Assembly (NCBI GenBank): GCA_023159155.1
Contig: JAJNNX010000046.1
Coordinates: forward strand, 372,001 to 436,000
From: Ustulina deusta
Taxonomy: Eukaryota > Ascomycota > Sordariomycetes > Xylariales > Xylariaceae
Direction of reading: 5' to 3'
Length of the DNA: 64,000 nucleotides
Positions 1 through 64,000 of the stretch are shown here, piece by piece (within the stretch, counting starts at the first letter, position 1; each line of letters starts with the position of its first letter). Under the pieces are notes generated by a model. That model saw only the letters and a program-made list of their open reading frames with translations, had not been told where the DNA came from and did not search any database. The position numbers were made by a program, and so were the translations under genes.

Positions 1-1
1 G

Positions 2-988
2 GGACACGGATTCTTCGCTCAAGAACTTCCCCGTCTTTCGAATGCCCTTAGGTACCTAGGCATTAGTCCGACCCCTCGATGGGTTGATGCGGCAAACCGA
101 GAGCTCGAAGCGTGGTGCAAAGAGTTGAGCGATGCTACTATACGAGATCTTCGGGAATCAACGCCATTGCCCGACTCGGCCGACGATCCGGTAGTCGTGC
201 GGGCACTCCTTTCGGGGTATGAAAAGGAAAAGGAGATGCATGGGCAAAATTCTCCTCTTCATTCAACTACCCTACTAAACCCAGAGCTATCCGTCGCCTG
301 TGAGGTTTTTGACCACATATTAGCTGGCCAGGAAACCACTGGCGTGGCCTTGACTTATCTTTCTCATCACCTCTCTCAGTCTCTCGACCTGCAGAAAGAC
401 CTGCGAAACGAAGTTCTGTCCCTGAAGCCCAGCATGATCTTACAGGGTGGCAGGATAGCAATGCCGGACCCTAAACAACTGCACAGTTTGCCGAAGCTTC
501 ATGCCATGATACTAGAGACTATCAGGCGCTACGCGCCTGCTGGTGGCCCAGAGCCGAGGGTAGTCCCGTTTCCATCTTGTTGTATAGGGCCGTACGAGAT
601 ACCTGGCGGTACCCGCATATCCGCATCCGCATATAACCTCCATCGAGATGAGCAGGCTTATCCAAGTTCCGAACGGTGGGACTATACACGCTGGCTAGCA
701 GACAAAGGGGGCAAGGAGGCTGCTAACAAGCAGTTCTGGGGTTTCTCTAGCGGAGGTAGAATGTGCCTCGGCTCGAACTTCGCCATACACGGTTCGTATT
801 ACGCATCATATAGCCGATAGTGCATCTGCTAACTAGGCTCCCGTGCGCTAGACATGAAGCTCACTATCGCAGCGATATACTCTAATTTCACTAGTCATAT
901 CGTTGATGACAGAGGGATTGAGCAAACCGACATGTACACGGGGCATCCGAAGAGCAATGCTCTGTATCTGAGATACGAAAGAATCTGA
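2..988 (+). CDS. Cytochrome P450 monooxygenase, C-terminal part (5' end outside window)
   Basis: Heme-thiolate monooxygenase that would hydroxylate or otherwise oxidise a small substrate at the ER membrane. The frame is open from base 2, so the N-terminus and membrane anchor lie outside the window. Visible motifs in order are the I-helix AGQETTG, the K-helix ExxR (ETIRR), a PERF-like SERW segment, and the heme loop FSSGGRMCLG, which fits FxxGxRxCxG. An intron at 792-851 (GT..AG, CTAAC branch site) interrupts the gene just after the heme loop. Splicing gives NFAIHDMKLTIAAIYSNF and a normal P450 tail ending at the stop 986-988. All catalytic elements in the visible part are intact. I cannot assign a CYP family. 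It lies tail to tail with the peroxidase gene and could be a tailoring enzyme of the RiPP locus, but that link is by position only. Confidence 0.93.
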
Positions 989-1207
989 AATTCGGGACCC
1001 TATTCTAGTGATTTCACCTAGTAATATACAAAACACTGTCCTTGCTCTAGAAGTAGCCATGCGACACAACACGTATGTAATGATAGCAACCCAAGAAGGT
1101 TGCCTTGATTCGTAGTAGTCGTTGGGTACTTGGTTGCTACCAACAATCCGCCTCGGTGTGACCACATAGCTTAGAAACCGGCGAAGTGGCATTGATCCAA
1201 CGGTAGA

Positions 1208-2365
1208 TCAACCAAGATGCCAACCCCGACCCAATCCCCGCTTTGATGGACTAGTATTTGCTTCAGTGTAGAGTCTAGTGGCGTTTCGAATTGTGTCCGT
1301 TGCATGGAAAATGGTGTCGAGAGAGACTGATTGTTCTGTCTTTTTCCACCCTAGAGCAGTCGGAAGTCGTTCGTTTTCTAAGGTGTAAATTTAGTTAGAG
1401 AATTTTCATTCATGATTGCAGGCCTTAGTTAGTTCGCTCGCTAGCGACCAGCGACCACACGTACCGAAGAAGTACTCCACCAAGGTCCTATTCACCGTGA
1501 TGGTGTCTGTGTCGCCAAAGGCAATGACAGGGGCCACCACCTCGCCGAGACTGAATTCTTCTGTCACCAGAGTAAAGACGTATGTCGGGTTGAATGCCTT
1601 GGAGCTCAGCTGACGTGCGACCTTGGCATTGGCTAGCATGCTGGCGTTCAGAACCGGGGCCGCCCACCATTTTTTGGTCTCGTCGAATACGGTCTGGTTG
1701 AAGACGTGGTTGTTCCCGAAGTAAGCGTCGGAGCGACTGTCAAGTTTTAGGTTCTAGGTTGTGTGGAGAGGGAGGGGTTGGCTTGGACTTGGGATAGAAT
1801 CATCTGTATTATGCTGATGCTGAACTTGGCAACTGACCTGAGACTGGCATCATGCTCGAGAAGGTTGTGTTGATTGAGATGGCCCCTAGAGTCATTATTA
1901 GCTATGCATATAGCTTTCAACTAGCCTTGTGTTACATTCACCATTGCTGGTGTGTTAGATAAATATATTTATGACTTTGAAGGGGAATAGGTAAGCGATG
2001 TCGATATGTCATACAGTGTGAAGTAAGTGGCATTCGGCTCTGGGTTGGCAATAATAGCTTGATCAAACATGATATTGGCCAGCGTTGGATTGAAGTTCAA
2101 TGCTTCGTTCAAGGCATTAACAGCGTTTTCTCGTGTGATGTTCCCGCCGTCACGCTGGATGAACCCATGGTTTGCTAATGTATTCATCATCGGACACGGG
2201 CCACGAACTATGAGAGGTTAGCATGCCGTCGAGATAGCACTCACGGGTCTTCATACGGTCTCCGGGGCCGGCTGGGGCCCAGGCGTGATCATTTTGAGAA
2301 CTCTCGGGCGTCTGGCTAGCAACACGGCCGAATAACAAAGCGAGAGCGAGAGCTGGGAGTTGCAT
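1208..2365 (-). CDS. Secreted heme-thiolate peroxidase (chloroperoxidase / unspecific peroxygenase family)
   Basis: Peroxide-dependent oxidase or peroxygenase of the Peroxidase_2 (PF01328) family, probably secreted. Five exons (2365-2245, 2207-2015, 1885-1838, 1736-1465, 1377-1208) total 804 nt, giving 267 aa. The start ATG at 2365 is followed by a hydrophobic signal peptide (MQLPALALALLFGRVAS). The proximal heme ligand motif PCP is at about residues 44-46 within RGPCPMMNTLANHGF, and the catalytic EHD is at about 115-117 within LLEHDASLSRSD. Both are rebuilt only after splicing, which supports the model. Several N-x-S/T sites suggest glycosylation. Length fits the short-type enzymes. The first intron is only 37 bp (2208-2244). 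Its promoter side holds the CGG repeats at 2584-2620. A role on the neighbouring RiPP is an inference; it could also be an independent extracellular oxidase. Confidence 0.92.
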
Positions 2366-2583
2366 GACTGATGAATCGTACTACGATAATGGAATGTTGT
2401 CGATTGCGTTGCTCAGATGTGTATAGTATAAGATATAGCATAAAAAGAGAGAGAGAGAAGAAGAAGTAAACCAGAGGATTCATCAATTAAATATTACTTT
2501 CTAGCTTGCCGCCTTGACCACGGGGAATTGCTAGTTAGGACTGAGGTGCTGTGTCCTGTTGAAACGCGTAAATCTACGGAGTA

Positions 2584-2620
2584 TACGCGGATTAAATACG
2601 CGGATTATATGCGCGTATTT
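2584..2620. promoter_or_regulatory. CGG direct repeat overlapping an inverted repeat, possible Zn2Cys6 binding site
   Basis: The 11-mer TACGCGGATTA occurs twice, 13 bp apart (2584-2594 and 2597-2607). AAATACGCG (2594-2602) also pairs perfectly with CGCGTATTT (2612-2620) across a 9-nt gap. CGG triplets in direct or inverted arrangement are the usual half-sites of Zn2Cys6 factors. The element lies about 220 bp upstream of the peroxidase start codon and downstream of the Zn2Cys6 gene's 3' end. I did not find the same 11-mer in the promoters of the UstYa or precursor genes by eye. Function is inferred. Confidence 0.35.
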
Positions 2621-2852
2621 TGGTTTAACATCTATGCTTAGCAAGAGAGTCCGCGCATTGAGTAATTCATTTAACATGACATATAGCGTTTTTATGCTTG
2701 TCTCTTGTAGGTTTTAGACTAATCCATGTGAATACAGAATCTAGATAGCCCTCGCAACCGTGATTTTGACATCAACATTAACTAATTTGGTGGGGTCTCA
2801 CAACGGGTCGTGGTGTAGTTCTCTGATGGCATGCATAAACATATAATTAATG

Positions 2853-4079
2853 TTAGGCCAAGATATGCAGCTCCTCCTGAGCCCCAGGCCCAAATACCAG
2901 ATTCCGCACCCACAACAGCTGGCTCGCATAACTTGGCCCCAACACACTGCAGATCGTATGCAAGAACCGATACCCAGCATCGCGGATCTGCCACAGGGTT
3001 TTGGAATGATGCAGAAGAGCTGTGTAGTGGGCGAGGATGACCAGTGCTTGTGGCAAGCGCTTCACAACCAAGTCATTGAACTTTGCCTCGACGCAGATAG
3101 ACCAAATAAATGCCATCTGGTGCATGCGAATTTGCGTCTTTGCGGCTGCTACTTCGTCCAGCCCAACTTGTAATAGTTCTACGGCCCCAAGACACGCCTT
3201 CAGGGTCTCCTCATCCAAACCATGCGACTCTTTGACCCAGCGGCGGAGGTCCTCTAACTCGGTCCCATGTGCCTTCCTGGGCCTCTGAATGCCAGAAAAA
3301 ACGAAGAGCGGCCATAGCTCTGATTCAGGTAGGACTTCCCATGAACCGGATGCGATGGCTCGCAGGCCACGATGGACTTGCACATAATGGCAGTAATTGT
3401 CCAGGAGCACGGCACCATCAGACTCGAGGCCTGCCAGTGCGTCTACGAGCATGTGACGGCCAAGAATGGACGAGAAGAGCAGCGCAGCCGAACAGTTCGT
3501 TTCATTGATAAGCAATCGTTCCGAGTTGAAGATGGTGATTGCCTGGGTTTGAAGCTGAACGGCCTCGGAGAGATAGAGGCCCGACTTCTCTGGTCTCACC
3601 ACGGCCAAATGACGGGAGGAAATAGCCAGCATCGCATGAAGCAGCCAGGGGAATTCGAGCCCCACTTTATTCGCCATCGTGGTCGCGATTGAGTCAAATT
3701 GATCGTCAAGTTCAGGGACTGCAATTGATAATTTGTAGTGTAGGAGAAACTCCATGTGATTCATATTCACGGCAGGACCCTGAGCTGAATTCGGACCCGG
3801 GATGGGGAGCTCATTCGTCCAGTGAGGGTCATGTGGTCCCAAGACGTCTGCCGCTGCCAGCGGGATAAAGCTCGGGCTGTGAGCTCCCTCTGAACGACTC
3901 GCGTTCCCTTGATCAGGAACGGCTGATTCTGTCGTTGCAGTTGAGGAACTCACATACTCGCAATTTCGATGAGTGATAGTGCAGTGTGCACATGTTGGTC
4001 GTTTTTCATCACACTTGATGTGGCGGCGTTTGCATTCTTGGCAACCAAGGCGGGATTTCTTGTGTCTTCGACGATTCAT
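2853..4079 (-). CDS. Zn(II)2Cys6 transcription factor
   Basis: Fungus-specific DNA-binding regulator, 408 aa, encoded without an intron. The N-terminal binuclear cluster is at about residues 13-40: GCQECKRRHIKCDEKRPTC followed by AHC and a final Cys, with a basic run (RRRHKKSR) in front. The rest is an acidic, helix-rich regulatory region without recognisable catalytic motifs. Size and the HKKSRxGCxECKRRHIKCDE start resemble the UPC2-like group of about 400-residue factors rather than the longer Gal4-like ones with a fungal_trans domain. It is divergent from the bZIP gene across a 2.2-kb gap. It could be the pathway regulator of the adjacent RiPP locus, since fungal clusters often carry one, but the target is not shown by the sequence. 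Confidence 0.9.
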   Translation of the reverse strand: MNRRRHKKSRLGCQECKRRHIKCDEKRPTCAHCTITHRNCEYVSSSTATTESAVPDQGNASRSEGAHSPSFIPLAAADVLGPHDPHWTNELPIPGPNSAQGPAVNMNHMEFLLHYKLSIAVPELDDQFDSIATTMANKVGLEFPWLLHAMLAISSRHLAVVRPEKSGLYLSEAVQLQTQAITIFNSERLLINETNCSAALLFSSILGRHMLVDALAGLESDGAVLLDNYCHYVQVHRGLRAIASGSWEVLPESELWPLFVFSGIQRPRKAHGTELEDLRRWVKESHGLDEETLKACLGAVELLQVGLDEVAAAKTQIRMHQMAFIWSICVEAKFNDLVVKRLPQALVILAHYTALLHHSKTLWQIRDAGYRFLHTICSVLGPSYASQLLWVRNLVFGPGAQEELHILA

Positions 4080-6270
4080 TTGAATTCTGCTGGTATCTCA
4101 CGGGAGTAGTTTTACGACGGATCCGCGGATCATCAGGTCGGCCTTAGAGAGGACGGCAGCACAGTCTTCGCCTGCCGTACGAAAAGAAATGGGTATCGAA
4201 TACGCACGGACTCGCCCTCTTCTTCACACTGCTGATTGGCTTGGCGAACCGGATAGTGGACCATGCTAGATGGGGCGGAGGTTTGAATCCTACAATTGGG
4301 TTGCATCCTTTGTTTCACGTAGTTTGCCATTGGCCCTTTCAAGTTGGAGTATCATTAATAAAACGTCTTGGTACAATATATATTGGATATTCTCTTGTTA
4401 TTGTTCACAAGTGGACTATTTCGAAGACAGCGGAAACAAGGAGACTAAAAGAAGTGACGAGAGCGGACGTGGCCGTCATCTCCAAACTATGCTCGTCTCC
4501 CCAATACCCGGATGAGACTCTACGATGGCAGTGGCCTAGCATAGTATGCCGTTGCGGTATGTCATAAACCCCTAGAAGCATGTGCAGCAAATTAAAAAGC
4601 TTTTTCTTGTCGGGTTGAGTCAAGGATCTTACATGGCAGCCTAGCTTGGCTTCGTTGTGTATCAAGATAGCTCCAAGCGTATGCAACCAATGCAAATTAC
4701 GACATACATTGCCTTCAGCGGTTCAATTTATTTCTTTCTTTCTTCAAACGGTGTGTCTTGATCACCCCGTCACTCTGCGCTAGAACTTCACAGCGCTCGA
4801 TATTCCAGTCGATCTGGCGTACACTGGCTCTCCCCGACTGGTTCAAGAATAGATACAAGCCTCAAGTGCGCATTCTACAAACTCTCCTAGTTATCCTTAC
4901 CACTATCCTCGCTACAGAATATTTGCCAACATTTGTCACGAAACTGTAGGTAATGCTTCCGATTAATTAGTTTTTTGCTCCTGACGAACCTAGATCTTCT
5001 TCCCACCCCAATAATACTATCTTGACAACCAATTCACGAAACAAAGTCACTCGCCATCGCCTATCAACCCTTGACTGAGCACGCAACCTGATTTGCTCAA
5101 TGGCGAAGCTTGAAGGCCGGCGAAGTTCTGAATTGCGTGAGGTCCTTCTCGACCGTGTTCACGGCAGAATTATTCGAAACAATTTTAGTCGTATGCTTTA
5201 GAGCGGCCTACGACTTGATGACTTTACTGATTTTTTGAGTCATCTACTAATTATGTTTTATTGGTGCTGGTCATAAAACTAGTAAACTACATTTCTTTAT
5301 GATCTGAATGCTTGTTTCCTTAACTTTTCAATTATTTCCTTCGATACCACTAACTTGGGAAAGCCTAATCAACAAGTAATTTGGCGGCCGCGCCATTTAA
5401 ATTACCGTATTGAACAAATAAGACCAAACTTGTGTCCGAAGTTTCAATTGAGACCCCCATTTTGTTGCTTCATTAACCAGCAGTTGGTCTTTCTCGTTTT
5501 TGTTCATCAAAGTCCCGATTCGGACTCGGGTTTTTCGGTGCCCGACAGCAGATGATCCTAGCGGACTTATCGGGGATATGAAGGTGATAGGCGGGGCTAT
5601 GGTTGGATGGGCGCGATCAGCATGGGTATACCTTAAGTACCTAGTCTGCTGAGCCCCTGAGTGCCCCACAGTAGAGATTTATTAGGAAACAGCTCACAGT
5701 TAGCAACTCTAGCTCATCAACAACACGTAATCGGATAATAGAACTATGCTGTGAACATGCTCGTCATTACTCCCACCCATTCTGGAGATAACTCTCTACG
5801 ATGGCTTGAAGAGGGGAGCGTATGTTATTTCATAACCCACCGCCCGGGGATGCCTGATATATTTGGTATTATCTTGGTATTATCTCTTCTTCCCTTTTTT
5901 TTTTGGTTGGTACTTCAAACCTAACGCTATTTTAATGCGAAACGAATAGCCGTGTACCAGCATCCATCAATGAGGACTTCCGTTCGGCGATCGCTGAAGT
6001 AAACATGGGCATCATCTTTTAGGCACCTGCTCCACGCCATCCATCTACATGAGCTTGGCAATGTCTATCTCAATGCAGTGAGCAAGCACTACCATTGGTA
6101 AGCCACTCGAATATAATTATCTAGACACTGCCGTGCCCAATACGGCGCGTCTTGGCTACAAAGGCGAGCTCACAACCCCCGTCGCCATCCCACAGTACCT
6201 ACTCTGCTGCTTTGCCCCCGGCGTAGTCTTCCCATTGAGCAGACCCGGATCTCACAAGGTGTTCGGCACT
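4080..6270. other. Divergent intergenic region, no supported gene
   Basis: Spacer of 2.2 kb between the start codons of the Zn2Cys6 and bZIP genes, so it holds both promoters. It is AT-rich with T-runs (for example around 5891-5902) and CTTT repeats near 4732. Short ORFs here have no recognisable motif and no convincing splice partners. Confidence 0.6.
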
Positions 6271-7469
6271 ATGCAATCAACGGCTCTACCAAGCAGGGCA
6301 CCAAAGCGCCGCGCTCAGAATGCTACCGCTCAGCGCATCTACCGTACGCATTTCGCATCGATGCATAAACAGCTTGACCACACATGCTAACGGTTGAGAT
6401 ACTAGGTGCAAGGCAAAAGCAAAAGATGCAAAGACTTGAAGCCCTGACCATCGCAGCCCTGACACCCGCCCCGTCATTCGCGGGAGATGCATTTAATATC
6501 AGTCGGCTGCATCAAGACAAACAGCAGGCTCTCCAACTGCAATTGCCCGTCTGCACAGGACAGGCCTTGGCGGGTCCTTCTACTGATCAGTCGGACAGGG
6601 GACAAGTCTATCAACCTGACGACGCCAATTACGATCTGTTCCCGCGTGTTCATGCTCTCCTGACTTCATGCACGCCGAGGGAACGTCGGACATACCAGAT
6701 TGTCGTGATGCGCGAGCGTTTCAGCATACGCGACGTCATCAAGTACGGGCTCATCAGGCTTGGCTACGCTATGAATTCTCACCTATTCGAGAGCGCTAAG
6801 CATGCTTCTACGCGAGTCTGGATCGGCCACGTTCTCGCTGTTGTGGGCGACATCGATATCATTGCCGTTCTAGCCGCGGGCATAAAGTTACTCGCGAGTC
6901 TCCCCCTACCGTCGACACTACTCGACGGGGACGACGACGACATGATGCGGCGCATCGCGTTCGCCACACAATCCCACGCCGTTGCGAATATGAACCGCAT
7001 CACCCTCACTCCGATAGCCCTAGGGTCGGCCTTGTTCGCCAATGCGATGCTCCTAGGCATTCCGATTAGCACCATGATGGACAACGAGGACGTACCTCTG
7101 CAACCGCGGGCACTGCAGTGTATGAAGCCAGATCTCGTGCCGACGCCCGCCCAGATTGCCATTCCCCATCATCCCAGTTTTGATGTTATTCCTTGGCCGG
7201 ATTTCCGCTCTAACGTCTGCATTGCTCTCGCCCAGAACCCCCCATCGATCGACGACGATGAGCTCTGTCTCGATTTAATGAACGATGGTGTGCGTTGCTG
7301 GGGCTCAACCACCGGAGATTCGCTGCAGGGCAGGGGCAAAGGCGCACCCTGGGACCAGCGTAGTTGGGAGGCTGCCCCCTGGTTCCTCGAGAAGTGGGCC
7401 ATGTTCACTGGTGGGAGAAACGGTGACATGTGGAAAAACAGTGAATGGTGGAGGTCTATGCGCGACTGA
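6271..7469 (+). CDS. bZIP transcription factor with C-terminal DUF3425
   Basis: AP-1-like nuclear regulator, 378 aa, from two exons (6271-6343, 6406-7469; intron 6344-6405 with GCTAAC branch site). Splicing joins the basic region KRRAQNATAQRIYR to ARQKQKMQRLEAL, giving the invariant N-x7-R of bZIP proteins at residues 17-25. The zipper is short: few heptad leucines follow, as in many DUF3425 proteins. The C-terminal third carries the DUF3425 pattern (PTPAQIAIPHHPSFDVIPW, then a DELCLDL segment, then WDQRSWEAAPWFLEKW). The ATG at 6271 was chosen because it is the first in-frame ATG before the basic region; an upstream exon cannot be excluded. It is a second regulator next to the Zn2Cys6 gene, plausible for cluster control but unproven. 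Confidence 0.85.
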
Positions 7470-7581
7470 AATGGAATACCTAGATAATTACATGAGAGCA
7501 AGAGAGGAATCCCACAAGGGCCACGCCAGAGTGGTTATTGCTCCGTATCGGAAATCACCCTCGGTCTTAATTCTCCGATCG

Positions 7582-8814
7582 TCATAGATATGGCCCAACC
7601 TGCTTTTCAGTCCAGTCCCAGTATTCCTTTCCTAGGGCTTCCTCGCACAGATCCTTTCTAGCCTTACCTGGTCGTCCGTGTGGGCTAACTACAAGTTGTC
7701 ACATAAGCCGTCAGACTGAATTTTCTTTCCCCCTTTGTTTAGTAATCTGGGAGGATGCACGTACCGAAGGCACCGTTTTCAACCCTAGGGTCTAGCCCGG
7801 CGTATAGCTCCGTATATGCGCCGTACTTAGGTTCTTTACCTAAAATCTTCTAGAATGGATCTTAGCACACTACCCAGCTTAGAAGTTCCCGGGCCTTCCT
7901 CGTTGAGCTGATGAACTCACCACAAGACGGGATTGCCAGCCGGGCATTGTGCGTTGTAGCTCTGTTGGGAATATCCCCGGGTGAAGAGACTAGGATATTT
8001 CGGATTAGTTTCTTGCTCGACAAGATGATAACGATGGCCGAGGAGCCAGAACGTCCACTCACCACATGGAGCACACCCTCCCCGTCGCGCTCGCTTCGCC
8101 TGGCGGCCTCGCATGAATGCAGAATATTGCCAGCTTTACTGCGCTCGTACTTTTGCCACTGGTCTTCGTCTCTCTTGTAATCCATGTTGGAGAAGTCAAT
8201 GGCAGGCTTAGGGGCGCTGTCGGCTGCCGCTGACGAAACCCAGACCACACGAACAGAATGTTGCGGGGCCGATCTCGCCGTCGCGGCCAGGGTCGGATTG
8301 AGGCAGCGAGTGAATAAAAACGTTCCAATGCTGTTGACGCCCAACTGTAATTCATAGCCCTGAACCGTCTTAGAGCCCACAGGCGGTGTCATGACGCCGG
8401 CGTTGTTAAAGAGGACGTCAAGACGCTGTTCCTTTGCGAGGAAGTCGTCAGCCGACTTCTTGATCGTCGCTAGGTCACTGAGGTCGAGGTAGAGGTAGGC
8501 TAGCTCGCCCTTGGAGGTCGGATAGAGCTGGCGGACTTCTTCGATAGCCTTCTTTGCCTTAGACTCGGATCGTGCTGCCACGTATACTTTGGCATGCTTG
8601 GAGTATAATATCTTGACGAGCTCTTTACCCAGACCACTGTTCGCTCCAGTCACAATAAAGACCTGTCATGACAAATAATAGGTCAGGAAAACCACCTAGT
8701 TTCACAAGGCGACACCCAAGCGCAAGTTCAACTCACCTTGCCTTCCTGGGAACCAAGGTTCTGTTCGGTCAAGAGTGGTTCCCCGGGGAACATATGCTTT
8801 AATGTGCTAGCCAT
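7582..8814 (-). CDS. Short-chain dehydrogenase/reductase
   Basis: NAD(P)-dependent oxidoreductase of the classical/extended SDR type similar to fungal retinol-dehydrogenase-like proteins, 312 aa. Five exons: 8814-8737, 8662-8063, 7989-7921, 7849-7765, 7688-7582, together 939 nt. The Rossmann motif TGANSGLG is at about 31-38, NNAG at 112-115, the catalytic Ser in VSSAAAD at about 169-170, and YxxxK (YERSK) at 198-202. Splicing restores the PG segment SLHPGIFPTEL after the active site and the conserved tail KEPKYGAYTELYAGL ... KEYWDWTEKQV. Nothing essential is missing. It is convergent with the bZIP gene. The substrate is unknown; it may be a tailoring enzyme of the adjacent RiPP locus or an unrelated accessory enzyme. 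Confidence 0.92.
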
Positions 8815-11800
8815 CGTGCCCAAGTTGGTGTTGGTAGGCTACAACTGCGATCGGTGCAAATAAAATAGGAAGTTATTTGGAGGATAGGAGAAGAGGTAAG
8901 GAAGCAGGATGAGAAACACATCGTTGAGAGTCGTTGTTTCTATCCATTGGAGCTCTTTATATACTGTCGAAGCGAACTCCCCCAACCACGATTTCTTCGC
9001 CTTCAACCTATGTCGATTCACTAACCCAGCGGCGCAGCTGATGACAACGGATGCAGGGGACGTGAGCAACAAGGTCCGATCCGGAATAGCTTCATGCAAT
9101 CAACGTAAGCTGCAGCTAATGAATGACCCACAAGAGGCTATGAGTATCTAGTGACTTCACGCGATTGGCTTCACCCACACAGCATTCTAGCTTGGTATAG
9201 CATGAATGTCAGAATAAGCTGCCCTACCCGACTGACGTATACATATCAGCCTATCAGCAACATTGGCGGTAGGGTCGAGGACACAAGGGGGTCGATCCAA
9301 TAGCATGAGGCACTCATGTGAATGCTATAACCGCGAAATCATTCTGGATTTCCATATTAATCCCTCACAGCTCCAACGGTGGTAAGCACCTAGGCAGCCG
9401 CAGGCATTCGAGGGACACAACTGGACCACGTTATATTTTTGGTAGTATAATCGTGTAGCGCTTCAGTTCCGTCACATGGCGCGGTGTCGTGGTCTGAAGC
9501 TGGCGGTACTCTCAGACTAACCCTAGTCGACAAGTTGGAGCACTAGCGTAGAACTTCGCATTATATTAAAATTCTCGCATGTTAAACCATCTGCAAATAG
9601 AGTCTCCTATACTACTTGTGCCTCATGAGCCTAGGTATTTCCATCATAATACTTGGTCCTTATCTCTCGTAAGTTAAACTGAAATATCAACTTGCGTTAT
9701 CGTTTCTTTTTTCCGAGTTATAACAATATTTATAGCGTAATCACTATGTCGCCAAAGGAGGGATCATCAAGGCCAGGTATAGCGGTTATCAAGATATGTG
9801 ATTGTTAGTAAAGACACTTGCCTGTGGCCCAAGCACACTCAGTCCGATCAAGCCACTCGCCCTGCCACGCCATATTTATTTCACCCAAGACTTTAACAAC
9901 CTCTTCCATTAACTAGAACTATCGGTTGCGCCATAGCCAGACTGGGTGACGCTGACAACAGTTCTAATGTTCCTGATCAGACACATCTAATCTAGACTAA
10001 AGGGACTCCGCTTCAAGCGGCTGGAAGTGCGACTCAGGCACCGTGTGTCTTCTGTACGCGAATGAATCTATGATGATACTCTCACTAATATAACACACAA
10101 TCAAATTAGACGTTGATTGGTATAGCAGCATTGAAGGGTAGTTTTGAAGTTCCGGCGTGTTTAGATTTTCGTCAATCCCGACTTCCTGCTAGTCAGCGTA
10201 ATGGTATTCCTTGGTGTTAATCTCTCTGAAAATCTTTACTCTTTTTGCAGCGCTTACTTTCAATTCTTCTAGGGTATCAAATCGAGAAGCTGGAATTAAC
10301 TCGAGCTCTACGACTGATCTTGTGCCACTAAACTCCGAGCTGTGAAGAAAATGCGTCTAATACCCAGATATCCGATCGTCGTATTCGATTTGGCTTCCCG
10401 TCAATTGGAAAATTCGACTTCCTGTATGGAGCCCATAATTTGACTCTTCAAGCTAGTGAAAACAGTCATGTCAACCTTTCTCGCTGTAGATGTCAATTCC
10501 CGGCTTGAAGAGCCTTCACAGATAATCAAATGTACTTACGCTATTGCGATCAAAATCTCTGCTAGTAACAATTGTTTCCTTCAGTTCGTACCCCAAGACA
10601 CCTCTCAAGAGATTCGTATGATCCTGGCGCACAGAGTCTTACTTGCTACGAGCCAACTGCCCGACACGTTCTCATCCGTAATAGAAAGGGTGAAAGTGTG
10701 GCTTGAAGACCAAATTATTCAGCGTAATTGCGACTCCCCCATATTATCCTAGAGCCCGCCAAGAAAAGATTGAGATGTGAACTTGGTACGACGATAGAAT
10801 GGAACTTAAGCGAGTTTTCTGAGAGCGTACGATGTATGCTTTCTTCTTCGTTCTCCACTGGAATCCTGAGGCCATTAAGTTACACCTCAACCCGGTTGAT
10901 GCAGCATGCACATTTAGGAGGGCCCTCGAAGACTATTTCGACCTCGTAGAGTTCGCCGGCATCTCCAACTTCACTAGTCTCGTCATCGGTCGTCGTAGTG
11001 GGGGTCACAGGCTCGATCTCACTATCCAAGCAACAAAAAGCAGTAGAGCGGAGAGGATCTTCTGGTCGCTGGGCAGACTAGGATATTGTTATATTTAAGA
11101 AATATTTCTGCACGAATAAAGAGGGACACTTACACTAGCTGGTTGATCCGTTGTTTCTCCTCTGGTATTTTGGCAGCTGTTTGTTGAGATATACACCCAT
11201 GGCATTTAGTTTCGATTGTCCGGATGGGAGAGTTCTAGGATGCTTCTGAGTACTGGTACGACGAACTGCCAAGGTTTGAAAACTGGCTACCGAAGCGAGG
11301 CAGCCAAATTACATTGCTCAGACAACATCCGTCAATCCAGCTTGAATCTTGTGCTCTAGGCATGTACATTTGAAATCGGGCATTCATGCTCTAAGCTGTA
11401 ATATATGGTTGTATCCGTTTATGCAGGTGATCAAAGACAATTTGCAGAGTCAGTAAAGGTATTAGCTCCCCTAAAATGCCTTTGGTCCAATTAAAAACCT
11501 TCAACAGTTCCAATTTGCATGATGGGTTTCTTTGATGAAGAGAAATGGTTTTTAGCAATTTATCTATTCTAGGGCGTTCAAGACCAGCCCGACCTAATGA
11601 ACCAAAGTCTTGATCGAGAGCTGTGACAAGCATGCAGTCAAATTAGTCACTTCTCCCTACTGGTTTTGTAATGGGCTCAACACTGAAGCCGAAAATCGTT
11701 TTGCTCATCCATTCTAGTTCCTTATATTCTTGGCAGTCCTATCTGTTCCAACATAAAAGAGGTTGCATTGAAAGAGAAAACAACGTTCAGCGACCCCATT

Positions 11801-12330
11801 ATATCTATCAAGGATATATGAAAAAAAAAACAAGGGAATGTACGTAGCAGTTAGTATTTTCTGGAATTAGCTGTTAGCTTACGTCCTGGAAACATGTAGG
11901 AGCATTCATCTGGTCAATGCATATCTCTAATACAGAACATCCTAATTAACGGTTTGGCGGGTTTGGTACTGATGGTTGAGTTTGTGATATTACCCCAGCC
12001 TACGAAGTGCTCGTCCAAAATTGTGTTGCTTTATAGATGGATTACGGCATGACTGAGAGTTTAATGCACAGCATGCTACAATTCGCGAACCAACAATAAC
12101 AAGAGCTGCCGTGTCATGACAACGAGTTTAGAAACGGCGGTGAAAACTGGTGGTAATTACCTGTACTCCCTTTGAAGCCGTATTACCATTAACTGTTCCC
12201 CTCATTCTAACAGAGGGCGGCAAATTAAAACATAATTCTTGAAAAGATTGTTAAAGTCTAAGAAGTGGACTATCTCGCTGAATGAAAGTTCGGGGCTATG
12301 ATAATACATCATGCCGCCGCCCAGCAGCGC
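8815..12330. other. 3.5-kb gene-poor stretch
   Basis: Between the SDR and the first UstYa-like gene I find no gene I can support. ORFs near 10456-11098 are in three different frames, lack family motifs and cannot be joined convincingly. There is an A-run at 11821-11830. The stretch might hold a decayed gene or element, but no terminal repeats or transposase motifs are visible. Confidence 0.5.
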
Positions 12331-13482
12331 TTATTCAGGCAGATAGAAGTTTTCCCATAAGGACCCATTTCTGTGCCGAGGTTCGACAGCCAATTGTCTA
12401 TTGTACCGGCTCGAAACCCATTCTCTGACCTTGGTAAAATCTCTGCAGGTGTGTGTCATGTCCGAATCGATATAGTTCTGATTGATAGCTTCATACCAGC
12501 GGGTGGGGATAATAGTCATATCTGCATTACACTGGATCATTTGCCTTAGATGATCAACACAATGTACTGTTGAAAAGATTTAGCATACTCAAATCACATA
12601 TTCTGAAATTTATCACTGGCGAGAACTTACACTGATGCATCTCTCCATGAATCCCATCGAGGACATACTCGTTCGGGTAGAACGATTTCCGTATATGGTC
12701 CTATCGTCAATGATGAGCCGAATATCTTTGTCAATGGCTTTGAGGTTCTCTGCCCGCGTACCAAGCAGTGGAGGGTGTGGAACATGTCAAGCCTAGAAAA
12801 CGTTAGCATCGTGGATGGGCTCAGGACTTTAGAGGGGTGGCCATACCCGCCAAGATAGCCTCCTCTATTGCTGTTCCAAAATTCAGTATAACTATCTCCC
12901 CAGGCTTCTTTGGCTTCTTGGTCTGTCAGTAGAAAGTAACGATCTACTTTATCATTAGAGACAATCAAGGCTTCACTATTCTCTCAAGGCTTACTCTTCA
13001 CAAGCTCCTCCCAGGCTAAGTCCACTTCGGGACCTGAGCCAATATATTTCCAGCTCGGAGACTCAGGAGGAATATACTCTCCCTTTTTCTCGTCAAAACG
13101 GGGGCTCCCTGTGAATGTGCGTTGGTTTACGCTGGCCGCGATTCGCGCAGGACCTACAAATAAATGTTAGAACTGGTTTTGGGTTACCGAATTTTCCATG
13201 TCAGAATGAGTATTATGTACCAAAACCACTAGAATATCCAGAAGCAAAGGCTCCCAGGTAATCATAGGCCCGCATCTTCCACATAGTGAACACAGTTATA
13301 AAGACCGCTATTATGATGGACATGGCCCAAAGGATTCCTAAGATGACCCATGGAAACCTCCTTCTAGAGCCATACGTTCGAAGGATGCTCCGGTGCAACT
13401 GGTCAACCTCGATCTCACACGACGCCTTGTCAGACTCAGCAGACGAGTATTTCTCGTCCTGGATCTTTGAATATTTAGCCGT
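12331..13482 (-). CDS. UstYa-like (DUF3328) RiPP oxidase 1; start codon uncertain
   Basis: Type II membrane protein of the UstYa family (PF11807), which oxidises and cyclises ribosomal peptides such as ustiloxin and phomopsin. Six exons: 13482-13221, 13153-12995, 12943-12847, 12792-12762, 12700-12631, 12566-12331. Residues 44-67 form a transmembrane helix after a basic RRR. The two copper-site motifs are HTLHC (178-182) and HQLHC (205-209); both are rebuilt by splicing, with the typical contexts LDHIRKSFYPNEY and VDHLRQMIQC. No in-frame ATG lies between the upstream stop (13486-13488) and the membrane helix. The position where homologues have Met (before AKYSKIQDEKYS) is ACG at 13480-13482. 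So it uses a non-AUG start, has an unseen 5' exon, or carries a start-loss. It is divergent from the second UstYa-like gene. Confidence 0.9.
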
Positions 13483-14653
13483 GATTCAAGACACATGAAA
13501 GTTGAGCGTTAGAACAGGCCGTGTGTCAGTATTAACACGCAGAGATTGTAGGGAAGCATGCAACGATCTGAGAAGAATTTGGGGCGAGGGGAGACGCTTG
13601 AATGAAAGAGTTGGAAAAAGCGGTACACCGTCCTATCCTCTCACGGGGTGTTGATCCAAAACAGTAATCATCCATGGATTTCCATGCAATGTATTGTTCA
13701 TGTAGGTCTATTCGTACCTTGCAAGCGCCTTTACGCGTATCTCGGCTCAAACGCTGCGTTGGAGAGTAGTGTGCCAATACAATTGAGATAGTGGCGTTCC
13801 GCGTGATCGAGGAAAGTATAGAAAAAGATCTAGTGCTATGTGCTCTCGGACATCAAGGCAGCATATTACAAATACATATTCAAGTAGGGTGGGTAACATC
13901 AACAATGAAACCGGCGGAATTATGGTCAAGCCTTAGTGATATTACACGCAATAACCCAATAATATTGTCTCGGAGTTGGTAAGGTCTTTGTAATCCCTCT
14001 CTGGCCTCCCCATTTCGGCCTTGTCAAGAATGAGATATATAAGAAAGAAAAAATAGCTACCTTTAGCTTAAGTTGGTTTAAACAGCTTCATAAAATTATG
14101 TATAGCTTTAATATTTTTGCTTTAACTATTTTATATGTTTAAAAACAACAAACCGTGAGCACCTTAAAACATAACCTTCTAAAGTGAGGGCAGATCTCGC
14201 GATTTTGAGGCGTAATAGCCAAATACCCTGTCCACCCAATCTGGTAAGTGATTCAGCCCCAGCACAGGGATTTGACTTTTCGTCTGGACTCTGTCGCCAT
14301 ATTCTGCAATGCAATGCAATGCAATGCAGTGCAACAATAAGCCGAAGGAGAACAACACAGCAGATACTGTCAACCACCCCGCCCAGGATTGTGTCGGGGA
14401 TATCGGAACACACACACACAAAGATCTAAGCAATGATTTGAAAAAGAAAAAGAAAAAAAGCTTATTTCGAAACGACCGGGCAATAATGGCATAGAACTAA
14501 GGGAGGATTTTCCGAAAGTCTGGAAACCCCTGAGCCTGGATGATACTTCTGTTCTAGTATAGACACACTAAATATACCCAACCACTTTTCACATTTTCAT
14601 GAAAATACAATCTCATTTTTTGCAAGTGTGCTAAATTGTTGTTTGAAGACCAG
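13483..14653. promoter_or_regulatory. Shared divergent promoter region of the two UstYa-like genes
   Basis: A spacer of 1.2 kb separates the 5' ends of the two oxidase genes, so both promoters lie here. The middle (about 14035-14150) is strongly AT-rich. The region also contains the TGCAA array at 14305-14334 and an A-rich run near 14441-14460. No gene is supported. Confidence 0.5.
14305..14334. repeat. TGCAA pentanucleotide microsatellite, six units
   Basis: Six consecutive 5-bp units, TGCAA x4, TGCAG, TGCAA, in the divergent promoter of the UstYa-like pair. Copy number could vary between strains. Confidence 0.85.
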
Positions 14654-15643
14654 ATGGAATCAACACGATTTCTCGACGATGTCGACTCGCCTGAGAAGTG
14701 GCAGAGGGAAAAACAATTCAATTCCTCGAAGCGCTCTTCTTACAAAAGTCTAATCCTTCATGGCTCCCTCATTACATTCTATTCGGTCTTGTTTTTCTTC
14801 GCAATGCTTAGGAGCGGGCACCTAACAACAAACCACGATGTGGTTCGCGACATGGTTTCTTGTATGCATTGTTGGCGATTTTTTGAGTGATAAAAAACTG
14901 ACATAAGAGTAACATATAGCACCTGCAAGGGGGTCGGTGAGCTACAAAACACAATACTTCACCAACGACAGACAGAGTGAGGAGGAGTATTTTGGAGAGC
15001 CCAGCGACGAAATAGAAGCCGCTTGGGAGGATTTACTAGCACGTGAGCTCCCAGTATTATACTTCTAGAAGACAAGGGACCTAGTTAACCATGAATAGCT
15101 TCGACTATTCGCCTGACTCCTGAAGAGATGACTCGCCTTGACAGGCCCAAGGGAATCCAGCTTCCAGACGGGGACTATCTTGGCACTCTGAATGTCTTTC
15201 ATGACTTGCACTGTCTTCGACGACTCGCACGACTACTCTATGTTGACCATTATTTCCCCAACATCACCGATGAAGACAAGTACATGAACCTCATGCACGC
15301 ACGTGAGTGAAAGAACCCCTATGCCAAAAGTCTAGACACTGGACAAGCAAAGTAACCCCCAAAACAATCAGAGCACTGCATGCACCGACTCCGTCAGTCG
15401 ATCCAATGCCGTGGCGACATCAGCGTGGCTACTTTTATCTGGGGAAAGCGACAAGCGATACCCCTTGCCAACTTCACGTCGCTGCACGAATGCGTGAATT
15501 GGGATGCAATCTACAAGTGGTCGTACAATAGACGAGTGGATGTGTTTGAGCCTGGGCTATTAATTCACCCTACCCTTGGTCCTGCATATGCGAGCCTGGG
15601 GAATGGATCCTTTACCGGTGCTGTGCAAGATACAGCGCTGTGA
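14654..15643 (+). CDS. UstYa-like (DUF3328) RiPP oxidase 2
   Basis: Second UstYa-family protein, 268 aa, from four exons: 14654-14861, 14920-15042, 15099-15302, 15372-15643 (807 nt). The ATG at 14654 fits the family's short cytoplasmic N-terminus. A single transmembrane helix lies at about 32-51 (SLILHGSLITFYSVLFFFAML). The two metal-site motifs are HDLHC (145-149), in the context LGTLNVFHDLHCL, and HAQHC (177-181), formed across the last splice and followed by MHRLRQSIQCRGDIS. Potential N-glycosylation sites (NIT, NFT, NGS) fit a lumenal domain. The paralogue at 12331-13482 is diverged in sequence, so the two probably do different steps. The putative precursor lies 1.3 kb downstream on the same strand, the arrangement expected of a dikaritin cluster. 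Confidence 0.93.
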
Positions 15644-16937
15644 GTGATGTATACTGTAGAGACATAGATAGTTCGAACAACACAGACAGGTTGTCACTTG
15701 CGTGTGGCTGTATGTAGTAACTAGAGCTTTATTCCTGCATTAAACATTTGGTCCCCACTGCAGATATTCCGAGTCACTAATCGAGTTGGCTCAGGCCAAA
15801 GTCAACAATCTACGGCCACGTAGGTCACCTCGCGGTTACCGTTGTGAGGGGTCATGAGAACAACAAGAGAGTAAACCAAATTACGTGATTCGGCCATACG
15901 AGAGGGAGACGGTGAGTATCACAACGCACCTATTCGCTGTCCGAAATGATAAACTTTGTGGGGTGTGTAAATAGATCTAAGTCCTGTGCATATGCAGGTC
16001 AACTGGCGCATCTCTAATGCCATAAAGCGCCACTGGTTTTTTGGAATTATCACTTGATGTATCATGGGTAGGCATACTGACTGTCACGCGACAGATCTGT
16101 AGCACGGGCAGACCTTTCGTCCGTTTCGATGTGTGCTTACAGTCGGAACTATCATCACATATACGCCAGTGGCGGAAAACTGCACCATAGCGTATAGAAA
16201 GCCACGGCATGGCTTACATAAACTGAGGTTTCAACCCCCAAAGAATCAAACAAGGATAAAGAAGTAAGAGCAAGAAATAAGACAATCACTACTTGATTAG
16301 ACTTAGCTATACTTCTATAGTCTGTTTGGAGAGTGTAACCCAGAGGGCCGAGACAACCAGCCTCAGATCGATGCACGATTAATTAAGTATACAACACCCG
16401 CACGCTCATTTGCCAATCACAGTTATCCTGAATGCTGCCCGCTCGATTTCATACCAATGCAGTTAGTTGTGTATGCCCTCGACATGTTGGACAGGGATGA
16501 ATGAATCTAGATCTTAGGATAGGGTTACATTCCCTTTGAGGGGCCATTCAACATAACTCAACCCACATCATTCCGTAGTATCCGAAGCTCATTTACGGTG
16601 TAATGCATCTACCGCTTGACCAAATCGCACCAAGGGACTCTACGGCTGGCTTCAGTTTAGTAAACATTGTGTGTTTCAGCCAGCGTGACGACAGGACTGA
16701 TGGCTCCGGAGCAAAGCATGCCCGATGAGATTCGAAGAATTCGGGAACATCGACTTGTGATGCAAGGATTCAAACTCGGGGGTGGTATTGGAATGTATGG
16801 GATATATAAATTGATGGTAATTCCCCCCTTTATTGATATGAGTACAAGTTTCTCAAGCACCCGAAAAAACATATATAGCCTCGACAACTTCCAAGCAACC
16901 TAAAATCATACATCACTCAAAAATAAAATCCTTCAAA
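15644..16937. promoter_or_regulatory. Upstream region of the RiPP precursor gene
   Basis: No gene is supported between UstYa-like 2 and the precursor. Two TATA-like elements precede the precursor: TATATAAA at 16803-16810 (about 130 bp before the ATG) and TATATAG at 16872-16878 (about 60 bp before). The leader just before the ATG is A-rich (CTTCAAAATG), a good fungal initiation context. Which TATA element is used cannot be told from sequence. Confidence 0.45.
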
Positions 16938-17189
16938 ATGCGTTATTCAGTTGTATTCGCTGCCACTCTTTGTGCTTTTCTTGTCAGCGCCGCTCCAGTT
17001 GACCCTGTGAAACGCCATGAAGTAGACAACTCCTACACCAATAAAATCAACCGGCGCTCTGACGCGGACACGGCATACACCAAGGAAGTCTCCGACAAGC
17101 GCTCCGATGCCGATACGGCATACACCAAGGAAGTTTCCGACAAGCGTTCTGACGCTGATACGGCATACACCAAGGAAGTCTCTGACTAA
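16938..17189 (+). CDS. Putative RiPP precursor: secreted, Kex2-processed repeat peptide
   Basis: Encodes an 83-aa secretory peptide precursor, single exon. Residues 1 to about 19 are a clear signal peptide (MRYSVVFAATLCAFLVSAA), followed by a short propeptide ending in Lys-Arg (25-26). Then come HEVDNSYTNKIN-RR (27-40) and three units of SDADTAYTKEVSD, the first two followed by Lys-Arg (54-55, 69-70) and the last by the stop. Kex2-type cleavage would release three identical 13-mers and one divergent 12-mer, with basic residues trimmed afterwards. The architecture matches UstA/PhomA/GigA-type precursors of dikaritins. Each unit has one Tyr, the residue UstYa enzymes usually modify, and all four units share Tyr-Thr. 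It does not contain the ustiloxin, phomopsin or asperipin core motifs I know. Two UstYa-like genes sit just upstream. The mature product is unknown; an unmodified secreted peptide is the alternative. Confidence 0.85.
   Translation: MRYSVVFAATLCAFLVSAAPVDPVKRHEVDNSYTNKINRRSDADTAYTKEVSDKRSDADTAYTKEVSDKRSDADTAYTKEVSD
17058..17186 (+). repeat. Three in-frame tandem units (45, 45, 39 bp) encoding the peptide core
   Basis: Units at 17058-17102, 17103-17147 and 17148-17186. They differ only at third codon positions (for example GCG/GCC/GCT for Ala, GAC/GAT for Asp, GTC/GTT for Val), so the amino acid sequence is identical while the DNA has diverged. This points to selection on the peptide. Confidence 0.95.
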
Positions 17190-17985
17190 TACAGAGCGCG
17201 AGAACACCAGTCATTTCTTCCTCCAGACTACAGCACCAATCGACAGGCTACTAGCAGGGGCAGGGAAGTTGACTACGAAGCTGAATGAGGGGTTGGGAGG
17301 AAACAAGTTTGCTATGAATATATAGAAATATATGTGGTTTTCTTGTTAATGCTTCTGTGCTCAATTGTGCTTAGGCCTGGTGATTTGTTAGTTGCTTTCT
17401 ATGATATAATTACACCCCGAAAACAATGTGCGAAGTAATAACATTGTAACTATTCTAGGTTAACTTGTTGAAAACTAATCACACCGGCAAGTCGGGGTAA
17501 TAGCTCGCAAGGAAATAGACTAAAAAGAAGAGAAAAAGAGAAAAAGGAAAAAAGCCTGGCAAAAGTGCAACGTGATATGATAATAAAACAGATGTATTAA
17601 GCAAGTAACAATCACTTTAAAATACAGTAAGCGAAGTATTAAGAATTAATTAAAAAGTTATAACTTAAAGTTATTGTATCGCTATATAAATTAGATAAGT
17701 GAGAAAGTTTTTTATTAAAAAGGGGTTTAACACATTATTTTTCAACTTTTTCATTAGTTAAATATGTTAGTCTAGTTTAGTAATTATAATAAAAAGTATA
17801 GGTTCTATCTCCTAATGCAAGAGCAAATAAATACGGTCAGATTATCGTTACCAGCATTGGCTATACCAGGTATCTTATATATAGGCACTTTTATGACAGA
17901 CACTTCATTGTTTACATGATGCTGGCTTTACATCTTTCGTCCCCAGTCGCCAAACTCGGGTCTCAATTCTTTCGTCAGCCATTAA
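17190..17985. other. AT-rich boundary between accessory and conserved genes
   Basis: Gene-free stretch of 0.8 kb between the precursor stop and the 3' end of the SCYL2-type gene. Positions 17560-17810 are very AT-rich with many TA steps (AATTAATTAAAAAGTTATAAC-like text), unlike the flanking coding DNA. It may be repeat DNA altered by RIP or simply spacer. It marks the right edge of the RiPP locus. Confidence 0.5.
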
Positions 17986-20634
17986 TTACAATAAACTTTC
18001 ATATTTATCCAAACCACCGCTCCGCTGGTTTTGCTGCTGCTGCTGTTGTTGTTGGGGTATCGGCGACGCCGGCGTCATTGCGTTTATCTCACCACCCATC
18101 ATGCTATTGAGGCTCTTGTTCCCGTTTCCCATCCCTGAGCTCATCATGCTATTCATGCTTCCACTTGGCCGAGATATAGGCCCAAAGCTCGACAACGATG
18201 TCTGGCCAAATGAGGTGGAGGAAGCCTGTCGTTGTACTCCTCCAGATGGAGGCGGTGGTAGTCGAAATCCAGACGACGCGTTGCTGCCAACTGAGGGCGG
18301 TGGAGCTAGAGAGAAAGATGAGGTTTGGTTTATCGAGGGCCGCTGCTGGTTCATGTTTACGTTCGATATGCTAGACGTCATCATACCGATTGACGAGTGA
18401 GTAGGCGACAGGGGCTGGGAAGCGCTCGAGGATGCCCAGGGGTTTGCTGTAGCTCCGGAACCAGATGACCAGTTAACGCTAGTCGAGGCTGGCTGCGCCG
18501 CAGAGTTGCTCTGCCCTGTATTGGTAGTGGGCTGTAGGGGTTGTGAGTATTGGGTAGTTTGAGGACTGAGAGTGCTGAAAGCAGCTAAATCAGGGGTCAC
18601 CGTCCGGAATGAGGGTTGTGCCTGTGCCTTGGGAGGATTGAATTGACTATTGCTGGCAGGGGTTGGTGTCGACCAGGAGAACTGAGCCGTGGGTGACTTG
18701 ACTGCTGGAGCGGCAGCGACGGCAGCGGCTGGCGCTGTATCCCACCCACCATTCGTCGAACTGCGCGACGTTGGGGACGTCCTACCTTTGACCAGGCGCT
18801 CGAAATCGTCTTGTGTCGCCCCATTTGTCGAGTCGAATGTAGTTCCTGTGACACCCCCAAAACCTAAGAAATCATCCTTTGCTGCCGAAGCAGATCCGGC
18901 TGCCCCGTTGGTCACGGCCAACTCTTGTAGTTTCTTTGTCTGTTCGTCTTCGACTCTCCGTGACAGTGATTTGATCAGTTGCATGAATTGTTGGAATTGT
19001 TTGAGATCCAGCAGCGGCCCTAGACTCATGTTCCAAAGAATCGGTAGGATCTCCATAGCCACGAATTCTGCATCAGCATTGTCCCCGACGACTCGCAGGA
19101 CGTCTAGGGCAGCCATCATCACGGCAGGTTCTTTCGTCTTTATGGCTTTAATGAGGGGAACAATCTTCTCCTGCATCGTATATTTGTCGAGAGCACTGGA
19201 CGAAGAAGTTTTCCTCTTCTTGTCCGGCGCCAATCCGTCGAGGCCGTCATCACCAGAGCTTGCCTCACTAGAACCACCACAGAGTATGACGAAAGCACGA
19301 CAACCGCGCACTTTGATTGCCAGACTATTCGTTTTACTGAAAACTAGAGCAATAATGGGAAACAGCTCATTTTTGATGGTGCTGAAATCGAGAACAGGCA
19401 GCACATCCGGTAACCCCCTCAATGCCACGTCGACTAGTGACGGCGTGGAAGATTCGATGGCGGAGAAAAATATTGGGAGAATGTCTGGGGGTCAATTAGC
19501 AACCGTTCTGCAACTACGTTTGGGGAAATGTGATGTGCGACAAGGAGATGGTTGATGATGAAAGAGGTGTCTGCAATCAACGTATGGGCGGGAAGAGAAA
19601 CGGCGACGAGTAGGTCGAGCCAGTTTTTCATTGACGGGGCTGAATAGATACCTACCATCCTTGAATTCCTTCCCCGAACTATTCTCAGCAATCAGATTCG
19701 TGTTTTCCAAAACCACCATCAAGCCAGCGTCTCGAGTTGAATCCTTCTCTTGGCTTTGTTTCGTGTTCTCGACGAAGATCTCCTTGAGCTTCGGGCGGAC
19801 TTTCTCCCCGAAAGCACGCCGTGACGAGGGCAGGAGACTCATAATCTTAAACACATTTTGAAGGATGAGCGAGAGTAGCTCCTTATCCTTCAGTTCCTCT
19901 AGCAAGGCCGGGAGTACCTTCTTCTCCATGACGGATTTAGGAAACGATGGAAGAACCTTGTTCAACCCTTTCATAAACGATGATTTCTCGGCAGGGGTCT
20001 TCGCTGGGAAGTCATCGAGAAAGCGAATTGTGGAGACAAGGATATTGTCGAAGTATTGGCTTTCCTGGAACTCACGGGCCGTCATGCGCTGTGCCGGTCG
20101 CCGCGTGATCAGGCCTGGGAGAACGTGGTTCGCGAGATCCTTTGGCAAGGGGCGTTTTGACAAAAAATCATTTCCGGACGACGGCACGGTTGAGGAGGAG
20201 GTAAATATTCGTCTGTAGGCAGACAAACTTCCGCTGGTTTCGATGGGGGAACGGTGGGGTGAATTGTATAAGGCGATGCACAACAGGCCCAGCGAGAACA
20301 TGTCGGCGGATGAGGTGAGGTTATTATCAAGCACGAAGTCAGGGGAAGTATAGTCTAAATTAATTTGTACATATCGCGGTAAGCGGGTGTCTAGATTCAA
20401 AACCTCGGAGATGTTGATGGGCTGGACTGATGTAGGTTTCGATGAATTATCCGGGGGACTGCAGAACGCGAGACCACTGATTTTCCAGTCCGACTAGACG
20501 TGATGTTAGTCCTGTAAGCGTCCAACAGCGCAATTTGTTCTTGCGTGAACCCGAGCGAAAGCCTGCCGAAGCGGGACAGAGGGTAGTAGAAGACATGTGG
20601 GAACAAACAAATACACCGGGAGGAATTAATTAAG

Positions 20635-20677
<43 letters not shown>

Positions 20678-21452
20678 AACAAACCTTCGCATTGATGAGA
20701 ATTGAGTCGGGTGTAAGGTTACCGTGGACCAGCCCGGCATTCTCATGAAGGAACTCTAAAGCCTTGCTCACTTGAAGCAGGCCCTTCTGGATCTCGAGCT
20801 CGTCAATCTCTAGCTCGCGTCGCCGCCTCACGCCATCGGAATCCTCGGTGACATAGCGACTCGACCGACCGCCGATGCCGCCGGCCCTCTCTTGGTCGTC
20901 CTTCTCCTGCAATAAGCTGGCAAGAGACGTGGTGACAGGCTCGGTGACGAACTGGAGCCCACCTCCCCTCGTGTCCTCGACCGGTTCGACAAGCTCGAGG
21001 ACGTTCGGGTGACGCAGCCGGGCCAGCGACGAAGCCTCCTTCTTTAAGCGTTCGACGACCTATTCATTCGACGAGTTAGCCGTCTTGTCCCATCTTTTCC
21101 CTATCCTGTCCTGCGCGGCCCGTCGCGTCCAGTTTGTAGCGCAAAGACCGACTTACCTCTTCAGTGGCGCGCTTGAAAGACGATGCGCTCGACCTATTCA
21201 ATGTGCTCCCTTTTCACGCACACAGACGGCATCAGCGGTAGCCCTGCGGCGTGCGCGAGGTGCAATGGCGGGCGGCCTCTTACCGTGCGAATCCAGCGAC
21301 TTCCTGTCGAACACGAAGACCGAGTAGGGCTTCTGCGTCGACTTCTTCTTGGCATCGTAGATCTTCCATGCGCCGGCGGTCGAGGACACGGTCTGCGAGA
21401 CGGAATAGCTGGCGTTGATGTTGGAGGAGAAGCTCTTCAGCGAGGAAAACAT
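17986..21452 (-). CDS. SCY1: SCY1-like (SCYL2/Ppk32-type) pseudokinase with HEAT repeats
   Basis: Conserved trafficking-associated pseudokinase, 977 aa. Five exons: 21452-21284, 21209-21157, 21059-20685, 20493-19656, 19484-17986 (2934 nt). The N-terminal kinase-like domain (to about residue 330) begins with MFSSLKSFSSNINASYSVSQ. The HRD catalytic loop is replaced by VHGNLTPDSILIN and the DFG by KISGLAF, so it should be inactive, as known for SCYL proteins. A HEAT-like helical region follows (FLDDFPAKTPAEKSSFMKGL, then ALRGLPDVLPVLDF). The last 400 residues are a low-complexity Ser/Pro/Gln tail with a DDFLGFGG motif, ending in poly-Gln and LDKYESLL. In metazoa and yeast, family members act at clathrin, TGN and endosome membranes; that role is inferred here. 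Divergent from the aminotransferase gene. Confidence 0.92.
20641..20672. repeat. (AG)16 microsatellite inside an intron
   Basis: Sixteen AG units inside the 191-bp third intron (20494-20684) of the SCYL2-type gene. On the coding strand it reads as a CT tract just after the donor. Confidence 0.95.
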
Positions 21453-22255
21453 GTTGGGCGACGGCACGATGATTCAGGTTCTTGCTCGTTAGTCTCGACC
21501 GTCATATCGTCGTCGATGGCGATGGCGTCGTTGTGGTGGCGTTGCGCAACCGCGAAGAGACCGAAGTGAGCGAATCAATGAATGAAGGAATAGGTACCTG
21601 GGGCACTGGGGGTTCGAGGGGCCTGCCTATGTAGGCAGCCGGTTCTGTCGGATGGACCTACAGGTAGTGAGCTATGTTAGGTCCGAGATGGTTGCGCATG
21701 AAAGAAGTAGGTAATATAGGTGCCTTGAATGCACCGGGCTATCGGTGATAAATAAGTATGCCTCTTTATCAGCATATCAGTTGCCATTGTAGTACAGTCG
21801 CGCTTGAACAGGGGCGCCACAAGCTCGGCCACAGAACCGTCAGGCAGGGACGATAGGTTGTGGCGCCAAAGCCGGCAGAATGCGCCGACCGGTCCTAGCC
21901 GCGTCGATGCGTCCTCAGCACCCTCCGAGATCGCAGCCGGGGTTCCCTGATCCTGCGCTTCGACACACTTCAAGACAAGCTCCTGCGAATGTATCATCAT
22001 GGTCATCGTGATTCCAGGTGTATCATCCCCGTCCGTGCTCTGCGAATCCAATTGATGTAGGTGCTTGTACTGATTCGTTTCTTGATTTGGGAATACATTC
22101 GTGATTCCATTTTCATCGCATAGCGGCGTCTTTTCACTTTTTTTATTTTTTTATTTTTCTATTTTTTATTTTTTTCTCTATCGGCATTGCTGTCCTCGTC
22201 CCTTGCACTCCGTCTCTCGACTTCACACCAACCAGCCGCGCGATCAGACGACGAC
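21453..22255. promoter_or_regulatory. Divergent promoter region of the SCYL2-type and aminotransferase genes
   Basis: Spacer of 0.8 kb between two divergent starts. A T-rich pyrimidine tract at about 22137-22180 precedes the aminotransferase start by 80 bp; such tracts are common near fungal transcription starts. The ORF at 21677-22051 (minus) has no recognisable feature and I do not call it. Confidence 0.45.
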
Positions 22256-23603
22256 ATGCTTCGGCCACTCCTCCCACGGTGCGCGAGGGCCCTCAGGGCG
22301 TCGGCCGCCGCTGCGCGTCCATCCGGTGCTCTGCCCCCCTCGACCTCACCCGCCGCGCGATGGTACAGCATCCAGCCCGAGGCCGCCTCGACGGCCAAGC
22401 CGCTCGACGTCGACCCCTCGAGGCTCGTCATCCATCGCACAACGAGTCCCAAACCCTTGAACGACCCGAGCACGCTGGTGTTTGGCCGCAACTTCACAGG
22501 TGATTCCCCCTCTCTGCTCTCCCCTCTCCCCCCTCTCCTTTCCCCTCCGCCCTTGCCCTTGCTCTTCTTCCCTCGACCTGTGCTGACCGACAGACCACAT
22601 GTTGACGATCGAATGGACGCAAACGGACGGCTGGCGTGCGCCCGCCATCCAGCCGTACCAGAACCTCTCGCTCGACCCGGCCACGTGCGTCTTCCACTAC
22701 GGCTTCGAGTGCTTCGAGGGCATGAAGGCCTACCGCGACGCGGCGGGCCACGTGCGCCTGTTCCGGCCCGACAAGAACATGGAGCGCTTCAACAAGTCGG
22801 CCGCGCGCATCGCCCTCCCCACCTTCTCCGCCCCCGCCCTCATCGACCTGATCGCCCGCTTCGCCACCCTCGAGCAGCGCTTCATCCCCGACGGCCGCGG
22901 CTACTCCCTCTACCTGCGCCCCACCATGATCGGCACCCAGAAGACCCTCGGCGTCGGCCCCCCCGGCTCCGCCCTCCTCTTCGTCATCGCCTCGCCCGTC
23001 GGGCCCTACTACCCCACCGGCTTCAAGGCCGTTGCGCTCGAGGCCACCGACTACGCCGTGCGCGCCTGGCCTGGCGGCGTCGGTGACAAGAAGCTCGGCG
23101 CCAACTACGCGCCGTGCGTTCTGCCGCAGCTCGAGGCCGCGAGCCGCGGCTTCCAGCAGAACCTCTGGCTGTTCGGGCCCGAGCAGTACATCACCGAGGT
23201 CGGCACCATGAACCTGTTTGTCGCCATCCGGGACAAGGAGACGGGCCAGAAGGAGCTCATCACGGCCCCGCTCGACGGCACCATCCTCGAGGGCGTCACG
23301 CGCGACTCCATCCTCGCCCTCGCCCGCGAGAAGCTCGTGCCCGAGGGCTGGCGCATTTCCGAGCGCAAGATCACCATGGCCTCGCTTGCCGAGGCCTCGG
23401 TTGACGGTCGCCTGATGGAGGTCTTCGGCGCCGGCACCGCTGCCATCGTCAGCCCCGTCCGCACCATTAGCTGGAAGGGCAGGCCCGTTGATTGTGGCCT
23501 GCGGGAGCACGAGGAGTCGGGCGAGATCGCGCTGCGCATGAAAGCATGGATCGAAGCGAGGCAGTACGGCGATGAGGAGCACGAGTGGAGCTACGTCTGC
23601 TGA
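22256..23603 (+). CDS. BAT1: Branched-chain amino acid aminotransferase, mitochondrial
   Basis: PLP enzyme (fold type IV) that transfers the amino group between Leu/Ile/Val and 2-oxoglutarate. 417 aa from two exons (22256-22499, 22594-23603; intron 22500-22593). The first 35 residues are rich in Arg, Ala and Ser without acids (MLRPLLPRCARALRASAAAA), a mitochondrial targeting sequence. The catalytic region shows CVFHYGFECFEGMKAYR, the PLP lysine in GDKKLGANYAP (about Lys248), and ITEVGTMNLF for the conserved E-x3-N phosphate-site segment. Length matches fungal BCATs. Codon usage is strongly GC-rich at third positions, suggesting high expression, in contrast to the accessory genes to the left. 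Orthologues with a presequence are the mitochondrial form. Confidence 0.97.
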
Positions 23604-25108
23604 CCCCGATGCTCGTGTCGAAAGGGAGTCCCGCTTTCAAGGGGAATATACCTATGGGACATGGTGGTATCCGGTAGAAGGAGATGGAACCGCTCACACA
23701 CCTCGCCGCCCCTATCTCCAAATGTCGGTCTGCAGTGGGGATCGAAACAGCGAGAAAGTCGTGTAAAATAGGCAAGACGTGGGAAGAGCAGACGAAATGA
23801 GACGGATAGACGGATAGACAGCAAACATGTGATACGCGAGAACTGAGGAGACGGGAGGGGGGAAGAAGAGAAAGGAAGAACAGACGCCCGTAAGTACGAT
23901 TCGTTCCACAGTCGAGGCAGGCAAACAGAGACCACAAATCAACCAACCAGTCCTCGCCATGATGACGAAGTGAGATCGTGTAGGAACGACAGAAGCTAGG
24001 TAGGTATCATACAATATGGACGCGAGCCATCATGTTGTATCCTTCATCTTGATTTCATCTCCCCGCCCTTTCTCTCCTTCTCTCTTTCTTTTCTATTGCC
24101 CCCCTCTCTCCGCCCAAGTTGACAGCGTAAATATACAGCGCGGCATTTCCCACGGCGCACAACTGCGTACGCAGCGTGCGTAGCATATCATCTCCCATGT
24201 TCTCCTCTCCTCTGTCTGGTCTCACCTCCTCGTTTTATTTCAACGGGTGGGGCGGGACAAGATAGATAGGTTACGAGGTCGATAAGTAGATAGATAGATT
24301 TGACGCTCCCGGTATGTAGGTGTTTTAATATATTTTACCTAGACTTATATCTATAGATGACTTAATATATATACATGCGCATAAACGCAGACATGTATGC
24401 CTTGTTGCTTGTCAGAGTCCAATACGGCAAGGCCAAGAGAAATAAAATTGAATAATGGCAGCCAAAGTACCTAAGATAGTAGGTAGGCACCGACTTGAGA
24501 CAATAATCCGAGAAATCTACTCCACAAGCCATTTATATGCATACTTACTAGATATGCGCCAGCGTACAATACTTCACAAACCAGTTGCCAGTGGATACAT
24601 GCCGAGGAAAGAGACTGGGACGGAATATAGAACTAATACCTAGAGAGCCAGAAATATCAATTGATTTGCTGGGGGAAAAGGTAAGTAGCAACGACAAGGA
24701 AACAAAGTCAACCTCCAAATAAATACCCATTTGGAGGTAAATCCGTTCTATGTTTGTATGTATGTATGTGTCTGTATGGTATGCGTTCTCTAAATAAACC
24801 ATGAGAAAAAAACAAAAAAACCATCCATTCATTGATACGTCCATCCACTTCCCCGAAAACTGACAAATGTGCAAACCGAAACTTGACAACCACTGATTTA
24901 ATTAGTCCGTCGGTCAGCCAGGCCACCAATCAGCCTAGCAGACAGATGAACGGAAAAGACGACGAGAGGTGGCGAGTTAAGTAACAACAGAATATGTGTC
25001 TTTCAGAAAACACTTTTTTTATTCGCGTAAGAACCGCAGTGACATGGCACACGTCTAGAGAACCCTGTACTCGGCGAAGCGGTAAGTAGCGGTGTTGTGA
25101 AGGTCTAT
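23604..25108. other. Convergent 3' intergenic region
   Basis: Lies between the 3' ends of the aminotransferase and ESSS genes, so it holds both terminators. It contains GATA-like repeats near 24262-24298, AT-rich text around 24330-24375 and TATG repeats near 24755-24768. No gene is supported. Confidence 0.5.
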
Positions 25109-25521
25109 TTACTTTTTCTGGGGATCCTCCAGAATACCGTCGGCTTCTAACCTCCGTCGAGCCTCCTCGAGAGCCCAAGTTTGTATCCTGTCAAAGCGGT
25201 CAGTGAAGGAACGGTCGAGGGGGGGGACGAGAGCCAAGGGGAGAAAACCCACGATGTATCAGGCTTGAAGCCGTATGCAACGCCAGCCAAGAGAATGGAG
25301 CCGCAGAAGCCGTAGAAGAAGGGCGTCTCCCAACCCTCCTTCTCGTATTTCTCGCCGGGCTTGACGCCGAACAGCCAACCGGTTGGTGGGTCGTACTGCG
25401 GGCCGTGCGAGGCTGACGTGCGCGCGCTGGCGGTGAATCGGCGGGTGGATGGAGTAGTGGTGGATTGTTGGAGGGCGGCGCGCGTCGCTCGGACGGCTTT
25501 GCTTGCGCGGACGGCGGGCAT
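25109..25521 (-). CDS. NDUFB11: NADH:ubiquinone oxidoreductase ESSS (NDUFB11-type) subunit
   Basis: Accessory membrane-arm subunit of mitochondrial complex I, 115 aa. Two exons: 25521-25253 and 25187-25109, with intron 25188-25252. The N-terminus is a presequence (MPAVRASKAVRATRAALQQS). The mature part has the family core YDPPTGWLFGVKPGEKYEKE GW, one transmembrane helix (FFYGFCGSILLAGVAYGF), and after splicing the charged tail SIQTWALEEARRRLEADGIL ending in DPQKK. Size is as expected for fungal ESSS proteins. It has no catalytic residues of its own and acts in assembly and stability of the membrane arm. Confidence 0.9.
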
Positions 25522-27636
25522 TTTTTTCCTTGTCTTTTTTTTTGTTTACTTCTTTTGGGGTTGTTTGGGTTGGTGTCGATGCGAGTAGATGAAAAGGTAT
25601 TGGTCGGATGGTGGCGTTATTTGGCTGGGTGTTCGAAGTGGAGGACCTTGGCTGCCAAGCTGCGGAAATAGTGGATTTCTCGCTATGACTGGCTTTTCTC
25701 CTTCCTCCTGTTTGCCTTCTTCTAACGGATTGACTTGTGGCCGAGGAAGACAGCGGTCATGCAATTAAGATGCTGTTGTCGCTGTGGTTGTTCGATCGCC
25801 GGCGAAAAGGAAGAAGGGAACTCGGTCGACGGGGCCTCGTTTCGCTGCTCTCGAAATGGCGTGGCGGCACAAAAAAAGGAAAAAAGAAAAAAAAAAGTAA
25901 TTAATGGAAGAGTGGAGATGTGGTCGGGTGACGGAACTTCTGGCGTCTCTCAATTCCCCAATTGATGATGGCCGTATTGTGGTTGTGGTTGTTGTCGTCG
26001 TTGTTGCTCATGAGGAGAAGGAGAGTTAGTCAGTCAAGTCAAGCTAAGCCAAGTCCAATCGGTCTGGTGGAGTTTGAGCGACTTTACTGGACCTGGTCCT
26101 AGCTCCCTCTTTATTCCTCTTGCAGTACATATGGATGTAGTAGATATGTACCTATGTACTTATAACTAAAGGTAACTCCACATTCACGTGACTGCTCCTC
26201 GACTTTTTATAACAGTTTTTCTTGTCCACCAGCATCTTAGCACCTTTCCAATACCTCCTTCAATATTTTTCAGAGGCAGGCGGGAAGTAACTAGATATGG
26301 TTTGACTGCGCACCAACGCCCCAACGCTGCAACCTTCACTATCTTCCACACAATCGAATACTTCCGACAGTGTGGTCAATTCAATTGTCTGTTACAAGTG
26401 TGAGTTCGCATTGTTTCTTCTGCTTCGTTCCACCAGCCAGCCAGCACCACACAAACCCTAATTGGTGGTACCCACCTGGAATATGATGATCCTCACTTCT
26501 AAGAACAGCCAACTGAACTATTCATGTTGATTCTCTTAATATATCAAGCTCAACAGTCTGATCCAATCTCGAAAGAGATAAATTGCCTTCACCCTTTGCC
26601 TACATGTTTCTCCCCGCCATGCCATGATCCGTGGCTAATCGTTGATATAGGTTCTGAATTCCTTGGCTATGGACGACGGATGAACAGAGAGTGGCAGCGA
26701 GTCGCAGTCCCAAGTGGGATGAAAGGGGAATGCGAGTAGAACTAGCAGGCAAGACGGGTAGTGGTGGTATCGTGTAGGAGCCGGTGAACAACAGCTGGCT
26801 CATAGCAAATGGGATCGCTCTTCGCTTCGCAACACGTACATCAATATATGCACGATTTCATCATTTCGCAGAATGTAGTCTTGTATATGCCTATCGACAT
26901 CTGAATTGTCCCATGCTGTGTGCCATTCCCGCCCTGAGTCGCCCGCTATCAACCTCTTGCCGCGGCCCCATGTCTCTTTTAAGTCTACACGCCATATATC
27001 ATCACTCTTTTGAAAGGGGTATAAAACAAGGTTTCGTGACGAACTCTCATTGCCTCTCGACACCTTTGCTGCTCGCTATACTGCGCGCGGTATCGTCCGC
27101 AACGACGAACAAAAAAAAAGTATCAACACGTGATTGCATGAGTACTCATGCTACCCCTTGGCATATGTCCAACCAAGCCCAAGTGTCCATGTCTAATTTC
27201 CGTTTCTACCACGACCCACGAACAAGATAGCCATAGTCAGTTGAAGAATTGATTCCAACTGGGTGACCAAACGCCCTCTTGCCCCCCCTCCCTCTCACTG
27301 CGGCCTATCGACATGCTTGGCTGATGATGAACGAGAGCGCGGACCAACCCACCCGAAGAAATGCCTTGATGCAATCAATCCTCTATGTATAATAGGCCCA
27401 AAATGCGCCCCCATATCTCGAGCATTCTCATGTAGGCTAGATCGCTGTTGCTCTCACGGCGCGTCCCGCCATGGTCTAACACCGTCATGAGGGGCCGGCT
27501 GGGCGAGCGAGCCCATCTCGCAGACTGGAGCCTGGTACCCATGGTGCGGACTGTTGATGAGAAATCACCCTGCCGAGAAGTAGCCTGGAATTTTCTCTTT
27601 TGGTTTATCCTCCACCTCCGAACCCGAGTTATATAC
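25522..27636. other. 2.1-kb intergenic region
   Basis: Upstream of the ESSS gene and downstream of the DUF7918 gene. Just above the ESSS start is a T-rich tract (25521-25550) and further up an A-rich one (25868-25896). Short ORFs on both strands have no motifs; I call none. Confidence 0.5.
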
Positions 27637-29505
27637 CTACAGTTCCTCATCCTCGGTGATGTGTACTGCTGGGACCGATTCTTTCTTTTGTTGATCTGCA
27701 TTAGCCCTACCCAACACATCGCCCAGCGCCGATGGAAAGTTCACTGATCGATCCTCCACTGTACCATCCGCATTGGCTCTTTGCTTTTTCATCGGGCTGC
27801 CGATGGCAGACTCGGCCGTGAAAGCCTGAGACAGCAGGCCGGGCGCAGCATCGGGAGCTGGTTGGCTAGGTTGCGTCGTTTCCGGAGGCGTTGAATCTCT
27901 ACCCTGAGGTCCAGCACTGGGTGATTTTCGGTTGCTTAATCCACCGGCAGATTCAGGTTCTGCAGAATGCTGCCGCTTGAGCTACCAGCCGACGGGTCAG
28001 TATAGACGAATAATAAAGAGGCTGTGAAGGGGGAAAGGGCACTCACTCGGATCCTATCGATACCCGCCTGTAACTCTCCCGTCACCTTGGCATCCTCGGG
28101 TTCGAGATGAGACTTGATGACCTTATCATCAACATCCTCCATCTTCGCCAGTGGAATTTCGTCGTCGTCGTCATCATCGTCACTATCATCAGCCATCCCA
28201 CCGCCTACGTGGCCGTTACTCTTCCTCCGCGCCTTGCGACGCTTGGCGGCTTCCTCCTCTTGGTCTCGAAAGGCCGAGAATCCCACGGTGCCGGTTGACT
28301 TCAATGGGCCGAGCCCCGAGAAGTCCAGCGTCGATCGTCGTTTGCTACCCGGTGTCTTCTGGGGTTCCTTCGGTCCCGGGACGATACCCATCTTCTGAAG
28401 TTGCCCTATAAACTCATAGATAAGCATTCAAGATCCCGTGGCATAGGGCGGGAGAGCACCTACGCTGGCCGCGGTAGAAGAAGGTGAAGACGGCATACGG
28501 CTTATCGGGGCCGTCGATACCCGTCACCGTCTGAGTGCTAATCGTCTTGGGATCGAGCGTCTTTGGCTTCGCAAAACTAGTGGTGTGCTCAACATCGGCA
28601 TCGATGGCCCCGTTGCTCCCATCCTTGTTGCCGCCGTCGCTGTCGTCGTCGTCATCGTGAGCATCGAACTGCGGCGAGTATTCTCCCTTCTTGATCTCAC
28701 CCGACGCGATGACTCGGAACATGGCGACCTTGATCTGGCCGGTGGCCTCGGGCGGCTCGTCGTCGTCAGACAGAGAGTCTTGGTCGTCCTCAGAGCTCCC
28801 CAACGGGGCCTGATCATCCGAGCGGTAAGTCAGGGTGTCTCGCGTACGGTGGGTCTTGTCGAGTTCGCCGTCATCGCCAGTCTGGGCGGTGGACTTCTGG
28901 CGGCGATGGCGTCGCTCAAACTTCTGCCTTCGCTTCTCTACCTTTTCGGCGGCATCGTGGCCCTTTAAATCGAGGCCATTGAGCCACCTTTCCAGGCCGA
29001 CCTCGCGGAACAGGAACTCCCTCTCGGCAAGACCACCACCCTCGCTCTCAGGGACTTGAACCCAGCGGGAGTTGACCCAGGTCTCCTCGCCGGGGCGGAG
29101 AAGCGTGGCAACCTCCTCCTTGGCCCGTCCATCGAAGTAGATGTACGCGGCAATCGTCTCGTTCTCGGAGTGGGTCATGGGAATATAGGGGGTGACGGTG
29201 TTGGCGTGTTTGGAGGGGTCGGTGGTCGAAGATGGCAGAGGACCGGCGTAGAGAGGCTTGGGATTCAGGCAGTCGGACGTCGGCTTCGGAGTGGTATAAG
29301 GGATGGGGTGGCCGGGCGTGAGCAGCGTGATGGAGATGGCGAACTTGGCAGGCTCATGGTTCAAGGTGTCGGGATTCAGCTGGGGCTGAGGAACAGGTAT
29401 GTAGGTGCTGATGCGCGAGAGACGAGACTGTTTCTGCATGCCATACTCGGCGATAGGGGCCGAGTTGGCATGGATGCTGACGGCGATGCCCTTGAAGCAG
29501 GGCAT
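27637..29505 (-). CDS. DUF7918-type fungal protein, probably nuclear or cytoplasmic
   Basis: Conserved fungal protein of unknown function, 581 aa. Three exons: 29505-28464, 28405-28047, 27981-27637 (1746 nt). The ATG at 29505 starts MPCFKGIAVSIHANSAPIAE, the typical opening of DUF7918 proteins. The domain continues through ETIAAYIYFDGRAKEEVATL and closes with YAVFTFFYRGQRQLQKMGIV, which is formed across the first splice. Between these lies an acidic stretch with several runs of Asp. The second half is disordered, with basic clusters (AAKRRKARRK, SPMKKQRAN) that could be nuclear localisation signals and a run of seven Asp. No enzyme motif is visible. In-frame sequence upstream of the chosen ATG reads as a hydrophobic stretch, but homologues start at the MPCFKG-like position. 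Confidence 0.75.
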
Positions 29506-31728
29506 CGTGGAGGGTAGAACAGAGGCAACGACGGCGGCAACAACAACAATGACGACGATCCCGAGGATGTAGCCGTGGTAGAAAATGCCAATCGTGGTTG
29601 TTGATGGCAAGGGTAGTCTAGAAAGCAGGGGCAGCACCGAAGTCGCCGGGTGGGCGTTGATGGGTTGCTGGAACTTGGCGGTGGCCGAGGGGTGCCAGCT
29701 ACGAGGAGGGCGGCGACGACAGCGGCGACAGGTGCGTAGATGGGCGAGCAGGCATTGATTTACCTCTGTATCCAATCAACCAGGCGGCGTTCCGGCGTTC
29801 GTGGATGTCGTGTATGTCTGGCGATTGGCGGGTTGGCGGCTGCGGCGGGTGGCAGGTCTACGGGCCGGGAGGTCGGGAGGTCTAGCGGTCTGACGGGACA
29901 GCGAAATTGAAGCCGAGACAGGTCGTTTGTAGCTTGGCCAACGAGGAAAAGAGGGAGAAACGAGGCGGTGACTTTCCTCGTCCTGACGAGTTCCAAGACG
30001 GTACGCTATGCTGGATACTGGATGCTGAACGCGTGCAAGCAAGCAACGGCCGAGGACAAGCGAAGCAAAGCCGGTGAGGAGCTGGAGGCTGGGGACTCGG
30101 GAAAGGCCAGCTGGAACGTGGTTCAAGAGAGAGACGAGAACTCGGGCTCGGGCAAGGACAGGGACAGGGGCAGGGGCAGGGGCAGGGGCAAGGTGAAGGA
30201 TAAGGATAAGGATAAACACAAGGTCGGAGCGGGCGCTGTGGCTACCATGTCCGGTGATCGACTTGCCGGTGCGGTGTTGGGCGGTGTCGAGGCGTCGTGG
30301 TGGTGGTGTTGTTGTGTGTGCTGTGCGGTCGAATGTGTGTGTGTTGTTGTGGCCCTGGTCGTGAGTTTTTGGCGGTCGATGTCGGGGCGATTCACAAGAG
30401 CGGTGGGGTTCATGGGGGAGAGGAGAGTAGGTGAGGATGGCGCTGGGTCTCGGGCCTGTCGTGTTCTGCCAGCCTGGTAGGTCTAGTCCAGATAGGTCTA
30501 GATAGCAGAGGGCAGCTATACCTATTGGGTAAATGCTCAGGCCGTAATTACTCGTAGCTACGAGACGTGCATGCTGCCACAGGCGGTCAGGACGTGTCGA
30601 TACCTAAGAGACCGTCGTTGCTTAGTGACCGACGTTCTGGAATATAGAAGGCGAGGTATAAGTGGTGAGAGAAAGTGACGCCAGTCAGAACGTTTTACAG
30701 CTGTTTGATGTCGTCTCGCAACACTGGCACCTACCTCCCAACTTAGGTACTGACTTGGGTACGTACTGCAGATTACAGCGCTGTTGCGATGCTACCCCTA
30801 CCTATACCCAGGCACAGTAGGTACTACCGAATGGCGGGGAAGGTTGACAAGTCGTGCTCGCTGCGGATTGGCAGACAAGAAAGCTGGAGGGACCACTGAA
30901 AAAGCCGAGGAAAAAAAAATTTTGACAATGACGATAAAAATAAATAAAAATAAAACCCTATCTCTTGAAATTACTATCGGGTGCCTACTTTTCTGTACAG
31001 TATCCTCTATTACCTACATGCATAAAAGCTGACAGCACATACTGCTAAGTACCAAGACCTGTACCTTGATGTAGGTAAGGTAGTAGTAGTATGGACCTAA
31101 AGCTGGGTGAAGGCGGCAAATGCAGTGGTCATTACCTACAGTCTTTGCTTTCTGCACGCACTGTATTCGCCTCGCCTATACAGTTGCTTGTGCTAAAGCG
31201 GCTTTCATCAGTTACCTCGACTACCTACCTGTTCCTAGGAGATCAAGTCTAATATCAACACGGGAGCATATCGAGTTTGTAATTGATTGCCTTTCCACCA
31301 GCTAACGCAGAAATTGGGTTGAAATTAGATAGTTCACAAGCAAGATAGATCTGGATATGATAGAGCACTACTAGATAGCAAGAGGATTAGGAGACGAATA
31401 CATACATGCTTAAGAGAGTCAGACAGACCGGCCGAACCAGCTGGGTCCGTTCTGTAGACTCCGGAAAAGACGCGGAAACATGATAATATTGATTAGTAGT
31501 GCTCGTAGTCCAAACTACCGTCCATACCGGATAACACAGCCGTCCTTGTCGCCAATACGCCAATGCACGCCCGTCCTAACGTAGATCGCCATCCCGCCAT
31601 CGAGCCGCACGCGTTGTTGTTTTCCTGTGCTGCATAAGGGTATCTCTCTATTCCGGTGTTGCCGTACACCGTCGCCGCTACGTCGCGAGATGGCGAGTTT
31701 CCCGCTCCGGCTCGGCCGTCGAGCCCAG
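29506..31728. other. 2.2-kb intergenic region with purine-rich repeats
   Basis: Holds the DUF7918 promoter and the seipin 3' flank. It contains short purine-rich arrays at about 30151-30190 (GGGGCA-like units) and 30196-30218 (AAGGAT units), GT-rich text at 30298-30350, and scattered TAGGTA/TACCTA motifs at 30480-30830 and 31060-31240. Long ORFs through the repeats are a by-product of codon-length periodicity. Confidence 0.5.
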
Positions 31729-32959
31729 TCATGCACTCCCTGCCCGCGAGGGCCTTCTCCGCACCTGGCCTGCGCTTCGGCCGTCATGAAAACTCGACCC
31801 GGTGCCCGATACCTCCCATTCATCCTCGGAACCGCCCTCGTCGTCGGCATCGCCCGCTCGTCGGGGAGACTTGTCAAGCGCCTCCGGCTCTGGCCCTGAC
31901 TCGGGCTCGGGGGTCTCTGCTTTGATCTCGACGTCGTCTTCTCTCTTCGGCGCTGGGTCGTCCTCGTACTCCTGTTGCTTCGTTTCCCCGCCCTCGTTCT
32001 CACGCTTCGGCACGGCCACAAGCTCCCTACCCCGGCCAGAGAAGAGCCACCTAAACATGGCCCAGGCGAGTCCCATAGACACCATCTCGGCCAGCCAGAA
32101 GACTGTCGTGCACGCCACGAGCGCCAGGATCCGGTGGTTGTACATGAACCATCGCATTCCTGTGAGTTGGGCGACGAGAGTCAAGGTGCTCGAATAGACC
32201 TGCAACGTCTGCCCCGCCTGCACGTCGACCAACACAGACAGCGGGAGCGCGCCCCTGAACTGGACGAGCTCCCCCATGGGGATGGACAGCGTCACCGTCT
32301 CCGAAGCATGCGCGAAGACGATGTGGTACAAGAGGAACAAGATGCGCGAGGCCGTCGACACCAGCGGGTCCTCGTAGGGGATGAGCGCTGGCCGGCGGGA
32401 GGAGAACACCACGTTATCCCGCGTCACGTGCTCGTACGGGTGTGCCGACGCCGAGAAGGCCAAGGCCGGGTTCTCCGGCGCCGACTTGGTCGCGTAGAGC
32501 GCCACCATGAAGTTCCCGCGGTCGCGGTTGGCGGGCGAGCGCGGGAGCGTGAGGTCGACGAACACATCGTAGGCCTGCTCCAGCACGAGGTCTGAGGACA
32601 GGGATATGATGCCGTAGGGGTTGAGCCCGGCACTGCATGGGGGTTAGGCCCGAAGAAAGGGAGGACGGAAGAAGAGAGGGACTCGGAACAATGGGCTACG
32701 CACTCGTATTGCAAGTGCATCGGGACGGTGATGAGCTTCTTGGGGACGTAGTTGTAATAGAAGACCGGGTACGCCAGCGCGGCGATGGCTAGCAGCACTG
32801 CCGATGCCGAGACGAACAGCACGGCCCCCAGATACGTCCGCTTCGCCGTCGACGAGGTCGCGACGCGGTAGGGCGCCTTGATGTATTGCTATCGGCGAGG
32901 TGTCAGTGATGCATCACTGCGTGGCCCAATGACGGCATGCATGTCTTCTGTCCTACCAT
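31729..32959 (-). CDS. SEI1: Seipin, lipid-droplet assembly protein
   Basis: ER membrane protein that organises lipid-droplet formation at ER contact sites, 363 aa. Exons: 32959-32957 (only the ATG), 32888-32704 and 32632-31729. Splicing ATG to QYIKAPYRVATSSTAKRTYL gives the seipin N-terminus. Transmembrane helix 1 follows (LFVSASAVLLAIAALAYPVF), then the lumenal beta-sandwich domain with NYVPKKLITVPMHLQYDAGL and NPYGIISLSSDLVLEQAYDV. Helix 2 is near 240-265 (ILALVACTTVFWLAEMVSMG). The C-terminal tail is long, acidic and disordered. There is no other in-frame ATG before the first membrane helix, so the 3-nt coding part of exon 1 is needed. Introns are 32889-32956 and 32633-32703. Confidence 0.9.
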
Positions 32960-33723
32960 GGTTCCTGGGGATCCCGGGGTAGGGAGTCGATGCGCCGTCC
33001 GGCGCGGCGGCAGCACGACAAATCTCGGCTCGTAGATGTCTGGTGCAGGCGAGTGTGGAGGGTGTGGGGACTGGTTGCTGGAAATATCATGAAATGGCCG
33101 TCGAGGCTCCCCGGTTGTCTGTTGACATGGTTCTTGTTGTTGTTCTTGATCTGGTCTTTGCTGGTGACGTGCTTTGGCATGTGGTATGCAGTCTTGGCAG
33201 CCGCCGGGCTAACGCCGCCCCTCCCTGGCCGGGCCATGCTACCTGGGAGAGACAGTCTCGCTCATCAGCTAAGAACGCCCGACGAATGTAAAACTACAGG
33301 CTTCTCCTTCTTCGCAAAAATAATATTTCATGCTGTTGCCAAGGTATTTGCTTTCTTCTCGCAAGACAATCGATTGTAGGGTCAAAACCAGGCAACGTCA
33401 ATTTCATACGAACAATGCAATCTCTCATAAACTCCAGCCGATATCGTTTTTCACCCTTACTCCTTATCATCATCATATATGCAACTAATAAAGCCATCGA
33501 ATGCTCATCAAGCCTCATCCGCGGTACACCGAGACCCGAGACAATCTCGCCAGCAGCAGGTGACAAAGTATCATCCTAGCATCCCCTCCTAGCTCATCAT
33601 ATAGGCAGCTCATCTCCAAATGCATATGCACAATGCGACACCCGTCCGAGGGGTTTCGAAACCATTCCACGTTACAATGCGACAACATTTCCAACGCAAC
33701 CCAACGCCACCGGGGAGGCCCGA
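32960..33723. other. Spacer between seipin and the F-BAR gene
   Basis: Seipin promoter side and F-BAR gene 3' flank. No gene is supported. Confidence 0.5.
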
Positions 33724-36700
33724 TCAGCAGGCTTCCAGGTAATTGCTGGGGACAAGCCCGCCTTGCCCGGCCCCGTTGCCCGAGTGGATTTCCGCTTCCC
33801 ACCAGCCGTCGTCCTGGTGCCGGACGACCGCCAAGATGTCGCCCTTGGCGAAGCCAAGCTCTTCGGGGATGGCGGCTTGGTACATGTACAACGCGCGCGC
33901 TGTGAGAGAGTTAGTTGACTTCAGTTCTCCCGTCGGCTGTTGGGTTGCGGGATCCGACTTACCGTAATGTAGAATAGCCCGTCCCTCTGGCGTATACTGC
34001 CGCGACGGGTCGGCCACGCTCCTGCTCCGCTGTCTATTTTCTTGTGCTCCCGCATCGCGACCGTCGTAAAAGCTCATGGTCCGGGAGCTGGAGCTCGTCC
34101 CTGGACGCCCCCCACTTCCCCTACTGCGCACAGATCCGTAAACGGACCCCTCCCCCCCGACCGGAGCAAGCTGGACGGCCATGGCGCTAGCTCTACTAAC
34201 GGGGCGATTATAGTCAGCTCGGTAGGGCGACGGGGACGCTGTCCTGGAATGGATGCCGCTCGGAGAGTTCGCTTGGTAGTAACCTTGATCCGATCCGCGC
34301 TTCGGCGTCATGCTCGGTTGTGGGGAACCTCCGTACTGGCTGCCGCCATATGGGTTAGGTGAAGCTGAACGCTGTGCTTGCCGTGTCTCCGGTCGCGTCT
34401 CTGCCCGAGTCCCGGGTCGAGTCTCTGGTCGAGTCTCCGGTCGTGTCTCCGCCCGAGTTCCGGGTCGAGTCTCTGGCCGTGTCTCTGGCCGAGTCTCTGG
34501 CCGCGTTGCCGGTCGTGTCTCTGGTCGTGCCTCTGGCCGTGTCGCCGGTCGTGTCTCCGCCCAAGTTCCGGGTCGAGTCTCTGGTCGAGTCTCTGGCCGT
34601 GTCTCTGCTCGTGTCTCTGCTCGAGTCCCGGGTCGAGGAGAGACACTTCGGGGTGGCGCCGGCGAAGCTGCCCGGGGCACATCGACCTGCCTCGTGGCTG
34701 GGCGAGACGAAGTGTTGTTGTAAACGGATGCTGGCCGACTCGAAGTTAGCAGCTGTCTTGTCTGCCCAGTATATTTCCTAGACGACTCTTGCATGGCTTT
34801 TGACGTGACAGCGGGTGGCGGGACGCCTAGTCTTTGCACGGGTGGATCGTAAGACGGAGGCGGTGTTCCTCTCAATCCTGGACCCGCGTCGCTGCCGGCT
34901 CTGGGCGCTGGTATCGGGCGGGTAAATAACGGCGTCCGCTCCTGGGTCCGCTCTTGAGTCCGCTCCACAGGCCTCTCGGCAGTTCTTTCGACAGGTCGCT
35001 GTATTTGTTCTTGCGGCTGGCTTTGCGTCCGCTCATGTGTTCGATCGGGGATTGGTGTGGAGATACCATGATATCGGTCCGCAGAGATTCGACTCATCGG
35101 TTGCTTGTTGTCCACGGCCCCTTTCAGCTCAGCCAGTGCAAGTGCAATGGGGTCCTGTTCTTCTTCCGGAGGCTGTGCCCCTTTGTCGATAGACTGACTG
35201 CGCTTGTCTATGTTAGCAACAGGGAAAACGTTCTGTCCCACGTTCAAGGCCAGCGAGGCATTGGCATCGATCGGCTCGGGGCTCGCAGTCCTATCCTTAA
35301 GCATGTTCTTTGGCTCTGGTTGGTAAGTCTGGGGACGCCGGGACGCAGACGAATTCTGCGATACCACCGGACCCCACGTATTTCTCGTGGCTGGTCGGAC
35401 ATCTTTGGACACATCTTTGGTACTCTTCCTCCGGAACGGACTGTGATTTTGGAAGAAGCCGCTCTTCTTCTTCACCATACGCTTCTCCGGCTCCGCGGCG
35501 ACGGGCTCTGGCTTCACTGGCGATGTCTTCCCACTAGGAGGCTCTTGGCTAGAGAACGACGTCGGGTTCGAATAGTCGCTGTTGTCGTCTGGCGCCGAAA
35601 TGTTTGAACTAGTGGCTGAGTTCATACCTTCGTAGCGCGCTGACACATGAGAGCTGGTCGAGCTGTTTAATCCGTCGATGCGCGCTGGTGCATTCGAGGT
35701 TGCGGCGGAAGTCTTCGTGGTGTCAACCCGTGTTACGACATTGGAATGAACCGCCGAGGTCGTGCCTTCATACCGGGCTGGCACATCGGAGCTCTTCGCA
35801 GAGTTGAATGCTTCGGCGCGCGACGATACACTAGGAGCTGTAGCAGAGGGCTTCATACTATCGAAGCGTGACGGCGCCTTGTGGATTGCGACCGAGTTCG
35901 TGCCATCCGTACGACAGAGCATTGTCATGCCGTCCATGGGATAGGGGTCGTGAGGCACTGCTGAGAACTGTGAAGAGTCATATCGCTGCATCAAGTGGAC
36001 AGCGCGCCGGTCTTGGCTACTGTACGGATCCTGAGGAAGCATGGCCGGGGGTTGTGCATTCTGATGCGTAGCGGCAGAAGGCTGGCTATCCTGATTCTGC
36101 TGGGTTAAGGTGGAAGAATGGCCATTCTGATTCTGATGCGTCACGGCGGAAGGCTGGCTACTCTGATTCTGCTGGGTCATGGTGGAAGAGTGACTACTCT
36201 GGTTCTGATGGGCCATGGCGGAAGGCTGGCTATTCTGGATTTGATACGCCACGGCGGCAGGCTGGCTACTCTGATTTTGATGGGTCATGGCGGAAGGATG
36301 GCTATTCTGATTCTGGCGAGTCACGGCGGAGGGATGGTCATTATGATTCTGATGGGTCATAATGGAAGGATAGCTGTTCTGAGTCTGATGGGTTATGGCG
36401 GAAGGATAGCTGTTCTGATTCTGGTGGGTCTTAACGGAGGGATGACTATTCTGATGTTGATGGGTCATAATGGAAGGATGGCTGAGCTGTGCAGGGGCGG
36501 CGTGAGGATAGCTATTTTGACGAGGCATGCCCACGGGACGGCTACCCTGATGAGACACGGCAGGAGGATGGATATTTTGCAGAGGCATGGCCGGACCGGG
36601 GTGGCCATTTAGTAGAGGCATATTCACATTGGGCTCTATATGCAAGGGCGACACGGGTTCCTGGTGTCCCAGGTCCCGAGCCAGGGCAGAATTGGGATCG

Positions 36701-37934
36701 TGGTGCGATTCGTAAGTTGAGGGCTGCGGCGAGGACGTCCGGAAGGCCGGGTTGATGCTGCGCGGGAACTGGGCGACGGAATAGTTCTCCTCCTCCGAAA
36801 CCTCGGATCTGTGGTCGTCGACATCGCCCCGGCAGAAGTTGATGTACTTGGGCGGGTCGGGGATCTCTTGGCCAGTGCCCTTTTCGGTAATGAAGTGCAT
36901 AATGTCGTTCTCGACGTCCATCTTCTCGAGCGATATCCGTATCTTCTCGCAGGACGCATCGTCGCTGACGCAAACGGTGGAAGCGAGGTTGGCAAAGGTC
37001 CACAGACTGCTCTTTGAGAAGTCGAGCCGCTCTTCCTCGAGATCCTGGAACTTGTCGGCAGCGGCCTTCCACTCACGGTTCCAGCGAGCCGTCGTGTCCT
37101 CTAGCGCCTTTACTGCGGCCTCGTACTCGGCATTCGAACTGGCGAGGCTGATCTGGGTCTTCTCCAACTTGGCCTTGTTCTTGCGTTCCTCCTGGCCCAT
37201 GACCATGTGTCCCTGGGCTAAGTAGCCCTTGATTCTCAGGCAATCTTGCTCGTAACGATCGCGTGTCTGCAGAGTTATTCCCTCGTCAGCATCCCACTCT
37301 ACCGGCCTCGGCCCAGCCATTCGCACCTTGTTCACGGTATGTGTCTGTTGGATCTTGACCTTGAGTATCTTCTCGACGGTGTTTTGTATGATCTTACGGC
37401 GCTCCTTCATGCCGCCGGCGAAGGCAGCGAGCGGCTCTTCAAGCTCCGACTTCATCTGGGCAGCAATGTTGGCATGCTGTTTTGCCATGGACTCGACCTC
37501 GCTCCGAACCGTGTCAAGCGACGTCTTGAGCGATCCCATCTCATGCGATCCCAGGGATTTTCGGGAAAGGGACATGAGTTTGCGGGCGTAGTCGTCTTCG
37601 ATGGATGCGCGCGCTGGTCCCAGCCGATCTCGAGTTAGCAGCAGGATATGGATATGTATTTGGCAGCGCAGACGGAGAAGAGGCGAGAGGCAAGGGGCGG
37701 ATACTCACCGCTGTAGAATGACCTCAGTTCATCGCTCGTCTGCTTTGCCGACGCCATGCGGTCGAGCAATGGCCCGACGCCGGCATCATCTTTGCCCCAG
37801 AAGTTGTTGGCGACTATGCGACAAAGCGGGTTAGCAGGCTAGCATTGCGAGGGCAAAACAAGACGAGGGGAATGTGAGATGGTCAAGGACATACACGACA
37901 GTGCCACTGTCGGACCCTCCGTGACAGAAGGCAT
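33724..37934 (-). CDS. F-BAR and SH3 protein of the Imp2/Hof1/Cdc15 cytokinesis type
   Basis: Membrane-bending scaffold of the septum/contractile ring, 1323 aa. Exons: 37934-37895, 37813-37709, 37613-33963 and 33899-33724. The F-BAR domain covers about residues 13-270 and is completed by splicing (LSFANNFWGKDDAGVGPLLD, then SARASIEDDYARKLMSLSRK). The centre is a long disordered linker with two tandem-repeat arrays (36053-36500 and 34378-34640). The C-terminal SH3 domain (ARALYMYQAAIPEELGFAKG, then DDGWWEAE, then GLVPSNYLEAC) binds proline-rich partners in this family. The last intron (33900-33962) is 63 bp, a multiple of three without a stop in frame, so retention would add 21 residues just before the SH3 domain. 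Assignment to Imp2, Hof1 or Cdc15 by name is not possible from domain order alone. Confidence 0.92.
34378..34640 (-). repeat. 12-bp coding tandem array (RPET-type units)
   Basis: About twenty degenerate 12-bp units encoding four-residue repeats such as RPET, RAET and RPGT in the F-BAR protein linker. Because units are codon multiples, several other frames stay open through the array. Confidence 0.9.
36053..36500 (-). repeat. 36-bp coding tandem array (HQNQNSHPSAMT-type units)
   Basis: About twelve 36-bp units encoding 12-residue Gln/Asn/His/Ser-rich repeats in the disordered linker of the F-BAR protein. Units vary at several positions, so the array is not recent. Prion-like composition suggests a flexible or condensing linker, which is inference. 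Confidence 0.9.
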
Positions 37935-40900
37935 CCTGCCTGTCTATCGATGGGCGCTGCAAAGCCTATACGGTGGTGCTGATGGTGTTTATCGGCAATG
38001 GGCTAGGTTGGGAAAGGGAAAAAAAAAGATGTGGCAGGCAATATCGGCTGGTATGTTGTTGTTCTTGACGTCGATTTCGCGGAGGCACCTAGATAAGACA
38101 CTTTCGGACACTAAGGTAGTACGTGCTTGTCGTAATTGGAGACATATGAAATCAAATTCATTAATTTGGGATCAATATTAACTACTGCCCGGAACTGTCC
38201 GCAAAATCTGGATGCGTGTGGTTGCAAGTGGTGTGGTCGACAATATACTGTTGAGTGAATTGATATGAGGCTTGAATTGTTCAATGGATGCGACAAGCAA
38301 GAATATGTGAGCAGATGGATGGCGGTGGATGATGTTTATCTGCGCCACAAGGTTGCTCTCGTTGACCAGGTGATTGCTCGCGCGCTAAGTGGTGAATATA
38401 GGTAGGTACTTTGGGGGGGACACCACCTACTCTAGGTAAGTACCTACTTAAGTTCCAAATAAGGCAATATGGGGGTGAGTGGAGACAGTAGGTACAGGCC
38501 GATGGATACCTTCTAAACAGTCAAGGTTGGCTGTGACCACGCTATTGGTTGCCGCCATGCACCCAAATAGACGCTAGCAAGGCCATGTACCTAGACTACC
38601 TGCCTACATTAGGTACTGAGACATCCTTGTCTTAGTATACGCATAGATGTAGGTAGGTCCCGGTAGGATAGAGTATTTCAACCAAAAGAAATGTCCATCA
38701 CCAACACCTCACCAACACCTGCCTTGACCCTACCTACCTAGTTTACTTGGAGTACGAAAAATATTAATTGCTTCAATGTGTCCGCCACCTTTTAATTCTG
38801 AACTTTTTAGGCCGAACATGAAAATATTACCCAGACGAGCTGCATGGAAGCGAGAAAACATAACGCTCAAGACTCTATGGGAGACGAGATTCTCACGATC
38901 CCGGCAATCAGTTACTCAGAGAGCCTGCAAGCCTAGTAAATTAGACGCGTATTGATGTATAGACAGAAAATATTTCCAACACCTGTGAAGAGAGGCGAGG
39001 CCTGGGTGAAGATGAAGCCTCATTACGGGAGCGAAAAGAAAGTTGGGTCTCCGTGAAGAACTTGTATGATGAATAATTGTTGCTGCTGACGAGGGGACTA
39101 ACATCGGCTTGGTTATGAAGTATCTAGGAACGAGCTTCGGGGGGTTCGAGTTGATACCTATTACGAATGCTCCCATCATAACCCAGTCGTCATATGTCGA
39201 CCGAGCAAACCATAATAAGATATTAAGCATCACCCAATAAGTGAGAGGTAGCGAAGGGTCTTGATAATCAGCAATTAATCAACTTAAATCTAAAATACTG
39301 TGGCTGTATCGCTACAGATACGGGTGGGCTACGAGATATCACGAAAGTGAGGTAGGTTTAGAGAGTCATGCTGATAGCAAAGAGGTCAGTCTGCATACCT
39401 ATCGAACGGGTTGGGTTGACTTCTCCGGGACTTCCTCATTGGTTTGGAGACATACTGAACCAACAGACTAGCCCAATCCTCAACCAAGTCAACATAACAA
39501 GAGGTATAGATATACATTGATCGGGTGAGCTTCATAGGAGCCAGGTGGAATCGAAGTTTAAACTCTATCGTCAAGTTTATCATTTCGGGCAGTCTGATAC
39601 AGCAATAACAGCAGCGTAACAACACTAATGTGTGTCTGCATGCTTAAGTAGGTGGTGACTTTCATAGTTATTCATAGGTACATTCAAAGTAATACTAATT
39701 CGGCTGTAGATTTTGTCTAGTTACCAAGACATTCGATACGATGATTACCCGTCAACGGCCGGGTTAAGTCGTTCAGAGATGCCCCAATTCCCGGACGTGG
39801 GAATAAAAGACTCCACAGAAGATGATTCTGATATTGGAAACCTCCCACAGAGCGAAGATGAAGCTTGCACAATACCCTTCCTGGGTCGCAGGATTCCAAA
39901 GAAAACGAAGCAAATTATCCAGCAGAAAAATGGGGACGTTGGGGTTTTGCTAGTTAATACAACTATAGAAGGCATAGGCTCGCCGCAGGGGGTTGGTATA
40001 TTTATAAAAAGAAAGAAAAAAAATAATAAATGAATGAACGTAAATCCGACTTGAAAGAGCGAGGTAGGAGATGGGGAGGGAAGGGAGTGGGTTGAGCTAC
40101 ATAGCAATAATTGCCACGGCGGATCAGGCTTCACAGCGAGTAATAGAAGCCCAGGAAGAAGATTGGTTTCGAAACGAGCTCGGGGATGACGGGGTGGAGT
40201 GGGAAAAGCCACATTTGACCTTGTCGATTGCCAGTCAGTACTCGTACCTGGTAATGTTATTTTGATCGAGACTCATCATCGTTTGTCTTCAGGACGACAC
40301 CCGTCTCTATCTTATCTACTCTGAAACAAACAACTCGTATTACAAGCCCGAGATGGAAATTGCCTTCGCCTAACACCTCCCGCCAGCACTGGACGAATGC
40401 GCCGCGGGCAGGTCGCACAAGTGTGTGGTCACGTACCGGCCGAAAATTGCATTGTCTGCCATGACGGCTCGTTCACGCATGACCTGGGCAAGAACCGAAA
40501 CGAAGCGAGCGAACCGAAAGCGAGCCGTCCCAGAGTCCCGGGAGTGACACGTGAGTGTCGTCCTGTGCCCGCACCTTGGAAGCCTGATGCATCCCTTGCT
40601 CCCGGTGTAGGACTCGACTCGCCACTCTCCGTGGACGAGCGATCCAGGTGCTAGGGTGGTCGGGCCTTGCCGTCCTCGGCGAGAGGCACATGGTCATACA
40701 CCTCGCGTCCGCGCTGGCCCAGGACTGAGTCCGGTGACCGGATCTCGTACATGGCACGCAGACGCGAGGGCGGCCTGCTGTCGCTGGACGAATGGACCGA
40801 GGACACGGGTCTAGGTGGATTGACAATATTCACGCCGTGTTTCAGTACGGTCCACGACGAGCGAGAGCAGTATCGATCACGGGGCTTGGTTAATTAAACC

Positions 40901-41375
40901 TGGGTGTCAACTTCTGGTACCACGAAACACTCAGGCTTTTATTCGCCCGGGGCGGTAATCTTATGTGCCGCCCAGCTGGTAGCACCGAGCGTTGGGATTA
41001 GAAAATGCAGCAGTAGGCCTTGTTTCGACTATAAAAACCGCCGTGTTAGCGAGTCCTGCCCTGCCCTCCCTTGCTTCCGACTCATCGCCGAACCTTTCTC
41101 GATTACGTGCTGCTAGGCCAACCACAACACTGCGCGTGACTCGCCCTAAAAAAATTTCTGCCTTTTTTTCCCATCCAGTATAAATCGATCGAGGCAGCTG
41201 GCTTGTCTTTCACTTCCCAAATCCGCTTCACTACCCCCCCTTACCGTATTCCACCGCGCCGGGTCCTCATCCACCATCCCTCCCATCGCCCGCGTTTCGG
41301 CGAGAGCTCGATAAACAAAAACCAATCCAAATTTGCTGTCCCGACGTTCACCGCCACTCAAACTCCCGCGATACA
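37935..41375. other. 3.4-kb intergenic region
   Basis: Upstream of the F-BAR gene and of the small CxxC gene. It contains clusters of TAGGTA/TACCTA motifs (38396-38452, 38580-38665, 38732-38742). A TATAAAT element at 41179-41185 lies about 195 bp before the start at 41376. ORFs at 39713-40033 and 40397-40654 have no recognisable family and no supported start or splice sites. Confidence 0.5.
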
Positions 41376-41709
41376 ATGAGTTCATCAGACAGCACGGGTA
41401 AAGACACCCAGGACGGGAAACAGGAAGAGGGTAATTAGGACAAATCGGGTTTCGCCAGAATAAGGAAGAGCCCTTTCATTGACGAGAGACCCAGGCAAAG
41501 ATTCCGTTCCTAGTCCACCCCCAGCCGCGCCTGTGCAACAGGGGTGCTTTTTGGATGGTTACGAACACCAATATGAGCTACTCATCGGAGTCCAACACAG
41601 CGTTCCACGCCCGCGCCGCATGTGGGACGGTCCAATTGGCCTAGCGACGCAGTTTATTTGCGACGAGTGTTGGCGACGCCTCGGTCACCCTGTTGGTGAG
41701 GAGACCTGA
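41376..41709 (+). CDS. Small hypothetical protein with a CxxC motif
   Basis: Not recognised. Two exons (41376-41430, 41495-41709) give 270 nt and 89 aa. The intron 41431-41494 is 64 bp with GT..AG borders. The ATG at 41376 sits in a good context (ATACAATGA). The N-terminus is hydrophilic and probably disordered (MSSSDSTGKDTQDGKQEEGK). The C-terminal half looks folded (QGCFLDGYEHQYELLIGVQH ... FICDECWRRLGHPVGEET), with CDEC a possible half of a metal site. A TATA-like box and T-rich DNA flank the gene. The call rests on splice consistency and composition, not on known homology. Confidence 0.45.
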
Positions 41710-42381
41710 ACAAGTCGTTTTGGGGGGAATTCCTTTTTTTTTTTGTTGTTGTTGGGAGGGCAGGCAGTAGGGATGCGCAGTTCGGGTCAAGACGAATAGG
41801 GCCATGATTACCTTGCGGGGAGGGGAGGTGAAATGTACCGGGCTGGTTTCCCTTCTTTCTTCCTTGTCAATTGAGTTGACTCTTGTGAATGGGAAAATGT
41901 AGGGTATACGCTGGAACTATAATAGTGTAAAGTAGTTAATTTCATGATGAACGTTTCTGGAATCAGTGTCATGATCTTGGTTTGGGCCAATGAGCAAATG
42001 ATAGGGAACATGAAGAGACGTTGTCAGAGGAACAAGGCAACACCCCTTGCATGATCAGTCTATACTATTGCTATTGCTTGAGAATTGGCGCTTTCACTTC
42101 GCATTAACCACGAGATAATAATAGTTCTAGACAGTCATTTACTCAGTCGAGTTGAACGCGAGGCCTGTTTGATGGGAGGATCTCTGCGAGGGCATGTACC
42201 CTACCTTACTTCTCACGGGAGCCAAGACGCGGTATATTATGAAGGTAGTTCCAATTAGACAAAACTTGACGGCTTCACGCATTAAGAATACATTGTTGAC
42301 GCCCGACAACAACTTTGGAGGTTATTCGATACTTTAGGCGAGCCTCCCCTCATCATCTGAAGAATTCCCAGGTCATACTCC
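41710..42381. other. Intergenic region
   Basis: 3' flanks of two convergent genes. A T-run at 41733-41742 is followed by GTT repeats. No gene is supported. Confidence 0.5.
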
Positions 42382-43102
42382 TCACTTCTTTGTCGCAGCC
42401 GTGGCCAAGTCAGCTAGCGCATCACGACGCTTGAACTTGGCATCTTCGATAACTCCTGCTTTCCAGTCAGTGAAAGGAAGCTCTTATATGCGGAGATTTC
42501 ACCCGTCTGCAGCAGTAGGACAGAGGAATCGGGGGATAACATACCGGCATCGGCATCGCTAGAGAAATGACCAGACCACTCAACGTAGGTGGAACCCTCG
42601 AGCTCACCGGAAGTGACGGCGTAGCAGTGGATGGTCGAGAGGACCGAGGTGTAGCTGAGGTCGGGCTTGGCAGCGATGATGCTGTACGTGATGTAATGTT
42701 TGATGGTCTGTGGTTTTGTTCAGTTTCCAGGGCACTGAGGAGGGGAAAGACAGGAAGAAGATGGCTGGCGTACGCTGTGCTCCTCCTGCTTCACGTCAAG
42801 CTCAGTGCCATCCTTGAAGGTCCAGTGGACGACATCAGCCTCGTCGCTCGTGCCCTTGACGAACCCGCTGGACTCGAGGGCGGACCAGAAGTTGCTGAAG
42901 TTCTGAACTAAAAATGGACCGTGGTTAACTTTGTTCGGGACAGGTGATGTATGTGATATTACATGATGACATGCCGATATCTCGTGGTCATCCTATGCTG
43001 GGGAGACGGGTTCGACTTACGCTTGATGTGGTGCCACACATGGCTCAAAGGAGCCTTGATGACAGCGGACTCGATAACAGAGGTTGAAGTGGGGATCGAC
43101 AT
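42382..43102 (-). CDS. Bet v1-like / SRPBCC-fold protein
   Basis: Small ligand-binding protein of the START/SRPBCC superfamily, 150 aa. Four exons: 43102-43021, 42907-42774, 42707-42545, 42455-42382 (453 nt). The N-terminus MSIPTSTSVIESAVIKAPLS followed by HVWHHI is the usual first strand and helix of the fold. Strand-rich central segments follow (DEADVVHWTFKDGTELDVKQ, then STIHCYAVTSGELEGSTYVE W), and a C-terminal helix ends in LADLATAATKK. Size fits the single-domain family. There is no signal peptide, so it should be cytosolic. The ligand is unknown. The 5' flank is packed with TAGGTACCTA motifs. Confidence 0.78.
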
Positions 43103-44981
43103 GATGGCGGCCGGCTTGGGGTTGGAATGCTGCTTATTGAACGGGATGGTGTTGATGTGACGGCGGTTGAGGAGCTTCGAGACGGGATGAAGATGAGATG
43201 AGAGTTTGAGAAATTGCTGTGAGAAAGACGAACAACACAGCAGCTGACGGAGCTCTCTCCATCTGTCTCTGCTACCACCAAGACCTTCTGTTCGCACTTG
43301 CTGCTGTAGGTAGCTAAGGTTCTGGAAGGTAACACATGCATGCATCCAAACGCAGTCTATACGTCATCATGTGGCGAACTAGGTGCTTAGATAGGTAGGT
43401 ACCTACCTACCTACTTACAGATCAAAGGAACCACGGCCAGGTATTTTCAAGGTAGGTACCTCTACCTACCACCTACCTCTCTCACGCACAAGAAGTAGCT
43501 TGATAGGTACCTAGGTGCAGAAGAGAGCTTTTAATCGAGGTATTCGTTCAAATGGAAGGGGATCCTTCATGTTATAGTGGACCTACCTAGACTACTCACC
43601 TACCTACCTAATACCTACTACCTAATGTAGGCACTGAGGTATCCACCCTCATCAATCATTCACCCAGTCCGATTACCCACCTGGCTTCGATCATGACTTT
43701 CAGGCGTGCCAATTCATTGCAAGATGCCATCGAGCCTCTGGTGGCCGGGGCTAGGTATGGCCAGATGCAACCCTTACACCAGATAAGAGAGTTGCAAAAC
43801 GGATGGCGGAATGCTGCCAGTGTAGGTAGCTCGCAGATCTGGCGAAGGCAAGCAAGTCCGGCCGTAAACAGGCTACCAGTTGTCTTCCTTCGAAGCTCGG
43901 ACTACGCTAGGCACACGGCCGCAGACGTCGGGCAATTTGCGGTGCAGCACGCCAAGGGCTGAGTCTAACCAATGACTCTATGGCCGTCTCCGAGGGCATC
44001 CCGTTGTGCATGTTTCTCACTGTGTGAAGAACTTAACACGATGAAGGATGTCTCGCGGCCGATGAACATGGCGGGAAAGCCGTCTATTGCATCGATCCCG
44101 CGAGTACGCTTTTCAGTACCGAGGTAATACCTCGTAATCGCTACGACAAATTGGCTCGACAACATGGCGCTGCACAGCACACGTCCGTCTCTTATATGCC
44201 GTCTCGCCTGTGGAATGGCCGGAGCAGCGCTGGAGGCTGGCCTCTCAGCCTCTAACCAGGCGAACGCACCGGCTATAAATAGTGGCCATTTGGGTGTGGC
44301 TTTGCTGTTGCGGGGTGCCAAAGCTGGGTCCGCCCGTCACAGCGAGAGACCCGTGTGCTCTTCTTCGACAATCGAATTGGTGGCATCATTACTGTCCAGA
44401 CTTACCTGTCCTCGAGTCTCGGGCGACAAACACCATGGGAACCTAGACTAAAAATGATGGCAATTTTCAACATCTCGCCCTCTTCTCTCTATCATCTTGG
44501 ACGTCTTTGGCATCGGATGTAGATCCCGAGTTGCCGTGGCATCGTGCAATCGCCCAGACGGCGGTGGCTCTATTGGTGCGATTTCTGGACCTCCGCGCGT
44601 AACGTCAGCCCTTTCCGACAATCTGGTGGAGACGTCATATACCCTAAGCTAGGTACTTATAGCGCCATGGCAACGATGGGCATGGCAAGGACTGGAAGGC
44701 TCTGAAACAAACCTCTAATTTGGACACGGAGCTCGGAGCACGGAGCATTGCATCCACGTCTTTCCCAATTGCTCTCACCCCGTCTCGCTCCAGTCTCCGA
44801 AGCGTCTCTTTTCCGAACCCGCCGTCGTAATAATGACTCGATTACGAGCCTCGATCGAATGGTCCCAGCGCCCTATATATATGTCGGCGATTGCCTCTGG
44901 TGATGGTGCGCTTCTGGTGAGGGCTTGTCATTCACATCGAAACCTCCTAAGCGGAAGCGTCTCTGTTGCCAAGTTTTCAAG
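43103..44981. other. 1.9-kb intergenic region
   Basis: Divergent promoter region of the SRPBCC and lyase genes. The left part (43385-43640) is the TACC-rich cluster listed separately. TATATATAT at 44875-44883 lies about 100 bp before the lyase start and is a good TATA candidate. ORFs at 43693-43962 and 44164-44451 are not supported. Confidence 0.5.
43385..43640. repeat. TAGGTA/TACCTA palindrome-rich cluster
   Basis: Dense short runs of GGTA and TACC. An 18-bp perfect palindrome, TAGGTAGGTACCTACCTA, lies at 43392-43409, and further near-palindromes lie around 43451-43475 and 43505-43515. Similar text recurs at 38396-38665 and 31060-31240. Confidence 0.8.
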
Positions 44982-46129
44982 ATGAAGTATTCTTGGCTCC
45001 TTGCGTTGGCTAGTAGCCAACCCGCAGCTTGCGGAACGGTTCTTTGGGATGGCCGCTTCAACGATTTATCATCGTCCACCGACCTCAATGAATGGTCCTG
45101 GTCAAATCAGGTTGGTCCATACCAATACTACATCCACGGTGACGGCGAGGTTACCGACTACGTGAACCTCTCATCCGACTATAAGAACCCCGCCGACACA
45201 GGCTCAAACCAAGGCGTCAAGATTACTCTCGACTCGACGGCGTACTGGAATGGCCAGACGATGCGACGCACCGAACTGATTCCGCAGACCACGGCGGCCA
45301 TCAACTCGGGCAAGGTGTGGTATCATTTCAGCATCATGCGCAGTGACACAAACGCGCCCGCCACGACCCGTGAGCATCAGGTCAACTTCTTCGAGAGTCA
45401 CTTCACCGAGATGAAGGTCGGTTGGCTGAGCGGTGCCAGTGGCACATCTGACCCCAACATCCGGTGGATGGCGAATAGCCAGACGCAATGGGAAACCGAG
45501 TTCGCTGCTGGCGTGTGGCACAACGTGGCCTATGAGATCGACTTCAGCGCTAACACTGTTGCCTTCTGGCACTCGACGGGATCCGACGATTTGGCGCTGA
45601 CTGTGGATGCTGTTTCTGTATCTGCGTCCAGCAACGGCGCTGATTGGCACCTGGGCGTCTTGGAATTGCCCCGCGACGGGTACCCCGACGAGAACGAGGA
45701 TCTCTACTTCTCTGGCGTTTACGTCGAAAGCGGCAGCTTGACGACCTCCGTGGCTGGGGCCGGCGGTGAGCGGACGTGACTCATCCTACGCCCGGAACGA
45801 AATGCTGACGTGTTTCTAGGTTCATCGGGTGGGGGCACCTCGAGTAGTACTACCAAAGCTAGCACCACAAGTACAACGACTCTGTCAACTTCTACTACAA
45901 AGGGAACGACGACGAGTACGACATCGGCACCTGCATCAACGACAACCTCAAGCTGTGCCTCTCCACAATACGCGTGAGTGATTTTGGATCTCCTCTTTTC
46001 CTTCGCTGCAAGCAGCTGACCTAAGTTCCTCATAGCCAATGCGGCGGTATCAACTGGACAGGATGCACGACGTGTGCTACTGGAACCACCTGCAACGCCC
46101 TAAACGACTACTATTATCAGTGCCTATGA
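44982..46129 (+). CDS. Secreted polysaccharide lyase (PL20, glucuronan lyase type) with CBM1
   Basis: Secreted lyase that would cleave glucuronan-like beta-1,4-polyglucuronate, 343 aa. Exons: 44982-45765, 45820-45973, 46036-46129 (1032 nt). Residues 1-17 are a signal peptide ([18 protein letters not shown]). The jelly-roll catalytic domain runs to about residue 255 and shows [50 protein letters not shown] and [15 protein letters not shown], all typical of PL20. A Ser/Thr-rich linker of about 45 residues follows. The end is a family 1 carbohydrate-binding module ([13 protein letters not shown] ... YYYQCL) formed across the last splice, which would anchor the enzyme on cellulose or chitin. Substrate is inferred from family resemblance; alginate or other uronans cannot be excluded. 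Confidence 0.88.
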
Positions 46130-49100
46130 CGAGGTTCCAGCACTGTTGGCTGACTTCGTGTGTATCCCTCCCTCTTCATTCTGCTGTACATAGTAAATAC
46201 ATATCAACCAATTTGGGTAATCCTGCGATTAGCGTGGCCCCTTGTACAACAGTACGGTCCCTATGAGAAAAAGAGGAAAACCTGAGATATGTTGTACCCT
46301 ATGAGCTGAGACTTAAGCTGTCTATTCTGGTGAGTAGTACATGTGCGAGGTAGAGGAGTGTGTTGACTTGTTCCTGGCCTTATTGCTAAATTCAGCCACC
46401 GTGGTATATGAGAAGGGGAATACGGAGAATGGCTCTTGCCGTCACTTCTTCACCACATGTACAAGAGTGAAACATCTCTCCGACCGGTTGCCTTGTCGTT
46501 GACGTTTTCAAACTTACGTACAAGGCCCATGCTGTCATAATATTTATACTAGTTCCACCGTGAACCTCCCCCCGGCGTGATTGAAAATCTCAGCTGACAT
46601 AGAACCACTTTAGTTAGCCACCTGTGCGCAGTCCATACTATCAAGTTCATAATCAGCGATATATATTCTCAGATACTCTAGTGAAACTAAAGGGCGACAT
46701 GATGGTACACTCTTGAATGAGAGTAGTGAGCTTTCTGGCCCTTTTATTCCAGTTGTGTTGGCCTCGGGTCCTAGTAACGGAGCTTACGGTTTATCAATCG
46801 ACAGAGGCTGGTACGAGAGTATGTGCTGAGTCGTGCATTGCAACTTGCGTACAATAATATCATATCATCTATCCAAGGCCCGGAGAGGCTATCAATGAAG
46901 ATGTTGTAAGTTATCTACACGATGATCCCCGCTACACGTCAGTTATATAAACGTCAAGGCGGCGAATAGTTAATTCTCTGGCATTTGAAGAACATGAAAT
47001 AACATCATATAGGCCTCATTAGTTAGGTGGCCGGGCATCGCTGACTCTAGTGATCACACATCAAGGCCCAGCTACATGGGTCTAGGCCTTCTATACACTA
47101 GTCTATAGCGTGCGTATATGGGGATGGGGCCCTGTACAGAGTATACAAGCCCATAAGGAAAAAGCAAGACGCTGCTGGATATTCCTCCGTACCATACTGC
47201 ATCCTCCTCCCCCCCCCCCCCCCCCCCCTTTTTTTTTTTTTTTCTAAAAAAAGGATTAGGACTTGGATAGCGTAGTCAGGCACAGGCTGAGATCCCCATA
47301 TACAAGTTTTATGTGTTACTGCTGGCGTCTTGGAAGCTGAACATGCTGCATCACGTATGCAGCCGCTCTGCGATCTGAGACACCGATCTACTAATCTCAG
47401 AACGCTGCAAGCATCAAGATGGCCTTCATCAGAGCCTACACAGCATGTCGGTGGGTACCTTCCATGATATCTTATGGTTCCTTTGTTACTCTAATACTAT
47501 GACTATAACTGTCTTAAAATCCAAGGCAACTGTGCATGTTGAGTTGGTTACCGCTCGGAGTTGCATCGTAAAGTTTAAGGTGACAGCTTTCATTCTGCTG
47601 GACTCTGCCTTCGGTAGGTTGCTACATGAATAGTGAAGTGGTGCAAGTGGATTACAGGGGGTTGACACATGCATGAGCTACTTGGTGGCTGTACCTCTCG
47701 TATAGGGGTAAAAACACCATGGACATTGATTTTTATGAGGAATTCGGGACACACACACAACATAGCTGGACACTGCGAAGAATTTAATACTTCTGAATTT
47801 ATACACTTCCGGTTATGTGGAAGTTTGATCTTTCTTCATGATCAAGGTGAGACGAGCTCAAAACCGTTCATCCGGGATTTCGTGTGTCGTTTCACAAACC
47901 AGCACTCAACTGGGGCCTAATGGATATATCCAACTGGCAAACCGACAAAACAAATCTACCACGTCGATGAGCCTGCTTGCCAAGGCACGTGGACTCTGTC
48001 GTAGACACGGTTCCCATGACGAGGCATCAAGATTCCGATGAATGAGCTCACCACCTAGTCAACTTGGCCCCTAATGAGCGCAATGTTGGTGCTAACAGTC
48101 ACAGCACGCATGCACCCGTGGCTATGGGAGGTATTGTATTAGGGGGTGGACTAGAGTTCCACAGCATTCCCTGTTGTCTACTGCCTGAAGAGCGTCGTTA
48201 TCGATATGTCACTATCTACCTTGCAGATTGCTTGGTTGGTGCTGGTTACTCCGCAATGCTCCTGTTGACGCCCGAGATGTAATATTGCCGGCATGTGCTA
48301 GATCCGAGTTTAGCGCGGAGCTTCATCACATCACGCTTGCATGTTCAAACTATTACTCGCTGATTAGAACCATCTCCTGCGGTTGGGCAGGCAGTGGTGG
48401 CTCGGTGAGTACTCCTCAAAATGCCGATAATGACCTACCTACTCGCCGAAGGATTGGAAATGAAAACACCAATACCCAGTAAAAGCATATGGGGCGTTGT
48501 ACATTTCTGGTGCCCTCTCATATTCCTGACATTGCTGCCTACGTGATGTCGCCCGGTTAAAGAATGTTAATAGCGGGCTAATCCCATAAAAGCCATACGG
48601 GACACACAGACCGGAACGCCGCGGGCAGGCTCCGAGGATCATGTTATGATTTATATTGGAAATTTTGATAGGGAGTCACGAGTGTTGTTACTAAACAGTG
48701 AGTACTCCGACGAAGCCCTGTGCTTAAGAACGAAGATAATTAGTACTTATACTGTGCAGCTAGATAGCAGACACTATAAGCGCCAATCTCAGTATCTATT
48801 GTGGCTGCCCCTTAGACCACCAATCAATGCATCGTATCCAATGCCTGCCGAACCTATCAATGTTTTCAGGGCGGAGAACTTGGTGGCACGAACATCTAAT
48901 GATTTTGCTACAGCACGATAGTTCCATGCAGAGAGCGTGTAGCTCGTGCATCAGATCTTCTATCCAGGCTAGGTTGGTGGCTATGGGACACTGTGCTGAG
49001 ATCTTGTACACTATTGAGGTCTATCTCACGGGAGCAACGGACCGTCCTCGACATCAGTTGAAGAGCGAATAGGGAAGGATATTGAATCGGCTTTTCCAGC

Positions 49101-49235
49101 CACGTATTGTGACTTGCTCGTTACAGGATGACAGCGAGTGGGAATGTTCCAATCTGGCCTGCTGCCGCTGGCGATGTTTTGGTAAGATTACCTAGTGAAC
49201 TATACCTCTCAAATCTGTTATCGGCCAAGACTAGT
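46130..49235. other. 3.1-kb gene-poor region
   Basis: Between the lyase and lectin-like genes. It contains the C/T homopolymer at 47209-47243 and many short ORFs without motifs. Nothing else is supported. Confidence 0.5.
47209..47243. repeat. Homopolymer block C20 followed by T15
   Basis: Twenty C then fifteen T, followed shortly by a run of seven A. Length is likely to vary and may be uncertain in the assembly. Confidence 0.95.
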
Positions 49236-50499
49236 CTAAAGCTCAGTGCCGAGTAAAACCTGTTGGGCTTTGGGTAAGAAACTACCCCCTTTCTCTTCCG
49301 GATACGGGTTTGACACATTCCCAAGTGGCCATGTCTCTTGAGCACTCGGCTGCCACTCATATCCGTTCCATATTTGCATTCGCAAAATACTGTTGGTGTC
49401 AACTCCGAAGAGGTAGAGAAAGTCTGCAACAAATTAGAAATGATCAGCAGTATGTTTTCAGGTATTCCACTCACTCCGTCCTTCCGCCTTTGTGACCAAG
49501 CGCGGCTCCGAATCATAAGGACCAGAGAGATCATACCAGCCCTCTACAGAAGGATTCCAATTATCTCCATCGAAGTTCTTGATGTAGTACTTGTTGTCAT
49601 CGGCATTCCTGCCCACAATGTCGATTTTCCCCTGGTCCCAGTGAACAACCTGGGGAGTCTGGGTGAACTTGCCGCCCAACTTCTCCCAGCCGTTCCACTT
49701 GAAGCCATCCCAAAATTTGTGATTCAGCCCGGCACCCTCGTCAAGAGCCCATAGATCGAGTCTTCCTGAACCCCAAGATGAGGCTATAGGTTTACCGATG
49801 AATGGTCCCCCTTCCAAATCTTCCCAGTCGCTCCATTCCCCACCCTCCCAGTACTTGTGCAATAGTGAGCCGGTTGCTGCCGAGATACCAACGATGTCAA
49901 GACGGTTCTCCCCCCACGACCCAATGCTGGGCAAACTGGAGAAATTGCCGCCTAGATCTTCCCATCCTTTGCCAGCGGGGAAGTAGTCGGTGCCAGTCCA
50001 CGCCTTATGCAAGAAGGAACCGTTCAAGGCGTTGCCTACGATGTCGAGGCGATTTCCCCCCCAAGAAAGCGTATCGACTAAGTCGATATCGCCATCGCCG
50101 CCGAGGTCATTGGCATCTTCCCATGAAGGACCCCATGCCCCACCGTCGATCCACTTGTGCAACACGGCTCGATCAGACCGGTTGACCCATACAAGGTTGA
50201 GACGGCCGTAGCCCCAAGAGGACACTGATGGGCAATTGGTCGATTCGGATGGGACGCGCTCGAATTGCCCGGGCTGCCAATCATACCCAGTGTAGAACTT
50301 GTGCCATATGGATTTGTCGGGAGCCCAACCGAAGAGGTCAAGACGGGGATCACCCCAAGAGACGGCCGATATACATGGCGTGCCTGCCGAGGCTAATGTG
50401 GTCTGGGTTTGTGTTAGGGTAGACCGACGCTTAATATTCCCACCGAGAGATACTTACGCTGACAGACACAAGGAGAGAAATGCGTAAAAGTCTACCCAT
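49236..50499 (-). CDS. Secreted seven-bladed beta-propeller, PLL-like lectin
   Basis: Probable secreted sugar-binding protein, 385 aa. Exons: 50499-50458, 50402-49475 and 49423-49236 (1158 nt). A signal peptide (MGRLLRISLLVSVSTTLASA) spans the first splice. Seven repeats of about 45-50 residues share the pattern SWG-x2-RLD(L/I)-x9-HK-x2-W-G-x-W-x-LGG, for example SWGENRLDIVG and SWGSGRLDLW. This is the propeller repeat of the PLL/PHL lectins (DUF346-like). The seventh blade (NFLYLFGVDTNSILRMQIWN G) appears only after removing intron 49424-49474, which strongly supports this model; reading through would stop after six blades. Family members bind fucose or O-methylated sugars; here the ligand is unknown. 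Roles in defence against nematodes or bacteria, or in host binding, are possible. Confidence 0.85.
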
Positions 50500-53105
50500 A
50501 TTGAATCACAATACTCAACGAATGTGACGCTCGCGTGATCAACTCACCAAAGGGGTGGAAGAGAGTGCTCGGCTTCGGGGGTCATACATATAGTAGTAAT
50601 TCTCCTGTGCTCACAAGTTCCTGGTCGCCTGTTAGGGCCAAAGCCGTGTCGTCGATGAGGCAAGGAGATATCAGGCCGGAACTAGGTCTGATTCATGGCT
50701 GGCAGGGATGATGATCAACGATCTGCATAGGTAGCGCATCGCCACCATCGGCATTATTGCTTTGCACTAATACTACAATAGGAAGATCGTGCCCCCTCAT
50801 TTTCTAGTCTTGAATGAGACCAGCGCACAGCATATCTCGATGGCTCACTGCAGCATCATTACTCAAAAGGAAAAGCAACTATTATGGGTCGTATTCACAC
50901 TACCTACCTAGTATACATATTCTAGTTGGCTGGGCAGGGCAGGGCAGAGCTGGGCTAGAAGCTGGTCCGCCTGAACGGAAGCGGGATCGGGTCGCGATCT
51001 ATCCGCGCTATACTAGGTTGGCTAGTGTGCCGACAATGCAAAGTTAGTCTTACACTCCACACACGCCTAGTTGCATTAGCTCGATGGTGCTTAACTTAAG
51101 AGGGTGTATGAGTTCCATTTCCTGACCCCCACAGCGCCGCTGTGGCTGGCTGAGGAGGATACATCTGCCGTGTAAATAAAGGATATAATAATAATACGGT
51201 GTGCATACTATACCTTATCCCAGCGGAAGACGGCTGCCGAGGCGCTCATCTCGTAAGCTATTTTGTTCCCACGCCAGGAAATGGAAGCCAAATGTGTGGC
51301 TGCATAAGGGAAGGCGTCGGCTTCGACAGTGTATACCTATTGCGTATGCGCTGTTTTAGGAGCATTCAGTAGACATGTTCCATTAAAACGACGTAGCTAG
51401 CAGGTTTTCGGTCCGCTCGACTGAATGCTTGGACGGACCTACTAGCACATCGAATCCATCTGAAGAACATGGGTTGGATGTCGTTCGATGTGATTTGGCC
51501 GTCAAGACACTAACTGAGAGATGGAGAGAATCCAAACTACCCAACCTGCCAACGAAAACTATTCAGGTCGACCAAGAGTAGTATAATGTAGGTTGAGAGA
51601 GTTTCCTACCATATACTTAGTGAACAAGCGTAGTATCTTGACAGTAATACCAGTCCATGAGTAAACAGGGTGGATGCTCGGTAATGATGCCGTTTGCTAC
51701 TATTCTCTTTTTGTTAAGTAACTTTAGATATAGAGCAAGGTCTTCCCACTGGTTTGCTTTGTTGCTTCGGGGAAGGAGACAGATCACCGAGATGAGTGTT
51801 CGCGTAACTTGGTGAATATGTGCAACCATGGGGCGGGACCTAACTCGAAGCCTCTTAGGGCCCGGTATGTGCTGGATAGCCTCTTGGGTGAAGTGGACTT
51901 GATCCGAAGTGCATTCCTGTATCCGTCAATTGTTCGATAACCAAACTGCTAATGTTAGACAGTCTTTGTTCGGAATATTCATCGATCCTTTCCTCAACTC
52001 AAATTAACCAACAGTTGAGAGCTGGATATTAACACGGCGGAGGATCGGATGCTATGTAGTTTTCTCATTTTCCAAGTTGGAAGTCTTCCGGCACGTTGTC
52101 CAGAGCAACTTTCACTTATCGCAGCTCCTTTCCCCGATCTTGGATCCTACAAATGTGATACGAATGGTAGCCTGCTTTCTACGCCTTGCCAGAATGCAGA
52201 TCTACCACCAACATCTAATGCCCTAACTCCCTCCCTTTCAGAATCGACCGAACTAATATGTGTCCCCGACAGCCACCCGCTGTCTCTCCAGTGCCATATG
52301 TCTTCATCTCCATTTTTCAAAACTGCGTCTTCCAGGAGATCGAGAGCACACTCACCTTCCCCACCTTAATCGTTGTAGTCTTCGCAAGTGGGGAAAGGTT
52401 CATCCTCTCTTAGCTTTGTGGCAGACAAATTGGTGAGAATATACGAGACAATCAAGTTGCCATTAGAATCCCCGTACCTGGTCAAGTACTTCTGTAATCA
52501 GAATCCGCCATCCCTTGATGAGTAAGCGATATCACCTTCAGTATCAATGGGGGCGAGCCTTGTTGATCAACTTTCGCAGAAATAATTGAGGAGGAAGTTG
52601 ATGTAAACCTTTAGCTATTAACAAGGGATAACTGACAGGGGATTAAGAACTCGAATCTCGAGGTGTCGTGTGACATCTTTCAGGAGCATCGATGACCTCG
52701 CACGATACGAAAATACACCATTCTTGAAATAAATAGATGTAATTATCAGAAGATTGATACGGCCAGCTCATACTCTGGATGTCTCCAAGTTTTCCTCGAC
52801 TCAATAGTGTACCTGGCCTTGACGCAGAAGTCGAACCCGATGAATCGACTTCATGGAGAATTTCAACAATGGGTACTAGACAAGAGATATTTTCAAGATT
52901 TGGCTTCTTTATTCTAGGCAGTTCATGTGCCAAGTATTGTTATGAGAGTTTAACGCAAGAAAATAAAAGCATTATATGGACGTTACGAGCTTTTCGTCTA
53001 TGGCATAAGCACTAAATGCAACGTATTATTATGAATCCCCTGTAGCGCATTACCCGACCATGTTGACATTAGCATAAAACCGCTCTCTGCTACCGGTCAG
53101 CCTTC
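50500..53105. other. 2.6-kb gene-poor region
   Basis: Between the lectin-like gene start and the Fig1-type gene 3' end. ORFs at 52049-52369 (plus) and 52643-52933 (minus) show no recognisable motif. No feature is supported. Confidence 0.5.
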
Positions 53106-54245
53106 TCATACCATTGCCGGTTGTGGTGGCGGCGGCATAGCCATGGGCTGGCCGGGTGGCTGTGGTATACCCATAGGCGGAGCTGGTGCTGGTATCATAC
53201 CCATGGGTGGAGCTGGTGCTGGTATCATACCCATGGGCGGAGCTGGTGCTGGTAGCATAGCCATGGGCGGAGCTGGTGCTGGTATCATACCCATGGGAAG
53301 GGCTGGTGCCGGTGCCGGTGCTTGTACTAGCGGCATAGCTGTGGGGAGGGCTGGTAAAGGTGCAGGTGCCGGTGCCGGTGCCGGTGACATCACAAAGGGC
53401 AGTGTTGGTGCTGGTAATCCGGTGAAAACTGGCATGGGTGGCGGCGGTGGAGGTCTCGGGAACATGCCTGACACTGACCATTGGATCAGAACCAACAAGC
53501 CCACTATTGTCCATTGAAGCCCTTGAATAGGACCGCCTGGGAGAATCTCGAGCTGCGGTGTCGGCCCGGACAATACGGTTGTTGTAAAGTTCAAAGCGTT
53601 AGCCGCCTGGGTGGTGGAATATGCTGCTGCCAGAGCAAGACCAAAGGCGTATAACATGGTAACGGATAACATAGACCTCATGAAAGACATATTCGACGGA
53701 GGAGCGGGTACCAATTGCTTCATGGAACGCTTAATAAAAAGCATTGCGATGATACTTAAGAAGAACAACCCCGCCGAAGCCGCGAGCAAGGGAGAAAAGA
53801 TCTTTGTTTGGAAAATATATGCCGCTTCGAGCAGCGGCTCCATGTCATTGTCGTAGTCACCATCCAAGTTAACGGTGCTACTAAGAAACGCATCCTTCAA
53901 CTGGCTGTCTCCGAGCGAAGAGCTGGGCAAACATTTCAAGTCGCTCCGGAGGGGTTGCGACGCGCATATTCCTATCTAATATCAGCTTCAATCTACAGAA
54001 TTGGGGCGGAATTATCATGTAAGAACATACCAAAGTAGCCAATCCTGACCTGCATGGGCTGTGATTGATTGGTTTGAAGCTGAACAAGAAACAGATTCGG
54101 GATACCTGGTGATGTCGAAAGACATCCCACCAGACTAAGGACTAAGGTAATGGGTTAGTTATCCTAATACATATAAATTGAAGTGGAATATCATACCGTA
54201 AAAGGTTGTAACTATCGCTGATAAGATCCATGATAAAAATCTCAT
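53106..54245 (-). CDS. FIG1: Fig1-family Ca2+ regulator/membrane-fusion protein with Pro-rich repeat tail
   Basis: Plasma-membrane protein related to Fig1, which works in low-affinity Ca2+ influx and cell fusion during mating. 341 aa from exons 54245-54197, 54141-54031 and 53971-53106 (1026 nt). Helix 1 is at the N-terminus (MRFLSWILSAIVTTFYVLSL). The extracellular loop carries the signature QVRIGYFGICAS, formed across the second splice, and NLDGDYDNDMEPLLEA. Helices 2-4 are FSPLLAASAGLFFLSIIAML, SMLSVTMLYAFGLALAAAYS and GLQWTIVGLLVLIQWSVSG, giving the four-helix claudin-like layout. The last 100 residues are Pro/Ala/Met-rich tandem repeats (PAPAPPMGMI units), predicted cytoplasmic. Such a tail is not part of the core family. 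An older split reading beginning at the internal MKCLPSS would miss the Fig1 signature. Confidence 0.85.
53143..53340 (-). repeat. 30-bp coding tandem array (PAPAPPMGMI units)
   Basis: Five to six units of 30 bp encoding PAPAPPMGMI, PAPAPPMAML and similar in the C-terminal tail of the Fig1-type protein. The mirror frame reads as Gly/Ala-rich and is an artefact of the repeat. Confidence 0.9.
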
Positions 54246-57200
54246 GTCAACGCGATCTTGGCTAAGTCAGTCGAATGGTTTTCGTCTGCATGGAGTGACG
54301 TACCGAATGTTTTGGGCTTAGTTGCGAACATCGTGCCAGTGATAAGATCTCTCCAGAAAAAGAGAATGAAGTCAAGCAGGAAGTCCTCAGCGGAAACGAT
54401 GAAATTAAGAAAAAAATAATAGGAATGTGCAGTGGTATGAATCAAGAAGAAGAAATCCCAGATAGAGAACGGGAGAGCAGCCTTATATCTTCATAGACAT
54501 ATCATACACCGTCTTCCACTCGGGCCCATCTTGACGATGGCATATGCTATCCCCGCGTTTACTAGCCATGTGTATGGGATCTCGAGAGAAAATAAGCGCG
54601 CGTTTTGTTTGTTTAAAGAACGATCCCCTAACTCAACCCACTCATGTGACACGAGGCCAGCCATGACTCTAAGATGCGATTGGGGAGTAGAAAATACCGA
54701 GTAAATGGATATAGCCGGTGTCGGCCAGTAAGCGCTCGGGATGAGAGCAAGCAGGAAACATTCCAGCACTGGCCGATGCCTAATCATGTTTCCTTATTTC
54801 TTTCTTTCTTAAAAAAAAAAAAAGGTTGGTAAAAGCGTTGGGGATAGTGGGTACGACCATGGCTACACACTTTGCCTCAATATGTTTTGAGTGATGCGAT
54901 GTTAATGTATATTGTACCACCATGCCCGCAGGGAAGGGGGCTTGCGGTGTCTATGTATAACGCTGCCTCAAGTCTCCCAACAAACACTGGCAGTGGTTGA
55001 AGCCACCATTTATACCTATTCAATTGGTTATACTCCATCCAACTATTGCCGGGTGTCTAGGTGCACTTGTTGAATATGTTGAGAACAGCTCCTTCTTCAC
55101 ATCGCTTCTCTATTGGAACCTCAAGCTTCATGGCTAGTGATATATTCGCTAAATATGTTTTGGTAACAATTGCACGAAGGTCAGGTCCTGGAAATTTTCC
55201 AAATTCGGGGCACCTGTCTTGCGGCGATATGAAATGGCTAGCAGAATATGTTGGTAGGGACAAAAGACCCAGGAGGTTAAGATCACGATTAGAGAATTTT
55301 CCATTCCGCCGTCTCATGTCTCGAGAACGAGATGCGGATTCGGGGTTCAGAATAAGTACATATTTGCATCAGATAGGGGAGAGGAGACGGCGAAGAATAG
55401 GACAATAACAAGAAAAGGTCCGCCAACGGAGAAGAAAGACGAGATGTGTTTCCTTTCTTAACGCGACAATGGGAATAAAATGTAAATATATGAAACCGTA
55501 CAAGGACTTTAAGGTAGGTATGCTCTTTAACTTGTACCATTTTATTTTTGTCCTGCCTTGACTCTGCATCACATTAAATCCTACGTATCTCCATGCCGCC
55601 GAAACTATGTTTTAATTTCCTGATGTACTCTTACAAAAAGTTACTTGAGACTGTCCTATGAACCCTCGGTGTGAAGATATATAATTCGAAATGCCAACAG
55701 TATGATGAAAACAAGACTACAGCTCTGGCGCCATTTGACACTAAGTAGTATTTCAATGCAGTACACCAAGAAATGCCAACAAGATTAATATACCAAGTGT
55801 AGGCTATCGCCCAGACAATGTTCTCATAGTTGTTTCTGATGACAGAAGGTTCCGGTTTTTTGTGCTTAATTTTAAGCATCGCTTTTCAACAGTAGTCTGG
55901 ATGCGTAGATGATATTGTCAATGCGGGAAGTCTGGTCTGAGCCCCCAGTTGGCCTAGATAGATTACTTTAGTGATGGGCGAAAACCCAAGAGAGAAATAA
56001 GGAATTGGCTAAAAGCTGCCGGGATAACACGATCATGCAAATATACGACTAGTGTAAAGACTCATTTTTATAGAAAGCACGTATTGTATGCAATTTTCCT
56101 AGTCAATTTTGAATGTACTTTCTCTTTACTAGATGCTTCTATATAGGTCTCTGGTGCTCAACTATCTTTGCTTTAAATCGCTACACGGTAGAGAGCTCTG
56201 GTTCTTTTAGGTGTGTATGTTGATTGCGAAAATAATTCCCAGCTGCGATGTCGTGGATGCGCCTCCTGCGTTTTACTTTATACATAACATGACCGTGTCA
56301 AGATGATTGCCACGGCCTAATTAGTTCGTAACTGGACGCGGGGCAAACACCCTTGTTGGGACTATTTTACCCGAGATTAGAATAAAACGTTTAAACGCGG
56401 TGCAAGGTTTACCCCTACTCTTCAAATTGCAGAAAAGCTTGTGTTAACTACCCAACAAATGTGAACACCTTGAAACTTGAGCTGGCGAAATAACGTACCG
56501 CATACCTCACAGGACCTCCAAACCGCCTAATTCGATCAACTGACTAATAGTCTCACTCTGTTCCAAAACGGGGGTAAAATGGGGGCAAAATGGAGCTGGC
56601 TTACGAAAACACAGTATCGGGGGACACATGTGTGTACAAATAATTATTATTAGAAGCAACACCCCACTCCTGGTATTTGTCGGGTAGTCGAAAGCGGGAG
56701 TACTCGTTTGGTTTCACGAAAGGATTGAAATTCCAGCAGTGTGGTCAGCGATACGCCGGTAGCCACAAAAGCGAAACCCTTTTGACTTCGCAAACATGCT
56801 CTTTACTGGTAACAGTCGGGGCATCTGGATGGGTACATCGGAGCGAAGCTAGATCGCTGAGGAACAAGGTGATTGAAGAGACCATTCGTTGTCCCTGGCC
56901 CGCAGAGTCATTGATGCTTCGCTCGCAGAGATAAACAGTCAACTCATTGATACACACCTGGCACGCTGGTAGGTGCCTGAACTGGCGGTCTCCAGGTTGA
57001 AGCGAGGGCTTGACACGGTCTGTGAAAAAGGAGGAATCAACAAGTTAGGTAATAAGCTCACAGTGAATAATTAGATAACGACAGCCTCGTAGGAGTGTGT
57101 GGTAGAGGGGTCAATACGATAGCCAATTGATTTCTAATATCCTAAATCTAACAATGAGGCTACGTAGCGAATCGTTTATATAAACCAATGGTCGATAAGG

Positions 57201-59147
57201 ACACATTGCAGCACGAGTATCACCGGCGGTTCGTGCGCTTCGACATGGGGGGAGACTCTTCTGCCGCCTTCTGACGCGGCCACTCTACGAGGGTCTATGT
57301 GATGACGAGGTAGAACGTGATGGAAAGAATCACCTACCTCGAAGCGAATGGCTCACCCTACGCCAAGGCGACTAGGTGAGCTCATTACCTGACCATCATC
57401 GATGCACTGGGTCAGGCCTGCGGCATCAATTAAGCCCCTGGACCCTCGATAGGGGATCGGTGACTTGAAAAATTGACTGAGAGAATTTATTCTGGCCATC
57501 TTGGAGCTACGCGACCCAGCACGCTTGCGATAGTGATTGAACTGGCCCACCCTGGCGATGAATAATAGGCGGTTCCCCAGGCTCTGGGAAAGACGGGTAG
57601 ACTCATTCAGTGCCGGGACGTCGAAAGCCACTTTCAAGGGCAGCTTGATTGCTGGCCGAGCAGATCTTCTTCAAGTGACATGGCATCCATGCGTCGTAAA
57701 CGTTCTTGATAGGCCGATACGAAGTGCACCCGGCCTTGCCATCAAGCAGCGCGATGTCAAGGTCCTGGAAAGGGTGACGCCCGCGCTTGGCATCCATCTC
57801 ATCGAGCACTGGATCGACACTAGCCCGTCCATCAAACTGCCCCTGGTTGCGAGCCATGTTCCATCGCGGGGGCCTCGGTATTGTGCACTCTTCTCCGCTC
57901 GCGGGCTCTGGTTGCTTGGCATCGTGGTGGACGTTGCGGAGTCCGATGACTGCCGTCCGTCGCAGGAAGGACAAGGATCGCTTTCGTGGACGCTTTCGTG
58001 CTAGTGCGTGTGCCGTCTCGACCCCGGCGCGTTCGTGGGCGTCTGCACATCGGAACAACCCGTTCTTTGGGGACATTGGCCGTCTGGTCTCGAGTGGTTG
58101 GACCCGGGTGACGGGAGCGAACAAATCGAGGGCCCATGTGATCGCAGTGCGCCGGGAAGGGCTTGATGAACTTATGTGTTACGGGACTCCGACATGGCGG
58201 AAAACGAGAGACCACAGAGAACTATTATGCGCCGGCATCTTGACCATGCAAAATCCTGGCTTGGTGGGGAGGCCGAATGTGTATGGTGCCTGGTGTTAGG
58301 TGGACAAGAGAAAAGATAGGCACTGGGTGCAGGTGGAAGTGCTGAGCCCGGGTTGGGCACCCTCAGTAGGTACCTAGGTACTGTGGCTGGGAACAAGGGA
58401 TTGTGGCTTAGCCTGCCACGCACGGGATTATATACCTCCTCTTTAGTCAGAACCATACTACCTCCTTGTACTGCAACAGCAATACTAGAATAAGAAAAAT
58501 AAGACTTGGGAGATTGTCCGCTGTAATATCGCGCATATCCCTGGTGCACTACAAATAGTTTGGCTTAAAGGTAAAAGTTACCTAGACTAATACCTACTAT
58601 TATTGCCCTAACATTCCGATACAATACCTATAGTGTCTGTACACATAAGACAATTCCTAAACTTTGAACGAGGTGACTTAGCTATAGTTTAAATAGTTAC
58701 CTATAGGCGGAGGTGTAGCTACATCACAATATACTAATAATAGGTAGGAATAACTAAACGACGAAATACTCATCCTAGCTAGCATGGCTACGTGATGGCT
58801 GTCAACTATGGGTATGTAGTGTAGAGATCGGAGATCGTTGCTAATCCTTCTGCTTACTCTTCTGCTCATCCTTCTACGTATTCTGCTGAGGATTCTACTG
58901 ATCCTCTGCAATAGAGAAGTGGTTGCCTAATCTAGAAGCGATCCCATAATCTAAAAGCGGCTGCCTGATTCCGGGGGGAAATGTTCGTGTAAGCACAATT
59001 TTGTAGCTATTTACAGTGCACTTAATAGAGCCCCATTTCCAGCTATAAATATCGTATCACATCTGTTAATTCTGTGTCCATATCCGGCTAATACGGTCAA
59101 AAATCCATTCACAACCTCTTTTTCGTCGGCGCTTCTACTGTCTAGCC
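54246..59147. other. 4.9-kb gene-poor region
   Basis: The longest stretch without a supported gene. It is mostly AT-rich, with an A-run at 54811-54823. A more GC-rich island at about 57530-58300 has overlapping ORFs on both strands (57537-58004, 57787-58299 plus; 57603-58124 minus) without recognisable motifs. An Arg/Ser-repetitive short ORF is at 58678-58911. Confidence 0.5.
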
Positions 59148-60007
59148 ATGAAGGTCCAGGCCACTGCCACTTTTCTATACGGTCTCGGGGCGGTCGTAGT
59201 CACCACGGCCCAAGTTACTGGAGATCCCGATGGCATCAACCACTTTAAGTCGAATGGCCCATTCGCCCTACACGTGAAGGGCCATGCTCTGAACAGCTCA
59301 GTTGACGGTAAGACGGATAATTTTGTTCTTATCTGTGTCAGCAGCTGTGATACTAACGTATGATTCTAGGCTATGTCAGCACCCTCCCGACATTTGAAAC
59401 CCAGTGGCTTCTGCAGTACGAGCCCGGGAAATGTCCCCAGCCGGATAATTCCTCTTACCGCTTTTACTTCAACTATACAGGGGAGATGAAATCGCAAGAT
59501 GCCGAGGCTGGATTCTTTGTCACGGACTATACAGTAGAAGAGACAAATAAATTTGGCTTCAAGGGCAAAGCTGTGTCCCTCCAATTTGATCTTAATACCA
59601 ATGTTGGACTGGTGGTAATGGGTACGGGCACGGCTGCGCTGGCAGGGTTCAATGCGGAAAACAAAACGTTCCTCACTCATGTCATGGACGACTCGACTGC
59701 AGTCCCGGGTGAACGTCCTGTTTACAAGGATTACCGCTACTGTAAGCTAGAGCCGTTTCCACTTCGAACTCTCAGATCCTCCCCTTACATCAGAGCAAGC
59801 CAATGCTGTTAGATTAGGCTACAGGTTTGATGTTCACTATTCGGTTATTCATTAGGTGGTCTAAAACTAACAGGTTCTACAGATCACTGGGCCGTATGCT
59901 GGCAAGCATTTTCTAATGTCTACGCCCCTATTCTCTCCTGGGTGACGACGGGTCACCCTCATAATCCTACATGTGAACTAGTGGATCTGGTCAAAGTGAC
60001 CCTGTAA
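59148..60007 (+). CDS. Secreted fungal protein of unknown function
   Basis: Not assigned to a named family. 218 aa from three exons (59148-59307, 59370-59741, 59883-60007; 657 nt). Signal peptide MKVQATATFLYGLGAVVVTT, then a beta-rich domain with FALHVKGHALNSSVDGYVST, NSSYRFYFNYTGEM and GTGTAALAGFNAENKTFL. The ending YHWAVCWQAF ... SWVTTGHPHNPTCELVDLVK is completed by the second splice and has the look of small secreted ascomycete proteins that end in an H-W-x-V-C-W...H-N-P-T-C pattern. Three Cys in the mature part (CP, CW, TC) and several N-glycosylation sites fit secretion. A role as an effector or cell-wall protein is possible but not shown. Confidence 0.75.
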
Positions 60008-62686
60008 AATCCCATTACGGAAGGAAAGGAAATGATGGAAATTATAACCCACAGTGGTATTTTAACAGTACTAACTCGGGTCTAATATCGTTTCACGCCC
60101 TTAATATGCTACAACGCCTCTGCGAGTTAAGTAGATACAATAATAAGTGCAGAAATATCAATAATAAGCTTAATCTAACGATATTGTGATTCCTTTATTC
60201 CTTCTACCAACATGCAGCAACCAACCCAACTATCTTGCCAACCTTGGAAAGATAACTGCGAGCCCACAATCGTGTGAATGGAACTACCTTCGTGACCATA
60301 CCTTGCTCACTTGCCATTGCGTTTGTACCGCTTGCAACCTCCCGAGAAACACCTCACTCACTCACCTGGATGCCGCATAGCCCTGACCACCGCCCATAGG
60401 CGAGGAGTGTGAGGTGACTGAGATGGATTCGATAGTGTTTTCTGCTATCTCTACTTCGCTATCTAGGCGCTGCCGCCCAATTTTTCTCTTCCGTCTATAA
60501 GCTAACATTGCGAAAGGCCAAGCATTAAAAGAGGGTATGCAGTGGATAGGCACGGCGCGCCCGACGACCTTTCATAGCATTGCGCACGTATATGTGGCAG
60601 GCAGATTAAAAGCCATAGAGAGGCGTACGTCTTCGCGTACGATACGCCGACCTGTTATGTACGCTTGTACTAGCGGTAGCAAGGCTGACGTGGGAAATGG
60701 ATTGGGAGAGAACAAGATCAGAATGCGATAGATCGGCGACATGGATGATGATTCACTCTTTTGCGAATAATAATTATTAGAAATAAGAAAGGAAGATCGA
60801 ACATGGCTAAATAACCGGATAGCTCACCAAGTCCTATGCCCCTCGGGAGGCTTAGAATGGCTGCTACGCAGCGTTCCTCACGATGTTAAACACGTGATGT
60901 AGATCTTGTTGTTGTTGAACCCAAATAGTAAAACAAGAGATCGTTCATGAAAGTCTGGAATGACATAACAAGACTATAAGAGACTAAAATGAAGTTAGTG
61001 AGTTCTAGCTGGTGTAGATAGGAGTACTACACGTATTGTTTTACCATTAGCCATGTTGTAAGTGCACTCTTCAACAGCTTGGGTAACTTGATCGGTTTTC
61101 TTGATCTATCGGCGCTCAATATGGATCTCGCTGATGTCATTGGAGGCATGCATTTCCTGGCTAGCTTGCTCGAAAATGCACATTCGGAAAGGATCTAGTT
61201 GTTGGACTGCACACTGCACAGCTCTATTTCGGTGAGCAAGGCGAGATGATTAAGATTCCACCAGGTCAGTGTTGAGCATGCAAGTGGGATGGCTGAAACA
61301 ACAAGACACTGCCCATGTTACCGCCAACTAATATAGTTTGAGAAGCCATCCATAAGGTAGCAGAAGTACCTAACATAGTGCGCTCGTTACCGTATCTAGT
61401 AGATGCTTTGGCGTTACTTGATATAACCGCCTTTGGGGTTGGCACTGCGATAAAAACGGACGACTGCTGACCCTCCGGTCCCGGAGCCGAATGACAGGTC
61501 CAAACTAAACTCATCCTGCCTCTGATACTTGTGGTCCGCTCCAATAGACTCAAGAACTGATCAGCCGGACCGTGTCCACTCACCACCCACCAATCGGCTG
61601 GAAGTTCTAGCGCCCGAGGACAACCCTAGAATAGTGGGCAGGTTGGGGAAGGCACAGTCAGATTCCCACTGTATTTAGCTGGCAACTGTAACGGCTAGAA
61701 CCCCTCCATTGACAATACAACATCTTTTCCACTTTGAGACCAACTTCTTAGAATAAGCGCTTTGCGCCTTGGACTCGAGCTAGGCTAGGGCGAATGGAGC
61801 GACGTGTAGGTAAGTAGAAATACCGAGCAGAGGTATTTTCTGACCATCATTGCCCGGAAAAAACAAGGATCTAACGCGCCACGACGCGCTGTTTGTACGA
61901 CAACCGCGTCTTGTAATCCCGGTCAACACTGGCGGCGACGCGTACATAGTGGCATACACAAACCTCGTGTCGTCTTAGCACGGCTTTGTATTGAGAGACG
62001 CGGTGTCGCTCTGTTTCACCTTGGAACATAATGCTCCTTAATTGCACGAACATGTCTTCCCTTATTGTTTAGGCAATATGGTGAATCCGGCCAGGTCATT
62101 CTTACAGACCAAATCACACCAAGGTAGCTAGTCCAGTGGGCATGTAATGGCTTACCCGAAGCGGAATATGATACCTAGCGAAGGGTTGTTATCAGTACCT
62201 TTTGCTGTGCAGAACTATCTCATTTGGGCTTAAGGTGCAGTGCGCGGCAAATATTACAACAAGTGAATATATGTAAAAATAGCGAAGTTGCCTTACACAT
62301 GGTCCGGCGAGTACATCATTATCTTGGTAGGTGCAAGATAGCTAGTTTCGCCTCACAAGGGCCCCAAATATATTATAGGCACAGCTTTCACGAAATTACA
62401 GATGTTGTAAATAGGAGTGAAAAAAAGTGCTCATCCGATAAGTTTGTTGTTTTAGCTTTTAAACCCCCCATCCCCGCCCCAAAATAAAAAACCACTACAT
62501 GCGTAGAGAGTCATCGCACATTACTTGCTCAATTTAGGCATTCAATATAAAGTCCAACTCGAACTAAAAGATGGAGACCTAGATTAAAAAGATTCCAGTC
62601 TTAATTTAAACTAGAGTTCATCGCTATTGTGAAGAGTGCTCTTTGCTTCAGGCAAACCATACCTCCTCGAGCCGAATTGTTGCGCA
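60008..62686. other. 2.7-kb gene-poor region
   Basis: 3' flanks of two convergent genes. The minus-strand ORF 61266-61586 looks fairly protein-like but has no recognisable family, start context or splice partner. Nothing else is supported. Confidence 0.5.
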
Positions 62687-64000
62687 TTAATTTTGCGTTA
62701 GGCATTTATCGGCATCATCGCCTAGAGGGGATGTAACGTTGCGAGATTGATTTTGTAATGGACAATGGCCGGTATTTTCATCTCGAGGAGCCATTAATTT
62801 AAGGCGACCGAGTTGCTCACTCAACGACGCGGCATTGATCCGAACTTCATCATTTGGTTCCAGGGCTTTGCCGACGATGTGCCCCAACTCTGTATCTTCC
62901 TGCGACAGAAACTCCACTCGTGCCCTTTTAATGATTTTGAGCCATTCATTCATTTTCCCCATAGCTAGTTCGTGGGACTCCGAAGAAGTCCCCTCGGGAT
63001 TGATATCTGCAATCCGCCAGCCTTCATGGAGTCTCTCGGGCAAAGTGATCCGTCTGAGCAACCATAGCATGGTAACTCCAAGATCCCAAATATCAGCCTC
63101 TGGCCCTCCAAGCCTGCGATCTCTTATGTATTCAGGTGGCAGGTACCATGGAGTGCCACAGCCCCTGCTCGCGACCGAATTTCCAACCCGAAAACTCAGG
63201 CCAAAATCGATCAAAACCGCCCCTCTCGAATTATTGTACAGTACATTGGCTGGCTTGATATCACCGTGTACAATCTCTTTACTATGTATGTGTGAAAGCG
63301 CCGAAGCTAAATCCGCCATAATTCTCAGCGCATCTGCTTGTGTTCCTATGAAGTATGAGCCGGGGTCGACCTGGCGCGACAGCGCCCTAGCATCGACATG
63401 CTCAAGGTATAGGCTATGAAAGCGGGCATCCATTCCCAACAATTTTACGATAGAGGGCTGCATCGGGCGAATTAGCATCGAGTTTAAGGGGCAACTACAG
63501 CTATTTGGTGCTTACGTGATTAAAAGAGGCGTGAATAGTGTATTCGTGTACGCAGCGCTTGGCGGCCCGGACGACAGACTTTTTTTCGCGGCCGATGGTC
63601 TTCACCACCTTCACAACAATATCTCTAATAGGATCCGATGAGTGGTTCGCTCGCCAAATAGCGCTTTGTTCATTCTCAAAAATAGTACCGAGATGCGTGA
63701 GCCAGTATCCTTGCTCGGGTGATCCGACAAGTATCTTCATTCCTTTCTCGAGTTTGGCCAAGGCATTGTTGTTTGGCACCACCGGCGGCGATTTTGTCAG
63801 ACGAGCGACTCGGTCATCGGATACTCTGATTCTCTTGGATGGGTTTTCATCTGTTGAAGCGACGCGTTTAACGGGTGAGCTGTGGGTAGTCAGCCAGTTC
63901 TCACGATTCAACACTTGGACCTCGACCAGAGACTCGCCGTCGAAAGTAAGATCCCAAATTCCCACGGAAAGAGATACCGCTTCGGATGGGAGTACCGGAT
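62687..64000 (-). CDS. Serine/threonine protein kinase, C-terminal part (5' end outside window)
   Basis: Catalytically competent protein kinase by motif. Exon pieces 64000-63516 and 63457-62687; intron 63458-63515 joins FNH to PSIVKLLGMD. The frame is open to the window's last base, so the N-terminus is missing. The visible N-terminal part (IWDLTFDGESLVEVQVLN) precedes a basic, disordered link (KRVASTDENPSKRIR). The kinase domain has the VVKVVK lysine strand, the HGDIKPANVL catalytic loop (HxD present), IDFGLS for DFG, GTPWYLPPEY for the activation/P+1 loop and DIWDLGV for helix F. The layout recalls Rad53/Cds1- or RCK-like FHA kinases, with an FHA fold perhaps encoded further upstream; I cannot confirm it. 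The C-terminal tail is short. Confidence 0.87.

What the first reader, a model, noticed from the sequence alone, without database searches (positions are those of the whole stretch)
12331..17189. Candidate new dikaritin-type RiPP core locus: two UstYa-like oxidases plus a Kex2-repeat precursor
Seen directly: two genes each encoding one membrane helix and two HxxHC motifs (HTLHC/HQLHC and HDLHC/HAQHC), and within 1.3 kb a signal-peptide precursor with dibasic-separated repeats. Known: UstYa (DUF3328) proteins cyclise ribosomal peptides in ustiloxin, phomopsin, asperipin and epichloecyclin pathways. Inference: this is a complete minimal RiPP system with an unusual core. The core SDADTAYTKEVSD has none of the published core motifs I can recall.
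Basis: partly seen in the sequence, partly recalled or inferred. Interest (0 to 1): 0.92.

Follow-up and report, generated by a model that had tools for sequence, protein, structure and literature searches.

The report
Fungal UstYa peptide cluster, new core
A wood-rotting fungus carries two probable copper-enzyme genes next to a gene for a small repeated peptide, a known type of gene set for making modified peptides; the peptide sequence is new, but this fungus has several such sets.

Summary
Window 12331-17189 holds two UstYa (PF11807/DUF3328) genes, A (-) and B (+), and an intact 83-aa Kex2-type repeat precursor 1,295 bp after B. The source is Ustulina deusta. The repeats differ only at third codon positions, so the peptide looks selected. 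Corrections: a degenerate unit (HEVDNSYTNKIN) precedes the three SDADTAYTKEVSD units, and UstYa-A has no ATG where its relatives start, so 'complete system' is not shown. In the same genome 9 of 15 UstYa loci scanned (of 26) have a Kex2-repeat gene 0.6-2.1 kb from a UstYa match, with mutually unlike cores. A core without relatives is ordinary: a survey found 2,560 of 7,878 such proteins without homologues (PMC7329392). No precursor homologue was found; UstYa-A and -B share a contig length in Xylaria sp. FL0043. Best reading: a lineage-specific UstYa-modified peptide (RiPP) locus of known kind, probably oxidised at its single tyrosine; product unknown. By the five-gene dikaritin definition it fails: no tyrosinase match on the contig.

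The parts
12331..13482 (-). UstYa-A gene (PF11807); exons 13479-13221, 13153-12995, 12943-12847, 12792-12762, 12700-12631, 12566-12331; 283 residues after the position where relatives start; HTLHC and HQLHC
   Evidence: contains the annotated 231-aa protein P0014 letter for letter; codon 13482-13480 aligns with the relatives' start but is not ATG
14654..15643 (+). UstYa-B gene (PF11807); exons 14654-14861, 14920-15042, 15099-15302, 15372-15643; 268 aa; HDLHC and HAQHC
   Evidence: model 100% identical to the annotated Ustulina deusta protein P0002
16803..16810 (+). TATATAAA, possible TATA box about 130 bp before the precursor ATG
   Evidence: read from the sequence; inference
16938..17189 (+). 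Kex2-type repeat precursor, 83 aa, one open frame
16938..16991 (+). probable signal peptide (MRYSVVFAATLCAFLVSA)
   Evidence: hydropathy and composition only; no signal-peptide program was available
17016..17051 (+). degenerate first unit HEVDNSYTNKIN, between KR and RR
   Evidence: by inspection
17058..17096 (+). core unit 1 SDADTAYTKEVSD
17103..17141 (+). core unit 2 SDADTAYTKEVSD
17148..17186 (+). core unit 3 SDADTAYTKEVSD, followed directly by the stop codon

Best explanation
This is a small UstYa-associated RiPP locus of known kind with a lineage-specific core. The precursor enters the ER by its signal peptide and is cut at KR/RR by a Kex2-type protease (general pathway of this class). 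Each released unit carries one Tyr in the motif D-x-[AS]-Y-T-x-x-[IV]. The UstYa proteins, membrane-anchored and by family binuclear copper enzymes, then oxidise the unit, most likely joining the Tyr side chain to a neighbouring residue. Shown here: gene anatomy, family membership, intact HxxHC motifs, linkage, and third-position-only differences between repeats. Inferred: processing, copper use, dimerisation and cyclisation. Which residue is the partner (Thr +1, Val/Ile +4, or another) is a guess.
For: PF11807 in both genes; both HxxHC motifs invariant in the 26 aligned relatives; the predicted model of B places the motifs on two long helices (142-156, 168-192) after a helix at 30-54, in line with the layout described for CctR. 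Precursor repeats differ only at third codon positions. In the same genome 9 of 15 scanned UstYa loci have a Kex2-repeat gene 0.6-2.1 kb from a UstYa match. No Condensation or ketoacyl-synthase match on the contig (best candidates only are scored).
Against: UstYa-A has no ATG at the conserved start. No precursor homologue was found although UstYa relatives were. No expression or product data. The core lacks the EDYXI motif of ustiloxin and phomopsin precursors (motif from PMC6339444). DUF3328 enzymes also hydroxylate, halogenate and isomerise, and act on non-ribosomal products (PMC12435403, passages); two of the other UstYa/repeat-gene loci used as support, C45 and C42, have Condensation matches about 6-9 kb away, so their UstYa genes may serve an NRPS instead.
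Confidence: 0.65

Rival explanations
1. The repeat gene makes a linear secreted peptide (signal or effector-like) that the UstYa proteins do not modify.
For: Most Kex2-repeat proteins (6,120 of 7,878) have no DUF3328 gene nearby (PMC7329392, section 7), and some are linear pheromones. No homologue of this precursor was found beside the UstYa relatives in my searches.
Against: It sits beside UstYa-B, and repeat genes sit beside 8 of the 14 other UstYa loci scanned; it has a Tyr in every unit, as do 65.6% of repeated sequences of UstYa-linked precursors against 38.2% of others. It lacks the closely spaced Trp residues described for alpha-mating factors.
Confidence: 0.18
2. The locus is decaying in this strain: UstYa-A has lost its normal start and the pathway is reduced or silent.
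For: No ATG at the relatives' start position, and the first in-frame ATG lies inside the membrane helix. Only three intact core units and one degenerate unit.
Against: The rest of UstYa-A is open, with GT-AG introns and both motifs; UstYa-B and the precursor are intact; repeats differ only at third positions. The start could be a base error in the assembly, a non-ATG start or an unrecognised upstream exon.
Confidence: 0.12
3. The UstYa pair tailors a non-ribosomal or polyketide product, as in cyclochlorotine, and the repeat gene is a bystander.
For: DUF3328 enzymes do act in such pathways (PMC12435403, PMC12048977, passages). A P450, an SDR and two probable regulators lie within about 13 kb. 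At two other UstYa loci of this genome, C45 and C42, Condensation matches lie about 6-9 kb away.
Against: No Condensation (PF00668) and no ketoacyl-synthase (PF00109) match on contig C65, 481 kb, among the 42 and 119 matches listed for the genome.
Confidence: 0.05

Closest known systems
Ustiloxin and phomopsin clusters (dikaritins)
   Same: Signal peptide plus Kex2-separated repeats, two or more DUF3328 enzymes, Tyr in the core (PMC6514808, PMC7329392)
   Different: No EDYXI core motif; no tyrosinase or S41 peptidase match on the contig
Asperipin-2a cluster (aprA, aprY, aprT, aprR; PMC6514808, passages)
   Same: No tyrosinase; Tyr-Thr in the core (FYYTGY there, AYTKEV here)
   Different: Two UstYa genes instead of one; a single Tyr; no transporter among the 4 ORFs of 150 aa or more in window 1-17.2 kb
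Kex2-processed repeat proteins (KEPs) with DUF3328 neighbours
   [quoted passage not shown] same architecture
   Different: This core is not in the sections I read; the supplementary list could not be opened
Other UstYa-KEP loci of the same genome
   Same: Contig C59 has the same order and strands: UstYa (-), UstYa (+), KEP (+)
   Different: Unlike cores; UstYa proteins only about 21-42% identical in the aligned pieces

Membership tests
DUF3328/UstYa (PF11807) | Score over the curated Pfam cut-off (25 bits) | tested here: met
   A 128.7 (preliminary model), B 170.6 bits
DUF3328/UstYa (PF11807) | HxxHC(x)nHxxHC | tested here: met
   Both genes; invariant in the 26 aligned proteins
DUF3328/UstYa (PF11807) | Copper binding and dimerisation | not testable with these tools
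   Shown for CctR, PMC12435403 (passages)
Kex2-processed repeat protein (KEP, Umemura 2020) | Three or more repeats of 8 aa or more between KR/KK/RK/RR, none over 100 aa | tested here: met
   Three identical 13-aa units plus one degenerate; the third unit ends at the stop instead of a dibasic site
Kex2-processed repeat protein (KEP, Umemura 2020) | Signal peptide by SignalP | tested here: inconclusive
   Hydropathy only (mean 2.39 over residues 5-19)
Dikaritin, DUF3328 as class-defining enzyme (Montalban-Lopez 2021, as cited in PMC12048977) | DUF3328 protein with two HxxHC motifs in a RiPP cluster | tested here: met
   that the cluster makes a RiPP is inferred
Dikaritin, five-gene definition (Ding, as cited in PMC12048977) | Tyrosinase | tested here: not met
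   No PF00264 match on contig C65 (23 matches listed elsewhere)
Dikaritin, five-gene definition (Ding, as cited in PMC12048977) | Transporter or peptidase | tested here: inconclusive
   No S41 peptidase match on C65 (5 matches elsewhere); transporters and other peptidases not searched by family; none among the 4 ORFs of 150 aa or more in window 1-17.2 kb
Dikaritin, five-gene definition (Ding, as cited in PMC12048977) | Methyltransferase | not tested
   No family search made
Ustiloxin/phomopsin precursor | EDYXI core | tested here: not met
   Core is SDADTAYTKEVSD, read directly; motif from PMC6339444 (passages)
Dikaritin | Side-chain cyclised product | not testable with these tools
   Needs mass spectrometry

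The most novel reading that the evidence does not exclude
A xylariaceous branch of UstYa RiPPs in which a divergent UstYa-B, so far seen under a name only in Xylariaceae, works with a widespread-type UstYa-A as a heterodimer on a D-x-[AS]-Y-T-x-x-[IV] core, forming a cross-link of a spacing not yet described (for example Tyr to Val/Ile at +4).
Probability: 0.12. Interest if true: 0.5.

Novelty: new member of a known kind. Interest (0 to 1): 0.32.

Why it matters
One more candidate modified-peptide locus in a little-explored fungus. More useful is the set: nine UstYa/repeat-gene neighbours with mutually unlike cores in one genome would allow a direct test of which core features UstYa enzymes recognise, including three loci whose repeats have no tyrosine (C42, C66, C30).

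Tried and rejected
An upstream first exon for UstYa-A (13701-13645) was rejected after relatives showed where the protein starts. A preliminary splice junction in UstYa-A (used) was moved by three bases. P0041, first taken for a possible precursor of Xylaria arbuscula, is a UstYa fragment. The UstYa genes at the 14 other loci scanned are not recent duplicates of these. A search for [ED]DYxI in those 14 loci gave two single matches and no array, and a loose repeat scan of the six loci without a repeat gene found none. PDB sequence searches gave nothing up to E 1; the PDB fold search gave no match at E 0.001 or better, best 0.89, from a model of moderate confidence (pLDDT 69.4, pTM 0.53). NCBIfam gave nothing for 5 proteins.

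Papers: PMC7329392 seen as abstract and sections 6, 7 and 13; PMC6514808, PMC9233826, PMC12048977, PMC6339444, PMC12435403 and PMC8403587 as passages; the rest only as listings. Whether this is in print: one search found 0 papers with four fragments of the core; none of the 20 papers listed of 425 and none of the 20 listed of 29 names Ustulina or Kretzschmaria deusta. Four more searches were for the class. Supplementary tables were not open to me.

Full report
What is there. The window is C65:372001-436000 of a 56-Mb, 123-contig genome. My spliced UstYa-B is 100% identical over 268 aa to Ustulina deusta F4824DRAFT_298731, so the source is that species (Xylariaceae; that it rots wood of trees is recalled). 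UstYa-A is on the minus strand, UstYa-B on the plus strand, and the precursor follows B after 1,295 bp. Pfam names both genes PF11807 UstYa (A with a preliminary model). The final model of A contains the annotated 231-aa protein letter for letter. Each gene has two HxxHC motifs and one hydrophobic segment.

The precursor. MRYSVVFAATLCAFLVSAAPVDPVKR is followed by HEVDNSYTNKIN, RR, and three SDADTAYTKEVSD units separated by KR; the last unit ends at the stop. Aligned on Tyr, all four units share D at -3, Y and T, with conservative changes around them (by inspection). The three identical units differ at six nucleotide columns, all third positions and all silent; a simple random-change model gives about 3e-4 for that, with the columns taken as independent. 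This argues that the peptide is translated and selected. It gave one match in the genome, itself.

UstYa-A start. The relatives P0015-P0019 start with M-[AT]-[KR]-Y. Here the same frame runs through that position without an ATG; a stop lies two codons further upstream, and the first in-frame ATG is residue 54, inside the membrane helix. The database annotation starts there. Relatives with a normal start exist. I cannot tell an assembly error, a non-ATG start, an unseen exon or a true loss apart.

Relatives. UstYa-B gave 12 proteins among 563 candidates: itself, 10 others named as Xylaria, Nemania or Xylariaceae at 40-80% identity, and one weak unnamed hit (that Nemania is in Xylariaceae is recalled). 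UstYa-A belongs to a wider type: 28 proteins at E up to 1, itself included, among them Xylaria, Nemania, Neurospora crassa, Zymoseptoria tritici and Mycena (artificial joint query). Xylaria sp. FL0043 has A (90%) and B (80%) relatives whose longest contig is 184,186 bases in both rows; I take this as the same contig. Apart from it and the window's own contig, no contig length occurs in both lists, so linkage in relatives rests on one species. No precursor homologue was found: one search covered proteins of about 46-145 aa, about 127-404 aa; only the window's own protein came back, in a row that counts two contigs, which I could not resolve. Unannotated small genes and diverged cores would be missed.

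The genome as control. One search gave 45 UstYa exon matches, which I grouped by eye into 26 loci. I scanned 15 of 26: 10 with about 10 kb on each side, 4 with 10 kb in all, and the window; the ten are mostly the best-scoring ones, not a random sample, and 11 loci were not read. Nine of 15 hold a run of similar units between dibasic sites. With the lenient settings seven, including this one, have three or more similar units and two (C66, C30) have two; with the strict settings, run before the last four loci were fetched, five of 11 had three or more and three more (C34, C66, C30) had two. The nearest UstYa match is 565-2,085 bp away in all nine (from positions I entered). Six of the nine have Tyr in the unit. 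Cores are mutually unlike: APWPLYVAKDA, VDVPNYSNSYLD, FEADPLLHIGNQAESSYTT, NWNEAAWSNFVKSYVDGAEQV, EVDAVQNTVY with VDAFINLLY, IDVADAF, EESVDGTQIAEGW, DGTTEFDPDFALKH. About 79 kb without UstYa genes (rest of the window, L010, L011) gave none with the strict settings and one with the lenient settings (window 36072-36359, + strand, antisense to a repetitive coding frame). Residue-shuffled open frames gave none in three rounds, counted with a stricter unit length of 8. Both scans also returned a few out-of-frame readings of the arrays at L027 and at this locus, which I dropped. Against this support: Condensation matches lie about 6-9 kb from the UstYa genes at C45 and C42, so those enzymes may belong to an NRPS.

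Neighbours. To the left lie a P450 (the part in the window matches the C-terminal half of the model), a Zn2Cys6 regulator, a DUF3425 protein and an SDR; to the right a protein-kinase-like gene (match below the Pfam cut-off) and a class IV aminotransferase. I see no evidence that these belong to the locus, and cannot exclude it. No tyrosinase, S41 peptidase, Condensation or ketoacyl-synthase match is listed on contig C65 (the tool scores only the best candidates).

Mechanism. CctR, a DUF3328 hydroxylase, is a dimeric, membrane-bound, binuclear copper enzyme with the metals in the HxxHC motifs; the same paper cites AprY as copper- and oxygen-dependent too (PMC12435403, passages). In ustiloxin, UstYa and UstYb act together with a tyrosinase, while asperipin needs one UstYa-type enzyme and its four-gene cluster has no tyrosinase (PMC6514808, passages). 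The model of B puts the motifs on two helices as expected, with moderate confidence. I therefore expect Kex2 release and copper-dependent oxidation at the single Tyr. The cross-link partner is unknown.

Novelty. In the survey of 1,461 fungal strains, 1,758 of 7,878 repeat proteins have DUF3328 genes nearby and 2,560 have no homologue (PMC7329392). A search of the paper library for four fragments of the core found none. The core is new to my searches; the kind is known.

Noticed in passing
G000 contigs C34, C59, C75, C45, C47, C42 (L012, L015, L017, L021, L027, L034); weaker C66, C30 (L024, L031): Eight further UstYa loci of this genome have an adjacent Kex2-repeat gene with an unlike core; many units begin with acidic residues.
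   Followed up: partly
G000:C59:20531-24389 (L014, L015): Same gene order and strands as the window locus: UstYa (-), UstYa (+), repeat gene (+), but unlike core and diverged enzymes.
   Followed up: partly
G000:C42:476158-476553 (L034): Ten units of IDVADAF without Tyr or Trp beside two UstYa matches; a Condensation match lies about 6 kb away.
   Followed up: no
G000:C45:487977-500123 (L020, L021): UstYa match, a six-unit repeat gene and two Condensation matches within 13 kb: RiPP-type and NRPS genes side by side.
   Followed up: no
G000:C13:72540-79038 (L033): Two UstYa matches with tyrosinase matches between them, as in the ustiloxin enzyme set, but no repeat precursor found in the 10 kb read.
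   Followed up: partly
window 13482-13480: UstYa-A has no ATG where its relatives start; the annotated protein begins inside the membrane helix.
   Followed up: partly
window 16938-17189: The database row of this precursor counts two contigs; an identical copy may exist in another assembly.
   Followed up: no
window 7862-8665 (-): SDR gene whose frame departs from the usual SDR sequence after YERSKAGN (by eye, recalled pattern); missed intron or damaged gene.
   Followed up: no
window 53167-53313: 30-bp tandem array in a proline-rich open frame.
   Followed up: no
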